From positions 496,001-560,000 of the forward strand of contig NZ_CP073078.1 in NCBI RefSeq assembly GCF_018135625.1: a stretch of DNA of 64,000 nucleotides, in the 5' to 3' direction. Numbering within the stretch: the stretch's first letter is position 1; every line of letters begins with the position of its first letter. Position numbers and translations under genes: made by a program. The notes below the pieces were generated by a model that was not told where the DNA came from, ran no database searches, and saw only the letters and a program-made list of their open reading frames with translations. Below are positions 1 to 64,000 of the stretch, in pieces. This DNA is from Phenylobacterium montanum (GTDB lineage: Bacteria > Pseudomonadota > Alphaproteobacteria > Caulobacterales > Caulobacteraceae).

Positions 1-318
1 CAGGCGGCGCAGAGCCTCAAGCAGCTCAGCGACTCCAGCCAACAGCTGGTCGGCGGCGACGGCAAGCGCGCCTTGCACGACGTCGCCGACGCCGCAGGCG
101 AGATCAAGGCCACGGCCACCGAAGCGCACCAAATGATCGCCAAGCTGCAAGGCCCCACGGGCGACTTCGCGCGCACGGGCCTGCCGCAGCTCACCCAGGC
201 CGCCGCCTCGCTGCAGCAGACCGCCGAATCCCTCAACCGCCTGGTCAACGAGATCGAGGCCAATCCGCAGATGCTGGTCTCAAAGCCCGCCGCCAAGGAA
301 GTGCAGGTGAAGCCGTGA
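1..318 (+). CDS. MCE/MlaD-type ABC transporter substrate-binding subunit, C-terminal part (5' end outside window)
   Basis: The reading frame is open from base 1 to the TGA at 316-318, so about 105 C-terminal residues are present and the start lies upstream. What is seen is an amphipathic, Ala/Gln/Leu-rich alpha-helical region with heptad-like spacing, typical of the coiled C-terminal part of MCE (mammalian cell entry) proteins of the MlaD/PqiB group. Such proteins form periplasmic rings or tubes that carry phospholipids between the two membranes. The MCE domain itself is off the window, so the call rests on this helix plus the next gene, an auxiliary lipoprotein that normally follows MlaE-MlaF-MlaD type operons. 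The next gene starts on a GTG overlapping this stop codon. Confidence 0.65.
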   Translation, partial: QAAQSLKQLSDSSQQLVGGDGKRALHDVADAAGEIKATATEAHQMIAKLQGPTGDFARTGLPQLTQAAASLQQTAESLNRLVNEIEANPQMLVSKPAAKEVQVKP

Positions 319-992
319 TCCGATCCCGTCTTGTCCTCGCCGCCGGGGCGGCCATGGCCCTGGTTCTCGGCGGCTGCGTCACCCTGCTGCCCAAGACCGC
401 GCCTGTGCAGCTCTACCGCTTCGACGTGGCGGAGACCGAGCAGCCGGCGTCAGCAGAGGGGCCCGGCTTCTGGGTGCATCGCGCGCCGACTGGGTTCGCC
501 CGGGGCGCCGAGGGCGACCAGATACTGACCATGAGCGGCAACGAAGCCGCCTATATCGCCGGGGCGCGCTGGGTGGCGCCGGCCTCGGCCCTGTTCGACG
601 ACGCCGAGTCCCACGCCTTCGACCGTTCCCCGGGACCGGCGCATCTGGGGCGTCGCGGCGAGGTGGGGGCGGCGCCCCTGAGCCTGAGGCTGGACGTGGA
701 AACCTTCGAGGCTCGCTATTTGGACGGCGCAGGAGCGGCCCCGACGGTGGTGGTGCGGGTGCGCGCCAGCCTGGACCGCACGGCCGATCGCCTGGCGGTC
801 GCCACCAGGCTGTTCGAGAGCCGCAAGAAGGCGGCCAGCAACAACGTGAGCGCCATCGTGCCGCAATATGAGGCCGCGCTGACGGAGGTCATGGGCCAGG
901 TGGTGGCCTGGACCAATACCGAAGGGGCTCAGGCGGGAAGCAGCCCGGCTTCGGCCAGCACCGCCTCGGCTGCGGCCAAGCCGGGGCCGTAG
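315..992 (+). CDS. ABC-type transport auxiliary lipoprotein (PqiC/DUF330-like)
   Basis: This is a 225-residue lipoprotein. The first 21 residues form a lipoprotein signal ending in the lipobox LGGC, so Cys21 would be lipidated and the protein held in the outer membrane facing the periplasm. The body has the pattern of the ABC_trans_aux family (PqiC, formerly DUF330), including the early LYRFD segment; these proteins work with an MCE transporter in lipid movement. The GTG start at 315 overlaps the stop of the MCE gene (GTGA), so the two are translationally coupled. The last 20 or so residues are Ala/Ser/Pro-rich low complexity. They lie in a 64-base convergent overlap with the next gene on the other strand, so the tail may be a late extension. 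Confidence 0.8.
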   Translation: MIRSRLVLAAGAAMALVLGGCVTLLPKTAPVQLYRFDVAETEQPASAEGPGFWVHRAPTGFARGAEGDQILTMSGNEAAYIAGARWVAPASALFDDAESHAFDRSPGPAHLGRRGEVGAAPLSLRLDVETFEARYLDGAGAAPTVVVRVRASLDRTADRLAVATRLFESRKKAASNNVSAIVPQYEAALTEVMGQVVAWTNTEGAQAGSSPASASTASAAAKPGP

Positions 993-2515
993 CGTCGCCA
1001 GCGTCCGATCGAGCTGGAAAACAGCGGCTGGCGCACCTGGACGACGCTGGCGGTGGCGACGCCGGCGCGGTTCTCATGAAAGTCGAGGCAGCGCGGATCC
1101 CAGTCGAGGCCGCAGAACGCCAGCAGCCGCCGTGTTTCGCCCTCCTGGTCGGCGACCAACCGCTCATAGGTGATCTCGAAATAGCGATCGGCGGGCAGAG
1201 CGCGGCGCCAGTGGGCGGCCAGCCGCTCGAAGGCGGCGACATAGCGCGCGATGTCGGCGAGGTCGTAGGCGTAATCGTGAAACGGGGAGTCTCGCCCGAA
1301 CAGCTGGCGATAATTGGACAGGCAGGCGTCCATCGGGTCGCGGCGCAGGCAGACGATCCGTGCGCTTGGCAGGGCCTGTAGGATCAGCCCGGCATAGAAG
1401 AAGTTGAACGGCAGCTTGTCGGTGAGGCGAGGCCGGTCCGGCAGGATGGCTCGGGCCTGGTCCATGTAGGCGCGACCGAGCGCAGGAAGGTCGATGGCTC
1501 CCGCCGCGCGGATCGCAGCTGGATCGGCAAGGTGCAGCCCCGGCGTGGCGGCCGCCTGCTTGAGCAGGAGCGGAAAGGCGTACTGCTCGCCGATCGAACC
1601 CACCTCGGGGTGGCTGGAGAGGATGCGGTCGACCAGGGTCGTGCCGCTGCGCGGCAGGCCGACGACGAAGATCGGCCCGGCTTCCCCATTCGCCGCTCCC
1701 GGGGCGCCGCCAGTCTCCGCCGCCGCCGCAAACAACGCCTCGTCGCGCGCCGGGTCATAGGGTACGACGCGGCGGCGGGCGGCCTTGGCGCGCGTCAGCC
1801 ACTCCAGGGCCTGTTCGTATTGGCCGAGGTCCTCGGCGGTCTTCGCCAGGGCGTGGCCAAGGGGCAGGGCGCGCTGGGTGTCGCTCTCCGCCTGTCGGAA
1901 CAGCGCCTCGAGCGTGTGCTGGTGGTTGTTCGCCGGCGACTGCGGAGTCAGCTCGACCAGGACGCGCCAGGCGCCCCCATGGCCGGGGTCAAGCTCCAGA
2001 ACCCGGCGCAGCGCGCGTCCGGCGCCGTCGATCTCGCCGATGTACTGCCTTGCGAGGCCAAGATTGTAGAGCGCGCCGGTATTGCGAGGCGCCAGCGTCA
2101 CCACCCTTTCCAGCAGGCGTACGGCCTCGGCATAGTCGCCCGTGCGCGTGAGGGTGATGGCCAGGGTCTCCAGGCTGAAAGCGTCGCGAGGCTTCAGCGC
2201 AAGGGCCTGACGCACGACGGCTCGCGCCTCGGCGAGCCGGTTCAGTCCGATAAGAACCGTGGACAAGCGGGCCAGGGGCACGGGATCGTTCGGGTCGAGT
2301 TCGTGCGCACGCCGCAGATACTGGGTCGCCGGCTCGAGCGCGCCGACGGCGGCGGCGACATCGCCGACGGCATGAAAGGCCATGGCGCAATCGGGATCGA
2401 CCTGAATGGCGCGAAGGCCGATCGCCCGGGCCTCGTCGAGCCGGCCGGCGGCGAGGGCTTCGCGGGCCCGGGCGGCCAGTTGCTCGGCTGCGGTCGGGCC
2501 CGGGCGCTTGCTCAA
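929..2515 (-). CDS. TPR-repeat sulfotransferase family protein
   Basis: This is a 528-residue fusion. Residues about 10-215 are tandem tetratricopeptide repeats with the usual A/G/Y/L helix spacing, a protein-interaction platform. Residues about 255-520 are a PAPS-dependent sulfotransferase-like domain (Sulfotransfer_3). The 5'-phosphosulfate loop is seen as [14 protein letters not shown] and the 3'-phosphate-binding part as [14 protein letters not shown]. The family moves a sulfuryl group from PAPS to protein, lipid or carbohydrate; the acceptor here is unknown. There is no signal peptide, so it should be cytoplasmic. Its ATG overlaps the folD stop by four bases (ATGA), so it is translated behind folD. 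Its 3' end overlaps the convergent lipoprotein gene by 64 bases. Confidence 0.85.
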
Positions 2516-3408
2516 GCTGGAAGGCCGGCCTGACGCTTGGCGGCGGTCAGGGTGTTCTGCAACAGGCAGGCTACCGTCATCGGGCCGACGCCGCGCGGCA
2601 CCGGGGTTATACAGCCGGCGACCGTCTTGGCCTCGGCGAAGCGGACGTCGCCCACCAGGATGGTCTTGCCCTGGGCCGCCAGCTCCGGCTTGCGCGAGGG
2701 CACGCGGTTGATGCCGACGTCGATTACGGCTGCGCCCGGCTTGATCCAGTCGCCGCGGACCATCTCAGGCTGGCCGACTGCGGCCACCAGGATGTCGCCC
2801 AGGCGGGCCACGGAGGGCAGGTCGCGGGTGCGCGAGTGAGCGATGGTCACGGTGCAGTTGGCGCGCAGCAAGAGCTGGGCGATCGGCTTGCCGACGAGGT
2901 TCGAGCGGCCGATCACCACCGCGTGCTTGCCCCTCAGGTCGCCCAGGGCGTCCTCCAGCAGCATCATGCAGCCCACAGGCGTCGCCGGCGCCAGGGCGGG
3001 CTGGCCGGAGGCCAGGAGGCCGATGGTCACCGGGTTCAGGCCGTCCACGTCCTTGGCCGGGGCGATCGCCGACTGGATCACCAAGGGATCGATGTGGTCC
3101 GGCACCGGGAACTGCACCAGCAGGCCGTGGATGGCGGGATCGGCGTTCAGCTCGCCCACTACCTTCAGGAGCTCGTCCTGGGTGGTCGAGGCCGGCAGGC
3201 GCACGGTCAGGGAGTGCATGCCCGCTTCCAGGGTCTGTTCGCCCTTGCTGCGGACATAGACCTGGCTGGCCGGGTCCTCGCCCACCAACACCACGGCCAG
3301 GCCGGGCTTGAGGCCATGGTCGCGCTTCAGGGCGGCGACCTCGTCGGCGATGCGCTGGCGAAGGCCGGCGGCGAAGGCCTGGCCGTCGATGATGCGGGCT
3401 TCGTTCAT
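2512..3408 (-). CDS. folD: Bifunctional methylenetetrahydrofolate dehydrogenase / methenyltetrahydrofolate cyclohydrolase
   Basis: At 298 residues the length is normal for FolD. The enzyme oxidises 5,10-methylene-THF to 5,10-methenyl-THF with NADP and hydrolyses this to 10-formyl-THF, supplying one-carbon units for purines and formyl-Met. The catalytic Tyr-x3-Lys is seen in VYVRSKGEQ. The family signature PGGVGPMT appears near the C-terminus in the variant form [13 protein letters not shown], and the Rossmann motif as [11 protein letters not shown]. An AGGAG ribosome site lies seven bases before the ATG at 3408. The downstream sulfotransferase is coupled by a four-base overlap, an unexpected partner for a housekeeping folate enzyme. 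Confidence 0.97.
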
Positions 3409-3519
3409 GCCGGGCTCCTGGCCAGTTTTGCGCTTCCTCGTGCGCTCCTAGGCGATTGGATACGGTCTAGGCAAGGCGCCTGGCGATGCCAAAACCGCAC
3501 GTGTCGGCTGGAAACAGCG

Positions 3520-3536
3520 GCGGCGTCGAGCGCCGC
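3520..3536 (-). terminator. Short GC hairpin just after eda
   Basis: GCGGCG (3520-3525) and CGCCGC (3531-3536) form a perfect six-base stem with a five-base loop, six bases beyond the eda stop codon in the direction of transcription. Only a short T run (TTT within GCTGTTTCC) follows on the minus strand, so it is at best a weak intrinsic terminator or an RNA 3'-end stabiliser. Confidence 0.35.
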
Positions 3537-3542
3537 ACAGCT

Positions 3543-4187
3543 TCAGCGCTTCAGTGCGGCCGCCTCGCGGGCCAACTCGGTGATCCGGCCCCAGTCCCTG
3601 GCCTCGACCGCCGCCGCCGGCGCGACCCATCCGCCGCCGACGCAGAGCACGTTGGGCAGGGCCAGATAGTCCGGCGCGGTCTTCAGCGAGATGCCGCCAG
3701 TGGGGCAGAAGCGGACGTCGCCGAATGGGCCGCCCAGGGCCTTGATCGCCGCCGCCCCGCCCGAGGTCTCCGCCGGGAAGAACTTGAAATGGGTCAGGCC
3801 GGCTTCCAGGCCGCGCATGATGTCCGAAGCGTTGGCGGTCCCGGCCAGCAGCGGGACCTCGCTGTCCGCGGCCGCGCCGATCAAGCCATCGGTCAGGCCG
3901 GGGCTGACGATGAAACGGGCCCCGGCGTCGCTAGCGAGCTCATAGTGGCGGGCGTTCAGCACCGTGCCGGCGCCGACCACCGCGTCGGGGACCTCGGTCG
4001 CGATGGCGGTGATGGCCTCCAGGGCCGCGGGCGTGCGCAGGGTGACTTCGATGGCGTAGAGCCCGCCGGCGGTCAGGGCGGCGGCCAGGGGCACGGCGTC
4101 CTCGATCCGATCGATGGTCAGGACAGGGATCACCGGAGCCAGGCGCATCACCGCCGCGGTGGTCAGGGTCGTAGAACTGTCGGTCAT
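3543..4187 (-). CDS. eda: KDPG aldolase (2-dehydro-3-deoxyphosphogluconate aldolase)
   Basis: This is a class I aldolase of the Entner-Doudoroff route that splits KDPG into pyruvate and glyceraldehyde-3-phosphate. The Schiff-base lysine is seen in THFKFFPAE, the general-base glutamate in IEVTLRTPAA, and the phosphate-binding region in RFCPTGGIS. I choose the ATG at 4187 (214 residues) because it overlaps the pgl stop as ATGA; an in-frame GTG at 4196 would add three residues. It is the third gene of zwf-pgl-eda. In the Caulobacter arrangement I remember, edd and glk follow pgl, but here eda follows directly and no edd is present in the window, so the dehydratase must be encoded elsewhere. Confidence 0.95.
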   Translation of the reverse strand: MTDSSTTLTTAAVMRLAPVIPVLTIDRIEDAVPLAAALTAGGLYAIEVTLRTPAALEAITAIATEVPDAVVGAGTVLNARHYELASDAGARFIVSPGLTDGLIGAAADSEVPLLAGTANASDIMRGLEAGLTHFKFFPAETSGGAAAIKALGGPFGDVRFCPTGGISLKTAPDYLALPNVLCVGGGWVAPAAAVEARDWGRITELAREAAALKR

Positions 4188-4900
4188 GGGGCCCACCAGA
4201 TGTCGACGGGAGTCGTAGATTGGTTGAGGACGGCGCGGATCGGCAACTCGTCCGGAACGGCGTTTGCGGCCGCGCGGCGGCAGACCTCGAGCTTGTCGGC
4301 GCCGTCGATCAGGATGGCGATCCAGCGCGCGTTCAGGATCGCGCTGAGCGTCAGGGACAGCCGCTCGGCCGCACCCGCTGCGCCGACCCGGCGGACCGGA
4401 ATGACCAGATCGCGCCCGTTGGCGTCCAACCCCTCGACCAGCTCCGGCGCGCCGGGGAACAGCGAGGCGAAATGGCCATCGCCGCCCATGCCCAGCACCA
4501 CCACGTCGAACGGGCAGGGCAGAGCGGCGAGGGCCTTCTCAACCTCGGCGGCGCCATCGGCTGGCGTAGCGTGCGGCGTCTTCAGCCCGACGAACCAGGC
4601 GCCCGCGGCATGGCCGGTCAGCAGGCGCCTACGGACCAGGTTCTCGTTGCTGGATGGATCGTCGGGGGGGACCCAGCGTTCGTCGCTGAGGGTGATGCTG
4701 ACCCGGTCCCACGACAGCGGCGCCTGGGCCAGGGCGTCATAGAGCGGCCCAGGCGTCGAGCCGCCGGTGGCGACCAGGCTGGCCGCGCCCCTGGCCTGGA
4801 CGGCGTCCTCCAGGCGCACGGCGATCTCGCGCGCCAGGGCGGCGGTGCGGTCCTCGCGAATGTCGAACAGCTGTTCCTGCGCCATGGGCGGCGGGCTCAC
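4184..4900 (-). CDS. pgl: 6-phosphogluconolactonase
   Basis: At up to 238 residues it has the normal length for the DevB/Pgl family, which hydrolyses 6-phosphogluconolactone to 6-phosphogluconate in the cytoplasm. Family motifs seen are ATGGSTPGPLYDAL near residue 43, the LSDERWVPPDDPSSNE segment, and GMGGDGHFASLFPG. The GTG at 4900 overlaps the zwf stop (GTGA). An in-frame ATG at 4885 is an equally possible start and would remove five residues; neither has a strong ribosome site. It sits between zwf and eda with overlaps on both sides, so the three enzymes should be made from one transcript. Confidence 0.95.
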   Translation of the reverse strand: MSPPPMAQEQLFDIREDRTAALAREIAVRLEDAVQARGAASLVATGGSTPGPLYDALAQAPLSWDRVSITLSDERWVPPDDPSSNENLVRRRLLTGHAAGAWFVGLKTPHATPADGAAEVEKALAALPCPFDVVVLGMGGDGHFASLFPGAPELVEGLDANGRDLVIPVRRVGAAGAAERLSLTLSAILNARWIAILIDGADKLEVCRRAAANAVPDELPIRAVLNQSTTPVDIWWAP

Positions 4901-6345
4901 TCGTACCAGGTCTGGCCGTTGCGCTCGGTCAGGGCGTAGGCCCCGGCCGGGCCCCAGGTGCCGGCCACATAGGGCGCCGGCTTGATGTCGAAGCGCTTCC
5001 AGCCGTCGATGATCCCGTCGATCCAGGTCCAGGCCGCCTCGATCTCGTCGCGGCGCACGAACAGGGTCTGGTTGTCGCGGATCGCCTCCAGCAGAAGCCG
5101 CTCGTAGGCGATGCGCCGGCGGGGCGCTTCGTTCTTGAACGCGTCGGTCAGGCTGAGGTTCAGGTCGACCGAGCGCAGGGCCACCCCCTCCAGGCTGGGC
5201 GTCTCGTTCATCAGCGACAGCGAGATGTCTTCCTCCGGCTGCAGCCGGATGGTCAGGCGGTTGGAGAGGAGGCTCTCACCGGAGAAGATCGAGTGCGGCA
5301 CGTCCTTGAACTGGATGACGATCTGGGTGTTCTTGCTCGGCAGCCGCTTGCCGGTGCGCAGGTAGAAGGGCACGCCGGCCCAGCGCCAGTTGTCGATATT
5401 GGCCTGCAGGGCGACGAAGGTCTCGGTGTCGCTCTCGCCCCCGCCGGCCTCCTCGTTGTAGCCCGGCACCGTCTTGCCGTCGGCGACCCCCGCCCGATAC
5501 TGGCCGCGCACGGTGCGGTGACGCACGTCGTCCAGGCTGGTGATGGGGCGCAGCGAGCGCAGCACCTTGACCTTCTCGTTGCGCACCGAGTCCGGATCCA
5601 GGCTCGCCGGCGGCTCCATGGCCACCAGGCAGAGCAGCTGCAGCACGTGGTTCTGCACCATGTCGCGCAGCGCGCCGTAGTCGTTGTAGTAGCCCCAGCG
5701 TCCCTCGACGCCGACCGTCTCGCCCACGGTGATCTGCACGTGGTCGATCGAGACCTTGTTCCAAAGGGGCTCGAACAGGGCGTTGGCGAAGCGCAGGGCC
5801 AGGAGGTTCTGGACCGTCTCCTTGCCCAGGTAATGGTCGATGCGAAAGATCTCGCGCTCGGCGAAGGTGCGGCCCAGGCTGTCGTTGATCACGTCGCTGG
5901 AGGCCAGGTCGCGGCCGATCGGCTTCTCCACGATCACCCGACTGGCGCCCGGCTTGACCAGGTCCGCCTCACGCAGGTGGGTGCTGATGGCGTCATAGAG
6001 GCTGGGCGAGGTCGAGAGGTAGAAGATGGTCTCGCCCGAGTCTTTCAGCAGACCCGCCAGGGCCTTGAAGGTGGCCGGCTTTTCCGCGTCCAGGGTGTGG
6101 TAGTCCAGCCGCTGGGCGAAGGCGTTCCAGGCGTCCTCGGTGAAATACTTGCCGGCGCGGGCCTTCACCGCCTTGTGCACGTCGGCGACGAACGCCTCGT
6201 GGGTCAGGTCGGTGCGGGCGGCGCCGAAAATCTTGAAATTTTTGGGGAGCTTGCCTTCGCTGTCTAGGAAATAGAGCGAAGGGAACAGCATGCGTTGGGC
6301 CAGGTCGCCGGTCGCGCCGACGATCACGATGGTCTGGGCGGTCAT
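4897..6345 (-). CDS. zwf: Glucose-6-phosphate 1-dehydrogenase
   Basis: At 482 residues it has the normal length. It oxidises glucose-6-phosphate to 6-phosphogluconolactone, reducing NADP, and feeds the Entner-Doudoroff pathway. The N-terminal Rossmann motif is GATGDLAQRML, the coenzyme-domain signature is EKPIGRDLASS, and the catalytic substrate-binding signature is RIDHYLGKE with its conserved His and Lys. It is the first gene of zwf-pgl-eda. The 100 bases upstream, between the adh terminator hairpin and the ATG, must hold the promoter; I see no recognisable operator there. Confidence 0.97.
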   Translation of the reverse strand: MTAQTIVIVGATGDLAQRMLFPSLYFLDSEGKLPKNFKIFGAARTDLTHEAFVADVHKAVKARAGKYFTEDAWNAFAQRLDYHTLDAEKPATFKALAGLLKDSGETIFYLSTSPSLYDAISTHLREADLVKPGASRVIVEKPIGRDLASSDVINDSLGRTFAEREIFRIDHYLGKETVQNLLALRFANALFEPLWNKVSIDHVQITVGETVGVEGRWGYYNDYGALRDMVQNHVLQLLCLVAMEPPASLDPDSVRNEKVKVLRSLRPITSLDDVRHRTVRGQYRAGVADGKTVPGYNEEAGGGESDTETFVALQANIDNWRWAGVPFYLRTGKRLPSKNTQIVIQFKDVPHSIFSGESLLSNRLTIRLQPEEDISLSLMNETPSLEGVALRSVDLNLSLTDAFKNEAPRRRIAYERLLLEAIRDNQTLFVRRDEIEAAWTWIDGIIDGWKRFDIKPAPYVAGTWGPAGAYALTERNGQTWYE

Positions 6346-6446
6346 AAACTTGTGGGGCTCCCGCGCCCCGATCCGGGCGCGGCGAGTGCTTTACCTTGCG
6401 TCGCCCCGTCTGAAAACGATGTCAGTCGATATTTATGGAAGTTTTT

Positions 6447-6475
6447 GCCCCGGCCGTGACCGCCACGGCCGGGGC
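6447..6475 (-). terminator. Perfect 12-bp hairpin after the alcohol dehydrogenase gene
   Basis: GCCCCGGCCGTG (6447-6458) pairs perfectly with CACGGCCGGGGC (6464-6475) around a five-base loop, eight bases past the adh stop. On the minus strand the hairpin is followed by AAAAAC rather than a T run, so it would act by Rho-assisted or 3'-end-protecting means. The stem is the strongest simple hairpin in the window. Confidence 0.55.
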
Positions 6476-6482
6476 GCAATCG

Positions 6483-7568
6483 TTATGCGTCGAACATGAT
6501 GACCGAGCGGGCAAGTTCACCCTTCTTCAGTTCGTCGAAGGCCTCGTTGACCTGGTTCAGCTTGATGCGGCGCGAGATCAGGTCGTCCAGCTTCAGCTTG
6601 CCGCTCATGTAGAAGTCCACGAGGCGCGGCATGTCGACCGGGAAGCGGTTGGAGCCCATCAGCGAGCCCTGGATGCGCTTTTCGCCCAGGAAGTCGGCGC
6701 CGTGCAACTCGATCATCGTTCCCACCGGGATCATGCCGATCACGTTGCAGGTGCCGCCGCGGCGGAGCATGCGGAAGGCTTGTTCTGTGGTGGCCTTCAG
6801 GCCGATGGCCTCGAAGCTGTGGTGCACGCCGCCGCCGGTCAGGTCCATCACCTGCTTGACCGGGTCGCCGTCGGCCGGATTGACCACGTCGGTGGCACCG
6901 AACTGCTTGGCCAGGTTCAGCTTGGAGCCGACCATGTCGACCGCGATGATCCGTCCGGCGCCGGCGATGGCCGCGCCGTTGATGGCCGCAAGGCCCACGC
7001 CGCCGCAGCCGATCACGGCTACGGTCTCGCCCGCACGGACGTTCGAGGTCTGGATCACCGCCCCGACGCCGGTGGTCACCGAGCAACCGATCAGGGCGGC
7101 GCGGTCCAGCGGCATGTCCTTGCGCACGGCCACGCAGGCGTGCTCGTGGATCAGCATTTGCTCGGCGAAGGAGGAGAGGTTCAGGAACTGGTTCATGCCA
7201 GCCGGTTCCTGCAGCAGGCGCGGCTCGTCGCCCTTCTGCCGCTTGGTCTCGGGGCTGACGCACAGCGACATGTGGCCGGTCAGGCAATGCTCGCAGTGAC
7301 CGCAGAAGGCCGAGAGGCATGTGATCACGTGGTCGCCCGGCTTCACCGTGCGCACTTCCGAGCCGACCTGTTCGACCACCCCGGCGCTCTCGTGGCCCAG
7401 CACGGCGGGCAGGGGGTAGGGGTAGGAGCCCTCGACGAAGTGCAGGTCCGAATGGCAGACGCCGGCCGCGGCGGTGCGGATCAGCACCTCGTGCGGGCCG
7501 GGCTTGTTGATCTGGACGTCCTCGATCTCGAGCGGCGTCTTCACCTGGCGCAGAACGGCGGCTTTCAT
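6483..7568 (-). CDS. Zinc-dependent alcohol dehydrogenase, MDR class III-like family
   Basis: At 361 residues it has the size of medium-chain zinc alcohol dehydrogenases. The N-terminal GroES-like domain carries the catalytic zinc ligands (CHSD near residue 38 and the GHESAGVVE segment). The structural-zinc lobe has four cysteines in CGHCEHCLTGHMSLC. The Rossmann glycine motif is GCGGVGLAAI. The family oxidises alcohols or hydroxymethyl adducts with NAD(P) or a tightly bound cofactor; substrate unknown. I place the start at 7568, not further upstream, because a clear GGAGGAAG ribosome site ends five bases before that ATG and the protein then begins MKAAVLRQ, as usual for the family. Transcribed alone, ending at the hairpin 6447-6475. 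Confidence 0.9.
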   Translation of the reverse strand: MKAAVLRQVKTPLEIEDVQINKPGPHEVLIRTAAAGVCHSDLHFVEGSYPYPLPAVLGHESAGVVEQVGSEVRTVKPGDHVITCLSAFCGHCEHCLTGHMSLCVSPETKRQKGDEPRLLQEPAGMNQFLNLSSFAEQMLIHEHACVAVRKDMPLDRAALIGCSVTTGVGAVIQTSNVRAGETVAVIGCGGVGLAAINGAAIAGAGRIIAVDMVGSKLNLAKQFGATDVVNPADGDPVKQVMDLTGGGVHHSFEAIGLKATTEQAFRMLRRGGTCNVIGMIPVGTMIELHGADFLGEKRIQGSLMGSNRFPVDMPRLVDFYMSGKLKLDDLISRRIKLNQVNEAFDELKKGELARSVIMFDA

Positions 7569-7684
7569 CCGGACTTCCTCCAAAGCAGCATTGGCGGCGT
7601 TGCAGCCGCCGCGTCGCGCGCAATATGCCCGGCTGAGCGCAGGGAGCAAGCTAGCTTATCGGCATTTAGTTGGCGTTAGCCGAT

Positions 7685-8041
7685 CTACGGCAAGAACCAC
7701 TGCACGATCAGCCAAAAGATGGCGACGGGCGTATTGGACTTCGGATCGTCAAATCGATCGACTCGCGGATCGCCATATAGCGCCGCTTCGACCCCGAGCA
7801 CGATCGTGCTGCCGCCATGAAGGTCATCTTGCAGCACCACTTCATATTTCCGGTAGGTGGTCTCGCCAAACTCGGTTCCGGTTCGAGTGACGCTCAGCAC
7901 GTGGCGCCCGACGCCTTCGTAGTCTCGCTTCAGTCGCGGAACGTCAGAAGCGGGGGAGTAATTGAGCCAAAGCAACCAGCCGCCAAAAAGCGCGACCCCG
8001 ATCACGCCTGCGGTGACTACAGCAGTTACTGTAGGGTTCAT
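7685..8041 (-). CDS. Hypothetical small membrane-anchored protein
   Basis: This is a 118-residue protein I do not recognise. Residues about 5-26 are a hydrophobic membrane anchor, followed by a short polar periplasmic or cytoplasmic domain. The C-terminus is again hydrophobic (VAIFWLIVQWFLP). The gene is visibly richer in A and T than its neighbours and uses more rare codons, which fits a recently acquired or fast-evolving gene. It follows the cyclopropane-synthase-like gene on the same strand after 65 bases and could be co-transcribed with it. No strong ribosome site precedes the ATG. No function is proposed. Confidence 0.6.
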   Translation of the reverse strand: MNPTVTAVVTAGVIGVALFGGWLLWLNYSPASDVPRLKRDYEGVGRHVLSVTRTGTEFGETTYRKYEVVLQDDLHGGSTIVLGVEAALYGDPRVDRFDDPKSNTPVAIFWLIVQWFLP

Positions 8042-8106
8042 GCTCGGACTGTCACTTCCTTGCCGATATCGGCGAGGCGGTCTTTCACATCACGGAGCGA
8101 GCGATC

Positions 8107-9135
8107 CTAGACCGCCGGCCGCAACCGGTAGTGACTCACGCCCCATTCCTCGCCGCCACGATGGCCGAACAGGCCGGCGGTGGCCAGGAAAAACAAGCGC
8201 CAGCGTTTGAACCAGACGCCGGCCTCGGCGTCGTAGACGCCGCGCAGGATCTGCATGATTTCAGCGCCGTGGGCGTCGAAGTTCGCCAGCCAGTCGAGGG
8301 CGGTGCGCTCGTAGTGGCGCCCGTTCCAGGTCCAGTCGGCCTCGACCTCGAACAGGTCGGGGAACCGCTTCATCAGCCCGTGGCTGGGCATGATGCCGCC
8401 GGTGAAGAAATAGCGGCCGATCCAGTCCGCCTCGTCGGTGTGGTCGAAGCGATAGGGCGTCGTGCGGTGGCTGAAGATATGGATGAACAGGCGCCCGTCC
8501 GGCTTCAGCCAGGTGCGCACCCGCTCCAGAAGGATGCGCCAGTTGCTCATGTGCTCGAACATTTCGACCGAAACCACGCGGTCGAAAGCCATTTCGGCCA
8601 TGAAGTCGTTCATGTCGGCGGTGATTACGCGCAGGTTGTTGAGGCCAAGCTCGGCCGCCCGGGCCTCGATATGGCCGCGCTGGGAGCGGGAATTGGACAC
8701 AGCGGTGATGCGGGCGCCCGGCAGGGTCTCGGCCATCCAGAGGCTCAGGGAGCCCCAGCCGCAGCCTAGCTCCAGAATTTCCTGCCCGTCCCTCAGATTG
8801 GCGTGGCGGCAGGTCTCCTCCAGCGCCATGACCTCGGCCTCAGCCAGGGTCTGGGCCGCGCCCGCGTAGAGACAGGATGAGTATTTTCGCCGAGGTCCCA
8901 GAACCCGCGCGAAAAACTCCGGCGGCAGCTCATAGTGCTGGGCGTTGGCGGCGTCGGCGTGCAGGGCCACCGGATGGTCGATCATCGCCTGGGCGAAGGC
9001 TTGTTCGGCCTCTGCAGGCTGGCCGCGCAATTGGCGTCGGGCATTGCCCACCAAGGCCCCGACCCCGAGCTTCAAGGCCGCATCCGGCAGGGGCGCGCGT
9101 TCGGCGAGATCGATGGTGGCTGAGAGCAGGCTCAC
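8107..9135 (-). CDS. Cyclopropane-fatty-acyl-phospholipid synthase family SAM methyltransferase
   Basis: This is a class I SAM methyltransferase of the CfaS / mycolic-acid-synthase group. The SAM motif is ILELGCGWGSLSLWMAE, the following strand segment is ITAVSNSRSQ, and the family motif VVSVEMFEHMSN is present. The family adds a methylene from SAM to double bonds of membrane phospholipid acyl chains, or transfers a methyl group to related lipids. The C-terminal WRLFF, GLFGHRGGEEWGVSHYR is typical of the alphaproteobacterial and eukaryote-like subgroup. I place the start at the GTG at 9135 (342 residues) because GGAG lies seven bases upstream. An upstream ATG at 9201 in frame would add 22 residues without a ribosome site. 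Confidence 0.85.
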   Translation of the reverse strand: MSLLSATIDLAERAPLPDAALKLGVGALVGNARRQLRGQPAEAEQAFAQAMIDHPVALHADAANAQHYELPPEFFARVLGPRRKYSSCLYAGAAQTLAEAEVMALEETCRHANLRDGQEILELGCGWGSLSLWMAETLPGARITAVSNSRSQRGHIEARAAELGLNNLRVITADMNDFMAEMAFDRVVSVEMFEHMSNWRILLERVRTWLKPDGRLFIHIFSHRTTPYRFDHTDEADWIGRYFFTGGIMPSHGLMKRFPDLFEVEADWTWNGRHYERTALDWLANFDAHGAEIMQILRGVYDAEAGVWFKRWRLFFLATAGLFGHRGGEEWGVSHYRLRPAV

Positions 9136-9248
9136 GGCGACTCCAATGCGAACGATCGGTTGCAATGCGATCCTGGCATGACGGCGTAGGTTGAGGAACA
9201 CCGCCGGCCCTGCCGCGTCTATTGCTACGGTCTGGCCGCAGGCCTGGA

Positions 9249-10595
9249 TCAGTCCGCGGTCAGGGCCCGCTGCAGGGCTGCGAACTTGGCTTCGGTCTCT
9301 TGCAACTCGGCGGCCGGCTCGCTGTCGGCCACGATCCCGCCGCCGGCGCGGGCTTCGAAACGCCAGCCGCCCTCGGACTCGGTCAGGGCTACGGTGCGGA
9401 TCAGCACGCTGGAATCCATCGAGCCGTCGAAACCCAAGAGCGCCATGGAGCCGAAGAATGGCCCCCGCGGCGGCTCCAGCCCCGCGATCACCCGCATGGC
9501 CTGGACCTTGGGCGCCCCGGTGATCGAGCCGGGCGGGAAGGCGGCGCGCAGGAGGTCGACCGCGGTCCGGCCCGCCGCCAGTTCGCCTTCCACGGCCGAG
9601 ACAAGGTGATGCACGTTGGCGAAGGTCTCGACCTCGAACAGCTTCGGCGTCCTGACCGTGCCCGGCGCCGAGACCCGGGCGAGGTCGTTGCGCATCAGGT
9701 CGACGATCATCAGGTTCTCGGCCCGGTCCTTGGCCGAGGCGGCGAGTTCAGCGGCCAGGGCCGTGTCTTGCGCCGGCGTCGCGCCGCGGCGGATGGTGCC
9801 TTTGATCGGCCGGGTCTCCACCTTGAGGCTGCGGCCGTCCGCCGTCACCTGCACGAACCGCTCCGGCGAATTGGACACCAAGGCCAGGCCCGGCAGGCGC
9901 ATATAGGCCGCGAAGGGCGCGGGGCTCTGGCCGATCAGCCGGGCCAGCAGATCGAACGGCCTGGAGCCCGCGGCCAGCCGGCCACGCCAGCGGCGGGCGA
10001 TGTTGGCCTGGAAGATCTCACCCTGGGCGATGCGTTCCACGACCTCGGCCACGGCGGCTTGGTAGCGTTCGGGCGGTTCGCCCTCCATCTCGGCGGCGAG
10101 TGGGCCGGCGGCTGGCTGCGGCGCCGCCTGCGCCAGCCAGGCGGCCGCCTCCAAGGCGCGGGCTTCGGCCTTGGCGTCGTCGGCGCCTCGACCGATAGCG
10201 ACGATCTGCTGCGCCTCGTGATCGAAGGCGAGGAGGGCGGGATAGCGGGCGCAGGCGAGGTCGGGCCAATCGCCCAGGCGTCCCAGGTCCAGTGGCTCCA
10301 GCCGATCGGCGAGGTCGTAGGCGCAGAGCGCCGCGACGCCGCCCTGGAAAGGCGGGCCGTCGGGAGCGGCCGGCAAGGGCTCGCCCAGAAGGCTCCGCAG
10401 GGCCTCGAACGGGTCGCGCCGATCGGTCGCACCCAGAATCAGAAACGCGTCGGGCGCGCGCGCCAGATAGCTCCAACGCCCGCGTGGGCCGCCGCCGCCG
10501 GATAGAAGGCCCAGGGCGAAGGGCTCGTCGGCGAAGGCGGCCAGCACGTCGGCCGGTTCCCGCCACGGCGCAGTGATGAAAAAATGGGCACGCAT
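9249..10595 (-). CDS. pabB: Aminodeoxychorismate synthase component I
   Basis: At 448 residues it belongs to the chorismate-binding enzyme family. It makes 4-amino-4-deoxychorismate from chorismate and ammonia for folate synthesis. The motif TRPIKGTIRRG carries the lysine that marks PabB; anthranilate synthase has Ala at that site. Other family motifs are LMIVDLMRNDLARV and PGSITGAPKVQAM, where PPGSITGAPK is diagnostic. There is no fused PabC domain; the protein stops at the end of the chorismate domain. The ATG at 10595 has AAGGG eight bases upstream; an in-frame ATG at 10619 is less likely. It is divergent from gltB across a 348-base gap. Confidence 0.92.
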   Translation of the reverse strand: MRAHFFITAPWREPADVLAAFADEPFALGLLSGGGGPRGRWSYLARAPDAFLILGATDRRDPFEALRSLLGEPLPAAPDGPPFQGGVAALCAYDLADRLEPLDLGRLGDWPDLACARYPALLAFDHEAQQIVAIGRGADDAKAEARALEAAAWLAQAAPQPAAGPLAAEMEGEPPERYQAAVAEVVERIAQGEIFQANIARRWRGRLAAGSRPFDLLARLIGQSPAPFAAYMRLPGLALVSNSPERFVQVTADGRSLKVETRPIKGTIRRGATPAQDTALAAELAASAKDRAENLMIVDLMRNDLARVSAPGTVRTPKLFEVETFANVHHLVSAVEGELAAGRTAVDLLRAAFPPGSITGAPKVQAMRVIAGLEPPRGPFFGSMALLGFDGSMDSSVLIRTVALTESEGGWRFEARAGGGIVADSEPAAELQETEAKFAALQRALTAD

Positions 10596-10943
10596 GGATG
10601 CGCCCTTAAACCCCCTCAATCAGCAATAAAAGATGATATGCGACATCGGCTTTGACATTTTTTTTCACCCAAAGTCGCATACGTGCATTCGCCTCCAAGC
10701 AGCGATCACAGACTGTCGTCCAAATCCGGGGCCCAAGTGACCTGAAGAGTCTCAAACTCTCGCGAGTTCGCGCGCCACGGCCTTGCATCCTTTGAGCTTT
10801 TACTGTTTCTACGCCGGCGCTCAGAATATCCGGCCGCCCTCGAACTTGCCAAAGGCGGACTGGCCGTCGACAAGCCATAAGGCGGTAGAGCGTGCGTCCC
10901 GGCGCGTCCGGCGGACGTTTCTTTTTCGAAAGGGTCGACCCGA
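10596..10943 (+). other. 348-base divergent intergenic region between pabB and gltB
   Basis: The region must hold promoters for both genes. TATGCGAC (10637-10644) and GTCGCATA (10674-10681) form a perfect eight-base inverted repeat around a T8 run, a possible operator on the pabB side. TTGACA at 10652-10657 in plus orientation resembles a -35 box but has no good -10 partner. Near gltB there is a hairpin with a T run (separate entry) and a palindrome GGGTCGACCC at 10932-10941 covering the ribosome-binding area. I find no credible gene. A 90-codon minus-strand frame (10606-10878) has no family resemblance and no ribosome site. Confidence 0.5.
10905..10926 (+). promoter_or_regulatory. Terminator-like hairpin in the gltB leader (possible attenuator)
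   Basis: CGTCC (10905-10909) pairs with GGACG (10913-10917) around a three-base loop and is followed immediately by TTTCTTTTT (10918-10926). This is the layout of an intrinsic terminator, placed 18 bases before the gltB start codon and on the coding strand. No upstream gene on this strand needs a terminator, so a leader attenuator is the natural reading. The stem is short (5 bp, 6 with a G-T pair), so the effect may be modest. Confidence 0.4.
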
Positions 10944-15587
<4,644 letters not shown>

Positions 15588-15607
15588 CCTCGGCTGATGC
15601 TAAGCTG

Positions 15608-15632
15608 GGCCCCGCCTGGGACAGGCGGGGCC
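15608..15632 (+). repeat. Perfect 10-bp hairpin between gltB and gltD
   Basis: GGCCCCGCCT (15608-15617) pairs perfectly with AGGCGGGGCC (15623-15632) around a GGGAC loop, flanked by GCTGGG and CCCAGC that can extend the pairing. No T run follows, so read-through is expected. Such an element between two subunit genes may protect the upstream mRNA or set the GltB to GltD ratio, or be a small dispersed repeat. Confidence 0.5.
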
Positions 15633-15666
15633 ACCCCAGCAGACCTTCGATTGTCGGAGTTGAACC

Positions 15667-17118
<1,452 letters not shown>

Positions 17119-17125
17119 GCCCGGT

Positions 17126-19510
17126 CTATTTCGGCGCCGCCGGCTTCTTGGCCGGCGGAAGCGGCGTGGTGGTGATCTTCTTGGTCGGCTGAGCCGCTGG
17201 CGCGCCAGGCTTGGCGGGCGGCGCGGCCGGCTTCGCCGCGGCCGCGGCGTGATGATGCGTGCGGCGGCGATGCGGCAGTTTCGGCAGGGGCGGCGGCGTG
17301 AACGGCTGAGCCACCGGCGTGCCCGGCGGATAGCCGACGTTCAGCTGGTCGAACAGAAACGCCAGTTCGTCGGTCTGCTGCTCGATCCGCTCGGCCTCCG
17401 CGCTGCCTATGCCGTGGCCCGAAGTGGCGCTGGTGCGCAGCAGCACCGGCAGGCCGGAGCCGGACTGGGCCTGCAGGATGGCGGCGAACTTGCGCGACTG
17501 CATCGGGTTGACCCGACCGTCATTGGCCCCGGCCATCAGCAGCACCGCCGGATAGCCGGTCCCCATCCTGACGTGCTGATAGGGCGAATAGGCGTAGAGC
17601 GCCTTGAACTGCTCGGGATCGGCGATCGAGCCGTATTCGCTGACGTTAAAGGCGCCGTTGGGGTCCTGCTCCAGCCGCAGCATGTCGTAGATGCCGACCG
17701 ACGAGACCACGGCGTGGGCGAGGTCCGGCCGCTGGGTCAGGGTGGCGCCCATCAAGAGGCCGCCGTTGGAGCCGCCCATAATGGCCAGCTTGTCGTGGCT
17801 GGCGTAGCCGGCCTTCACCAGATAGTCGCCGGCGGCGGCGAAGTCGTTGAACACGTTCTGCTTGCGCGTCAGCATGCCGTCCTGATGCCAGCGCTCGCCG
17901 AACTCCGCCCCGCCGCGGATATTGGCCACGGCATAGACCCCGCCGGCGTCGAGCCAGATGCGGCGCATGGCGCCCAGGAAGGACGGGCTCTGGCTGAGGC
18001 CGAAGCCGCCATAGCCGTAGAGCAGCGCCGGGGCCTTGCCGTTCTGCGGCTGTCCCTTGCGCCGGATGATGCTCAACGGGACCTTGGTTCCGTCGGCCGA
18101 GGTCGCTTCGGCGCGGATCACCTCGATGTCGCTGAAGTCGATCGGGCTCGGGCCGGCCAGGCCCGCCTCAACCACCCGGCCGGTCGCCGGCGTCCAGCGC
18201 AGGAAGTAGCGGGGCCTCAGATAGGTCGAGACGTCGTACAGAACGTCGTGGTTCGCAAGAGGCTCGGCCTCGCCGTTGGCGGCCACCTCGGGCAGGGGCA
18301 GGGTGTAGAGCAGGCGGCCCTGGTGGTCGAACACGCGCAGGCGGTTCGGGCCGCCGATGATGTCGCGCACGATCAGGTGGCGGGCGTCGAGGGTCAGGTC
18401 CGGCCGGCCGAAGGCGGCGCCGTCGGTCAGGATGGCGGCGTCGCTCTCGGGCACGATCACCGGCGCCGTGGCGAGGCTTGCGCCCGGGCGCAAGGTCGAG
18501 ACGCCACCCAGCTTGACCACCTTGCCGTTCAGCGCGCCGGCGCGGGAGACGGCGTAGAGCGCGTCATCCGGCCCGATTGTGGCGTAGACTATGCGGTCGG
18601 CGTAAGCCGAGACCTGCAGCGGCGGCTGGCCGGGCCGCAGCACATAGTGCGCCCACTGGCCGCCATCGCCGCGCTGCACCGAGGCCAGGGCCTCGCCTTG
18701 GGCATAGCGGTTGTCGAGGAACACCTCAGAGACCCGTTCCAGCCCGTCGCGAGCGCCGAGGGCCAGGGCGTCGCCCCGCCAATCGGCGCCCAGCAGGTGG
18801 AAATAGACCTGCATGTTGAAATGACGCTCGGCTGGCGGCGCCTCTTCGCCCGGATAGCGGGTGTACCAGAAGCCGCGGCCGTCGCGGGTCCAGGCCAGCG
18901 AGCCGCCGCCGGTCGGGTATTGCACGCGGGGTATCGGCTCGCCGGCCTCGGCGCCGGTGGCGGCGACATAGATGTGCAGGGTCCCGTCCTCGCTGCCGCC
19001 CTTGGACAACGAAACGGCCACATAACGCCCGTCCGGCGAGGCGACGAACCAGTCGATGGCGGTCAGGCCGGTGGGGTCGATCAAGTTGGGATCGAGCAGC
19101 GTGCGCCGGCTTGCTGGATCGGCGGCGGCGTTCAGCGTCACCAGCGAAGGCTGCTGGCGGGCCGGATCGTTGTAGAGGGCGAAGACATAAGAGCCGCGAG
19201 CCTGAAGATCGGACCAACTGGGCGAGGACGCGCCGATCAGGCGGGTCAATTCACGCTTGATCGGCTCGCGTGTCTTCAGCGCGTCCAGGGTAGCGCGGGT
19301 GCGGGCGTTCTCGGCGGCTGTCCAGTCGACAACCTGCTGGTCCTTGCCATCTTCCAGCCAGCGATAGGGATCGCTGACAGAGACCCCGTGATAGGTGTCG
19401 GTGACCGGGCGGACCGGGGTGTAGACGGCGACGGTGTCGGCAGGGTCGGCCAGGGCGGGGCCAGCGAACAGTGCGACGGCCAGGGTCAAGCGCAACAGTT
19501 TGCCGAGCAC
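17126..19510 (-). CDS. Secreted prolyl oligopeptidase family serine peptidase
   Basis: This is a 794-residue S9A-type peptidase that cleaves short peptides after proline. A signal peptide covers about residues 1-21 (cleavage after ALA), so it is periplasmic. The beta-propeller gate domain (about 75-430) is followed by the alpha/beta-hydrolase domain. The catalytic triad is seen as Ser about 580 in [10 protein letters not shown], Asp about 664 in [10 protein letters not shown] and His about 699 in SGHGIGS. The GTG start at 19510 has GGAG seven bases upstream. Unusual for the family, the last 65 residues or so are a Pro/Ala/Lys tail with a His run ([18 protein letters not shown]) that is not part of the catalytic fold and may bind cell wall or metal. 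Confidence 0.92.
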
Positions 19511-19563
19511 GCACGAACTCCAGGGCCAAGGCGACCCTTAGATTGCCGATCAATCGTGGCGCT

Positions 19564-19710
19564 TCAACGTCCGCAGTCGCAGTTTTCGCAGGACCCTGAG
19601 GCCTTGGCTGCGGGATTTGCCAGTGCGGGCCGTTTTCGAGGCCAGAACCGTCGCACGACCCAGACGGCGGCGACGGCGACGATCAGATAGGCGACGATGG
19701 CCTGGGCCAT
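19564..19710 (-). CDS. FeoB-associated Cys-rich membrane protein (48 residues)
   Basis: This tiny gene starts four bases after the feoB stop on the same strand. The translation begins MAQAIVAYLIVAVAAVWVV, a single membrane helix, followed by a basic stretch RRFWPRKRP and a C-terminal CENCDCGR with three cysteines. This is the pattern of the FeoB-associated Cys-rich membrane protein family, short proteins found after feoB that probably assist the ferrous iron pore or handle iron on the cytoplasmic side. The position, length and Cys cluster agree; the role is not established. I see no FeoC winged-helix gene, so this may be the third Feo component here. Confidence 0.82.
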   Translation of the reverse strand: MAQAIVAYLIVAVAAVWVVRRFWPRKRPALANPAAKASGSCENCDCGR

Positions 19711-19714
19711 ATGC

Positions 19715-21592
19715 TCAGCCCCCGCCGAGCGCCAGGGCGATATGATAGACGGCGAAGGCCGCCAAATAGGCCAGGGTGATCATGTAGGCGAACATGATTG
19801 TGGGCCACAGCCAGCTGTTGGTCTCGCGCTTGACCACGCCCAGGGTCGAGGCGCACTGCGGCGCGAAGATGTACCAGGCCAGGAAGGACAGGGCCGAGGC
19901 CATCGACCAATGGTGCGCGAGCATCGAACCGAGCACGCCGGTCGCATTCTCACCCCCGCCGACGGCATAGACCGTGGCCAGGGCGCCGACCGCGACCTCG
20001 CGCGCCGCCATGCCCGGGATCAGGGCCACGGCCATCTGCCAGGAGAAGCCCACGGGCTTCAGGACGGGCAGCATGGCGTGGCCGATCATGCCGGCCAGGC
20101 TGTAGTCGATCGCGGGGCCTGTCGCCCCGGGGGGCGGACCCGGGACCGACGACAGGAACCAGATCAGGACCATCATCGACAGGATGATGGTGCCGGCCCG
20201 CTGCAGGAAGATCTGGCCGCGCTGCAATACGTTGCGCGCCACATTCAGCGGGTCGGGCAGCTTGTAGGCCGGCAGCTCCATGATGAAGGGCTCGGCCACG
20301 CCGCGCCAAAAGATCTTGCGGATGACCACCGCCACCAGGAGCGCGCTGACGATGCCGGCGGCGTAGAGCCCGAACATGACGAGGCCCTGCAGACTGATCC
20401 AGCCCGCCAGCGTCCGGTTCGGAATGAAGGCCCCGATAATCAGGGTGTAGACCGGAATGCGCGCCGAACAGGTCATCAGGGGCGCGACCAGGATGGTGGT
20501 CAGCCGGTCCCGGCGATGGTCGATCACCCGGGTGGCCATGATGCCGGGAATGGCGCAGGCGAAGCTGGACAGCAGCGGGATGAAGGCCCGCCCGTGCAGG
20601 CCGGCGCCGCCCATGATCCGGTCCATCAGAAAAGCGGCCCGGGCCATGTAGCCGAAGTCTTCCAGAAGGATGATGAAGAAAAACAGGATCATGATCTGGG
20701 GCAGGAACTGCACCACATTGCCGACCCCGGCGATGATCCCGTCCACCAGCAGGCTCTCGAGCATACCGGGCGGCAGGAGATGCTGCACGAACACGCCAAG
20801 CTGGGCGAAACCGCCGCCGATCAGGTCCTTGGCCGGTTCGGCCCAGCTGAACACGGCCTGGAACATCAGGAACAGGATCGCCAGCAGGATCAGGATGCCG
20901 GCGACGGGGTGCAATAGCAGTCCGTCCAGCCGGCCGGTCCAGGTGTCCGGCCGCGCCGGCGGTTTGACACAGGCCTTAAGGATCGCCTCCGAGCGGCGGT
21001 GAGCATCGCGCAACTCGGCGGCGCTGGGCTCCTGCCAGACGGAGAGGGTCGTGGCCTGATGGCCGGTGGTTGTCAGGGCCTCGACCTTTTCCACCAGTTC
21101 GGCGATCCCGCGCCCGCGGGTGGCCACGGTGGTCACGATCGGCACGCCGAGTTCGGCCGACAGCTTGGCCAGGTCGATGTCCAGGCCCTGGCGCTGGGCG
21201 ATGTCATACATGTTGAGCGCAAGCACGATCGGCAGGCCAACCTGAGTCAACTCCAGCACCAGGCGCAGGACCAGCCGAAGATTGGTGGCGTCGGCGACGC
21301 AGACGATGGCGTCGGGGCGCGCCTCACCCGCCAGGCGGCCCAGCACGGCGTCGCGGGTCACTTCCTCATCGGGGCTGCGGGCGCGCAGGGAATAGGTGCC
21401 GGGCAGGTCGAGGACGGCGATGCGCGCGCCACCCGGGGTGGTCAGCACCCCTTCCTTCCGCTCGACCGTGACGCCGGCGTAGTTGGCCACCTTCTGCCGG
21501 GAGCCGGTCAGGGCGTTGAACAGGGCGGTCTTGCCGGAATTGGGATTGCCGACCAGGGCGATCCGCGGCGGGGCGATGGCGGCGTCGGTCAC
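19715..21592 (-). CDS. feoB: Ferrous iron transport protein B
   Basis: This is a 625-residue inner-membrane Fe(II) transporter. The N-terminal G domain has the G1 loop GNPNSGKTALFN, the G3 motif DLPGT, and the G4 motif NMYD. A helical GDI-like spacer follows, then the membrane domain from about residue 225 with Gate segments. The conserved cysteine motifs SFACAIPGIMATR and PLMTCSARIPVYTL are present, as is APQCASTLGVV near the end. The GTG start overlaps the feoA stop (GTGA). The length is shorter than the 770-residue E. coli protein but usual for proteobacterial FeoB proteins without the large C-terminal extension. Confidence 0.97.
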   Translation of the reverse strand: MTDAAIAPPRIALVGNPNSGKTALFNALTGSRQKVANYAGVTVERKEGVLTTPGGARIAVLDLPGTYSLRARSPDEEVTRDAVLGRLAGEARPDAIVCVADATNLRLVLRLVLELTQVGLPIVLALNMYDIAQRQGLDIDLAKLSAELGVPIVTTVATRGRGIAELVEKVEALTTTGHQATTLSVWQEPSAAELRDAHRRSEAILKACVKPPARPDTWTGRLDGLLLHPVAGILILLAILFLMFQAVFSWAEPAKDLIGGGFAQLGVFVQHLLPPGMLESLLVDGIIAGVGNVVQFLPQIMILFFFIILLEDFGYMARAAFLMDRIMGGAGLHGRAFIPLLSSFACAIPGIMATRVIDHRRDRLTTILVAPLMTCSARIPVYTLIIGAFIPNRTLAGWISLQGLVMFGLYAAGIVSALLVAVVIRKIFWRGVAEPFIMELPAYKLPDPLNVARNVLQRGQIFLQRAGTIILSMMVLIWFLSSVPGPPPGATGPAIDYSLAGMIGHAMLPVLKPVGFSWQMAVALIPGMAAREVAVGALATVYAVGGGENATGVLGSMLAHHWSMASALSFLAWYIFAPQCASTLGVVKRETNSWLWPTIMFAYMITLAYLAAFAVYHIALALGGG

Positions 21593-21933
21593 GCCTTGGC
21601 CTCTGGTGTGGTGTCGATCCAGATGCCGCGGGCCTCGCGCCGGCGCAGGGCGATGCGCATATCGTCCAGGGCCACGGCGATGGGATCGCGGCCGATGAAG
21701 CCTTCGTGCAGCACGCGGATGCGCGCGCCTTCCACGAAGCCCATCTCCAGCAAACGCCGCTCCAGCTCTGCCGCGTCGATGGCGCCGTGCGCGTCTTCCT
21801 CGGCGGCCACCAGGGCGACCCTGCCCGCCAGACCGCGCCGCGCGTCGCTGAGCCGGACCAGGCTCAGCCGGGCCGGGTTGGCGTCGAGCGGGAGGATCAG
21901 GGGGCGCTGAGCGTTCAAAGGATGTTTCGCCAT
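21589..21933 (-). CDS. feoA: Ferrous iron transport protein A
   Basis: This is a 114-residue protein with a C-terminal SH3-like FeoA domain (about 40-105). It includes ELERRLLEMGFVEGARIRVL and DPIAVALDDMRIALRRREA, which match the family pattern of a Leu-Met-Gly-hh-G turn followed by a basic strand. FeoA binds and aids FeoB. I place the start at the ATG at 21933. An in-frame start far upstream (22056) would place the Fur box inside the coding sequence and adds no family-like residues. There is no Shine-Dalgarno before 21933, so the message may be leaderless or nearly so. Confidence 0.9.
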   Translation of the reverse strand: MAKHPLNAQRPLILPLDANPARLSLVRLSDARRGLAGRVALVAAEEDAHGAIDAAELERRLLEMGFVEGARIRVLHEGFIGRDPIAVALDDMRIALRRREARGIWIDTTPEAKA

Positions 21934-21941
21934 CAACAATC

Positions 21942-21960
21942 GAGAACGATTATCAATATC
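21942..21960 (-). promoter_or_regulatory. Fur box upstream of feoA
   Basis: On the minus strand the site reads GATATTGATAATCGTTCTC. It matches the classical 19-base Fur consensus GATAATGATAATCATTATC at 16 of 19 positions. It lies eight bases before the feoA ATG, where it would cover the transcription start or -10 region, so iron-loaded Fur should repress feoA-feoB. No Fur gene is in the window. Confidence 0.8.
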
Positions 21961-22071
21961 ATCTAGGGTCCGGATAGGCCATAGGCCAGGAGCGACAATG
22001 CGAACAGGTCTCAGCTTCGCCGAGACAGCGCGCTGATCTGCATCAAGGCTGCGCAAGAAGCAAATATCGGC

Positions 22072-25000
22072 TTACGGCTCGCTGTCGGGCGCCGTGACCC
22101 GCAAATCGAGTTCAACCCGCCCATCCTGGGTAGGGGCGGCGGTCTTGGGGTCGAATTTCAGGCTCGGGGTCATGATCAGGGCGGTGGCGCCGACGCCAAG
22201 GCCAGCCGGCGTCTCCTTGACCACCCGGCAGTCGGCCAAGCGGTCGTCGCCGGTCCGGGCGCAGTCCAGCTTGGCGACCCCCGTCGCGCGGGCGGGCCTG
22301 GCGCCGGCCCTGGCGCGCGGTTCGATATTGAGCCGCCAGGCATGGTCGTCCACCAGATAGGTCCGGGCCATGCGCTGGACATCTTCGGCGCTGACATGCT
22401 GCAGGTCGGGAATGGTGGACCGCAGAACGTCAAGACGCCGCGCGTCTCGGCTGACGCCGGTCAGGGCGTTCAGCCAATAGCCGTTGTTCTGCTGCGCCTT
22501 GGCGAACAGCTCGACCCGCGGCTGGCGTGCGCGCTCGAGTTCGTCGGCCGAGATCGGGGTCTGGCGCAGGTCGGCGGCGATCTTGTCCAGCGTCTCGTAG
22601 AACAGGACGGCCTTGTCGGGCGGCGCCTCGGCATAGGCCAGGATATAGCCGTAACCGGGAAAAGTCTGGGAGGTCTCGAGATAGGTCTCGGCCTCGTAGG
22701 CGGCGCCGTCCTCGACCCGGAACTGGTTGAACAGCCGCGACTTGATGACCTGCTCCAGGATGCGCAGGTCGCGCGGGGTCTGCAGATCGCCGCGAGCGTC
22801 CGCCACCGGCCATCCCATCGCGAACAGGGCCTGGTCGTCGCGGCCGGCGTGGCGACGGACAAGGGGGGGCGCCGCGCTGTCGGGAAAGCGGACCAGCGTA
22901 GAGGCAGGCGGCGCGTCGGTCTCCTGGCGTGGCGGCAAGGCGCCGAACGTGGCGGCGACGGCGGCGATAACCCGGTCAACGGATGCGTCGCCGACGATTG
23001 TGACCTCGATCGGGCCGCCGCCAAGCAGGCCGGTCAACATCCGTTTCATTTCACCGGGCTGGGCGGTGGCCACATCGACCTGCGTAGGCGGCGCCCAGCG
23101 CGGATCGCCCGTGTGCAGCAGAAAGCCCAGCTGGCGCTGCATGACCCCGCCGGGTGAGGCGTTCTGGTTGTTGATTGTGGGTGCAGCCAGCTGGCGCACG
23201 CGCTCGAACGCCTCGGGCCGCATGCCCGGATCGATCAGGTAGGCGGTCAGCAGTTGGAGCTGAGTGTCCAGGTCCTGCTCACGAGTGACCCCGGACAATT
23301 CCGCATGGTCCTCGGCGACATTGAAGCCGACGGAATAGATGCGGCCAGCCAAAGCGCGCTGCATGGCGTCGAGGTCGAGCCGGCCGAGCCCGCCGGTGAG
23401 GAAGGCCCCCGAGTCCGCTGCCCAGCGCAGGCTGGAGCGGTCCATGGGCAGGTCCAGCAGGCCATGGCCGACGGCGACGCCGACCTGGACCTGGTCCGTG
23501 GCGAACTTCGTCGGCTTGATGGTCAAGTGGACGCCGTTCTTGAACACCACCTGCGTGACGTCGAGGTCGGCGATATGTCTTCGCTCGGCGACTTCGCCTG
23601 CGGTTCCAAATTGGGTGTATGGCCACACCGCCTTGGCCTGCTGCACGGGGGCGGCGAGGGGCTCGGAATCGATCCGGGCCCATTCGCTGCGCACAGCGCG
23701 CTCTCCGCCCTCGATCGCGGCCGGGCTGGAGATGAACACCAGGGGACCCGCGCCGGAAAAGGCGCTGCGGAGAGCCGCGGTGACGTCGGCGGCTGATAGG
23801 CCTTTGACGTCGGCGTTGAAGCGAGCCAGGCGCTCGACGGGGCCGAGGAACACCCGACCCTCGTCGACCGACCGCATGATCGCCTGGGCGAGAGAGGGCG
23901 AACTCAGAGTGTCGACGCCGGCGGCCAGGGTTTCGAGCCCGGCGCGCATCTGGCTCACCTGTAGATCGACCTCATCCTGAGTGACGCCATAGGTCATGGC
24001 CTGGCGGCGCACGGTGTCGGCGGCCTCCAGCGCGCTTTTCCAGCGGCGTGGAGAATCGTCGACCGCCAGTAAGGTCAGCCGGGCCGAGCGGCCTTGGTCA
24101 TGGCTGGTCAGACCGGCGTCCATAAACGGCGGGGCCGCACCGTCGGAGAGCACTCGGAAACGGCGCCCAACGATGCCGAACGCGATGGTCTGCAGCGTTT
24201 CACGCCGCAGGTCAGCGCTCGTCAGCACGGGGCCGGCATAAGGGGCGACCCAGGCGACCTGGATCGAGCGCGACATCTTGCTGTCGACCACCACCTTGGC
24301 GTCCGGCCCTTGAGCGGCGGGCGCGCCGAGGTCGGGCTGGGGGCGGGCCGGAGCTGCCGCCTTCCAGTCGCCGAAATGGGCTTTGATGCGGGTCTCGACC
24401 GTCGTCGGGTCGATATCCCCGACCACGATCAGGGTTGCGCGTTCGGGACGATAGTATGCCCGGTAGAAGGCGCGGACCTGATCGGCGGAGGCATGGCTGA
24501 CGATCTCGGTCTTTCCGATCGGCGCCCGCCTGGGCAGCAGCAGGCCCTGGTAGAAGAAGGCGCGCTGCTGCATCAGCGCCCGGAGATCGGGTGTGTCGCG
24601 CAGCCGCTCCTCCGACAGCACCGGGCCGCGCTCGGTCTCCAGGGCCTTGGGATCGATGGTCAGTTCGCTGGCCGTCTCGCGCATGCGCGCCAGGCCGAAG
24701 TCGAGCGTCTGGGGCCGGGCGTTAGGCAGTTCGATCAGATAGAAGGTCTGGGTTTCCTGAGTGTAGGCGCTGGCGTCGGCGCCGACCTGGACGCCAAGGC
24801 GCTGCAGGCTGGGCCAGACCTCGGCCTCGGGCACATGGGTCGAGCCACGGAAGCTCATATGCTCGAGCAGATGGGCGAGGCCCTGTTCGCTGTCGGCCTC
24901 GTTCAGCGAGCCGACGTCGAAGCGGAAGCGGATCGAGACCTGGCCCTTGGGGGTGGTGTTGCGCAGGATCGCGTAGCGCATGCCGTTGGCGAGGGCGCCG

Positions 25001-25152
25001 AAGCGGATCTGCGGATCGGCCGGCAGGTCGCTCTTCGCCTGCGGCCAGGCCGGCGCTGTGGCTGCGCGCGCCGCAGCAACCCCGCCGAAGAGGCCGAGGA
25101 TCGCGCAGAAAGCGAGGAGCCGGCCAAGCCGCTCCAGGACGAAACGATGCAA
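22072..25152 (-). CDS. M16 family zinc metallopeptidase (pitrilysin/insulinase type), exported
   Basis: This is a 1026-residue two-lobed M16 peptidase. Residues 1-30 look like a signal peptide, so it acts in the periplasm. The inverted zinc motif HxxEH is seen as HLLEH (His94, Glu97, His98), and the third ligand is near Glu174 in LETERGPVLSEE. The second half (about 540-1000) is a degenerate repeat lacking zinc ligands, with the R/Y substrate-binding region around VEDGAAYEAETYLE. These enzymes degrade small peptides within a closed chamber. The gene lies between the hut operon and feoAB. The 208 bases before its start contain a large palindromic repeat. Confidence 0.92.
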   Translation of the reverse strand: MHRFVLERLGRLLAFCAILGLFGGVAAARAATAPAWPQAKSDLPADPQIRFGALANGMRYAILRNTTPKGQVSIRFRFDVGSLNEADSEQGLAHLLEHMSFRGSTHVPEAEVWPSLQRLGVQVGADASAYTQETQTFYLIELPNARPQTLDFGLARMRETASELTIDPKALETERGPVLSEERLRDTPDLRALMQQRAFFYQGLLLPRRAPIGKTEIVSHASADQVRAFYRAYYRPERATLIVVGDIDPTTVETRIKAHFGDWKAAAPARPQPDLGAPAAQGPDAKVVVDSKMSRSIQVAWVAPYAGPVLTSADLRRETLQTIAFGIVGRRFRVLSDGAAPPFMDAGLTSHDQGRSARLTLLAVDDSPRRWKSALEAADTVRRQAMTYGVTQDEVDLQVSQMRAGLETLAAGVDTLSSPSLAQAIMRSVDEGRVFLGPVERLARFNADVKGLSAADVTAALRSAFSGAGPLVFISSPAAIEGGERAVRSEWARIDSEPLAAPVQQAKAVWPYTQFGTAGEVAERRHIADLDVTQVVFKNGVHLTIKPTKFATDQVQVGVAVGHGLLDLPMDRSSLRWAADSGAFLTGGLGRLDLDAMQRALAGRIYSVGFNVAEDHAELSGVTREQDLDTQLQLLTAYLIDPGMRPEAFERVRQLAAPTINNQNASPGGVMQRQLGFLLHTGDPRWAPPTQVDVATAQPGEMKRMLTGLLGGGPIEVTIVGDASVDRVIAAVAATFGALPPRQETDAPPASTLVRFPDSAAPPLVRRHAGRDDQALFAMGWPVADARGDLQTPRDLRILEQVIKSRLFNQFRVEDGAAYEAETYLETSQTFPGYGYILAYAEAPPDKAVLFYETLDKIAADLRQTPISADELERARQPRVELFAKAQQNNGYWLNALTGVSRDARRLDVLRSTIPDLQHVSAEDVQRMARTYLVDDHAWRLNIEPRARAGARPARATGVAKLDCARTGDDRLADCRVVKETPAGLGVGATALIMTPSLKFDPKTAAPTQDGRVELDLRVTAPDSEP

Positions 25153-25241
25153 ACCAGATCCCCGAACAAGGACGCGGCGGCATCATCGGCCGCCGCGCCC
25201 CGTCGGGCAATCGCTATGGCGTCGCAGCGGTAGCCGGCGCC

Positions 25242-25355
25242 GGAGCGGGATGAGGAAAAGTGCGAAGCGGCTTTCCGCCCGCATCCCGCTCCAAACTTTG
25301 AGAATCGATCACGTTTTATGAAATCGGATCGATTCGATCCGATTTCATCGTGATC
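25242..25355. repeat. Composite palindromic repeat (two large inverted repeats)
   Basis: Two palindromes lie side by side between hutU and the M16 gene. The first has GGAGCGGGATG (25242-25252) and CATCCCGCTCC (25282-25292) as perfect 11-base arms, with GGAAAAG and CTTTCC able to pair within the loop. The second is a perfect 15-base inverted repeat around one central base (25318-25348, arms beginning ATGAAATCGG), extended after a T4 bulge by GATCACG (25307-25313) and CGTGATC (25349-25355). From memory this resembles a dispersed, non-coding repeat of alphaproteobacterial chromosomes with the same GAGCGGGATG arms, but I could not search. It could terminate hutU transcripts from either direction. 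Only one copy is in this window. Confidence 0.75.
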
Positions 25356-25360
25356 TAGCC

Positions 25361-27028
<1,668 letters not shown>

Positions 27029-27046
27029 TGTGGGCTCGCTTGGCGG

Positions 27047-27880
27047 TCAGGATTGGCGGGAACGGGCGAAGGACAGGCAGGCCTGAAGCACCTGAGTCAG
27101 GGCGGCGCGCATAGGGGCGGCGCGTTCCGGATCATAGGGCGTCGGCCAGTCGGCCTCAGTCGGCGGGGCCTGGGGGTCGACCATATAGCCGCGGCAGGCC
27201 AGCTCCATCTGGACAGCGTCCACGCCGGTCTCCGGGCGGCCGTAGTGGCGTGTGGTGTAGCCGCCCTTGAAGCGGCCGTTGGTGATGCGGGAAAAGCCGC
27301 TGTCGTCGCAGGCTTCCTCGACGGCGGTCGTCAGGGCGGCGTCGCAGCTGGCGCCGCTATTGGTTCCGATATTGAAGTTGGGCAGGGGACCGTCGAACAG
27401 GCGCGGGATCAGCGAGCGGATCGAGTGGGCTTCGTAGAGCACCACGACCGGGTGCTCGGCGCGCAGGCGGGCGATCTCGGCCGAGAGGGTGGCATGATAG
27501 GGATCGAACCAGGCTTGGCGACGGCGGGCGATCTCGGCTTCATCAGGCGCCTGGCCGTCCCGATAGAGCGGTTCGCCGTCGAAAGTGGTGGTGGGGCAAA
27601 GCTCGGTGGTCGCTTGGCCGGGATAGAGCGAGACGCCGCTGGGATCGCGGTTCACGTCGATCACCGTGCGCGAAATCGTTGTCCTGACCAGGGTCGCGCC
27701 GAGGCCGCCGGCGAAATCGTACAACCGGTCGATCCACCAGTCGGCGTCCTTTCGGCCCAGCCAGGGCGAGACGAGCTTTGCCTCGATCTCCGCCGGGATC
27801 TCGGTCCCGGTGTGCGGGAAGCTGACGATCAGCGGGGCGTCGCCCCGGGTGACCTGCAGCCAGTCGGGATGCGCGCTCAT
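27047..27880 (-). CDS. hutG: N-formylglutamate deformylase
   Basis: This is a 277-residue protein of the N-formylglutamate amidohydrolase family. It hydrolyses N-formylglutamate to glutamate and formate, the last step of the five-step histidine pathway (the alternative to the formiminoglutamase route). Family features seen are SFPHTGTEIPAEIE, the DADWWIDRLYDFAGGLGATLV region, NRDPSG, and VVLYEAHSIRS. The ATG overlaps the hutH stop by one base (TGATG). Its partner enzyme HutF is encoded on the other arm of the locus, which confirms the five-step route. Confidence 0.96.
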   Translation of the reverse strand: MSAHPDWLQVTRGDAPLIVSFPHTGTEIPAEIEAKLVSPWLGRKDADWWIDRLYDFAGGLGATLVRTTISRTVIDVNRDPSGVSLYPGQATTELCPTTTFDGEPLYRDGQAPDEAEIARRRQAWFDPYHATLSAEIARLRAEHPVVVLYEAHSIRSLIPRLFDGPLPNFNIGTNSGASCDAALTTAVEEACDDSGFSRITNGRFKGGYTTRHYGRPETGVDAVQMELACRGYMVDPQAPPTEADWPTPYDPERAAPMRAALTQVLQACLSFARSRQS

Positions 27881-29421
27881 CAGGGGGTCAGCTCCGGCAA
27901 GGTCACGGCCGAGGCCGCCGCGATCACCCGGCCGTCGCGGACCATGGCCGTGGCCGCCTGCATGTCGGGATGCATGTGGCGATCGTCCTCCATGAAAGCG
28001 ACCTCAGCGCGGAGGGCGGCGCGGACGGCTTCGAGGGGCGCGCTGGACTTGAGCGTGCGGTCCTTCTGCAGGTCGCAGCCCTGGGCGGCGACCAGGAGCT
28101 CGATGCCGACCACGGCGGAGGCGTTGTCGGCCATTTCCAGCAAGCGCCGGGCGCCGTGGGCGGCCATGGACACGTGGTCCTCCTGGTTGGCCGAGGTCGG
28201 GATGGAATCGACGCTGGCCGGATAGGCGCGCTGCTTGTTCTCCGAGACCAGGGCCGCGGCGGTGACCTGCGGGATCATGTAGCCGGAGTTGAGGCCGGGC
28301 TTGGGGGTCAGGAAGGCGGGCAGGCCGGACAGGGCCGGGTCTACCAGCATGGCGATGCGCCGCTCGGACAGGGAGCCGATCTCGCAGAGGGTGAGCGCGA
28401 TCATGTCGGCGGCGAAAGCCACCGGCTCGGCGTGGAAGTTGCCGCCGGACAGGGCTTCGTCAGCCTCGGGGAAAATCAACGGATTGTCGGTGACGCCGTT
28501 GGCCTCGGTGGCCAGGGTGGCGGCGGCCTGGCGCAGCACGTCCAGGGCCGCGCCCATCACCTGCGGCTGGCAGCGCAGGCAATAGGGGTCCTGCACCCGA
28601 TCATCGCCCTTCAGATGCGAGGCGCGGATCTGCGATCCGGCCATCAGCTCACGCAGGGCGCGGGCCGCATCGATCTGGCCCTTGTGCCGGCGCAGGGTGT
28701 GGATGCGCGGATCGAAGGGCGTGTCCGAGCCCCTGGCGGCTTCGGTGGACAGGGCGCCGGTGATCAGCGCGGAGCCGAACAGGCGCTCAGCCTCGAACAG
28801 GCCAGCCAGGGCGTTGGCGGTGGAGAACTGGGTGCCGTTCAGCAGGGCCAGGCCCTCCTTGGGGCCCAGGGTGACCGGCTCCAGGCCCGCGCCGGCCAGC
28901 GCCTCGGTGGCAGGCAGGCGGCGATCGCCAATCTGGATTTCGCCATGGCCGATCATGGTCGCCGCCATGTGCGACAGGGGCGCCAGATCACCCGAGGCGC
29001 CGACCGAGCCCTGGGCCGGTACGACGGGCGTCAGGCCCTTGGCCAGCATGGCTTCCAAAAGCCGCATGGTGGCCGGAGCCACGCCCGAGGCGCCCTGGGC
29101 CAGACTGCCGAGCTTCAGGGCCATCATCAGCCGGACGATCGGGGCGGGCGTGGCCGGGCCCGTTCCCGCGGCATGGGACAGGACGATGTTGCGCTGGAGC
29201 GTGGCGAGGTCCGCGTCGCCGATGCGCACGCTAGCCAGCTTCCCGAAGCCGGTGTTGATGCCATAGACCGGCTCTCCCTTGGCCAGGATACGGGTCACGG
29301 CGGCGGCGCTCTCGGCGATCACGGCGTTGGCGGCGGGGTCCAGCCGGACGCTTGCGCCGCGATAGATGGCGCGCCATTGCGCCAAGGAAACCTCGCCAGG
29401 GCGAAGGGTGATCTCGGTCAA
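27880..29421 (-). CDS. hutH: Histidine ammonia-lyase
   Basis: At 513 residues it has the usual HutH length. It deaminates histidine to urocanate. The self-made MIO cofactor comes from Ala-Ser-Gly at about residues 141-143 in [16 protein letters not shown]. Other motifs are [11 protein letters not shown] and [15 protein letters not shown]. The frame stays open far upstream, but I place the start at the TTG at 29421. GGAG lies eight bases before it and the protein then begins with a family-like TEITLRPG segment. A TTG start lowers translation, so HutH may be made at less than HutG. It lies 14 bases after the PhyH-type gene and overlaps hutG by one base. Confidence 0.95.
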
Positions 29422-29435
29422 GACAAAAGCTCCAT

Positions 29436-30227
29436 TCAGCCTTGCGGCCAGACGATCGGAAACAGGGGGTGGTCCATGGGCGCGCCGGGCGGCAGCTCGG
29501 CCTCCAGGCCCGGGAAGTCCGGCGAGGTGGTCCAGGCGCGCGGAGCGTGGGTGATGTCGTCGCCCAGGAAGCGCACGGAAAAGACTCGGCGGCGGGCGTC
29601 GGCGCCGGCGGAATAGTGCAGGGTCAGCATGTGGAAGCAGACCACGTCCCCCGGCTGCAGCGGCCAGCCGAGGATGCGCCAGGCCGAGCGATCGGCCTCG
29701 ATGTCGGGCAGGTCGGCCAGGCTGCCTTCCGGAAACCAGCGGGCCTGGTCGTCCATGAAGCTGCGCGGCATCAGCCAGGGGCCGAGGTGCGAGCCGGCGA
29801 CGAACTGCAAGGTCGAGGCTTCGCTGACCGGATCGACCGGGATCCAGAAGCTGCAGTTCTGCCGGCCGTCGATGTTGTAGTAGGGCTGGTCCTGGTGCCA
29901 CGGCGTCGGCTGGCGCGTGCCGGGCAGCTTGGTCAGCATGTGGTCGTGATAGAGGCGGGCCGAGTTGGATCCCATCAGGTCGGCTGCGATCTCGCCCAGG
30001 CGGGATTCGAAAATGAAGCGCCGGTAGGCGTCATTGTCCCGCCAGTTACAGAAATCCTCGACGAAATAGCCGGGATCGTCCGGGCGGCTGGCGACCTTGG
30101 CCCGTGGGCTAGGCTCGGCCAGGTTGGCGTCGATGCCCTCGCGCAGGAGGGCGATCAGGTCGGGCGGGATCACGCCCCTGAGGCAGACGGCGCCATCTCG
30201 GGCGAAATCTTCGGCAGGCGTGGTCAC
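29436..30227 (-). CDS. PhyH (phytanoyl-CoA dioxygenase) family Fe(II)/2-oxoglutarate oxygenase inside the hut operon
   Basis: This is a 263-residue non-haem iron dioxygenase. The iron facial triad is seen as His111 and Asp113 in [11 protein letters not shown] and a distal His near 204 in MLTLHYSAG; the 2-oxoglutarate arginine is in the following RRRVFSVRF. The family hydroxylates small molecules using O2 and 2-oxoglutarate. The GTG start at 30227 has GGAGGGG upstream and overlaps the hutI stop (GTGA), and hutH follows after 14 bases, so it is coupled into the hut operon. It is not one of the known hut enzymes. It may feed a hydroxylated or methylated histidine, imidazole or urocanate derivative into the pathway, but the substrate is unknown. 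Confidence 0.85.
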
Positions 30228-31429
30228 TGGCCCCTCCAGACACGGGTGTGAAGTGGGTTGAACCCCATCCGGTAGACCAGCTCGGCCGGCCGCTCGATGT
30301 CCCAAATGGCAAGATCGCAGGCCTTGCCGGCCTCCAGCGCGCCAGTCTCGGCCAGGAGGCCCAGGGCGCGGGCGGCTTCTCGGGTCACGCCGGCCAAGCA
30401 CTCCTCGACGGTCATACGAAACAGGGTCGCGCCCATGTTCATGGTCAGCAGCAGGGAGGTCAGGGGCGAGGTGCCAGGGTTGCTGTCGGTGGCCAGGGCC
30501 ATGGGCACGCCATGCCGCCGCAGGAGCGCGATCGGCGGCAGCCTGGTCTCGCGCACGAAGTAGTAGGCGCCCGGCAACATCACCGCGACGACGCCCGAAG
30601 CGGCCATGGCGGCGACCCCGGCCTCGTCGGTGTGCTCCAGATGGTCCGCCGAGAGGGCGCCGAATTTGGCCGCCAGGGCCGTGCCATGCAGGTTGGAGAG
30701 CTGGTCGGCGTGCAGCTTGACCGGCAGGCCGTGGGCGCGGGCGGCTTCGAACACCCGGCGGACCTGCTCTGGCGAAAAGGCGATGCCCTCGCAGAAGGCG
30801 TCGACGGCGTCGGCCAGGCCTTCGCGCGCGATGGCCGGCAGCATCTCGCTCGCGATCTTCTCGATATAGGCGTCCTTGTCGCCGGTGGCTTCGGCAGGCA
30901 GGGCGTGAGCGCCGAGGAACGTGGTGCGGATGGTGACCGGCCGGGCATCGCCCAGGCTGCGCGCGACCCTGAGCTGCTTGCGCTCGTGTTCGAGGGCCAG
31001 GCCGTAGCCGGACTTGACCTCGACCGTGGTGGCGCCCTCGGCGATCAGGGCGTCGAGGCGGGCGAGGGCGCTCGCGGCCAGCTCGGCCTCGCTGGCCGCA
31101 CGCGTGGCCGCGACCGTGGAGACGATGCCGCCGCCGGCGCGGGCGATCTCTTCATACGAGGCGCCGGCCAGGCGCAGCTCGAACTCGTGCGCCCGGTCGC
31201 CGCCATAGACCAGATGGGTATGGCAGTCGATCAGGCCGGGGGTGATCCAGCGGCCGTCGCATTCGATGGTCTCGGCGGCGTCGATCGCAGGCGCTTCGGC
31301 CACTGGCCCCGCGTAAAGGATGCGGCCGCCCAAAGCGGCGACAAGGCCGTCCTCGACCACGCCGAGTCCCGGGCGATCCGCCGCCAGGGTCGCCAGTCTC
31401 GCGCCTTTCCAGAGTCGATCGCAGCGCAT
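30224..31429 (-). CDS. hutI: Imidazolonepropionase
   Basis: This is a 401-residue metal-dependent amidohydrolase that opens imidazolonepropionate to N-formiminoglutamate, step three of histidine catabolism. The HxH metal motif is seen in [14 protein letters not shown]; the substrate-binding segment GVLAAT-like region appears as [16 protein letters not shown], and [11 protein letters not shown] is typical. A later metal Asp lies in [13 protein letters not shown] place the start at the ATG at 31429 because GAGG lies just before it and [10 protein letters not shown] is the usual N-terminus; an ATG at 31456 would add nine residues. It heads the leftward hut operon and is controlled from the intergenic operator. 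Confidence 0.96.
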
Positions 31430-31475
31430 CCGCACCTCGTGATCCGATGGACTCATGCTGGGTCAAATCGCCAAA

Positions 31476-31489
31476 TATGTCTAGACATA
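31476..31489. promoter_or_regulatory. HutC-type (GntR/UTRA) operator between the two hut arms
   Basis: TATGTCTAGACATA is a perfect 14-base palindrome centred between hutI (start 31429) and hutF (start 31534). Its core GTCTAGAC fits the GTNTANAC pattern known for the HutC subfamily of GntR regulators. The hutC gene lies 1.4 kb away in the rightward arm. One operator here can shut both arms until urocanate binds HutC. The overlapping CATAAT sequence could be a -10 box. Confidence 0.7.
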
Positions 31490-31533
31490 ATATTCAAGTC
31501 TGGCACGATGGGCTCGAACAGAAGGAGACGCGC

Positions 31534-32898
31534 GTGACCGGCGCCTTGTGGTTCGAGACGGTGCTTCTGCCTGGCGGCTGGGCCGATCGGGTGCGGATGG
31601 CCGAGGCCGGCGGAAAGATCGCGGCGGTCGAAATCGGTGCTGAACCGCAGCAGGGCGACGAGCGCGTTCCGATCGGCCTGCCGGGCCTGCCCAACATCCA
31701 CAGCCACGCCTTTCAGCGCGGCATGGCGGGTCTGGCCGAGGCGCGCGGGCATACCGACGACGATTTCTGGAGCTGGCGCGAGGTTATGTACCGCTTCGTC
31801 GACCGCCTGAACCCGGACGATGTGGAAGCCATCGCCGCCCAGGCCTTCGCCGAGATGCTCGAAGGCGGCTTCACCCGGGTGGGCGAGTTCCACTACCTGC
31901 ACCACGACCTGGACGGCCACGCCTATGCCGACCCGGCCGAACTGTCCGCGCGGATCGCCGCGGCGGCCTCGGCCACGGGGATCGGCCTGACCCTGCTGCC
32001 GGTGTTTTATGCCCACAGCGGCTTCGGCGGCGCGCCGCCCAGCCACGGCCAGCGCCGCTTCATCAATGATCCGGATCGCTTTGCGAAGCTGGCTCAAGCG
32101 GCCAAGGCGGCCTGCGCCGGGCTGCCCGACGCTGTGGTGGGGGTCGCGCCGCATTCCCTGCGCGCCGTGACGCCGGATGAGCTGGCCTTGGTGTCTCAGG
32201 TCTTCCGCGATGCGCCGATGCATATCCACATCGCCGAGCAGGTGCGCGAGGTCGAGGATTGCCTGGCCTGGTCCGGCCGGCGGCCGGTGGCGTGGCTGCT
32301 GGACGAGGCCGGCGCCGACGCCCGCTGGTGCCTGGTGCACGCCACCCATGTGACAGAGGCCGAGACGGGGGCCCTGGCGCGGACCGGCGCTGTCGCCGGC
32401 ATCTGTCCGGTGACCGAGGCCAATCTGGGCGACGGCGTGTTTCCGACCGATCGCTATCTGGCCGCCGGCGGGGCCTTCGCGGTCGGCAGCGACTCCAATA
32501 TCCTGATCTCGGCCGCTGAGGAGCTTCGCACCCTGGAATATGCCCAAAGGCTGACGCGCAGAGCCCGTAACGTCCTGGCCGGCGGCGCGGGAACCTCGAC
32601 GGGGCGGACCCTGTTCGACGGTGCGCTTGCGGGGGGCGCCCAGGCCCTGGGTGTCAGCGGGGAGGGGCTCGCCGTCGGTGCGCCGCTCGACGTTGTAAGT
32701 TTGAATGCAGAGAGCCCGTCGCTGATCGGCCGCAGGGGCGACGAGCTGCTGGATGCTTGGATCTTCGCCGCCCGGCCGGGCGCGGTCGACCGGGTCTGGC
32801 GTCGTGGCCGCAAGGTGGTCGAAGGCGGCCGGCACGTGGCGGCCGAGCCCATCGCCGCTCGCTATCGGCGGACCCTGGAAAAGGTGCTGGCGGATTGA
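31534..32898 (+). CDS. hutF: Formimidoylglutamate deiminase
   Basis: This is a 454-residue amidohydrolase that converts N-formiminoglutamate to N-formylglutamate and ammonia, step four of the five-step histidine route. The HxH metal motif is in NIHSHAFQRGMAGL, a typical HutF sequence, followed by the YRFVDRLNPDD segment; later metal residues are in HIAEQ and FAVGSDSNIL. I place the start at the GTG at 31534, where GGAG lies six bases upstream; the frame is open further up to an ATG at 31447 but that would run through the operator. It overlaps the hutC start. Confidence 0.95.
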   Translation: MTGALWFETVLLPGGWADRVRMAEAGGKIAAVEIGAEPQQGDERVPIGLPGLPNIHSHAFQRGMAGLAEARGHTDDDFWSWREVMYRFVDRLNPDDVEAIAAQAFAEMLEGGFTRVGEFHYLHHDLDGHAYADPAELSARIAAAASATGIGLTLLPVFYAHSGFGGAPPSHGQRRFINDPDRFAKLAQAAKAACAGLPDAVVGVAPHSLRAVTPDELALVSQVFRDAPMHIHIAEQVREVEDCLAWSGRRPVAWLLDEAGADARWCLVHATHVTEAETGALARTGAVAGICPVTEANLGDGVFPTDRYLAAGGAFAVGSDSNILISAAEELRTLEYAQRLTRRARNVLAGGAGTSTGRTLFDGALAGGAQALGVSGEGLAVGAPLDVVSLNAESPSLIGRRGDELLDAWIFAARPGAVDRVWRRGRKVVEGGRHVAAEPIAARYRRTLEKVLAD

Positions 32899-33629
32899 AC
32901 TCTGCAATCGACATCGCGGTGGGCGAGCGGGCGCTGCACCAGCGGATCACCGCCGATATCGAGGACAAGATCCGCTCGGGCGCCTGGCCGCCGGGCTTTC
33001 GCATCCCCTTCGAGCACGAACTGACCCAGCAGTATGGCTGCGCCCGCGCCACCGTGAACAAGGCGGTCTCCGCCTTGGCCTCCGCCGGGCTGATCGAGCG
33101 CCGCCGGCGCGCCGGCTCGTTCGTGGCCCGCCAGCACATCCAGTCGGCGGTGCTGGAGATCCTGGACATCGAGGCCGAGGTCACGCGCCGCGGCCAGGCT
33201 TATGGCTATGCCCTCCTGTCCAGCAACGTTCGCCGCATCGACCCGGCCGACAGCGACGAGTCGCGGCTGGGTGGGGGCCCGTGCCTGGAGATCCGCTGCC
33301 TGCATCTGGCCGACGGCCAGCCGCTGGCCCTGGAGCACCGGCTGCTGAGCCTGGATGTCGCGCCATCGGCGGCCGAGGTCGATTTCGCCAAGACCTCGCC
33401 CGGCGGCTGGCTCTTGCGCCACGTGCCCTGGACCGAGGCCGAGCATCGCATCTCGGCGGTCAACCCCGACCGCGCCGACGCGCGCCAGCTCAAAGTCCGC
33501 CCCTCCGACGCCTGCCTGTGCGTGCGCCGCTGGACCTGGCGGGTGGGCGAGGGTGTGACCTACGTGCGCCAGCTGTTCCCAGGCGACGCCTACGACCTCG
33601 TGGCCCGCTTCACGCCGGGAGCCGGCTAG
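32895..33629 (+). CDS. hutC: Histidine utilisation repressor (GntR family, UTRA domain)
   Basis: This is a 244-residue regulator. Residues about 10-80 are a GntR winged helix-turn-helix, including LTQQYGCARATVNKAVSALASAGLIERRRRAGSF. Residues about 95-240 are the UTRA effector domain, where urocanate binds in known HutC proteins. I place the start at the TTG at 32895, which overlaps the hutF stop (TTGA) and has AAGGTG upstream; a GTG at 32919 is possible but lacks a ribosome site. The likely target is the palindrome at 31476-31489. Its last four bases overlap the end of the convergent amidohydrolase gene. Confidence 0.93.
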   Translation: MNSAIDIAVGERALHQRITADIEDKIRSGAWPPGFRIPFEHELTQQYGCARATVNKAVSALASAGLIERRRRAGSFVARQHIQSAVLEILDIEAEVTRRGQAYGYALLSSNVRRIDPADSDESRLGGGPCLEIRCLHLADGQPLALEHRLLSLDVAPSAAEVDFAKTSPGGWLLRHVPWTEAEHRISAVNPDRADARQLKVRPSDACLCVRRWTWRVGEGVTYVRQLFPGDAYDLVARFTPGAG

Positions 33630-35395
33630 GCGCGGAAGCTTGCGTGGTTGCCGCCGCCGCGGCCGGTCCCGCCGACCGCTTCGCGGTGCATCAATCGCCC
33701 GGGCCTGGCGCCCGTGTCCTCGCCTTCAGCCTGGATCACCTCGCCCTTGACCATGGTCATGACATAGCCGTCAGCCTTCTGCATCAGCCGCTCGGCCCCG
33801 CTGGGCAGGTCGTTGAGCATGCGGATCGGGCGATAGCCCAGGCGGTCGAAGTCGATCAGGTTGATGTCGGCGCGAAGCCCCGGCGCAATGCGCCCGCGGT
33901 CATTGATGCCGTAGAGCTTTGCGGCGTCCCAAGTCTGCTTGCGCACCATGTGCTCCAGCGTCAGGCGCGGGCCGCGGCTGCGGTCGCGCACCCAATGGGT
34001 CAGCAAGAAGGTCGGCGCTCCGGCGTCGCAGATGGTCGCCACATGGGCGCCGCCATCGCCGCCGCCCAGCACAGTGTATGGGCTGGCCAGGAGTTCGTAG
34101 GTCGGGTCCAGCGAGCCCTTGGCGTAGCCCATGATCGGCCGGTGCAGGAAGCCTTCGCCCTCGTTCTCCAAGAGAATGTCCAGGGCAACCTCGCGCGGGT
34201 CGCGCCCCTCGCGCTTGGCGATGGCCGAGATGGTGGTCGCGGGCTCCGGCTCGTAGTTGGGGTTGGTCCCCAGGGGATAGATGCCGTTCCACTGACTGAA
34301 GCCGCCCACGGCGCCCAGGATATTGTTCATGCCCTGGCCGGTCACGGCCGTGCGCAACGCCTCGTCGGTCTTCAGGCGGCGAACACGTTCCTCGTGCGGC
34401 AGGTCTGACAGGCTGAGCCAGGCTTCCGAATGAATGAAAGGGTGGTGGCGGCTTCGGAGGCAGACCACGATGCCGATCGAGCGGCAGAACACCTGGGGCG
34501 TCACCTGGGCGCCGCGCTCACGGCCCTCGATGCAGGCCTGCAACTGGTCGCGCCACCAGTTGGGCTGAACATGGTTTTGGCCGCACAGGAAGGTGATCGG
34601 GCAGCCCGTGGCGGCCGAGATCTGGTTCATCCAGGCCAGTTCGTGCGGCGGGGCGGTGATGTCCTCGCCCAGCAGCCCCGCGGTGACCGCCTCCATCACC
34701 CCGCCGCCGGTGTCGGTCAGGGCCCGGGCGAAGGCGGTCAGCTCCTCGACCGTGGCGTAGGTGCCGGGCACCGGCTCGCCGTCCGTGGCGCGGTGGATCA
34801 CGGTTCGGGAAGTCGAAAAGCCGAAGGCGCCGGCCCGCTGGCCTTCGCGCACCAGGGCGGCCATGGCCTCGATGTCTTCCGGCGTCGCGGGCTCGTTCAT
34901 GGCGCCGCGCTCGCCCATCACATAGGCGCGCAGGGCTCCGTGCGTGGTCTGGGCGCCCACATCGATGGCGAACGAGCGGGCGCGCAAGGCGTCGAGGTAT
35001 TCCGGGAAGGTCTCCCATTCCCACTGGATGCCGTCGGACAGGGCCGTACCGGGAATGTCCTCGACGCCCTCCATCAGGCCGATCAGCCACTCGCGCCGAT
35101 CCGGCTTGACCGGGGCGAAGCCGACGCCGCAATTGCCCATGATGGTGGTGGTGACGCCGTGCCAGAAGGACGGGGCAAGCTGGCTGTCCCAGGTGATCTG
35201 GCCGTCGTAGTGCGAGTGAATGTCCACCCAGCCGGGAGTCAGGAGCAGGCCGTCGGCGTTGATCGTTTCATGGGCGGCGGCCGAGATTTTGCCGACCTCG
35301 ACGATCATGCCGTCGGCAATCGCCACATCGGCCGTGAACGGCTCGGCTCCCGTGCCGTCGACTACGGTGGCGGAGCGTATGATCCGATCGTACAT
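33626..35395 (-). CDS. N-acyl-D-amino-acid deacylase family amidohydrolase
   Basis: This is a 589-residue member of the Amidohydro_3 / D-aminoacylase group, zinc-dependent enzymes that remove acyl groups from N-acyl-D-amino acids or open related rings. The first metal motif is HxH in WVDIHSHYDGQITWD. GNCGVGFAPVKPD is typical of the family. The late catalytic Asp is in VLGGGDGGAHVATICDAG, and the return to the beta-sandwich is GRIAPGLRADINLID. There is no signal peptide. The true substrate is uncertain; D-aminoacylase, dihydropyrimidinase-like and other activities occur in this group. It overlaps hutC by four bases end to end and is divergent from the ACP cassette. The last 25 residues or so are Gly/Arg-rich and not part of the domain. 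Confidence 0.88.
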   Translation of the reverse strand: MYDRIIRSATVVDGTGAEPFTADVAIADGMIVEVGKISAAAHETINADGLLLTPGWVDIHSHYDGQITWDSQLAPSFWHGVTTTIMGNCGVGFAPVKPDRREWLIGLMEGVEDIPGTALSDGIQWEWETFPEYLDALRARSFAIDVGAQTTHGALRAYVMGERGAMNEPATPEDIEAMAALVREGQRAGAFGFSTSRTVIHRATDGEPVPGTYATVEELTAFARALTDTGGGVMEAVTAGLLGEDITAPPHELAWMNQISAATGCPITFLCGQNHVQPNWWRDQLQACIEGRERGAQVTPQVFCRSIGIVVCLRSRHHPFIHSEAWLSLSDLPHEERVRRLKTDEALRTAVTGQGMNNILGAVGGFSQWNGIYPLGTNPNYEPEPATTISAIAKREGRDPREVALDILLENEGEGFLHRPIMGYAKGSLDPTYELLASPYTVLGGGDGGAHVATICDAGAPTFLLTHWVRDRSRGPRLTLEHMVRKQTWDAAKLYGINDRGRIAPGLRADINLIDFDRLGYRPIRMLNDLPSGAERLMQKADGYVMTMVKGEVIQAEGEDTGARPGRLMHREAVGGTGRGGGNHASFRA

Positions 35396-35801
35396 GGCTG
35401 GCCTGAATCTTGCGTGGAGCGTAGGTCAAACTGTCGCCTTGTCTTGTTACGATAGACACAGGCTATAAAATTGAGGTTACCGCTTCGAGCGTGACGGCGC
35501 CAGAGGCGGTGGAGGGTGGACAAAGATAAATCGTTCGCCTTACGGCGGTGCGCATCAGTAAGTGGCGGCCGTGAGGTGGCAGTATTGTCAGTCGGTTGGC
35601 AAATATACTTAATGTGACACCGGTTACATCGGGTGGTTGGTATTGGCGTAGTTTGGCTTTGTCCGGTCTTCACTCCGCTCTTGGGTGGAACCGTAACTGG
35701 TTGTAGCTTGTTAGGGCAGTCGAGTGAGGCTGGGCAGGATTCGGTAGGGCTTTGCGGCCTTGGGTTCTCCCGTGAGAGTATGGGTTGAGAGTGAGACGGG
35801 C
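35396..35801 (+). other. 406-base AT-richer intergenic leader upstream of the ACP cassette
   Basis: This gap lies between the leftward amidohydrolase and the rightward ACP gene, and it is clearly richer in A and T than the coding DNA around it. I find no gene. Features seen are an inverted pair TGTCT (35440-35444) and AGACA (35454-35458) close to the amidohydrolase start, AT-rich stretches around 35461-35470 and 35600-35612 that could be -10 regions, and a LacI-type palindrome at 35613-35628. About 170 bases of further leader separate that site from the ACP start, room for a long 5' untranslated region. Confidence 0.5.
35613..35628. promoter_or_regulatory. LacI/GntR-like palindrome with ACCGGT centre
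   Basis: The sequence TGTGACACCGGTTACA contains TGT and ACA ends around an ACCGGT core, the CpG-centred form typical of LacI-family operators. TGTGAC pairs with GTTACA at five of six positions. It sits in the leader of the ACP-FkbH-MBOAT-SGNH cassette, just after an AT-rich TAATG stretch. No LacI-family gene is present in the window, so the regulator would act in trans. The site is a candidate only. Confidence 0.4.
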
Positions 35802-36047
35802 ATGATTCCGATCGATCAGGTCTATGGCAAGCTGACCGATGTCTTCCGCGACGTGTTCGAGGACGACGAGCTCGAGCCCACGCCGGAAATGACCGCAGAG
35901 GACGTGGACGGGTGGACCAGCCTGGCGCACGTACGTCTCGTTTTGACCATCGAGGAAGCCTTCGGCATTCGCTTTTCGGCGGCTCAGGTCTCGTCCATGG
36001 CCAACGTGGGCGATCTCGCCACGACGATCCAGAAGAAGCTATCCTGA
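35802..36047 (+). CDS. Dedicated acyl carrier protein
   Basis: This is an 81-residue, acidic, four-helix acyl carrier protein. The phosphopantetheine serine is Ser40 in DGWTSLAHVRL; the canonical Asp-Ser-Leu is replaced by Thr-Ser-Leu after a Trp, as in many specialised carriers. The C-terminal helix IRFSAAQVSSMANVGDLATTI has the usual pattern. It is not the fatty-acid AcpP, which differs in sequence and lies with fab genes. I place the start at the ATG at 35802; an upstream in-frame ATG at 35760 would add 14 residues that do not fit the fold. The FkbH-like gene follows after 80 bases, and the carrier is most likely its partner. Confidence 0.9.
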   Translation: MIPIDQVYGKLTDVFRDVFEDDELEPTPEMTAEDVDGWTSLAHVRLVLTIEEAFGIRFSAAQVSSMANVGDLATTIQKKLS

Positions 36048-36127
36048 CCCCAGCCACCGATGACGGGTGGCCCGGAACCGGACTATGAGCTTCACCGTTA
36101 CGTTCACAGGGTTTGAGGGACGGGGGG

Positions 36128-38044
36128 ATGATGGCTGACGATCTCTATCTGGGCTTGGCGTGGCTGCCGCCCGTAGAGGATTTTCGTGCAGCTTGCGCAG
36201 CCCTGCTGGATGGAGAGGGCGAGCAGGGCGCGGCCGTGCGTGGCCTGGCGCGCCGTCGTCTGAACGAGACCCAGCTGAACCGCCTGGCCAACACCATTTC
36301 GGCGCTGCGGGAGCAAGGCCGCTCGCTCGCGCCGCTGACCCCGTTCAAGCTGGGGATCGTCGGCAACGGCACGCTGGACCTGATCGGTCCGGCCCTGACG
36401 GCCAGCGCAGCTCGACACGGCCTGGATCTCAGCTACGTCACGGTTCCCTACGGTGCGGCGGTGCAGGAGGCTGTTTCCCCGGATTCGGCGCTGAATCGGG
36501 CGGGATGCGATGCGGTCTTGATCGCCCTTGACCATCGCGGCCTGCCGCTCCGGCCGAGCCAGGCCGATATCGACGGGGCCGAGCAATCGGTCGCCGACAG
36601 CGTCGCCCTCATCACAGCGATCCGTCAGGGCCTGCGCGCCGCCAGCGGCGCCCGGGCAATCGTCCAGACCCTGGCGGCTCCGCCGGAGGCCTTGTTCGGC
36701 AGCCTGGACCGCCAGGTCCCGGGCGCAATGCGCCGGCTGACGGACCGCTTCAACGAGGCGCTCGCGGCGAGCCTCGACGACGGCGATGTGCTGTTCGACG
36801 TGGCCGCCCTGGCCCAGACCGTGGGGCTGTCGACCTGGCATTCGCCGGTGCAGTGGAACATGGCCAAGCTGCCCTTCGCCGGCGCCTGCCTGCCGATCTA
36901 CGCCGAGCACGCCGCGCGCCTGGCCGCCGCCATGCGCGGCAAGGGCGGGCGCTGCCTGATTCTCGACCTCGACAACACCTTGTGGGGCGGCGTCATCGGC
37001 GACGACGGGGTCGAGGGGATCGTGCTGGGCGAGGGGGACGCAACGGGCGAGGCCTTCCTCAGCGTGCAGCGCATGGCGCTCTCGCTGCGCGAGCGGGGCA
37101 TCGTGCTGGCGGTCTCGTCCAAGAACGACGAGGCCAACGCCCGAAAGCCGTTCCGCGAGCATCCCGAGATGCTGCTGAAGGAAGACCATATCGCGGTGTT
37201 CCGCGCCAACTGGGACGACAAGGCAAGCAACATCCGCCAGATCGCCGAGGAGCTGAACCTGGGCCTGGACGCCATGGTGTTCCTGGACGACAACCCGGTC
37301 GAGCGCGGCCTGGTGCGCCGAGAATTGCCCCAGGTGATGGTTCCGGAACTGCCGGAAGACCCGGCGCTATACGCCCGCACCCTGGCCGCAGGCGGCTATT
37401 TCGAGGCGGTGACGGTTTCTGACGAGGACAGGAAGCGCGCCGAGTTCTACCAGACCAACGCCAAGCGAGCCCAGGCCAAGGTCGCGGCCACGGATATCGA
37501 GGGCTACCTCAAATCCTTAAACATGGAGATGACCGTCCAGCCGTTCGACCCGGTCGGGCGTGCGCGCATCGTCCAGCTGATCAACAAGTCCAACCAATTC
37601 AACCTGACCACCCGCCGCTACGACAACGCCGACATTGAAGCCTTCGAGCACGACTCCCAGGTCCTGACGCTGCAGGTCCGGCTCGCCGATATCTTCGGCG
37701 ACAACGGCATGATCAGCGTGATCATCTGCCGTCCACGCGGCGCGGAGGTGTGGGAGATCGACACCTGGCTGATGAGCTGCCGAGTGCTGGGGCGCGGGGT
37801 CGAGCGGATGGTGCTGAACGAGATCCTGCTGCAGGCCCGCGAGCGGGGCGTCAAGACTCTGGTCGGGGTCTATCGGCCGACCGAACGCAACGGCATGGTC
37901 AAAGACCACTATCAGGGCCTCGGCTTCACTCAGCTTTCCGCCAGTGACAGCGGTGAGACCGAGTGGGTGCTGTCGGCCACCGCTGAAGTCCCGCTGGCCC
38001 CGATGACGGTGGTGCGGCAGGGCTTTCTCTCGGCGGCCGCCTGA
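36128..38044 (+). CDS. FkbH-like HAD-IIIC family protein (acyl-carrier charging enzyme), three-domain form
   Basis: This is a 638-residue protein. The N-terminal 250 residues or so are an SGNH-like or FkbH N-terminal domain with LGIVGNGTLDLIGP. The HAD-IIIC domain carries Asp280 and Asp282 in LDLDNTLWGGVIGDDG, the SSKND motif II, and FLDDNPVERGLV. Residues about 450-620 are GNAT-like, with SNQFNLTTRRY and RVLGRGVERMVLNEI. FkbH proteins take the glyceryl group of 1,3-bisphosphoglycerate, remove phosphate and load it as a thioester on an acyl carrier. The neighbouring ACP supports this here, though the acyl group could differ. An ATG at 36131 is an alternative start. MBOAT follows after six bases. 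Confidence 0.88.
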   Translation: MMADDLYLGLAWLPPVEDFRAACAALLDGEGEQGAAVRGLARRRLNETQLNRLANTISALREQGRSLAPLTPFKLGIVGNGTLDLIGPALTASAARHGLDLSYVTVPYGAAVQEAVSPDSALNRAGCDAVLIALDHRGLPLRPSQADIDGAEQSVADSVALITAIRQGLRAASGARAIVQTLAAPPEALFGSLDRQVPGAMRRLTDRFNEALAASLDDGDVLFDVAALAQTVGLSTWHSPVQWNMAKLPFAGACLPIYAEHAARLAAAMRGKGGRCLILDLDNTLWGGVIGDDGVEGIVLGEGDATGEAFLSVQRMALSLRERGIVLAVSSKNDEANARKPFREHPEMLLKEDHIAVFRANWDDKASNIRQIAEELNLGLDAMVFLDDNPVERGLVRRELPQVMVPELPEDPALYARTLAAGGYFEAVTVSDEDRKRAEFYQTNAKRAQAKVAATDIEGYLKSLNMEMTVQPFDPVGRARIVQLINKSNQFNLTTRRYDNADIEAFEHDSQVLTLQVRLADIFGDNGMISVIICRPRGAEVWEIDTWLMSCRVLGRGVERMVLNEILLQARERGVKTLVGVYRPTERNGMVKDHYQGLGFTQLSASDSGETEWVLSATAEVPLAPMTVVRQGFLSAAA

Positions 38045-38050
38045 ACAGTC

Positions 38051-39487
38051 ATGGATGTCCCGTCATTTCCGTTCCTGGCCTTCGCCGCGATCGGCGCGCT
38101 GGCCTACAACCTCTCCCGGGCCAGGTGGTGGCGGATATCGGTGCTGCTGGTTTGCAACCTGGCCTTTCTGGCCAGCTTCAGCCACCAGGTCACGGCCTTC
38201 ATCCCCTATGCCGGCTTCGTGCTGCTGGGCTACGCCTTCGTCTTCGCCATTCAGAACGGCGCGCCGAAGCAGCTTCGACCCATAGCGATCCTCACCATCA
38301 TCGGCCTGTTCTTCTGGCTGAAGAAGTACAGCTTCCTGCCCTCGGCGACCTATCTGACCTTTCCCTATCTGGCGATGGGGCTGTCCTATGTCTTCTTCCG
38401 CATCCTGCACCTGGTCATCGACGCGCATGACCAGGAGACCATCGGCCGGGTCGGGCCGCTCGCCTACCTGAACTACACCTTGAACTTTCACAGCATCGTT
38501 TCGGGACCGATCCAGCGCTACGAGGACTATGCGCGGATGACTGACGGCGAACCGGCGCCGCTGGACGTGGTCTCGGTCGGTATCGCCCTGGAGAGGATCG
38601 TACGCGGCCTGTTCAAGGTGATGGTGGTCTCGCACCTGCTGTCCATGGCGCAGAAGGCGGTGATGACCCAGCTGCTGTCGCCGGAGACGCTCCTGGAGCA
38701 TATCCGCGACGGGGCGCTGATCACCGCGCTCTATCCGATCTATCTGTTCTTCAACTTCTCCGGCTACGTCGATTTCGTCATTGGGGTGGCGCGGTTCTTC
38801 CGCATCGAACTGCCGGAGAACTTCAATCTTCCATACTCGTCCGCCAGCTTCATCGAGTACTGGAGCCGGTGGCACATCACCCTGTCCAATTGGCTGAAGA
38901 CCTATGTCTACAACCCGCTCCTGATGGTGCTGATGCGGCGGGTGCGCTCGAAGACCGTTGGCCCTTATCTCGGCGCCATATCGCTGTTCGTGACCTTCTT
39001 CCTGATTGGCGCCTGGCATGGTCGGACCTCGGAATTCATGGTCTTCGGCCTCCTCAACGGAGGCGGTGTCGCAGCCAACCAGGCCTATCGGATCTTCATG
39101 GCCGACCGGATGGGGCGCAAACCCTTCGCCCAGCTCGGCCGCAATCCGCTCTATATTTCGCTGTGCCGGGGCCTGACCTTTACCTGGGTCGGCGTCACCC
39201 TGCTGTGGTTCTGGTCCGACTGGGGCCTGCTCGCCCAGATGACCCGCGCGCTGGGGCCGGTCGGCGTGGTCGGCGCATTCCTCGCGATCTTTGTCTCGGC
39301 CACCCTGGTGCTGGAGGCGATGGTCCGAGGCCGCAAGGCGCTGCTCTCGATCGGACGGGCGGATGCGCCGGTGTTCACCTCGCGCTATTTGCGCACGGCC
39401 TGGGCGACGGCGCTGGTGGTGTTCGTGGTGGCGTTCCAGACGGTGATGGATTCCCCCGCGCCCGACATCGTCTATAAAGCTTTCTGA
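38051..39487 (+). CDS. MBOAT family membrane O-acyltransferase
   Basis: This is a 478-residue polytopic inner-membrane protein, about ten to twelve helices, of the AlgI/DltB type. The conserved region SFIEYWSRWHITLSNWLKTY contains the family Trp-His, and the invariant catalytic His is near residue 324 in LIGAWHGRTSEF. FNFSGYVDFVIGVARFF is the AlgI/DltB-like FSGYSDMAIG counterpart. Members carry acyl groups from a cytoplasmic donor through the membrane to a sugar, polymer or lipid. DltB takes its acyl group from a carrier protein, which gives a precedent for using the ACP encoded here. It starts six bases after the FkbH-like gene; the SGNH gene follows after 13 bases. Confidence 0.92.
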   Translation: MDVPSFPFLAFAAIGALAYNLSRARWWRISVLLVCNLAFLASFSHQVTAFIPYAGFVLLGYAFVFAIQNGAPKQLRPIAILTIIGLFFWLKKYSFLPSATYLTFPYLAMGLSYVFFRILHLVIDAHDQETIGRVGPLAYLNYTLNFHSIVSGPIQRYEDYARMTDGEPAPLDVVSVGIALERIVRGLFKVMVVSHLLSMAQKAVMTQLLSPETLLEHIRDGALITALYPIYLFFNFSGYVDFVIGVARFFRIELPENFNLPYSSASFIEYWSRWHITLSNWLKTYVYNPLLMVLMRRVRSKTVGPYLGAISLFVTFFLIGAWHGRTSEFMVFGLLNGGGVAANQAYRIFMADRMGRKPFAQLGRNPLYISLCRGLTFTWVGVTLLWFWSDWGLLAQMTRALGPVGVVGAFLAIFVSATLVLEAMVRGRKALLSIGRADAPVFTSRYLRTAWATALVVFVVAFQTVMDSPAPDIVYKAF

Positions 39488-39500
39488 AGGGCGGGCGGGG

Positions 39501-40655
39501 GTGAAGACCGACGTGGATCCGGTTTCCGTCAGATCCGGCGCGCTGCCTGGGCGCGACTTGATCCTGTTGCCGTTGATCAGCCTGCTGACCATCGTGTTCC
39601 TCGTCGGCGCGGCCGAACTGGGGGCGCGCTGGGCCTGGCCTGAGGAGAAGGCGGATTCCTGCCTGGCCAAGCATGGCGAGCTGGGCTACCGCGCCCGGCC
39701 GAATTGCGTCTCGCGCACCAAGGCGGCGGAAGGGCCGTGGGTCGAGAACCGCTACAACGACTGCGGCCAGCTGTCGGCCAGGTCCTGCCATGCGCCCGCG
39801 AACGGCGCCCTGCGCATCGCCGCGGTCGGCTCCTCGATCGGATACACCTATCTCGTGCCCTGGAAGGATTCCTGGCAGGGGCTTATCGCCGAAAGCCTGG
39901 GCAAGGCCTGCGGGCGACCGATCGACTTCCAGAGCTTCGCCGGCCTCTACAACATGAACGAGGCGGCGATGCTGGCGCCTCAGGCCGCGGCGACCCATCC
40001 TGACGCGGCGGTGATGTTCATCGACGCCACCGACCTGTTCCAATCGCCGCCGCTGGACTTCGACCTGAACCTCGCGGCGCACAAGGACGTCGTCACCCCG
40101 CCGCCAGGCCACCTGCCGGGCTGGGAAGGGGTGAAGGACAATCTGCAGTTCAAGCGGCTGAAGGCCGACAGCCGCGCCGCCCTGATGGCCTCGCATTTCC
40201 TGTTCAAGAACGAGCGCACCTATCTCGACCTCTACCTGAAGAACGGGGACAAGGCCGATTTCCTGCGCCCGCCGCTGACCCCCGCCTGGCAGGCGCGGCT
40301 GAGGGTGCTGGACAAGGACCTGGGCTATATGGCTGACCAGCTGAAGGCCCAGAACGCACCCCTGCTCGTGGTGTTCGCCCCGCAGCAAGCCCAGGCCGAG
40401 ATCGCCTCCGGCCTCGCCGCGCCAGGGACCGACGCCTATGCCCTCGACCGGGCGGTGCAGGCGATCGTCGAAAAGCACGGCGCCCGGTTCGTCGACGCCA
40501 CGGCGCTGTTCAAGGGCGTCAAGGGCGTGGCGGCCTACTACTACCCGGTCGACGGCCATTTCAACGCCAAGGGCAATGCGCTCCTGGCCGGGGCGGTGCG
40601 CCAGGGCCTCGTCGGGGGACCTAAACCGCTCGTCACGGGTTGCGGCGGGGCGTAG
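39501..40655 (+). CDS. Membrane-anchored SGNH-hydrolase-like protein of the MBOAT cassette
   Basis: This is a 384-residue protein with one N-terminal membrane helix (about residues 16-36) and a periplasmic domain. The SGNH block I serine lies near residue 111 in AVGSSIGYTYLVPW, and the C-terminal Asp-x-His is seen in VDGHFNAKGNALLAGAV. This resembles AlgJ/AlgX and PatB-like proteins, which finish O-acyl transfer from an MBOAT protein onto a polysaccharide, or remove such groups. The GTG at 39501 is the first start after the MBOAT stop. The block II and III residues are less clear, so transferase versus esterase cannot be told from sequence. Confidence 0.8.
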   Translation: MKTDVDPVSVRSGALPGRDLILLPLISLLTIVFLVGAAELGARWAWPEEKADSCLAKHGELGYRARPNCVSRTKAAEGPWVENRYNDCGQLSARSCHAPANGALRIAAVGSSIGYTYLVPWKDSWQGLIAESLGKACGRPIDFQSFAGLYNMNEAAMLAPQAAATHPDAAVMFIDATDLFQSPPLDFDLNLAAHKDVVTPPPGHLPGWEGVKDNLQFKRLKADSRAALMASHFLFKNERTYLDLYLKNGDKADFLRPPLTPAWQARLRVLDKDLGYMADQLKAQNAPLLVVFAPQQAQAEIASGLAAPGTDAYALDRAVQAIVEKHGARFVDATALFKGVKGVAAYYYPVDGHFNAKGNALLAGAVRQGLVGGPKPLVTGCGGA

Positions 40656-40727
40656 CGGCTGGCGTTCGAAGCCAAAGCTGGGCTATCGATGCTGAAAATT
40701 TGCGCAGCCCTCGGGGAGACACGCGCC

Positions 40728-42404
40728 TTGTCCAGATCAATCCGCCTCATCGCCGCCGCCTTGACCTTCGCTATGGCTGCGGGCGCCGCCCAGGCCGCTC
40801 CGCGCGATCTCAAGGCCGGCGCGGTCGCCGCGTCCGACCAGTTCGGAGCCGCTGCGGCGCGAGAGGTGCTGAGGAAAGGCGGCAATGCGGTCGATGCGGC
40901 CGTGGCTACGGGCTTCGCCCTGTCGGTCACCTATCCCGAGGCCGGCAATATCGGGGGCGGGGGCTTCATGACCCTCTATGTCGACGGCAAGCCTTACTTC
41001 CTCGACTATCGCGAGACCGCGCCGGCGGCCGCCAGCGCCAACATGTATCTCGACGCCAAGGGCGAGGTGGTCCCCAACCTCAGCCTCACCGGCAACCTGG
41101 CGGCGGGTGTGCCGGGCACGGTCAAGGGCCTCTGGGAAGCCCATCACCGCTTCGGCAAGCTGAGCTGGGCCCAGGACCTGGCGCCGGCCATCCGCTTGGC
41201 CAGCCAGGGCTTCGCCCCCTCCAAGATCATGGTCGCGGTGCGCGACGGCGACCACAAGCAGTTCGAAGGCGAGACCAATTTCGCCACCTATTTCGGGAGC
41301 TTCAAGGCCGGCCAGGTGTTCCGCCAGCCCGAGTTGGCGGCCACCCTGCGTCGGATCGCCAAGGACGGCGACAAGGGCTTCTACGAGGGGCCTACGGCCG
41401 ACCTGATCGTGGCCCAGATGGGGCGCGGCAAGGTCAAGGGCCTGATCACAAAGGATGACCTCAAGAGCTACAAGGTCGCCTGGCGCGAGCCGATCCAAGC
41501 CGAATGGCGCGGCTTCCACGTCATCACCGCACCGCCGCCCAGCTCAGGCGGGATCGCCCTCCTGCAACTCCTGGACATGAAGCAGGACGACAAGGCCCTG
41601 TTCAAAGGCGTGACCCTGAACTCGCCGCAGTACATGCATCTGGTCTCGGAGCTCGAAAAGCGGGTGTTCGCCGACCGGGCGGCCTATCTCGGCGACCCTG
41701 ACTTCGTGAAGAACCCGGTCCAGGCCCTGATCGACCCCGCCTACGTTGCCCGTCGGGCGGCTGAGGTCGATCCGCAGAAGCCGTCGGCCCTGGCCGCCGT
41801 CAAGCCGGGCCTGGAAAAGCCGCAGACCACTCATTTCTCGATCGTCGACAAGTGGGGCAACGCGGTCTCGAACACCTATACGCTGAACGGCGACTACGGC
41901 GCGGGCGTGGTGGTCGAGGGCGCCGGCTTCCTGCTGAACGACGAGATGGACGACTTCTCATCCAAGCCGGGGGTGCCGAACCAGTTCGGGGTGGTGGGCT
42001 CGGACGCCAACGCCATCGGACCGAACAAGCGGCCGCTCAGCTCCATGACCCCGACCATCCTGACCAAGGATGGCAAGCTGGCCATGGTGATCGGCACGCC
42101 GGGCGGCTCGCGCATCTTCACCTCGGTGTTCCAGGTGCTGGCCGACGTCTATGACTACGATCTGCCTCTGCCCAAGGCCTTGGCCCAGCTGCGCTTCCAC
42201 CATCAGCTGCTGCCCGAGAACACCATCTTCTCGGAACCTTACGCGCCGTTCGACGCCGGCCTGACCAAGGCCCTGGCCGAGCGCGGCTACAAGGTCGAGG
42301 ACCAGGACTACAACGGCGATATCGAGGCGATCCGCATCGTCGGCGGCATGCCCCAGCCGGCCTCGGATCCCCGCCAGCGGGGCGTGTCGATGGTGGTGAA
42401 GTAA
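40728..42404 (+). CDS. ggt: Gamma-glutamyltransferase, periplasmic
   Basis: This is a 558-residue Ntn-hydrolase precursor. It transfers or hydrolyses the gamma-glutamyl group of glutathione and related compounds, giving glutamate. A signal peptide ends after AQA, so it is periplasmic. The precursor should cut itself before the Thr in QTTHFSIVDKWGNAVS, leaving Thr as the nucleophile. The downstream GSRIF and SSMTPTI motifs belong to the small subunit, and the GGNAVDAAVA motif to the large one. I place the start at the TTG at 40728, with GGGGAG upstream and a normal signal peptide; an ATG at 40689 in frame adds 13 residues. It ends three bases from convergent astB. Confidence 0.93.
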   Translation: MSRSIRLIAAALTFAMAAGAAQAAPRDLKAGAVAASDQFGAAAAREVLRKGGNAVDAAVATGFALSVTYPEAGNIGGGGFMTLYVDGKPYFLDYRETAPAAASANMYLDAKGEVVPNLSLTGNLAAGVPGTVKGLWEAHHRFGKLSWAQDLAPAIRLASQGFAPSKIMVAVRDGDHKQFEGETNFATYFGSFKAGQVFRQPELAATLRRIAKDGDKGFYEGPTADLIVAQMGRGKVKGLITKDDLKSYKVAWREPIQAEWRGFHVITAPPPSSGGIALLQLLDMKQDDKALFKGVTLNSPQYMHLVSELEKRVFADRAAYLGDPDFVKNPVQALIDPAYVARRAAEVDPQKPSALAAVKPGLEKPQTTHFSIVDKWGNAVSNTYTLNGDYGAGVVVEGAGFLLNDEMDDFSSKPGVPNQFGVVGSDANAIGPNKRPLSSMTPTILTKDGKLAMVIGTPGGSRIFTSVFQVLADVYDYDLPLPKALAQLRFHHQLLPENTIFSEPYAPFDAGLTKALAERGYKVEDQDYNGDIEAIRIVGGMPQPASDPRQRGVSMVVK

Positions 42405-42407
42405 GGC

Positions 42408-43730
42408 CTATTCGAACTGGAAGTCGTAGATCGAGCCCAGGTCGAGAAGTTCAGTCAGCTGGTCCAGGGCTTCGAGGCTCTGGCGGTGCAGGGCTGGATC
42501 GCCCAGCATTTCGGGCGTGACCGCGTCGGGATAGGTCTTTTGGACCCAGGCCTCCAGAGCGGCCAGCTTGGCCTCGTCCAGCAGGAAGCGCTGATCGACG
42601 GCGGCGTGCTCCTCGGGCGTGACGGCGACGCGCAGGCGCAGGCAGGCTGGGCCGCCGCCGTTTCTCATGCTTTCGCGCACCTCGACCACATGGGCCTCGG
42701 CGATCGGGCCCCCCGAGGCCAGCAGGCGGTCGAGATAAGCCTTGGTCGAGGCGGTCTCCTGGGTCTCGGCCGGCAGGATCAGGGCCATCTTACCCGGTCG
42801 GCCCGGCAGGCTGACCAGCTGGCTGTTGAACAGGTAGGAGCGCACGGCGTCGGCCAGGGAAACCTCCTCAGCCGGGACCTCGACCAGCACTAGCTCTGGA
42901 AAGGCGCGGCGCAGGGCCGCGATAGTCCCGTCGCGGTCCTCGAAGGCCTGGGCATGGGCGAACAGGACGTGGCCATTGGCCACCGAGACCACGTCGTTGT
43001 GGAAGGCGCCGGCGTCGATCGCCTGGGCCGACTGCTGAACGAAGGCGGTGCGTTTCGGGGATAGACCGTGCACGCGAGCGATGCATTCCGAGGCGCGGCG
43101 GCGCTGGCGGGCCGGGAAGCCGCCCTCGGGCTTGTCGCCATAGACGAACAGTTCGACGCCGGCCTCGCCGTGGCTGCGGCACAGGCGGCCGTGATTGGCG
43201 GCGCCCTCGTCGCCGAGGTGCTGGCCGCCGGGCAGGGGATCGTGCACGGCGAAATGCTCTTCGTCGCCAAAGACCAGGCTCAGCTGCCGGTCGGTGAAGG
43301 TCGCCTCCAGGGAGCGGTGCAGGTTCGAGGCCAGGTTGGCCACGGTCAGATGCAGGCGGCCATCTTCGGTGTCGGCGCTGGGCGAGACGGTGGCGGCGTT
43401 GGCGGCCCACATAGAGGAGGCTGCGCAGGCGTTCTGGAACAGGGCCTGGTCGGTGCGGTAGGCGGCGGCGATGGCCAGTTCGGGCGAGCCCTTGAACCCC
43501 CAGGCATGCAGGGTCGGCAGGTGCGGGCGCTCCTGCGGCAGCAGGATGCCCTGCGGCAGGCCCAACTGCATCAGTCGGCGCATCTTGGAAAGACCCTGTA
43601 GCGCCGCCTGCTTCGGCCGGGCGACCTCGCCGGCGTTCTTCGCCGAGGCCAGGTTGCCGAGGCTCAGGCCGCCATAGTTGTGGGTCGGGCCGATCAGGCC
43701 GTCGAAATTGATCTCAACCGCTTCGGTCAT
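42408..43730 (-). CDS. astB: N-succinylarginine dihydrolase
   Basis: At 440 residues it has the usual length. This guanidino-modifying enzyme of the pentein fold turns N2-succinylarginine into succinylornithine, CO2 and two ammonia, step two of the AST pathway. The N-terminal NFDGLIGPTHNYGGLSLGN is diagnostic. The catalytic Cys lies in NGGGPACLRLRV, and catalytic His and Glu occur in the middle of the protein (AGAFHNDVVSVANGHVLF). The ATG at 43730 overlaps the astD stop (ATGA). It is the last gene of the operon; astC is not in the window, so a general acylornithine aminotransferase must do that step. Confidence 0.97.
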   Translation of the reverse strand: MTEAVEINFDGLIGPTHNYGGLSLGNLASAKNAGEVARPKQAALQGLSKMRRLMQLGLPQGILLPQERPHLPTLHAWGFKGSPELAIAAAYRTDQALFQNACAASSMWAANAATVSPSADTEDGRLHLTVANLASNLHRSLEATFTDRQLSLVFGDEEHFAVHDPLPGGQHLGDEGAANHGRLCRSHGEAGVELFVYGDKPEGGFPARQRRRASECIARVHGLSPKRTAFVQQSAQAIDAGAFHNDVVSVANGHVLFAHAQAFEDRDGTIAALRRAFPELVLVEVPAEEVSLADAVRSYLFNSQLVSLPGRPGKMALILPAETQETASTKAYLDRLLASGGPIAEAHVVEVRESMRNGGGPACLRLRVAVTPEEHAAVDQRFLLDEAKLAALEAWVQKTYPDAVTPEMLGDPALHRQSLEALDQLTELLDLGSIYDFQFE

Positions 43731-45151
43731 GCGCGCAGGCCCTGGGTTATGTCGGCGCCGCCGAGGCCGGCCTGCTCGAGGCCCGCCACCGGATAGGCGC
43801 AATAGTCGGCCGCGTAGTAGGCGCTGGGCCGGTGGTTGCCGGAGAGGCCGATGCCGCCGAAGGGCGCCTTGCTGGAGGCGCCGGTCAGCGGCCGGTTCCA
43901 GTTGACGATGCCCGCCCGGGCCTCGGCCCAGAAGCGGCGGTAGAGGCTCTCGTCATCGCTGATCAGCCCGGCGGCCAGGCCATAGGCGGTGTGATTGGCC
44001 TCGGCGATGGCGGCGTCGAAGTCGCGAACGCGGACCAGTTGGAGCAAGGGGCCGAAATATTCTTCGTCCGGCCGGTCGGACACGTCGGTGACGTCGAGCA
44101 GGGCGGGAGTCAGGAACGGGCGCTCGGCGTCGGGCCGGGCCAGAGCGCGGATCGTGGGGGCGCCTTTGGCCGCCAGCTCGTCGGCAGCTCGCACGAGCCG
44201 ATCTGCTGCGGCGTTGGCGATCACCGGGCCCATGAACGGCTGGGGCTCATCGAAGGGCGCGCCGACGATGATGCGGTCGATCAGGGCGGTCACGGCGTCC
44301 AGCATGGCGTCGCCCTGCGACCCGGTGGGGAGGATCAGGCGGCGGGCGCAGGTGCAGCGCTGGCCGGCGGAGAGGTAGGCGGATTGTACGATCAGCTGGG
44401 CGGCGGCGGCCGTGTCGGCGGCGTCCCAGACGATCAACGGATTGTCGCCGCCCATCTCCAGGGCCAGCATCTTGCCCGGCTGTCCGGCGAACTGGCGGTG
44501 CAGGGCGAGGCCGGTCGTGGCGCTGCCGGTGAAGAGCAGGCCGTTGAGGTCCGCATGGCCGGCGAGGGCGCGGCCGGTCTCGGCGGCGCCGACCACCACC
44601 TGCAGCACCCCCTCCGGCAGGCCGGCCTGGGCCCAGAGCTCGGCCATGTAGAGGCCCACGGCGGGGGTCAACTCGCTGGGCTTGAAGACGACCGCATTGC
44701 CGGCCAGCAGAGCCGGGACGATGTGGCCGTTGGGCAGGTGAGCCGGGAAATTGTAGGGACCCAGCACCGCCAGGACGCCATGCGGCTTGTGACGCAGGGC
44801 TTGGATCATGCCGCCAGCCTCCTGGGCGCTCTGGCCGGCGCGTTCGGCCTGGGCGGCGACCGAGATCTCGACCTTGCCGACCACCGAGGCGACCTCGGTC
44901 CTGGTCTCCCAGAACGGCTTGCCGGTCTCCTGGCTGATCAGTCGCGCCAGGGGTTCGGCGGCGGCCTTGACCCGCTCGGCATAGGTCCGGGCGATGGCGA
45001 TGCGTTCGTCGAGGCTGGTCAGGGCCCAGGCCCCGGCGGCCTTGCGGGCGCGGGCCACGGCGGCGTCCACCTCAGCGGAGCCGGCGGACGGCCCAGACCA
45101 GAGCGTTTCGCCGGTGACAGGATTGATCGAGGCGATCTCAGAAAGCGACAT
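43727..45151 (-). CDS. astD: N-succinylglutamate 5-semialdehyde dehydrogenase
   Basis: This is a 474-residue NAD-dependent aldehyde dehydrogenase that oxidises succinylglutamate semialdehyde to succinylglutamate, step four of the AST pathway. Catalytic Cys is in AGQRCTCARRL and the general-base Glu in ALEMGGDNPLIV. The AstD-like features GPYNFPAHLPNGHIVPALLAG and the N-terminal WSGPSAGS are present. I place the start at the ATG at 45151, overlapping the end of astA by 14 bases; an ATG at 45172 has no ribosome site. Confidence 0.96.
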   Translation of the reverse strand: MSLSEIASINPVTGETLWSGPSAGSAEVDAAVARARKAAGAWALTSLDERIAIARTYAERVKAAAEPLARLISQETGKPFWETRTEVASVVGKVEISVAAQAERAGQSAQEAGGMIQALRHKPHGVLAVLGPYNFPAHLPNGHIVPALLAGNAVVFKPSELTPAVGLYMAELWAQAGLPEGVLQVVVGAAETGRALAGHADLNGLLFTGSATTGLALHRQFAGQPGKMLALEMGGDNPLIVWDAADTAAAAQLIVQSAYLSAGQRCTCARRLILPTGSQGDAMLDAVTALIDRIIVGAPFDEPQPFMGPVIANAAADRLVRAADELAAKGAPTIRALARPDAERPFLTPALLDVTDVSDRPDEEYFGPLLQLVRVRDFDAAIAEANHTAYGLAAGLISDDESLYRRFWAEARAGIVNWNRPLTGASSKAPFGGIGLSGNHRPSAYYAADYCAYPVAGLEQAGLGGADITQGLRA

Positions 45152-46178
45152 GGCGGATCTCGTCTCCGGCATCGACGTGCAGGGCGTGGGCGAGCGATTT
45201 GGTCAGGCGGCAACCGCCGCCGGCGTCGAGGTGCAGTCGGCCGGTCGTGGCCCGAAAGTCGCCGCCGCGACCCGAGCTGATCAGGCTGAACGGGCTGTCG
45301 GCCGCTTCGTCCGCCTTGCCGCCGACGTCGGTGACGGTGGCGAGGCGGCTGTCCTTGACCGCCTTCAGCGTGTCGATATCGGCATGGACGGTTGGGCCCG
45401 CGTCGAAGATGTCGACATAGCCGTCGTCGCGGAAACCTTCTTCCATCAAGAGGCGATAGGCCGGCTCGCCCGCCGGATGGGTGCGTCCGATCACGGCCTG
45501 GGCCTCAGGCGGGAGGAGCTGGGTGTAGATCGGGTATTTCGGCATCAGGTCGGCGATGAACTGGTTGCCGGTGACGCTGTTCAGCCGGTCTGCTTCGTCG
45601 AAGGGCATGTCGAAGAAGTGGCGGCCGAGGGCGTCCCAGAAGGGCGACCTGCCGTGCTCGTCCTGATAGCCGCGCAGGTCGGCGACCACCCGTTCGGCGA
45701 AACGCTCGCGCATCTGGGCGATGAACAGGTAGCGGCTGCGGGCCAGCAGGCGTCCGGCCCCGCCCCGGCGCCAGGCGGCGTCGAGGAACAGGCCGCCGAC
45801 CTCCGAGCAGCCGTCGAAGTCGTTGACCAGGTGCAGCACCTCGCTGCGCAAGGTCTTGCGCAGGCCCACGCTGGTCTGGCTGAGCCGGATCTTGCGATAG
45901 GAATAGAAGGGCCACTCGACCCCGATCTCACCGAACACGGTGGCCGTGCCGACGACCTTGCGACTGGCCAGGTCCTCCAGCACCAGGATGTAGGTGGCGC
46001 CGGCCTCGGGCGGGGTGCGGTCCTGGAAGCAGTCGTCCGAGCGCTCCAGGCGCTTGGCCAGGGCCTCGCGGTCGGGCGGCAGGTTGGTGAAGCCGCCGCC
46101 CGTTTGCAGGGCCAGGGCGTAGAGGGCGTCGAGGTCGGCGAGGCTTGCAGCGCGCACGCGGAAGGCGGATTCGGTCAT
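45138..46178 (-). CDS. astA: Arginine N-succinyltransferase
   Basis: This is a 346-residue enzyme that starts the AST pathway by moving succinyl from succinyl-CoA to the alpha-amino group of arginine. Family features are the N-terminal FRVRAASLADLDALYALA, GGFTNLPPD, FYSYRKIRLSQTS, the CSEVGGLFLDAAWR segment and PKYPIYTQLLP. The frame is open far upstream, but the ATG at 46178 has GGAG seven bases before it and overlaps the hydrolase stop (ATGA), which fixes the start. The DAGPTVHAD C-terminal part also matches AstA. Confidence 0.97.
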   Translation of the reverse strand: MTESAFRVRAASLADLDALYALALQTGGGFTNLPPDREALAKRLERSDDCFQDRTPPEAGATYILVLEDLASRKVVGTATVFGEIGVEWPFYSYRKIRLSQTSVGLRKTLRSEVLHLVNDFDGCSEVGGLFLDAAWRRGGAGRLLARSRYLFIAQMRERFAERVVADLRGYQDEHGRSPFWDALGRHFFDMPFDEADRLNSVTGNQFIADLMPKYPIYTQLLPPEAQAVIGRTHPAGEPAYRLLMEEGFRDDGYVDIFDAGPTVHADIDTLKAVKDSRLATVTDVGGKADEAADSPFSLISSGRGGDFRATTGRLHLDAGGGCRLTKSLAHALHVDAGDEIRHVAF

Positions 46179-47449
46179 GCGGCGGCTCCGATGCGGGGCG
46201 GGCAGGGGATGGTCCCGGCGGCGAGGCGCATAAGCAGCAGGGCCGAGAGCTGCGCCCGCTCGACCAGGCTTTCGGTGATCAGGAACTCGTCGCGGGAATG
46301 GATCAGGCCGCCGCGCACCCCCAGGGTGTCGACCACCGGCAGGCCGGCCTCGGCCAGGTTGTTGCCGTCGCAGCAGCCGCCGGTTGGCTTCCAACTGATG
46401 GGTTGGCCGAGTTGGGCGCCGCAGGCGGCCACGGCCTCGAAAAGGGCCTGGGTCGAGGCGTCGAGGGGCTTGGGCGGGCGGGTGAAGCGGCCGTTGAGTT
46501 CCAGGGTCAGGCGATGGTCGGCGCCCACGGCGGCGGCCAGACGGGCCAGTTCGGCCTCGACCCAGTGGCGATCCTCGTGCGTCGCCACCCGCGCCTCCAG
46601 GCGGCAGAGGGCCAGGTCCGGCACCACATTGGTCGGTCCGCCGCCTTCGATGCGGCCGACATTGATCGTCAGCCCCTCCCGCGCGCCGCTGAGGGCCGCG
46701 GCTCGGACGGCGAAGTCGGCGGCGGCCACCACGGCGTTGCGGCCCGAGGCGTGGTCGCGGCCGGCATGGGCCGATACGCCGCGGGCGACCAGGGTGAAGG
46801 CCGCGAGGCCCTTCCGGGCGCCGGCGAGGACGCCTTCGGGCGTGGTCGCCGGCTCGTAGACCAGGCCGACATGGGCGCGGGATGCGGCGTCTTGCAGAAG
46901 CGCGACGGAACCGATCGAGGAGACTTCCTCGTCGGAATTGATCACCACCTGATAGCCGAGCCGCTCGGCCCAGGGGCTCGCTTCCAGGGCCTTGAGGGCC
47001 TCCAGCATGACCTGGAGGCCACCCTTCATGTCGGCGACGCCCGGACCGTTGAGCACGCCCGGCTCGCGCCACGTCGCGGCTTGGAAGGCGTCGTCCTTGG
47101 GGAACACGGTGTCCATGTGGCCGGTCAGCAGCACCTGCACCGGGGCCTGGGTGCGGACGGAAAGGTGCAGGTTTCGGCCGCGGCGGATCGTGCGGACCTC
47201 GCCGGCGCCGTCGATGGTCTCGACCGGGACTGGGTCCAGCAGGGCTGGCTCGGCGCCCAAGGCGGAAAAGCTGGTCTTGAGGATGCCGGCCATGCGCTCC
47301 AGCCCGTCCAGATTGGCCGAGCCGGTGTTCATCGCCGACCAGTCGAGCACGGTCTCGGTCATGCGGCCTTGTGCGCCTTCCAGCGCCGAAAGCACGCTGC
47401 GCTCGGCGGCCGAAACGCCATCGCCAAAGAATTTTTCGCGTCCGGTCAT
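46175..47449 (-). CDS. M20 family hydrolase (carboxypeptidase G2-like), first gene of the ast operon
   Basis: This is a 424-residue two-zinc peptidase. Metal ligands are seen as His111 and Asp113 (LTGHMDTVFP), Asp140 (GPGVADMKGG), Glu174/Glu175 (NSDEEVSS), Glu199 (VYEP) and a late His near 388 (GLIHSRDE). The dimerisation domain includes VSAHAGRDHASGRNA. The pattern is closer to carboxypeptidase G2, which cuts glutamate from N-acyl groups, than to ArgE. It overlaps astA by four bases (ATGA) and is the first gene of the operon, which lacks the M14-type AstE. I infer that it may release succinate from N-succinylglutamate; this is not proven by sequence. Confidence 0.88.
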   Translation of the reverse strand: MTGREKFFGDGVSAAERSVLSALEGAQGRMTETVLDWSAMNTGSANLDGLERMAGILKTSFSALGAEPALLDPVPVETIDGAGEVRTIRRGRNLHLSVRTQAPVQVLLTGHMDTVFPKDDAFQAATWREPGVLNGPGVADMKGGLQVMLEALKALEASPWAERLGYQVVINSDEEVSSIGSVALLQDAASRAHVGLVYEPATTPEGVLAGARKGLAAFTLVARGVSAHAGRDHASGRNAVVAAADFAVRAAALSGAREGLTINVGRIEGGGPTNVVPDLALCRLEARVATHEDRHWVEAELARLAAAVGADHRLTLELNGRFTRPPKPLDASTQALFEAVAACGAQLGQPISWKPTGGCCDGNNLAEAGLPVVDTLGVRGGLIHSRDEFLITESLVERAQLSALLLMRLAAGTIPCPPRIGAAA

Positions 47450-47509
47450 GGGATGCTGCTATCGTCGCCCGCTCTCTTCCGCCTTGAAGCATCCTCCTTT
47501 TTGGGCCGC

Positions 47510-48034
47510 ATGTCCGATCGAAGAACCGCCCTGCCGCGCAATGTGAACGCCCCGGCCCGCCACCAGGCCGCAGATTCTTTCGTGGACGATCGCGACCTGA
47601 AGATCCTGGCCCTTCTGCAGGCCCAGGGCCGTATCTCGAACCAGGATCTGGCGGGCGCGGTCAACCTCAGCCCCAGCGCGGCCCTGCAGCGGGTGCGGCG
47701 CCTGGAGGCCGCGGGCCTGATCCGGGGCTATCACGCCGAGATCGATGTGGAGCAACTGCGGCCGGTGCTGACGGTGTTCGCCGAGGTGACCCTGACCAGC
47801 CATTTCCCCGACGATTTCGCCCGTTTCGAGGCCGAACTGGCGGCGATCCCCGAGGTGGTCGCGGCGCACCAGATCAGCGGCGCCTACGACTACCTGCTGG
47901 AAGTAACCGTCAGCGATATCAACAGCTGGCGTCAGCTCGCCGACCAGCTCCTGGGCGCCGAACTGGGGGTGGCCAAGATCACCACCACGGTCAAGATGAA
48001 GACCGCCAAGCCGTTCCGGGGCTATCCGATCTGA
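47510..48034 (+). CDS. Lrp/AsnC family transcriptional regulator
   Basis: This is a 174-residue regulator. The winged helix-turn-helix covers about residues 28-85, including DDRDLKILALLQAQGRISNQDLA and LSPSAALQRVRRLEAAGLI. The C-terminal RAM/AsnC ligand domain follows (about 95-170, with ISGAYDYLLEVTVSD). The N-terminal 25 residues are an extra basic, Ala/Arg-rich tail. It is divergent from the ast operon across 60 bases and is likely its regulator, sensing arginine or a related amino acid. The start ATG at 47510 lacks a clear ribosome site. It overlaps kynB by one base, so the two are co-expressed. Confidence 0.9.
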   Translation: MSDRRTALPRNVNAPARHQAADSFVDDRDLKILALLQAQGRISNQDLAGAVNLSPSAALQRVRRLEAAGLIRGYHAEIDVEQLRPVLTVFAEVTLTSHFPDDFARFEAELAAIPEVVAAHQISGAYDYLLEVTVSDINSWRQLADQLLGAELGVAKITTTVKMKTAKPFRGYPI

Positions 48035-48663
48035 TGGGCAGGCTCTGGGACATCTCGCAGCCGATCCGGCCCGGTCTGCCGACCTGGCCGGGCGATACGC
48101 GCTTCCAGGCCGAGCGGACCTGGCGCATCGAGCCGGGCTGCCCGGTCAATGTCTCGCGTATCGTCCTTTCGACTCATACCGGCGCCCACGCCGACGCCCC
48201 CCTCCACTACGATCCCGATGGGGTGAGCGCCGAAGCGATGGACCTTGCGCGCTATATCGGCCCCTGCCGGCTGATCGACGCGCGCGGCGCGCGGGACGTG
48301 GTCCGATGGCGAGACGTGGAGGGCGCCATCGAAGGCGCGCCGCCGCGCGTCCTGTTTCGCACGTTCGAGGCTTTTCCCGTCGAGACCTGGACTTCGGACT
48401 TCACCGCCATCGACCCTGATCTGGTCGAAGCCCTGGCCGAGCAGGGCGTGGTGCTGATCGGGCTCGACTCGCCGTCGGTCGATCCGGAGGCCTCCAAGGA
48501 CCTTTTGGCGCACAACGCCATCCGCCGGCGGGGGCTGTCGATCCTGGAGGGGTTGCTGCTCGATGAGCCGCCGCCGGGCGACTATGAGCTGATCGCCCTG
48601 CCGCTGCCGCTGGTCGGCCTTGACGCCTCCCCCGTACGGGCGGTCCTGCGGGAGCTGGGCTGA
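48034..48663 (+). CDS. kynB: Arylformamidase (kynurenine formamidase)
   Basis: This is a 209-residue zinc amidase of the cyclase family. It hydrolyses N-formylkynurenine to kynurenine and formate in tryptophan breakdown. The metal motif HxxxHxD is seen in STHTGAHADAPLHY, and WDISQPIRPGLPTWPGDT is the typical KynB N-terminus. LIGLDSPSVDPEASKDL is a conserved late segment. It starts on a TGATG overlap with the Lrp regulator. No kynA or kynU is present in the window, so the rest of the kynurenine path is elsewhere, or the enzyme serves another formamide here. Confidence 0.93.
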   Translation: MGRLWDISQPIRPGLPTWPGDTRFQAERTWRIEPGCPVNVSRIVLSTHTGAHADAPLHYDPDGVSAEAMDLARYIGPCRLIDARGARDVVRWRDVEGAIEGAPPRVLFRTFEAFPVETWTSDFTAIDPDLVEALAEQGVVLIGLDSPSVDPEASKDLLAHNAIRRRGLSILEGLLLDEPPPGDYELIALPLPLVGLDASPVRAVLRELG

Positions 48664-48674
48664 GCGCAGGCAAA

Positions 48675-48704
48675 GCCGGGCCGTCCACAGCATTTGCGCC
48701 CGGC
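48675..48704 (+). terminator. Hairpin downstream of kynB
   Basis: GCCGGGC (48675-48681) and GCCCGGC (48698-48704) are perfect seven-base arms around a 16-base loop, 11 bases after the kynB stop. No T run follows, so it is a weak or Rho-assisted terminator candidate. Confidence 0.4.
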
Positions 48705-48816
48705 AAGCAGGCTTCGCCGTGATTCGAACGAAATCGGGGACTAGACTGCCTGGCAAATGCGCAGAAAATGTCTGTGCTTGCTCTCGACCTGGCGGCGGAC
48801 CGCCAAAGGAGGTCGC

Positions 48817-48939
48817 ATGAGGTTTCCCCGGCGCAGCGCGAACGAGACGAACCGCCGCGCGTTCCAGACTGCGGCGACGCGACACATCCCCTGCGCCGGA
48901 ATGGCACGTTTCGCTTCTATGATGAAAGCGCGAGGATGA
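48817..48939 (+). CDS. Possible 40-residue small protein with consensus ribosome site
   Basis: The ATG at 48817 is preceded by AAAGGAGGT, a full match to the anti-Shine-Dalgarno sequence, three bases away. It is the strongest ribosome site I find in the window. The product begins MRFPRRSANETNRRAF and is basic, without a membrane helix. Directly upstream, TGGCGG (48790-48795) and CCGCCA (48800-48805) form a hairpin with a CGGA loop ending at the ribosome site, so translation could be gated. I do not recognise the protein; it could also be a chance frame within a leader or a small RNA. Another frame (48768-48962, 64 codons) overlaps it and lacks a ribosome site. Confidence 0.3.
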   Translation: MRFPRRSANETNRRAFQTAATRHIPCAGMARFASMMKARG

Positions 48940-49265
48940 AGAAAGCGAATCTGCTAGATTGAATGTCTGGAAGAATTCAAGGTGTTTGCGATCGGCTCAA
49001 ATCGCGGTTGCGAACTGAAAAATAGGTCGTTGGGGTTCGGCCACACGAACACCCGCGGACTGATGTGTAGCGCCGGTGGTGGGCGCATTGGTTTCTTGTT
49101 GCGAAAACATGGCGGTGCTGTGTCCATGACCTCGGTCTGCACAAACAAAACGCAGTTTCGCAATTCGATACCCTTCGAAGAAGAAAGGGCGACTGGTTCC
49201 GCAATCCGGCGGGAGTAGGATTCTAATGTTTTCTCTGGCCCTGAACGGCTGAGCGAGGGAATAGC

Positions 49266-51212
49266 ATGACCGACCAATCCGACGTCTTCGACCTCTACTC
49301 CTCCTTCTTTGAGAGCCGGAAGCAGACCGAGCTGTCGCTGCGCGACTATCTGAACCTGTGTCGCGAGACGCCGACGACCTACGCCAACGCCGCCGAGCGC
49401 ATGATCGCCGCCATCGGCGAGCCCGAGGTGATCGACACCTCCACCGATCCGCGCCTCGGCCGGATCTTCATGAACCGCTCGATCAAGCGGTACCCGACCT
49501 TCTCCGACTTCTACGGCATGGAGGAGACGATCGAGCGCATTGTCGGCTTCTTCAAGCACGCCGCGCAGGGCCTCGAAGAGCGCAAGCAGATCCTCTACCT
49601 CCTCGGGCCCGTGGGCGGCGGCAAGTCGTCCCTGGCCGAGCGGCTGAAGACGCTGATGGAGCGCATGCCGGTCTACGTGCTCAAGGCCGGCGACCAGATC
49701 AGCCCGGTGTTTGAATCCCCCCTCGGCCTGTTCGATCCCGAGCGCCTTGGGCCAATGCTGGAAGAGCGCTACGGCATTCCGCGCCGCTATCTGACCGGGC
49801 TGATGTCGCCCTGGGCGGTGAAGCGGGTCGGCGAATTCGACGGAGACATCTCCAAGTTCACCGTGGTGCGGCTGATGCCCTCCAAGCTGAACCAGATCTG
49901 TGTGGCCAAGACCGAGCCCGGCGACGACAACAACCAGGACATTTCCTCCCTGGTCGGCAAGGTCGATATCCGCAAGCTGGAGTTCTTCGGCCAGAGCGAC
50001 CCGGACGCCTATTCCTACTCCGGCGGCCTCAACCTCACGACCCAAGGCCTCTTGGAATTCGTCGAGATGTTCAAGGCGCCGATCAAGATCCTGCACCCGC
50101 TGCTGACGGCGACGCAGGAAGGCAACTATGTCGGCACCGAGAGCGTCGGCGCGATCCCCTTCCAGGGCATCGTGCTGGCCCACTCGAACGAGGCGGAATG
50201 GCAGAGCTTCCGCAACAACAAGAACAACGAGGCCATGATCGACCGCATCTGCGTGATCAACGTGCCCTACTGCCTGCGCACCAACGAAGAGTCGGCGATC
50301 TACAACAAGCTGCTTCAATCCAGCGATTTAAGCGAGGCGCCTTGCGCGCCGGCGACCCTGGAGATGCTGTCGCAGTTCTGCGTGCTGTCGCGCCTGAAGC
50401 CGCACGAGAACTCCAACCTGTTCTCCAAGATGCGGGTCTATAACGGCGAGAACCTCAAAGACGTGGACCCCAAGGCCAAGTCCATGCAGGAGTATCGCGA
50501 CGTCGCCGGCGTCGACGAGGGCATGAACGGGGTCTCGACCCGCTTCGCCTTCAAGATCCTGGCCGAGACCTTCAACTTCGACAACGAGGAGGTCGCCGCC
50601 GACCCGGTGCACCTGATGTATGTGCTCGAGCAGTCGATCCGCCGAGCCCAGTACCCCGAGGCGGTCGAGAAGCAGTATATCGAGTTCATCAAGGGCGACC
50701 TGGCTCCGCGCTACGCCGAGTTCATCGGCAACGAAATCCAGAAGGCCTATCTGGAGAGCTACGGCGACTACGGCCAGAACCTGTTCGACCGCTACGTCGC
50801 CTATGCCGACGCCTGGGTCGAAGACCAGGACTTCAAGGACCCCGACACCGGCGAGCTGTTCGACCGCAAGATGCTCGATCAGGAGCTGTCCAAGATCGAG
50901 AAGCCCGCGGGGATCGCCAACCCCAAGGACTTCCGCAACGAGGTGGTCAAGTTCGCCCTGCGCGCCCGTGCGGCCAACAGCGGCAAGAACCCGTCCTGGA
51001 CCTCGTACGAGAAGATCCGCGAGGTGATCGAGAAGCGGATGTTCACCCAGGTCGAGGACCTCTTGCCGGTGATCAGCTTCTCGACCAAGGGCGACAAGGA
51101 GACGGAAAAGAAGCACAATGACTTCGTCGCCCGGATGGTCGGCCGGGGCTACACCGCCCGCCAGACCCGCCGTCTGGTCGAGTGGTACATGCGCGTGGAC
51201 AAGGCCGGATGA
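49266..51212 (+). CDS. prkA: PrkA family serine protein kinase
   Basis: This is a 648-residue cytoplasmic protein of the PrkA/YeaG family. The N-terminal PrkA AAA-like domain (about 20-390) has a Walker A motif near residues 115-122 (GPVGGGKSSLAERL). The C-terminal kinase-like domain follows. The family is linked to stationary phase, nutrient limitation and sporulation; in E. coli YeaG responds to nitrogen starvation. It is the first gene of prkA-DUF444-spoVR, a set kept together in many bacteria. GAGGGA lies six bases before the ATG, and a long AT-richer leader precedes it. Confidence 0.96.
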   Translation: MTDQSDVFDLYSSFFESRKQTELSLRDYLNLCRETPTTYANAAERMIAAIGEPEVIDTSTDPRLGRIFMNRSIKRYPTFSDFYGMEETIERIVGFFKHAAQGLEERKQILYLLGPVGGGKSSLAERLKTLMERMPVYVLKAGDQISPVFESPLGLFDPERLGPMLEERYGIPRRYLTGLMSPWAVKRVGEFDGDISKFTVVRLMPSKLNQICVAKTEPGDDNNQDISSLVGKVDIRKLEFFGQSDPDAYSYSGGLNLTTQGLLEFVEMFKAPIKILHPLLTATQEGNYVGTESVGAIPFQGIVLAHSNEAEWQSFRNNKNNEAMIDRICVINVPYCLRTNEESAIYNKLLQSSDLSEAPCAPATLEMLSQFCVLSRLKPHENSNLFSKMRVYNGENLKDVDPKAKSMQEYRDVAGVDEGMNGVSTRFAFKILAETFNFDNEEVAADPVHLMYVLEQSIRRAQYPEAVEKQYIEFIKGDLAPRYAEFIGNEIQKAYLESYGDYGQNLFDRYVAYADAWVEDQDFKDPDTGELFDRKMLDQELSKIEKPAGIANPKDFRNEVVKFALRARAANSGKNPSWTSYEKIREVIEKRMFTQVEDLLPVISFSTKGDKETEKKHNDFVARMVGRGYTARQTRRLVEWYMRVDKAG

Positions 51213-51223
51213 GGGCTTAGTCG

Positions 51224-52531
51224 ATGAATGTCATTGATCGTCGACTGAATCCCAAGGGAAAGAGCCTACCGAACCGGCAGAGGTTCATCCGCCTGGCCAA
51301 GGAGACGATCAAGGAGGCGGTGGTCCGCTCGATCCGCGAACGCGCCCTGGGCGATGTGGAGAGCAAGGAGGTCGTCTCGATCCCGATGAAGCGGATCGCT
51401 GAGCCTCGGCTTCGGCACTCGTCCCAAGGCGGGGATCGCGACCAGGTGTTTCCCGGCAACAAGGAGTTCGTCCAGGGCGACACCCTGCCCAAGCCGAAAT
51501 CCGGCCAGGGCGGGGGCGGCTCCAAGGGCTCGCCGGACGGGGAGGGGGAGGACGACTTCCGCTTCACCATCTCGTCGGAAGAGTACCTGAACATCCTGTT
51601 TGAAGAGCTGGAGCTGCCGGATCTGGCCAAGACCCAGCTGGCCGACTCCACGGCGATGAAGTTCGCCCGCGCCGGGCACAGTTCGTCGGGTTCGCCCACC
51701 AACCTCAATCTCGTGCGCACCATGCGCAACAGCCTGGCCCGCCGCATCTCCCTGGGCCGGCCGCGGCGCGAGGACGTGGAGGCGGTCGAGCGCGAGTTCG
51801 CCGAACTGGAGGCCAAGGAAGAGCGGACCAAGAAGGAGGAGGCGCGGTTCGCCGAGCTGACTGCGATCCGCGAGCGCCTGGCCGCGCGCAGCAAGCGCAT
51901 CGCCTACATCGATCCGGTGGACCTTCGGTTCAACCGCTTTGAAGCCCGACCCTTGCCGACCGCCCAGGCGGTGATGTTCTGCCTGATGGACGTCTCCGGC
52001 TCGATGACCGAGGACATGAAGGACCTGGCCAAGCGGTTCTTCCTCCTGCTGCACATGTTCCTCAGCCGCAAGTACGAGCACGTGGAGATCGTGTTCATCC
52101 GTCACACCTCGGAGGCCAAGGAGGTGGATGAAGACACCTTCTTCCACAGCCGTGAGACCGGCGGCACGGTGGTCTCGACCGCCCTGGCCGAGATGAAGAG
52201 GGTGGTCGAGGATCGCTTCCCGCTGGACCAGTGGAACATCTATGCGGCCCAGGCTTCGGACGGCGACAACTATGCCAGCGACAGCCATACCTGCCTGGAG
52301 CTTCTGACCGGCGACATCCTGCCGATCTGTCAGTATTTCGCCTATGTCGAGGTCTATGACCGGCGCCAGGCCGAGATCTTCCACTCCAGCCTCAACGTCA
52401 GCGAGCTCTGGAAGGACTATCAGAGCGTCCAGGAAGCCCACCCGAACTTCGCCATGAAGCGGGTGTTCTCCAAGGCCGACGTGTTCCCCGTCTTCCACCA
52501 GCTGTTCGCCAAGAACCGCAAGGCGGCCTGA
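51224..52531 (+). CDS. DUF444 / YeaH-YhbH family protein with VWA-like domain
   Basis: This is a 435-residue protein. The N-terminal half is basic and charged, with a Gly-rich linker around residues 90-105. The C-terminal half contains a von Willebrand A-like fold with the metal-site motif DVSGSM near residue 255 (CLMDVSGSMTEDMKDL). The family is always found near prkA and spoVR and is needed for the same stress or sporulation responses, but its biochemical role is not known. It starts 11 bases after the prkA stop with GAGG upstream. Confidence 0.95.
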   Translation: MNVIDRRLNPKGKSLPNRQRFIRLAKETIKEAVVRSIRERALGDVESKEVVSIPMKRIAEPRLRHSSQGGDRDQVFPGNKEFVQGDTLPKPKSGQGGGGSKGSPDGEGEDDFRFTISSEEYLNILFEELELPDLAKTQLADSTAMKFARAGHSSSGSPTNLNLVRTMRNSLARRISLGRPRREDVEAVEREFAELEAKEERTKKEEARFAELTAIRERLAARSKRIAYIDPVDLRFNRFEARPLPTAQAVMFCLMDVSGSMTEDMKDLAKRFFLLLHMFLSRKYEHVEIVFIRHTSEAKEVDEDTFFHSRETGGTVVSTALAEMKRVVEDRFPLDQWNIYAAQASDGDNYASDSHTCLELLTGDILPICQYFAYVEVYDRRQAEIFHSSLNVSELWKDYQSVQEAHPNFAMKRVFSKADVFPVFHQLFAKNRKAA

Positions 52532-52551
52532 GCGCAGGGAGTGTTGGGTCG

Positions 52552-54120
52552 ATGAGCAAGCTTCTGTACGATACCGGCGAGTGGAACTTCGACACCCTCA
52601 AGCGCACCTATGATGCGATCGAGGAGATCGCCATCGGCGAGATGGGGCTGGATCCCTATCCGAACCAGATCGAGATGATCAGTTCGGACCAGATGCTGGA
52701 CGCCTATTCGTCGATCGGCATGCCGATCTTCTATAACCACTGGTCGTTCGGCAAACGCTTCGCCCGCGACGAAGCCATGTACCGCAAGGGCTATTCCGGT
52801 CTCGCCTACGAGATCGTGATCAATTCCAACCCCTGCATCTCGTACATCATGGAAGAGAACACCATGACCATGCAGACGCTGGTCATGGCCCACGCCGCCT
52901 TCGGTCACAACCACTTCTTCAAGAACAACTACCTGTTCAAGGAGCAGACCGACGCCAGCGGCATCCTCGACTATCTGAACTTCGCCAAGAGCTATGTGGC
53001 TCACTGCGAGGAGCGGCACGGCATTCCCGCCGTGGAGCGGATCCTGGACTGCGCCCACGCCCTGATGGATCAGGGGGTCAACCGCTATGGCCGCCGAGCG
53101 CGGCCGAGCCTGGCCGAGGAGAAGGCGCGGGCCGAGGCGCGGGCGGCGCACGAGGAAAGCAGCTTCAGCGACCTCTGGCGCACCCTGCCCAACGCCCAGA
53201 AGGATCGCAGGCGGGCGGGCGAGGGCAAGAAGGCCGAACCGCTGCAGGACATCCTCGGCCTGCCCGAGGAGAACTTGCTCTATTTCCTGGAGAAATTTTC
53301 GCCCCGGCTGAAGGACTGGGAGCGTGAGTTGCTGCGCATCGTGCGCAACATCGCCCAGTATTTCTTCCCGCAGCGCCAGACCAAGATGATGAACGAGGGC
53401 TGCGCGACCTACTGCCACTACAAGATCATGAACCGGCTGTTCGAAAAGGGGCTGATCAGCGAAGGCTCGATGCTGGAGTTTTTGACCAGCCACACGGCGG
53501 TGGTGTTCCAGCCGGACTTCGACGATCAGCGCTATTCCGGCATCAACCCCTACGCCCTCGGCTTCGAGATGATGTGCGACATCGAGCGCATCGTCACCGA
53601 CCCGACCGAGGAGGATCGCCGGTACATGCCCGACATCGCCGGGACTGGCGACGCCATGGCGGTGTTGCGATCGGCCTGGGCCAATTTCCGCGACGACAGC
53701 TTCATCGCCCAGTATCTGAGCCCGCACCTGATGCGGAAGATGCGCATGTTCATGCTGCAGGACCTCGCCGCCGATCCAACCTACAAGGTCGCCGCCATCC
53801 ATGACGAGCGCGGCTATCGCGAGGTGCGGCGGGCGCTGTCGCGGCAATACGATCCCGGCCTGCGCGATCCCAATATCCAGGTCACCGGCGCCGACCTGCC
53901 CGGCGACCGGCGGCTGACCCTGACCCACTTCATGCACAATGATGTGCCCCTGGCCGAGAACGACACCATGGCCGTGCTGGCCTATGTGGCGGACCTGTGG
54001 GGTTTCGACGTGGAACTGCGCGGCGTCGGTAAGGATGACGAGCAGCGCTATCGCTACGAGCACGTCAAGTCGGGACCTGCGCCAGCTCAGCCTGCGGAGC
54101 CGCTGGCGGCGTTGGTCTGA
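52552..54120 (+). CDS. SpoVR family protein
   Basis: This is a 522-residue protein of the SpoVR family, named for a Bacillus stage V sporulation gene required for spore cortex formation but widespread in non-sporulating bacteria. Family features are WNFDTLKRTYDAIEEIAIGEMGLDPYPNQ, the MPIFYNHWSFGKRF segment, AHAAFGHNHFFKNNY with several conserved His residues, and NEGCATYCHYKIM. The many His and Glu residues suggest a metalloprotein, but no activity is known. It is the third gene of the prkA trio and ends six bases from the convergent TetR gene. Confidence 0.96.
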   Translation: MSKLLYDTGEWNFDTLKRTYDAIEEIAIGEMGLDPYPNQIEMISSDQMLDAYSSIGMPIFYNHWSFGKRFARDEAMYRKGYSGLAYEIVINSNPCISYIMEENTMTMQTLVMAHAAFGHNHFFKNNYLFKEQTDASGILDYLNFAKSYVAHCEERHGIPAVERILDCAHALMDQGVNRYGRRARPSLAEEKARAEARAAHEESSFSDLWRTLPNAQKDRRRAGEGKKAEPLQDILGLPEENLLYFLEKFSPRLKDWERELLRIVRNIAQYFFPQRQTKMMNEGCATYCHYKIMNRLFEKGLISEGSMLEFLTSHTAVVFQPDFDDQRYSGINPYALGFEMMCDIERIVTDPTEEDRRYMPDIAGTGDAMAVLRSAWANFRDDSFIAQYLSPHLMRKMRMFMLQDLAADPTYKVAAIHDERGYREVRRALSRQYDPGLRDPNIQVTGADLPGDRRLTLTHFMHNDVPLAENDTMAVLAYVADLWGFDVELRGVGKDDEQRYRYEHVKSGPAPAQPAEPLAALV

Positions 54121-54126
54121 GCCTCT

Positions 54127-54729
54127 CTACTCCTCCAGCCACGCCCGCATGAATCGTTCGGCGATCTGGCCGGCCTCGTCGGGCGTGAAGGTGGTCGGGT
54201 CCAGGCAGAGCTCCAGCCACAGCCCGTCGATGGCGGCGCAGAGGCCGATGGCGGCGAGGCGGATGTCGAAGGTAGGCGACGAGCCCGCGCAGTCGAGCAG
54301 CAGGGCTTCGAGCCGGGCGCGATACTGGGCGTAGATCTCGCCGTGCAGCCGGCCGATCTCGGGCTGCAGGCGCACCAGGCTCCAGAAGGCGAGCCAGGTG
54401 GCGAGGACCGCGGGGTCCAGGATCGGTGGGCGGAAACTGGCCGTCAGATAGGCCCGCAGCCTGGCGCGCGGGTTCGGTCCAGCCGCCTCGACAGCCTCGT
54501 CCAGCGCGCTGCTGATGCGGACGCCCACGTCGTCGTAGGTGGCGGCGATCAGGTCGTCGACGCCCTCGAAATAGTGCCGCAGCAGGCCCGGCGAGACCCC
54601 CGCCGCGGCGCAGATCGTCCGCACCGAGGTCCCGGCCACTCCACGCTCGGCCAGGAGGCGGGCGGTGGCGGTGATCAGGTCCTGCCGGCGTACGTCGGCG
54701 GAGGCGCGGATGAACGGAGCGCGGCTCAA
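54127..54729 (-). CDS. TetR/AcrR family regulator, BetI-like
   Basis: This is a 200-residue repressor. The N-terminal helix-turn-helix (about 15-62) includes LLAERGVAGTSVRTICAAAGVSPGLLRHYFEGVDDL. The C-terminal part resembles the BetI-type TetR_C_6 ligand domain (WLAFWSLVRLQPEIGRLH). The start is the TTG at 54729, eleven bases from the end of the Rieske oxygenase gene. It is the last gene of a three-gene leftward operon. The probable target is the 22-base palindrome at 57571-57592, before the first gene, giving feedback control. Confidence 0.9.
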   Translation of the reverse strand: MSRAPFIRASADVRRQDLITATARLLAERGVAGTSVRTICAAAGVSPGLLRHYFEGVDDLIAATYDDVGVRISSALDEAVEAAGPNPRARLRAYLTASFRPPILDPAVLATWLAFWSLVRLQPEIGRLHGEIYAQYRARLEALLLDCAGSSPTFDIRLAAIGLCAAIDGLWLELCLDPTTFTPDEAGQIAERFMRAWLEE

Positions 54730-54739
54730 GGCGTTGGCG

Positions 54740-55900
54740 TCACCATCCTGCGGGCGGGCGGCGCAGCCGCGATTCCGGGATCAGGGCGCGCATCTTGCGG
54801 CCGAAGCTGCGCAGCGAGACCTCGGTTTCGCTCAAGGGACCGGGCTCGAAATTGCGCGAGGCCATGCCCTGCTGCACCCGCTCGACCAGCACCGTGTCCT
54901 CGGCGTTGACCTGGCGGTTGATGCGCCAGTTGAGGTAGCGCGCAGCCTTCATCTCGCGCCGGCTGTCGGGCAGGGCGTAGGCGATCTCGCGGATCAGGGT
55001 CTGGGTCGGCGAGATCGGGATGAACTGCATGAAGTCGACCTGGTCGGGATAGATGTCGAAGGCCACGTTCGGCCACATCTTGAAATAGGTCCAGAGCCGC
55101 TTGCGTTCGGGCGGCAGGTGCTCCACGTCCGGGAGGATCGCCTGGTAGGCGCGCTCGGAGGGATTGCCCGACGGCTCGTCCAGCAGTTGGCCCCACATCT
55201 TGTCGACCATCGGCCCCGCTTCCACGCCGTAGCCCTTGCCGAACAGGCGCGTCAGGCCGGGGTGGGCGACGACGATGTGCAGGCCGTCGGAATAGTTGTC
55301 GCCGATGTTCTTCCAGTTGACCGGGCGCGGGCGCAGGGTCACGCGGCCGAAGGGTTGCAACTCCTCGAAGCGGTAGGGCTCCAGTTCGTGGGCATAGGGC
55401 GCCATCATCTCGGCGACGCTGGGGCCGCCGCCTTCGAGCCGCACGAAGATGAAGCCCTTGAACACCTCCAGCTCGATCTCGGGCAGGCGGCGCTCGCCGA
55501 TGCGCAGGTCCGGATAGGTCTCGCGCAGCGGCGCGCCGATCAGCCGGCCTTCCAGGTCGTAGGTCCAGGCGTGATAGGGGCAGACGATTCGCCCGCATTG
55601 GCCGCTGGAGCCGTCCAGAAGGCGGGCGGCGCGGTGCAGGCAGACATTGTTGAAGGCGCGCGGGGTCCCGTCCTTGCCGCGCACGACAACGATGCTTTCG
55701 CCGATGAAGTCGAAGGTGTGGTAGTCGCCGGCCTTGGGGATGTCGTTCAGGTGACAGACCACCTGCCAGGACGGGGCCAGCACCTTGTCTTTCTCGGCCT
55801 CGAAGAAGCGGGCGTTGGAATAGATCCAGCCTGGCAGGCCGCGGAATTCGTCCGGATCGGCGTTGGCGGCCTGGGGCGCGGCGAGGGCGGCGTCGGTCAT
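54740..55900 (-). CDS. Rieske non-haem iron oxygenase, alpha subunit
   Basis: This is a 386-residue ring-hydroxylating type oxygenase. The Rieske 2Fe-2S ligands are Cys87 and His89 (NVCLHRAARL) and Cys107 and His110 (IVCPYHAW). The mononuclear iron site is seen in NIGDNYSDGLHIVVAHPGL, with His208 and His213 and an acidic residue at 205 bridging to the Rieske centre. The family includes oxygenases for aromatics and for quaternary amines such as glycine betaine or carnitine. No beta subunit or reductase gene is adjacent, so it needs a reductase from elsewhere. The ATG at 55900 has GGAG upstream. It lies between the PYROXD2-like gene (17-base gap) and tetR. Confidence 0.92.
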   Translation of the reverse strand: MTDAALAAPQAANADPDEFRGLPGWIYSNARFFEAEKDKVLAPSWQVVCHLNDIPKAGDYHTFDFIGESIVVVRGKDGTPRAFNNVCLHRAARLLDGSSGQCGRIVCPYHAWTYDLEGRLIGAPLRETYPDLRIGERRLPEIELEVFKGFIFVRLEGGGPSVAEMMAPYAHELEPYRFEELQPFGRVTLRPRPVNWKNIGDNYSDGLHIVVAHPGLTRLFGKGYGVEAGPMVDKMWGQLLDEPSGNPSERAYQAILPDVEHLPPERKRLWTYFKMWPNVAFDIYPDQVDFMQFIPISPTQTLIREIAYALPDSRREMKAARYLNWRINRQVNAEDTVLVERVQQGMASRNFEPGPLSETEVSLRSFGRKMRALIPESRLRRPPAGW

Positions 55901-55917
55901 GGCGGCGGTCTCCTCTC

Positions 55918-57552
55918 TCAGCGCCCTTGCAGGGCGAGGCTGATGGCGGTTCCGAGGTCCTTGTCGCGCAGGATCTCGCGGGCGGCGTTGCGGCCGGGAT
56001 TGCCGGAGACGCCGCCGCCCGGATGAGTGCCGGCGCCGCACATGTAGAGGCCCTTGATCGGGGCCCGGTGGCTGGCATAGCCCAGCATCGGCCGGGCGGC
56101 CCACAGCTGATCAAGCGACATGTGGCCGTGCATGATGTCGCCGCCGATCAGGCCGAACTTCCGCTCCAGGTCCAGGGGCGAGAGGATCATGCGGCCCAGG
56201 ACCGAGGCCTTGAAGTTGGGGGCCCAGTCGTTAACCGTGTCGATGATCAGGTCCGCGACCTCCTCGCGATGGTCGTCCCAGCTCTTGCCGTCGGGCAGCT
56301 CGGGCGCGAACTGCTGGCAGAACAGGCTGGCCACGTGCTGGCCGGGCGGGGCCAGGGTGTCGTCGAGGGTCGAGGGGATCAGCATCTCGACGATCGGCTT
56401 CTTCGACCAGCCGTAGGCCTTGGCGTCGCGATAGGCGGCGTCCATGTAGTCGAGGCTTGGCGCGATGACGATGCCGCTCTGGTGATGCTCGCCGACCTCC
56501 TTGCCCGGCAGGCAGGTGAAGCTGGGCAGCTCCGACAGGGCCACGTTCATACGGAAGGTGCCCGAGCCGTTGCGATAGCGGGCGATGCGCGAGCGGAACT
56601 CGGCCGGCAGGTCAGATGGCGCCACCAGACGGCTGTAGAGCAGGGACGGGTTGACGTTGGCCGAGACGATCGGCGCGGCGAAGGTGCGGCCGTCGACCAG
56701 CTCGACCCCGGCCGCCTTGCCGCCGCTGGTCAGCACCTGCTTGACCGGCGCGTCGGTCAGGATCTCGACGCCGAGGGCCTGGCAGGCCTTGGCCATGGCC
56801 TGGGTGATGGCGCCCATGCCGCCGACCGCGTGGCCCCAGGCGCCCTTCTTGCCGTTCACCTCGCCGAAGGTGTGGTGCAGCAGCACATAGGCCGAGCCGG
56901 GGGTGTCGGCGCTGGCGTAGTTGCCGACCACGGCGTCGAAGCCGAAGGCCGCCTTGACCGCGTCGCTCTCGAACCAGCCGTCGAGGAAGGCGCGGGCGCT
57001 TTCGGTGAAGAGGTCCAGAAGGTCGGTCTTGCGGCCCAGCGACAGACCGAGCATCCGGCCGCCCTGGCGCAAGCCGCGCAGCAGGCCCGGCAGACCGTCG
57101 GTGATGTTGGGCGGGGTCTCCTTGGCGAGGTCGCGCAGGATGTCGCCGATCTCGTCGAGGAGGTCGTAATAGGCGGGCAGGGCGTCGGCGTCGCGGTTGG
57201 AGAACTTGCGGAACTCTGCCTGGGTGCGCTCCAGGCCGCCACCGAGCTTCATGTAGCGGGTGTCGTCGATCGGCAGGAAGTTGGAGATCGGCCGCTCCAG
57301 GATCTTCAGGCCATGGCCATGCAGGTCCATGTCCTTGATCACCTGGGGATTGAGCAGACTGACCGTGTAGCTGGCCACCGAGTTCTTGAAACCCGGGTGG
57401 AACTCCTCGGTCACCGCCGCGCCGCCGACGACGCCGCGCGCCTCGCAGATCGTGACCTTCAGGCCCGCCTTGGCCAAATACCAGGCGCAGACGAGCCCGT
57501 TGTGGCCGCCGCCGACGATGACCACGTCGCGCTTTTCCGTTCCCGTCGCCAT
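55918..57552 (-). CDS. FAD-dependent oxidoreductase, PYROXD2 / phytoene-dehydrogenase-like
   Basis: This is a 544-residue flavoprotein. The N-terminal dinucleotide motif is VVIVGGGHNGLVCAWYLAKAG, with the ribose-binding acidic residue in TICEARGVVGGAAVTEE. The C-terminal FAD motif is GLYMCGAGTHPGGGVSGNPGRNAA. It is closer to the PYROXD2 (pyridine nucleotide-disulfide oxidoreductase domain 2) group than to true carotenoid desaturases, and no carotenoid genes are near. It probably oxidises or reduces a hydrophobic substrate together with the co-transcribed Rieske oxygenase. The ATG at 57552 has GGAGGGG six bases upstream. It is the first gene of the operon. Confidence 0.92.
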   Translation of the reverse strand: MATGTEKRDVVIVGGGHNGLVCAWYLAKAGLKVTICEARGVVGGAAVTEEFHPGFKNSVASYTVSLLNPQVIKDMDLHGHGLKILERPISNFLPIDDTRYMKLGGGLERTQAEFRKFSNRDADALPAYYDLLDEIGDILRDLAKETPPNITDGLPGLLRGLRQGGRMLGLSLGRKTDLLDLFTESARAFLDGWFESDAVKAAFGFDAVVGNYASADTPGSAYVLLHHTFGEVNGKKGAWGHAVGGMGAITQAMAKACQALGVEILTDAPVKQVLTSGGKAAGVELVDGRTFAAPIVSANVNPSLLYSRLVAPSDLPAEFRSRIARYRNGSGTFRMNVALSELPSFTCLPGKEVGEHHQSGIVIAPSLDYMDAAYRDAKAYGWSKKPIVEMLIPSTLDDTLAPPGQHVASLFCQQFAPELPDGKSWDDHREEVADLIIDTVNDWAPNFKASVLGRMILSPLDLERKFGLIGGDIMHGHMSLDQLWAARPMLGYASHRAPIKGLYMCGAGTHPGGGVSGNPGRNAAREILRDKDLGTAISLALQGR

Positions 57553-57570
57553 GCCGGCCCCTCCGTCTCG

Positions 57571-57592
57571 TTGTTATACGACTGTACAACAA
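57571..57592. promoter_or_regulatory. 22-base palindrome upstream of the PYROXD2-Rieske-tetR operon
   Basis: TTGTTATAC (57571-57579) and GTACAACAA (57584-57592) are inverted arms matching at eight of nine positions around a four-base centre. The site starts 19 bases before the ATG of the first gene. The length and symmetry are those of TetR-family operators, and the operon ends with a TetR/BetI-like gene, so autoregulation is the simple reading. Confidence 0.65.
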
Positions 57593-57692
57593 TGCGCCCC
57601 CTTGGCAAGCGGTAAGCGAGAACCAATCTCAACGGGTTGTGGAGGGCGTTGTCCGCTGTAGGGTGCGCCAGCAAAATCAAGGGAGGGCGCAC

Positions 57693-58454
57693 ATGGCCCG
57701 TAGACTGCTCCTCGCCGCGACCGCGGCTCTGGTCATCGGCGCGTCGGGCGCCGCCGCATTTGCGGCCGATGTCCCCGCCAACATCGCCGCCGCCGTCGCG
57801 GACGCCAGCCGCCCGGCCGACGACAAGGCGCGCGACGCCGACCGCAAGCCGGCCGAAATGCTGGCCTTCGCCGGGGTCAAGCCGGGCGATAAGGTGGTCG
57901 ATTTCATCGCCGGCAAAGGCTACTTCACCAAGCTGTTCTCGGCGGCGGTGGGGCCGAAGGGCGTCGTCTACAAGTACGCGCCGACGGAGTTCGCCCAGTT
58001 CTCCAAGACGCCGCTGCCGGCCAACGGCGCGCCGGGCGACCCGGACCGCAAAAACGTGATCTTCCTGACCTCGCCGGCCAACAGCTTCACCACGCCCGAG
58101 CCGGTCGACATCGTCTGGACATCGCAGAACTATCACGACCTGCACGACAGCTTCGCCAAGCCGGCCGACCTGGCCCTGGTGAACAAGGCGATCTTCAACG
58201 CCCTGAAGCCGGGCGGGGTCTATGTGGTGCTCGACCACGCCGCCGCGCCAGGCTCGGGCCTTGCCGCCACCGAGACCCTGCACAGGATCGACCCCGCCGT
58301 GGTGAAGAGCGAGGTCGAGGCGGCGGGCTTCAAGTTCGAGGGCGAGAGCGACGTCCTGGCCAATCCGGCCGACGATCATACCAAGAAGGTGTTCGACCCC
58401 GCGATCCGCGGCAAGACCGATCAGTTCGTGTTCAAGTTCAGAAAGCCAGGCTAG
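57693..58454 (+). CDS. Exported class I SAM-methyltransferase-like protein
   Basis: This is a 253-residue protein. Residues 1-24 are a clear signal peptide (basic start, hydrophobic core, AFA-A cleavage). The rest has a Rossmann methyltransferase-like fold: motif I near residue 68 appears as KVVDFIAGKGYFTKLF, motif IV as VDIVWTSQNYHDL, and LKPGGVYVVLDH is typical of the strand-4/5 region. It matches the group of predicted periplasmic methyltransferases I know as COG4798. SAM is not thought to be available in the periplasm, so the protein may have lost catalysis or bind another ligand. GGGAGGG lies before the ATG. It is divergent from the PYROXD2 operon and next to a propeller protein. Confidence 0.8.
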   Translation: MARRLLLAATAALVIGASGAAAFAADVPANIAAAVADASRPADDKARDADRKPAEMLAFAGVKPGDKVVDFIAGKGYFTKLFSAAVGPKGVVYKYAPTEFAQFSKTPLPANGAPGDPDRKNVIFLTSPANSFTTPEPVDIVWTSQNYHDLHDSFAKPADLALVNKAIFNALKPGGVYVVLDHAAAPGSGLAATETLHRIDPAVVKSEVEAAGFKFEGESDVLANPADDHTKKVFDPAIRGKTDQFVFKFRKPG

Positions 58455-58516
58455 GGCTTTGACCTGACGCGGTCATCGCCGGCTCATTGACGGCCGGCGA
58501 TGACCATCTGCCTACC

Positions 58517-59533
58517 CTATTGCGGGGAGACCACCAGCACCTCGAAGGTTCCCGGAGTCGGCGCCGGACGCGAGCCCGGGGCCAGGGTGTACTTGGCGGT
58601 GGGCAGGTACAGCTTGCCGGTCTCGGGGTCGAGCGCGCCGGTTCGGGCGCCGGGCTGGGTCGTGACCTTGGCGACAACGGCGACGTCCTTTCGGCCCTTC
58701 ACGGCGACCACGTCCAGCACGCCGTCCCGGCCGCAGGGGATGAAGGCCAGCTCACGTTTGGCGTCATAGATCACCGCGTCCGGACCCTTGCCGATGGCCA
58801 GGGTCGCGAGGTCGGCGCCGGTCTTGGCGTCGATCACCTTGGCCACGTTGTTGGCGCAGGCCGAAATCACCACGCCGGCCTTGTCGGCATAGGCCAGGCC
58901 CGTGGGCCCGTCGCATCCCTTCAGCGGATAGCGGCCCAGGACCTTGCGAGACTTGAGGTCCACGGCGACGAGTTCGTTCTTGTCTTCGACGTTCACGAAC
59001 AGCTTGCCGCCGCCGACCGGGGCCATGAACTCAAGGCCGCCGCCGACGGCGATCGAACCTGTCGCCTTGCGCGTGGCCACGTCGATCAGGGTCAGGTCGC
59101 CGCTGGCGCCGTTGGCCACCACCGCCAGGCCCGTAGCCGGGTCCAGCACTGCGGCGTCCGGCTTCTTGCCGGTGGGAATATCGGCGATCGCCTTTCCAGT
59201 CGTGGCGTCGATCAGGTGGGCGCTATTCGAGGTGGAGTCGGTGACCAGCAGCTCGGCGCCGCCATTGACCACCAGGGGCTCATGGGTGCGGCCGGCGGCG
59301 GTGAGCTTGCCGGTCACGGCCTTGCTCTCGGCGTCGATGGCGGTGACGCCGTCGGCGCGGGCGACATAGACGCGGTGCTTGACCGGGTCGAAGCTGGCAT
59401 AGTCGAAGCCGCCATCGGGAATGGAGATACGGTCGGTGACGGCGTAGCCCGGCGCGGCGTGGGCGACGGCGGCGAGACTGGTCGCGGCGAGGAGGCCGGC
59501 GGTCAGGGCGCCAAGGCGCGGGCTCGATTTCAT
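58517..59533 (-). CDS. YncE-like secreted beta-propeller (YVTN repeat) protein
   Basis: This is a 338-residue exported protein with a signal peptide ending after AHA near residue 26. The mature part is a series of about seven 40-residue repeats of the YVTN/YncE type, seen as phrases such as VARADGVTAIDAESK, LVTDSTSNSAHLIDATTG, VVANGASGDLTLIDVATRK and VISACANNVAKVIDAKTG. These propellers bind ligands or DNA in the periplasm; the role here is unknown. GGAGGAAG lies five bases before the ATG at 59533, which fixes the start although the frame continues upstream. It is divergent from the two-component regulator by 137 bases and may share its control. Confidence 0.88.
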   Translation of the reverse strand: MKSSPRLGALTAGLLAATSLAAVAHAAPGYAVTDRISIPDGGFDYASFDPVKHRVYVARADGVTAIDAESKAVTGKLTAAGRTHEPLVVNGGAELLVTDSTSNSAHLIDATTGKAIADIPTGKKPDAAVLDPATGLAVVANGASGDLTLIDVATRKATGSIAVGGGLEFMAPVGGGKLFVNVEDKNELVAVDLKSRKVLGRYPLKGCDGPTGLAYADKAGVVISACANNVAKVIDAKTGADLATLAIGKGPDAVIYDAKRELAFIPCGRDGVLDVVAVKGRKDVAVVAKVTTQPGARTGALDPETGKLYLPTAKYTLAPGSRPAPTPGTFEVLVVSPQ

Positions 59534-59670
59534 TTCGCTTCCTCCTCGAGCGCTTCCCGCCAAGACGGGTCCGGTCCGGCGACCAGGAAGCGCACCATTG
59601 TTGAACACCCGCTTGAACCTGCGAGCGAGGCGGTCAGACTGCCGGACGAATCTGACGGCGCCCTGACACC

Positions 59671-60354
59671 ATGCGAATCCTGCTGCTCGAAGACCACCAG
59701 GCGATGCGGAGCATGACCGCCGCCTATCTGACAGAACGCGGCTTCGTGGTCGACGCCGTGGGTACGATCGAGGCGGCGAAGGCGGCGCTGGACGGGGCGG
59801 CCTACGACGCCATGATCCTGGACCTGGGCTTGCCGGACGGGGAGGGGCTGAGCCTGCTGGGCGCGGCCGGTCGCGGGCGCACGCCGCCGCCGGCCCTGAT
59901 CCTGACCGCCCGCGACAGCTTGGCCGATCGCATCGAGGGGCTGAACGCCGGGGCCGACGACTACATGGCCAAGCCGTTCGAGCTGGACGAACTGCATGCC
60001 CGGCTGAGGGCGATCCTGCGCCGGCCGGGCGTGCGGGCGCAGGTGGAGCTGGGCCTCGGCCGGCTGTCCTTCGACACCATTTCGCGGGAGGTCCGTATCG
60101 ATGGCCGGCCGCTCGACCTGCGTCGGCGCGAAACCCTGGTGCTGGAAACCCTGTTGGCTGCGCGGGGACGGGTCGTGGTGCGGGACGTGCTGGAAGACCG
60201 GCTCTACGGCTATGACCAGGCGGTGACGCCCAATGCCCTGGAGGCGGCGGTCTCGCGGCTGAGGCGGGCGCTGGACGAGGCGGGCGCTGGCGTCCGGGTC
60301 GAAACCCGGCGGGGCATCGGCTACGCCTTGCGCGCCGAAACGGACCGCGCATGA
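59671..60354 (+). CDS. OmpR-family response regulator
   Basis: This is a 227-residue regulator. The receiver domain (1-115) has the acidic pair in LLEDHQ, phosphorylation site Asp51 in MILDLGLPDGEG and the switch Lys in MAKPFELDEL. The C-terminal winged helix (about 130-222) includes the recognition-helix region TPNALEAAVSRLRRAL and the final wing RVETRRGIGYALR. It is in the QseB/PmrA subgroup. It overlaps its kinase by four bases (ATGA) and probably controls the efflux genes downstream and perhaps the divergent propeller gene. Confidence 0.95.
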   Translation: MRILLLEDHQAMRSMTAAYLTERGFVVDAVGTIEAAKAALDGAAYDAMILDLGLPDGEGLSLLGAAGRGRTPPPALILTARDSLADRIEGLNAGADDYMAKPFELDELHARLRAILRRPGVRAQVELGLGRLSFDTISREVRIDGRPLDLRRRETLVLETLLAARGRVVVRDVLEDRLYGYDQAVTPNALEAAVSRLRRALDEAGAGVRVETRRGIGYALRAETDRA

Positions 60355-61691
60355 GCGGGCTTAGGCTTCGCCTGCTGCTGGCCTTGCTTCTGGTCTGGGC
60401 GCTGGGAGCCCTGGCCATGACCGCTGAGCTGCGCCGCCAGGCGCGGCAGCCGGACGAGCTTTTGGAAGACGCCAGCCTGTCCACCCAGGCCAAGACCCTG
60501 ATCGCCGCCATGACCTTCGACGCCCAGGGACGGCTGGTGTCGGTGCGCCTGCACAAGCCCTGGCGCAGAGCCTACGCCAGCGCCGGAGCGGCCTACTACA
60601 CCGCCTTCGACCCGCAGGGGCATGTGGCGGCGGTTTCCCCCAACCTTGCCCAGCCTCTGGACCCGATCCCGCTCGCGCCCGGCGAGACCTTCACAGCCCT
60701 GCGCCTGGTCGGCCCGTATCAGGATCTGGCCGCCGGCGCCCGAGCGCCTCACGGCTACGTTCTGGTGGTGGCGCGCAGCAATCCGAGCAGGAGCGACCAG
60801 ACCCAGATGCAGCGCTGGGTCGATTGGCTGCCCGGGGTGATGTTCGTGCTGTTCGCCAGCGCGGGGCTGATCGCTGTCTGGTTCGTGGCGGCCTGGAGCC
60901 TGAAGCCATTGTCCCTGGCCGCACATCAAGCTGCGCTGATCGGCCCGGACCGGCCCGAAGCGCGGCTGCCGGTCAAGGACCTGCCAACCGAAATCCGCCC
61001 CATGGCCGAGGCGGCCAACGAGGCCCTGGACCGGGTCGCGGCGGCCCTGGCCAACGAAAAGCGCTTCACCGCCGAGGCGGCCCATGCCCTGAGGACCCCT
61101 CTGGCGGTGCTTGATCTGAGGCTGCAGCGGGCGGAGCAGGGCGGGGCTGCGGACTGGGGTGCGATCCGGGGCGATCTCGGCGAGCTGTCGCGGCTGATCT
61201 CAGGGCTCCTGGCCCTTTCGCGGGCCGACCGGGGGCGACATCTGCGAGCCTCGGCGGAGGTCAACCTGAACCGCCTGATCCGAGAGGCCGCCGCCGCCTT
61301 CTCGCCGCGCCTCGAGGCCTTGGACCGCGCGATCGAGGTCGAGGCGCCGGATCAGCCGGTGATCGTGAGCGGCGACGCGGGCGAACTGCGTGAACTGGTC
61401 TTCGCCCTGATCGACAACGCCCTGAACCACGGGGTGGGCGCGGTGAGCCTGAGCCTCGCGGCCGAGGGCGGCTTTGCCTCGATGCGCGTCGCAGACCAGG
61501 GCTCCGGCGTACCGGCGGCGCAGCAGGAGGCCATGTTCGAGCGTTTTCACAAGGGCGAGGCGACATCGCCCGGCGCCGGCCTCGGCCTTGCCATAGTGCG
61601 GCAGATCGCCCGCAACCACGGGGGCGATGCGGTCTTCATCGCTCCGTCCACGGTGGAAGTGCGCCTGGCCGTGAACCCGCCGCCCGTCTGA
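60351..61691 (+). CDS. Sensor histidine kinase (QseC-like)
   Basis: This is a 446-residue membrane kinase. Transmembrane helix 1 covers about residues 6-24 and helix 2 about 160-182, enclosing a 135-residue periplasmic sensor. A HAMP-like linker follows. The phosphorylated His245 is in FTAEAAHALRTPLAVL. The ATP-binding boxes are ALIDNALNHG (N), VADQGSGVP (G1) and GAGLGLAIV (G2). In family members of this type metals or small cations are often sensed, and the neighbouring efflux genes suggest something similar, but the signal is not known. Confidence 0.93.
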   Translation: MSGLRLRLLLALLLVWALGALAMTAELRRQARQPDELLEDASLSTQAKTLIAAMTFDAQGRLVSVRLHKPWRRAYASAGAAYYTAFDPQGHVAAVSPNLAQPLDPIPLAPGETFTALRLVGPYQDLAAGARAPHGYVLVVARSNPSRSDQTQMQRWVDWLPGVMFVLFASAGLIAVWFVAAWSLKPLSLAAHQAALIGPDRPEARLPVKDLPTEIRPMAEAANEALDRVAAALANEKRFTAEAAHALRTPLAVLDLRLQRAEQGGAADWGAIRGDLGELSRLISGLLALSRADRGRHLRASAEVNLNRLIREAAAAFSPRLEALDRAIEVEAPDQPVIVSGDAGELRELVFALIDNALNHGVGAVSLSLAAEGGFASMRVADQGSGVPAAQQEAMFERFHKGEATSPGAGLGLAIVRQIARNHGGDAVFIAPSTVEVRLAVNPPPV

Positions 61692-61764
61692 CCCCCGCCT
61701 GTCAGGCAGCGGTCAGCCTGGTGATCTACGGGAACATCACGAGGGAGATTTCGAGGGTGGTGCT

Positions 61765-63123
61765 TTGAGGTCGAAGGCAGGCTGGATGGCGCTGATCGCG
61801 GCGGGCGCATGCCTGGCCAGCTGCGCGACCTATCAGCCGGCGCCGCTGAAGGACGAGGCCGAGGCGGATCTGCGCCAACCCGATCTTTCGAGCGTCGCCG
61901 CCGAGGTCGCAAGCCATCCGCCGGCGCCGTTGAAGCCCGTGGTGATCGACCTTTCCCAACCCCTGACGCCGGAAGCCCTGGGCCTGATCGCAGTGGTCAC
62001 CAACCCGGACCTGAAGGCGGCCCGCGCCAAGGCCAAGGTGGCCGACGCCCAGGTGTTCGACGCCGGGCTGCTGCCCGATCCCTCCATCACCCTGGGCGCC
62101 GACCAGCTGATCTCCGGCCCCGACACGACCAACGCCTTCACCGGCCAGGTGGCGGTGGAGCTGAACGCCCTGCGCGAGCGCGGGGTGTCGCTGAAGATCG
62201 CCCGACGCGCCCGCGACCAGGTGCGCTACGACCTGGCCTGGCAGGAATGGCAGACAGCGGGCCAAGCGCGGCTGCTGGCGGCGCGCATCGTGGGTCTTGG
62301 CCAGGCCCTGGCCCTCGACGAGCAGGCGCGCGACATCGCCCGCCAGACCCTGGCCCAGACCCTGGAGGCGGCGTCGCATGGCGACGTCAAGGCCGACGAC
62401 ATCGAGGCCCGCCGCATCGCCGCCGCCGAGGCGAATGACAAGGCGCTGCAGGCCGAGCGCGATTTCGGCGCGGCGCGGCAGGACCTGAACCGGCTCCTGG
62501 GCGTGCGCCCCGACACGGTGATCCGCATCTCTGCGCCCGCACCTGCTGAGGGGGCGCTGGACGCCGAGGCCCTGTTCGCCAAGGCCCGCGCCTCCCGGCT
62601 GGATCTGCGCGCGCTGGAGGCCGGTTACGACAGCCAGGAGGCGACCACCCGCAAGGCGGTCATGGACCAGTTCCCCAGCCTGCAACTGACCATCAGCCGG
62701 GCTCAGGACACCGCCAACAACCAGACCATCGGCCCACAGGTCAACTTCACCCTGCCGGTCTGGAACCGCAATGCGGGCGGGATCGCCATCGCCCGGGCGA
62801 CACGCGAGCAGCTCCGCGCGGAATATGCGGCGCGCCTGTTCGCCACGCGGGCCGATATCGCCGATCTGGTGGAGGCCCTGAAGCTGGCGCGCCGTCAGCG
62901 CAGCGACATGGCCGCCCAGGTCGCGCCGCTGAAGACCATCGCCGCCGCGACCGAACAGGCCGTCGCGCGCGGTGACATCGCGAGGGCGACCGGCGACACG
63001 GCTCGTCAGAGCGTGGCCGACAAGGAACTGGCCCTCGCGGCCCTCGACCAATCCATCGCCGAGCAGACCGTGGCCCTTGAACTGGCCGTGGGCGCTCCCC
63101 TGACAGGCGACCAGAGCCGATGA
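61765..63123 (+). CDS. TolC-family outer-membrane efflux channel, lipoprotein (CusC/CzcC-like)
   Basis: This is a 452-residue outer-membrane factor. The signal ends in a lipobox LASC, so Cys18 or so is lipidated. Two OEP repeats follow, each with long amphipathic helices and strands (about 75-260 and 270-445), the usual TolC fold. It gives the exit duct for a tripartite RND pump. The start is a TTG at 61765 with GAGGG upstream. It overlaps the adaptor gene by four bases (ATGA). It stands 73 bases after the kinase gene, in the same direction. Confidence 0.9.
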   Translation: MRSKAGWMALIAAGACLASCATYQPAPLKDEAEADLRQPDLSSVAAEVASHPPAPLKPVVIDLSQPLTPEALGLIAVVTNPDLKAARAKAKVADAQVFDAGLLPDPSITLGADQLISGPDTTNAFTGQVAVELNALRERGVSLKIARRARDQVRYDLAWQEWQTAGQARLLAARIVGLGQALALDEQARDIARQTLAQTLEAASHGDVKADDIEARRIAAAEANDKALQAERDFGAARQDLNRLLGVRPDTVIRISAPAPAEGALDAEALFAKARASRLDLRALEAGYDSQEATTRKAVMDQFPSLQLTISRAQDTANNQTIGPQVNFTLPVWNRNAGGIAIARATREQLRAEYAARLFATRADIADLVEALKLARRQRSDMAAQVAPLKTIAAATEQAVARGDIARATGDTARQSVADKELALAALDQSIAEQTVALELAVGAPLTGDQSR

Positions 63124-64000
63124 TGCGACGAACACCTCTGCTGGCCCTCCTGGCCCTGGCCGCCTGCTCCAAGGGCGAGGCCGACAAGGAGCCGACCCCG
63201 ACCGCCCTGGTCACCACCGCCGTGGTCGCCAAGGCCTCGGTCGCCGACACCGTCACCGCCTATGGCGCAGCCGAGTTCAGTCCCAACGGCGAGCATAGCC
63301 TGACCGCGCCGGTCGAGGCGGTGGTGGACAAGGTGCTGGCGCCGCCAGGGACGCGCGTCACCGCCGGTCAGGCGGTGGTCGAGCTGAAGGCCAGCCCCAC
63401 CAGCCAGCTCGACCTGAACAAGGCCAGGGCCGACGCCGACGCCGCCGCCAAGGCCTATGCCCGGGCCCAGCGGCTCAGGGCCGAGGGCCTGGACAGCGAC
63501 GCCGACGTGGAGACCGCCAAGGCGACGGCGGAGGCTGCGGTGCAGAACGCCAAGTCCCTGGCGGCGCGGGGCGGCGCTGGCCTGGTGCTGCGCGCCCCGG
63601 CGGCCGGGGTGGTCGAACAACTGGCCCTGAGCGTCGGCGACCAGGCCGCCCAGGGCGCGACGGTGGCCAAGATCGGGACCCTGAGCAGCCTGCGCGTGCG
63701 CCTGGGCGTCGAACCTTCCGCCGCTGCGAACCTGCGTGCGGGCGCCGAGACGCAGCTCACACCTCTGGCGGGCGGTGAAGAACGGACTGCCAAGGTGGTC
63801 TCGGTGGACCCGCGCCTCGATGCGCAGACCAAGCTCGCCTCGGCCCTGGTCGAGGCCCCGGCCGGCGCCTTCGCCCCCGGTCAGCCGCTGAAGGGCGTGA
63901 TCGCGCTTCGCCAGCAGGCGGGCGTGGTGGTGATCCCGCGCGCCGCGGTGCTGTACGACCAGGAACAGCCCTATGTGTTCGTCGAGCAGAAGTCGGCCGC
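63120..64000 (+). CDS. RND efflux periplasmic adaptor (HlyD family), 3' end beyond window
   Basis: The frame runs from the ATG at 63120 to the window end, giving about 293 residues without a stop. A lipoprotein signal with lipobox LAAC is followed by a biotinyl-lipoyl-like domain split by a short coiled coil (RADADAAAKAYARAQRLRAE). Beta-barrel and membrane-proximal parts follow (VVIPRAAVLYD near the end). It is a membrane fusion protein linking the outer-membrane channel to an inner-membrane RND pump that should be encoded just past 64,000. The ATG overlaps the channel-gene stop; a second ATG at 63123 is equally possible. Confidence 0.88.
   Translation, partial: MMRRTPLLALLALAACSKGEADKEPTPTALVTTAVVAKASVADTVTAYGAAEFSPNGEHSLTAPVEAVVDKVLAPPGTRVTAGQAVVELKASPTSQLDLNKARADADAAAKAYARAQRLRAEGLDSDADVETAKATAEAAVQNAKSLAARGGAGLVLRAPAAGVVEQLALSVGDQAAQGATVAKIGTLSSLRVRLGVEPSAAANLRAGAETQLTPLAGGEERTAKVVSVDPRLDAQTKLASALVEAPAGAFAPGQPLKGVIALRQQAGVVVIPRAAVLYDQEQPYVFVEQKSA

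Follow-up and report, generated by a model that had tools for sequence, protein, structure and literature searches.

One question raised by this locus is which donor feeds its acyltransferase. On the + strand of the stretch that we analyzed, 64,000 nucleotides of Phenylobacterium montanum DNA (hereafter the window), a stand-alone acyl carrier protein (ACP), an FkbH-type loader, an MBOAT and a membrane-anchored SGNH protein are encoded in that order (Table 1). The first-pass annotation had placed four same-strand genes here, and their coordinates and strand were confirmed. We consider it probable, at about 0.7, that they form a Dlt-like system for envelope O-acylation in which the MBOAT/SGNH pair is fed by a carrier protein and FkbH takes the place of the ligase DltA.

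The cassette and its parts

The four genes are separated by 80 bases (ACP-FkbH), 6 bases (FkbH-MBOAT) and 13 bases (MBOAT-SGNH). The SGNH gene follows that of the MBOAT in the window, while in relatives it often stands between the FkbH and MBOAT genes.

Table 1. Positions of the cassette genes and of their key residues in the window
Feature	Position	Strand	Basis
Stand-alone ACP, 81 aa; Ser40 codon at 35919	35802..36047	+	PF00550
FkbH-type acyl loader, 638 aa	36128..38044	+	TIGR01686, alignments, AlphaFold2 model and fold search
FkbH codons Asp280, Asp282, Cys551	36965, 36971, 37778	+	Residues invariant in alignments
MBOAT, 478 aa; active-site His323 in GAWHG	38051..39487	+	PF03062
MBOAT residues 287-297, YNPLLMVLMRR	38909..38941	+	Alignment with DltC-docking helix HC of DltB
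MBOAT C-terminal acyl-shuttle hexapeptide IVYKAF, residues 473-478	39467..39484	+	Motif described in the available part of PMC12148441
Membrane-anchored SGNH protein, 384 aa	39501..40655	+	PF13472, PF16822, 22-sequence alignment, model and fold search
SGNH codons Ser112, His353	39834, 40557	+	Invariant residues

The ACP passes the PF00550 cut-off (24.1 bits against 20.8), and its phosphopantetheine serine is kept in all 68 clustered ACPs compared, always with hydrophobic residues at +1 and +4. FkbH scores 311 bits against TIGR01686 (cut-off 146.65) and matched no Pfam family at E 0.01. Its AlphaFold2 model (mean pLDDT 90.2) resolved in a fold search into an SGNH-like domain (about residues 71-271, Z 15.0), a HAD-IIIC domain (about 272-430, matching MDP-1, Z 16.7) and a GNAT-like domain (about 466-619, Z up to 15.8), the best solved match being 3slr (Z 41.0 over 373 residues). 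The assignment of Asp280 and Asp282 to the HAD-IIIC part, made in the first reading of the locus, proved correct. An alignment of 13 sequences, which took in the FkbH proteins of two methoxymalonyl-type operons (L121 and L125), left D280, D282, T284, S331, K365, D387, E392, S550-C551-R552 and N588 invariant; Asp280, Asp282 and Cys551 were invariant, the second alignment having 45 members. The window FkbH retains the HAD and SCR residues that are invariant in methoxymalonyl-type FkbH.

Like the glyceryl-ACP synthases of methoxymalonyl and tetronate antibiotic pathways, it is a TIGR01686 member, has the same invariant residues and is encoded next to a stand-alone ACP. The window protein differs from the short Streptomyces forms in its additional N-terminal SGNH-like domain, for which we rejected a catalytic role because it has GNGT at the position of the block I serine. 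It differs also in its partner, which is an MBOAT. A polyketide role was rejected as well, since no polyketide synthase was found in the three flanking proteins scanned and the association with an MBOAT holds clade-wide.

The MBOAT scores 71.3 bits against PF03062 and is the sole match to that family in its genome; the best solved match is DltB (6bug, E 3.8e-24). The histidine of the GxWHG motif is present in 53 of 53 cassette MBOATs, and in 49 of these the shuttle hexapeptide forms the extreme C-terminus; Tyr475 is presumed to be the acyl-tyrosine site. Four cassette MBOATs lack the fused shuttle. The operons of three of them (L050, L070 and L071) carry instead a separate DltX-like ORF of 33-41 aa ending in IAYQQF, IAYQQF or LVYERF, which has no Pfam match; in L071 the stop codon of this small ORF overlaps an ATG in the frame of the MBOAT ORF. 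The fourth MBOAT (L016) terminates close to a contig end.

The SGNH protein, which carries a single N-terminal hydrophobic helix, passes the cut-offs of PF13472 (34.7 bits against 32.9) and PF16822 (27.1 against 26.5). At E 0.01 these were its only matches, with neither DltD nor any NCBIfam model among them. Ser112 and His353 are invariant among 22 aligned sequences but Asp351 is not, and a fold search with its model returned an SGNH-type fold; the absence of DltD chains from the 50 matches listed excludes nothing.

Conservation of the gene set among relatives

Versions of the gene set are present in several bacterial phyla. Around 80 relatives of FkbH (L003-L082) we found an ACP within 3 kb in 69 loci, an MBOAT within 5 kb in 55, and both in 50. 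When only the 55 loci with more than 3 kb of sequence on both sides are considered, the counts are 53, 41 and 40. These well-flanked loci divide by FkbH identity: at 57% or more (n=25), an ACP is present in 24, an MBOAT in 24 and both in 23; at 50-56% (n=20), the counts are 19, 16 and 16; below 50% (n=10), all 10 have an ACP and a single one has an MBOAT, together with the ACP. The ACP therefore tracks the whole FkbH family, and the MBOAT the nearer clades. The grouping of these genes is not due to chance. Scattering of the genes in relatives, which the first-pass annotation had named as a refutation, was not seen in the near clade, where 23 of the 25 loci hold both. The same annotation took the MBOAT for the natural recipient of the ACP, there being no other user nearby. 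This stands for the window and does not extend to all relatives, as 14 of the 55 well-flanked loci lack an MBOAT within 5 kb, including one at 57% identity (L023). In one locus with short flanks (L021, 58% identity) the search found neither ACP nor MBOAT.

The proteins also diverge together. Across 46 loci, the distance matrices of FkbH, ACP and MBOAT gave r values of 0.81, 0.68 and 0.65, each reached by 0 of 2000 permutations; this test excluded L028, L051 and any locus lacking a clustered ACP or MBOAT. Among 60 kin genomes, strong relatives of the window MBOAT were confined to its own genome and one other (G004), in which ACP, FkbH and SGNH genes adjoin it. Cassettes were found, too, in genomes of the Sphingomonas trueperi genus. 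Assignment of a cassette to a gellan producer was rejected, as the evidence reaches no further than that genus.

The donor of the MBOAT

With the Dlt system of Gram-positive bacteria (DltA-DltB-DltC-DltD-DltX) the cassette shares a carrier protein adjoining the MBOAT, an active-site histidine, an acyl-tyrosine shuttle motif and an SGNH partner. The loaders differ, FkbH standing in the cassette where Dlt has DltA; the seven proteins scanned, four of the cassette and three flanking it, include no ligase. The shuttle, moreover, is mostly fused to the MBOAT, whereas Dlt keeps it in the separate DltX microprotein. Fused C-terminal shuttle and SGNH partner are equally features of the acetyl-CoA pairs PatA/PatB and AlgI with AlgJ/AlgX, and the Pfam family PF16822, whose cut-off the window SGNH protein passes, is ALGX. 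These pairs have no carrier protein according to the available part of PMC12148441, while the window cassette has an ACP. The two halves of the cassette might have separate jobs, the MBOAT and SGNH protein O-acetylating a glycan from acetyl-CoA in the manner of PatA/PatB and the glyceryl-ACP feeding a lipid or a small metabolite.

Several results leave room for such a division of labor. Acetyl-CoA is used by other MBOAT/SGNH pairs (PMC12148441, in the portion available), the shuttle motif is common to them, and FkbH/ACP loci without an MBOAT exist. In our control, the motif was found in 56 of 59 MBOATs that have no ACP beside them, so it marks the MBOAT/SGNH route and not the donor. The window MBOAT reaches 167.9 bits against the DltB model TIGR04091, under the equivalog cut-off of 375, and four cassette MBOATs (158-171 bits) overlap with seven ordinary ones (158-181). 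By this measure, the overall DltB score fails to separate cassette from ordinary MBOATs, and the window protein is no nearer to DltB overall; both controls count against a wider claim.

A local feature sets most of the ordinary MBOATs apart from the cassette group. The PLGG motif is absent from all 55 cassette MBOATs and present in 8 of 8 MBOATs of relatives; in a relaxed form, the GG motif occurs in none of the 55 and in 50 of the 59 other MBOATs, the remaining nine ordinary proteins being without it as well. The Fisher value for this contrast, 2e-23, is not a calibrated probability, since the sequences are related, and one cassette MBOAT (L260) was picked up by a looser GG pattern that was not restricted to the docking site. 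We infer that the GG loop (IPLGGNR type) of most bacterial MBOATs that lack a carrier protein serves CoA binding. At the same site, judged by alignment, the window MBOAT resembles the helix by which DltB docks its carrier: V305, I306 and M309 of the DltB HC helix are aligned with L, M and M, and VLMR is identical. What is kept is the hydrophobic part of the helix. The basic residues of the DltB-DltC contact, Lys312 and Arg317, which bind Glu40 of DltC, are not, and the ACP position matching Glu40 is an Arg in 57 of 68 sequences.

We also sampled from the MBOAT side, taking 60 MBOATs from 60 stretches picked by hand out of 101 class-wide places. One stretch (L209) gave two MBOATs and another (L223) none; ORFs shorter than 330 aa and the place in the window's own genome were excluded, and some stretches were cut by contig ends. 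Within distances of up to 4 kb, an ACP accompanied only one of the 60, and that same locus (L202) has an FkbH; its ACP-FkbH-MBOAT set is present, but a pattern search turned up no fused shuttle and no microprotein there. Because the GG loop is absent, the docking helix is likened to that of DltB and ACP and FkbH are linked in the MBOAT-first sample, we take the carrier protein to be the probable donor. Together with the correlated divergence of FkbH, ACP and MBOAT, these observations make separate jobs for the two halves very unlikely. Use of acetyl-CoA alone, which the earlier annotation had held would refute its proposal, has become improbable, yet it is not excluded.

Acyl group, acceptor and significance

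The flow from FkbH through ACP and MBOAT to the SGNH protein, as first proposed from the sequence, gained support from the shuttle motif, from the DltX-like ORFs of L050, L070 and L071, which lack it, and from the GG-loop loss, docking helix and MBOAT-first link just described. In the pathway that we propose, FkbH, going by its family, would accept the acyl phosphate of 1,3-bisphosphoglycerate, its HAD domain would cleave the 3-phosphate, and D-glyceryl would be placed on the phosphopantetheine of the ACP with no separate ATP-using ligase. Glyceryl-ACP would then dock on the MBOAT at its cytoplasmic HC helix, in the way that DltC binds DltB, a step that rests on sequence and gene context with no biochemistry behind it. 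From anatomy and the described mechanism, His323 of the MBOAT may pass the acyl group to the enzyme's own Tyr475 on the periplasmic side, and on the same basis it would move to Ser112 of the anchored SGNH protein, which would esterify a hydroxyl on a polymer outside the cytoplasm, most probably a polysaccharide.

That the group is D-glyceryl is inferred only from membership of the FkbH family, without any experiment. The same machine might carry another three-carbon acyl, such as lactyl or methylated glyceryl, and the carrier-to-MBOAT route would still be right. In bryostatin, lactyl arises from glyceryl. In relatives, the genes within seven places of FkbH include some that look like tailoring genes: MaoC-SDR proteins are encoded at 11 loci, methyltransferases at 12 and Glyoxalase_4/VOC proteins at 14 (single-linkage clusters, each named from one representative). 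Four of the VOC proteins hit methylmalonyl-CoA epimerase with sub-threshold scores. As the window cassette has no tailoring-like genes and its FkbH shares the residues of the methoxymalonyl type, we regard a different acyl group as improbable here.

The acceptor, likewise, is inferred to be a surface glycan. The SGNH protein could instead acylate a lipid, a lipoprotein or a secreted small molecule, and the flanks do not speak against this: no conserved acceptor gene was seen in 113 of 201 ORFs scanned from 36 loci, among the matches listed (25 of 106 families), and identification of the acceptor from neighboring genes was accordingly rejected. Glycan genes are nevertheless present among the flanks, one cassette (L113), on a plasmid, has sulfotransferase, acyltransferase and epimerase genes in its vicinity, and the MBOAT/SGNH pairs named in the available part of PMC12148441 target envelope polymers. 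An acceptor other than a polysaccharide is in our view unlikely.

Our search of the open literature found no published description of the gene set, and nothing combining MBOAT, SGNH and acyl carrier protein. FkbH and MBOAT co-occur in two papers on cyanobacterial peptides, one of which, in the part available, gives them separate roles (PMC13122637). For two Sphingomonas polysaccharides (PMC5399355, PMC11340318), the accessible portions of the papers refer to acyltransferases without naming a glyceryl gene, and two reviews, as far as accessible, name no glyceryl transferase gene.

Beyond the window, the cassette may tentatively be seen as one case of a general, undescribed class of carrier-bound hydroxyacyl envelope decoration, the activated acyl drawn directly from 1,3-bisphosphoglycerate, an intermediate of glycolysis, and altered by add-on genes. 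If so, L-glyceryl could come from an epimerase-like VOC protein, lactyl from a MaoC-SDR protein and O-methylglyceryl from a methyltransferase. Cassettes occur in Sphingomonas, and the class could perhaps provide the route, so far missing, by which gellan-type polysaccharides of that genus acquire L-glyceryl; the cassette also yields candidates for the genes behind glyceryl substituents, gellan's among them. Whether an MBOAT has the docking helix or the GG loop gives a local sequence criterion for carrier feeding. The cassette would be widespread, its loader would work without an adenylating ligase, and it would tie central carbon metabolism directly to the chemistry of surface glycans.

Conservation of the gene set

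The cassette MBOAT is the only PF03062 match in the 5.65 Mb genome of P. montanum. This genome also encodes a second, distant FkbH-type protein (694 aa, 36% identical over 343 residues), and neither an ACP nor an MBOAT was found beside it within its 4 kb locus. We scanned the FkbH protein against public genomes, obtained 92 relatives and kept the best 80 loci, whose titles name Proteobacteria, Acidobacteria, Eremiobacterota, Myxococcales, Verrucomicrobia and others. Among these best 80 of 92, 69 loci have an ACP within 3 kb of FkbH and 55 have an MBOAT within 5 kb; where more than 3 kb of sequence is available on each side (n = 55), the counts are 53/55 and 41/55. Sorting the well-flanked loci by FkbH identity gave an ACP in 24/25 (at least 57%), 19/20 (50–56%) and 10/10 (<50%), and an MBOAT in 24/25, 16/20 and 1/10, respectively. 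The MBOAT association is therefore a trait of the FkbH clades nearer to that of the window. Pairwise distances of FkbH, ACP and MBOAT are correlated over 46 loci (r = 0.81, 0.68 and 0.65; each reached by 0 of 2000 permutations), a result that cannot tell co-selection from common descent.

Strong MBOAT relatives among 60 kin genomes were limited to the genome itself and one other (G004, 50% identity), where the MBOAT is accompanied by ACP, FkbH and SGNH genes; the remaining matches scored below 100 bits. Among 250 genomes of the genus to which Sphingomonas trueperi (locus L014) belongs, 17 carry a strong FkbH match (best E < 1e-140). The 17 stretches recovered from 15 of these genomes contain an ACP in 14 cases and an MBOAT in nine, all nine ending in a shuttle-like hexapeptide, and in three weaker FkbH stretches an ACP is present without an MBOAT. 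Sinorhizobium meliloti pSymB records (L112/L115) also contain a diverged version of the set (MBOAT, unknown protein, ACP, FkbH), the FkbH match being in two pieces in strain 1021 and in one in strain 2011.

Coordinates of the cassette, its neighbours and related features in other loci
Feature	Location	Strand	Remark
ACP, 81 aa	window 35802-36047	+	cassette gene
ACP Arg45	window 35934-35936		five residues past carrier serine
FkbH protein, 638 aa	window 36128-38044	+	cassette gene
MBOAT, 478 aa	window 38051-39487	+	cassette gene
SGNH protein, 384 aa	window 39501-40655	+	cassette gene
Amidohydrolase		-	flanks cassette
Gamma-glutamyltransferase		+	flanks cassette, 33 bases on
astB		-	flanks cassette
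Second FkbH-type protein	G000:C1:69513-70541		window's genome (L002)
FkbH-ACP-MBOAT set	L202:1440-4825		class-wide sample
VOC protein	L115:9990-10457		resembles methylmalonyl-CoA epimerase, below cut-off
VOC protein	L113:11569-11997		as above
VOC protein	L114:9793-10260		as above
VOC protein	L044:4527-5000		as above
Protein between MBOAT and ACP	L115:12407-13636		S. meliloti pSymB; annotated TonB-dependent receptor, no Pfam match
MaoC dehydratase-SDR cluster, ~478 aa	L018, L019, L026, L029, L031, L033, L035, L036, L061, L065, L070		representative L065

The FkbH protein and proposed carrier docking on the MBOAT

The window FkbH matches TIGR01686 over its HAD and C-terminal parts (311 bits), and its predicted model, together with a fold search, resolves SGNH-like, HAD and GNAT-like domains. 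We aligned 13 FkbH proteins from cassettes, two methoxymalonyl-type operons on Streptomyces plasmids and other biosynthetic clusters; D280, D282, T284, S331, K365, D387, E392, S550-C551-R552 and N588 are invariant in all of them. The conserved cysteine is presumably the carrier of the glyceryl group. The Streptomyces operons encode a 3-hydroxyacyl-CoA dehydrogenase, an ACP, an acyl-CoA dehydrogenase and FkbH, with a methyltransferase listed in only one (L125). Extracts of two papers state or propose that FkbH-type proteins convert 1,3-bisphosphoglycerate into carrier-bound glyceryl (PMC7489565, PMC8949500).

As described in an extract of PMC11035591, helix HC of DltB seats DltC via Met302, Val305, Ile306 and Met309, and DltC Glu40 lies near DltB Lys312 and Arg317. 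Counted along the 6bug alignment, the docking residues fall in FMRLVIVLMRNKVFKNR, where the window MBOAT has NPLLMVLMRRVRSKTV. Kin-genome MBOATs that are not beside FkbH have IPLGGNR or a similar sequence at this place: PLGG occurs in 0/55 cassette MBOATs versus 8/8 others, and a relaxed GG motif in 0/55 versus 50/59 others from a class-wide sample. This sample was chosen by MBOAT alone (60 hand-picked from 101 listed places), and for 59 of its members no ACP or FkbH gene lies nearby (search distance up to 4 kb). The sole ACP-bearing member, L202, has FkbH too, with an MBOAT of 443 aa.

Several observations count against the carrier-docking case: a pattern search of L202 found neither a fused shuttle motif on the MBOAT nor a microprotein, the GG motif is also missing in 9/59 other MBOATs, and the cassette does not preserve the charged residues through which DltB and DltC meet, its ACPs having Arg in 57 of 68 cases at the position of DltC Glu40. 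Glu is frequent just past the docking helix in cassette MBOATs of the window's type; the window MBOAT has Gly. A charge swap relative to DltC/DltB, between the ACP Arg and an MBOAT Glu after the helix, is possible. Beyond the window's clade, the docking-helix residues of many cassette MBOATs are different. A further point against is that whole-protein DltB scores overlap (158–171 bits for four cassette MBOATs versus 158–181 for seven ordinary ones), so the likeness to DltB is only local.

Acyl-shuttle motif, SGNH protein and comparison with Dlt

Counting the window, all 53 MBOATs beside FkbH relatives keep the GxWHG histidine, and in 49 the last six residues fit [F/I/V/L]xYxx[F/Y] (IVYKAF in the window), 23 of these being strict FXYXXF endings. 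The four exceptions come from FkbH-relative loci L016, which ends near its contig end, and L050, L070 and L071, where the MBOATs are about 403 aa long. Each of these last three loci has exactly one ORF ending in the motif, within the operon and in the correct direction (41, 40 and 33 aa from presumed starts; IAYQQF, IAYQQF and LVYERF, respectively); a Pfam search matched these small ORFs to no family. Across 1.35 Mb, both strands counted, there are 76 instances of the motif followed by a stop, MBOAT C-termini included. The motif is not cassette-specific, being shared by 56/59 MBOATs without an ACP. It supports an MBOAT-to-SGNH route and not the carrier as donor.

The window SGNH protein has one N-terminal hydrophobic helix, and its Ser112 and His353 are invariant in 22 sequences. 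Its predicted model is confident (mean pLDDT 86.5) and of SGNH-type fold, the top match being CgnD (Z 19.3, rmsd 4.6, 242 residues), followed by GDSL esterases (Z ≤ 15.6). Near the MBOAT in some other cassettes are proteins with SGNH-like GxS and DxxH motifs that lack a confident Pfam match. The cassette is inferred to work like Dlt, yet by membership it is not a Dlt system, because the window has neither DltA nor a separate DltX, its MBOAT scores under the DltB cut-off, and its SGNH protein has no DltD match at E 0.01.

Flanking genes and the proposed route

Flanking genes vary. In a survey of 113 proteins from 201 flanking ORFs at 36 loci (counts for 25 of 106 families), we found MaoC seven times, SDR six, glycosyltransferase families three to four times each, ALGX three and polysaccharide export twice. 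Protein clusters, each named from one representative, recur no more than seven genes away from FkbH, whether or not an MBOAT is present: VOC/Glyoxalase_4 (14 loci), methyltransferase (12) and MaoC-SDR (11). Four VOC proteins score 28–58 bits against the methylmalonyl-CoA epimerase model (cut-off 114.95); we infer that such proteins could act on glyceryl-ACP, epimerising its alpha carbon to give L-glyceryl. By similar inference, the MaoC-SDR proteins possibly convert carrier-bound glyceryl to lactyl and the methyltransferases carry out O-methylation. L-glycerate is present on gellan, according to an extract of PMC9104527, and part of a review gives one acetyltransferase outside the gellan operon as the only one verified (PMC4443731).

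The carrier-to-MBOAT step is drawn from gene context, the docking helix and the absence of the GG loop; transfer to the tyrosine and to the serine is deduced from motifs and a described mechanism, and glyceryl as the acyl group from the FkbH family alone. Our best reading is that FkbH would load an acyl group onto the ACP, which would hand it to the MBOAT; the group would then move to the MBOAT's own tyrosine, be taken by the SGNH serine and finally be attached to a surface polymer, the acceptor being unidentified.
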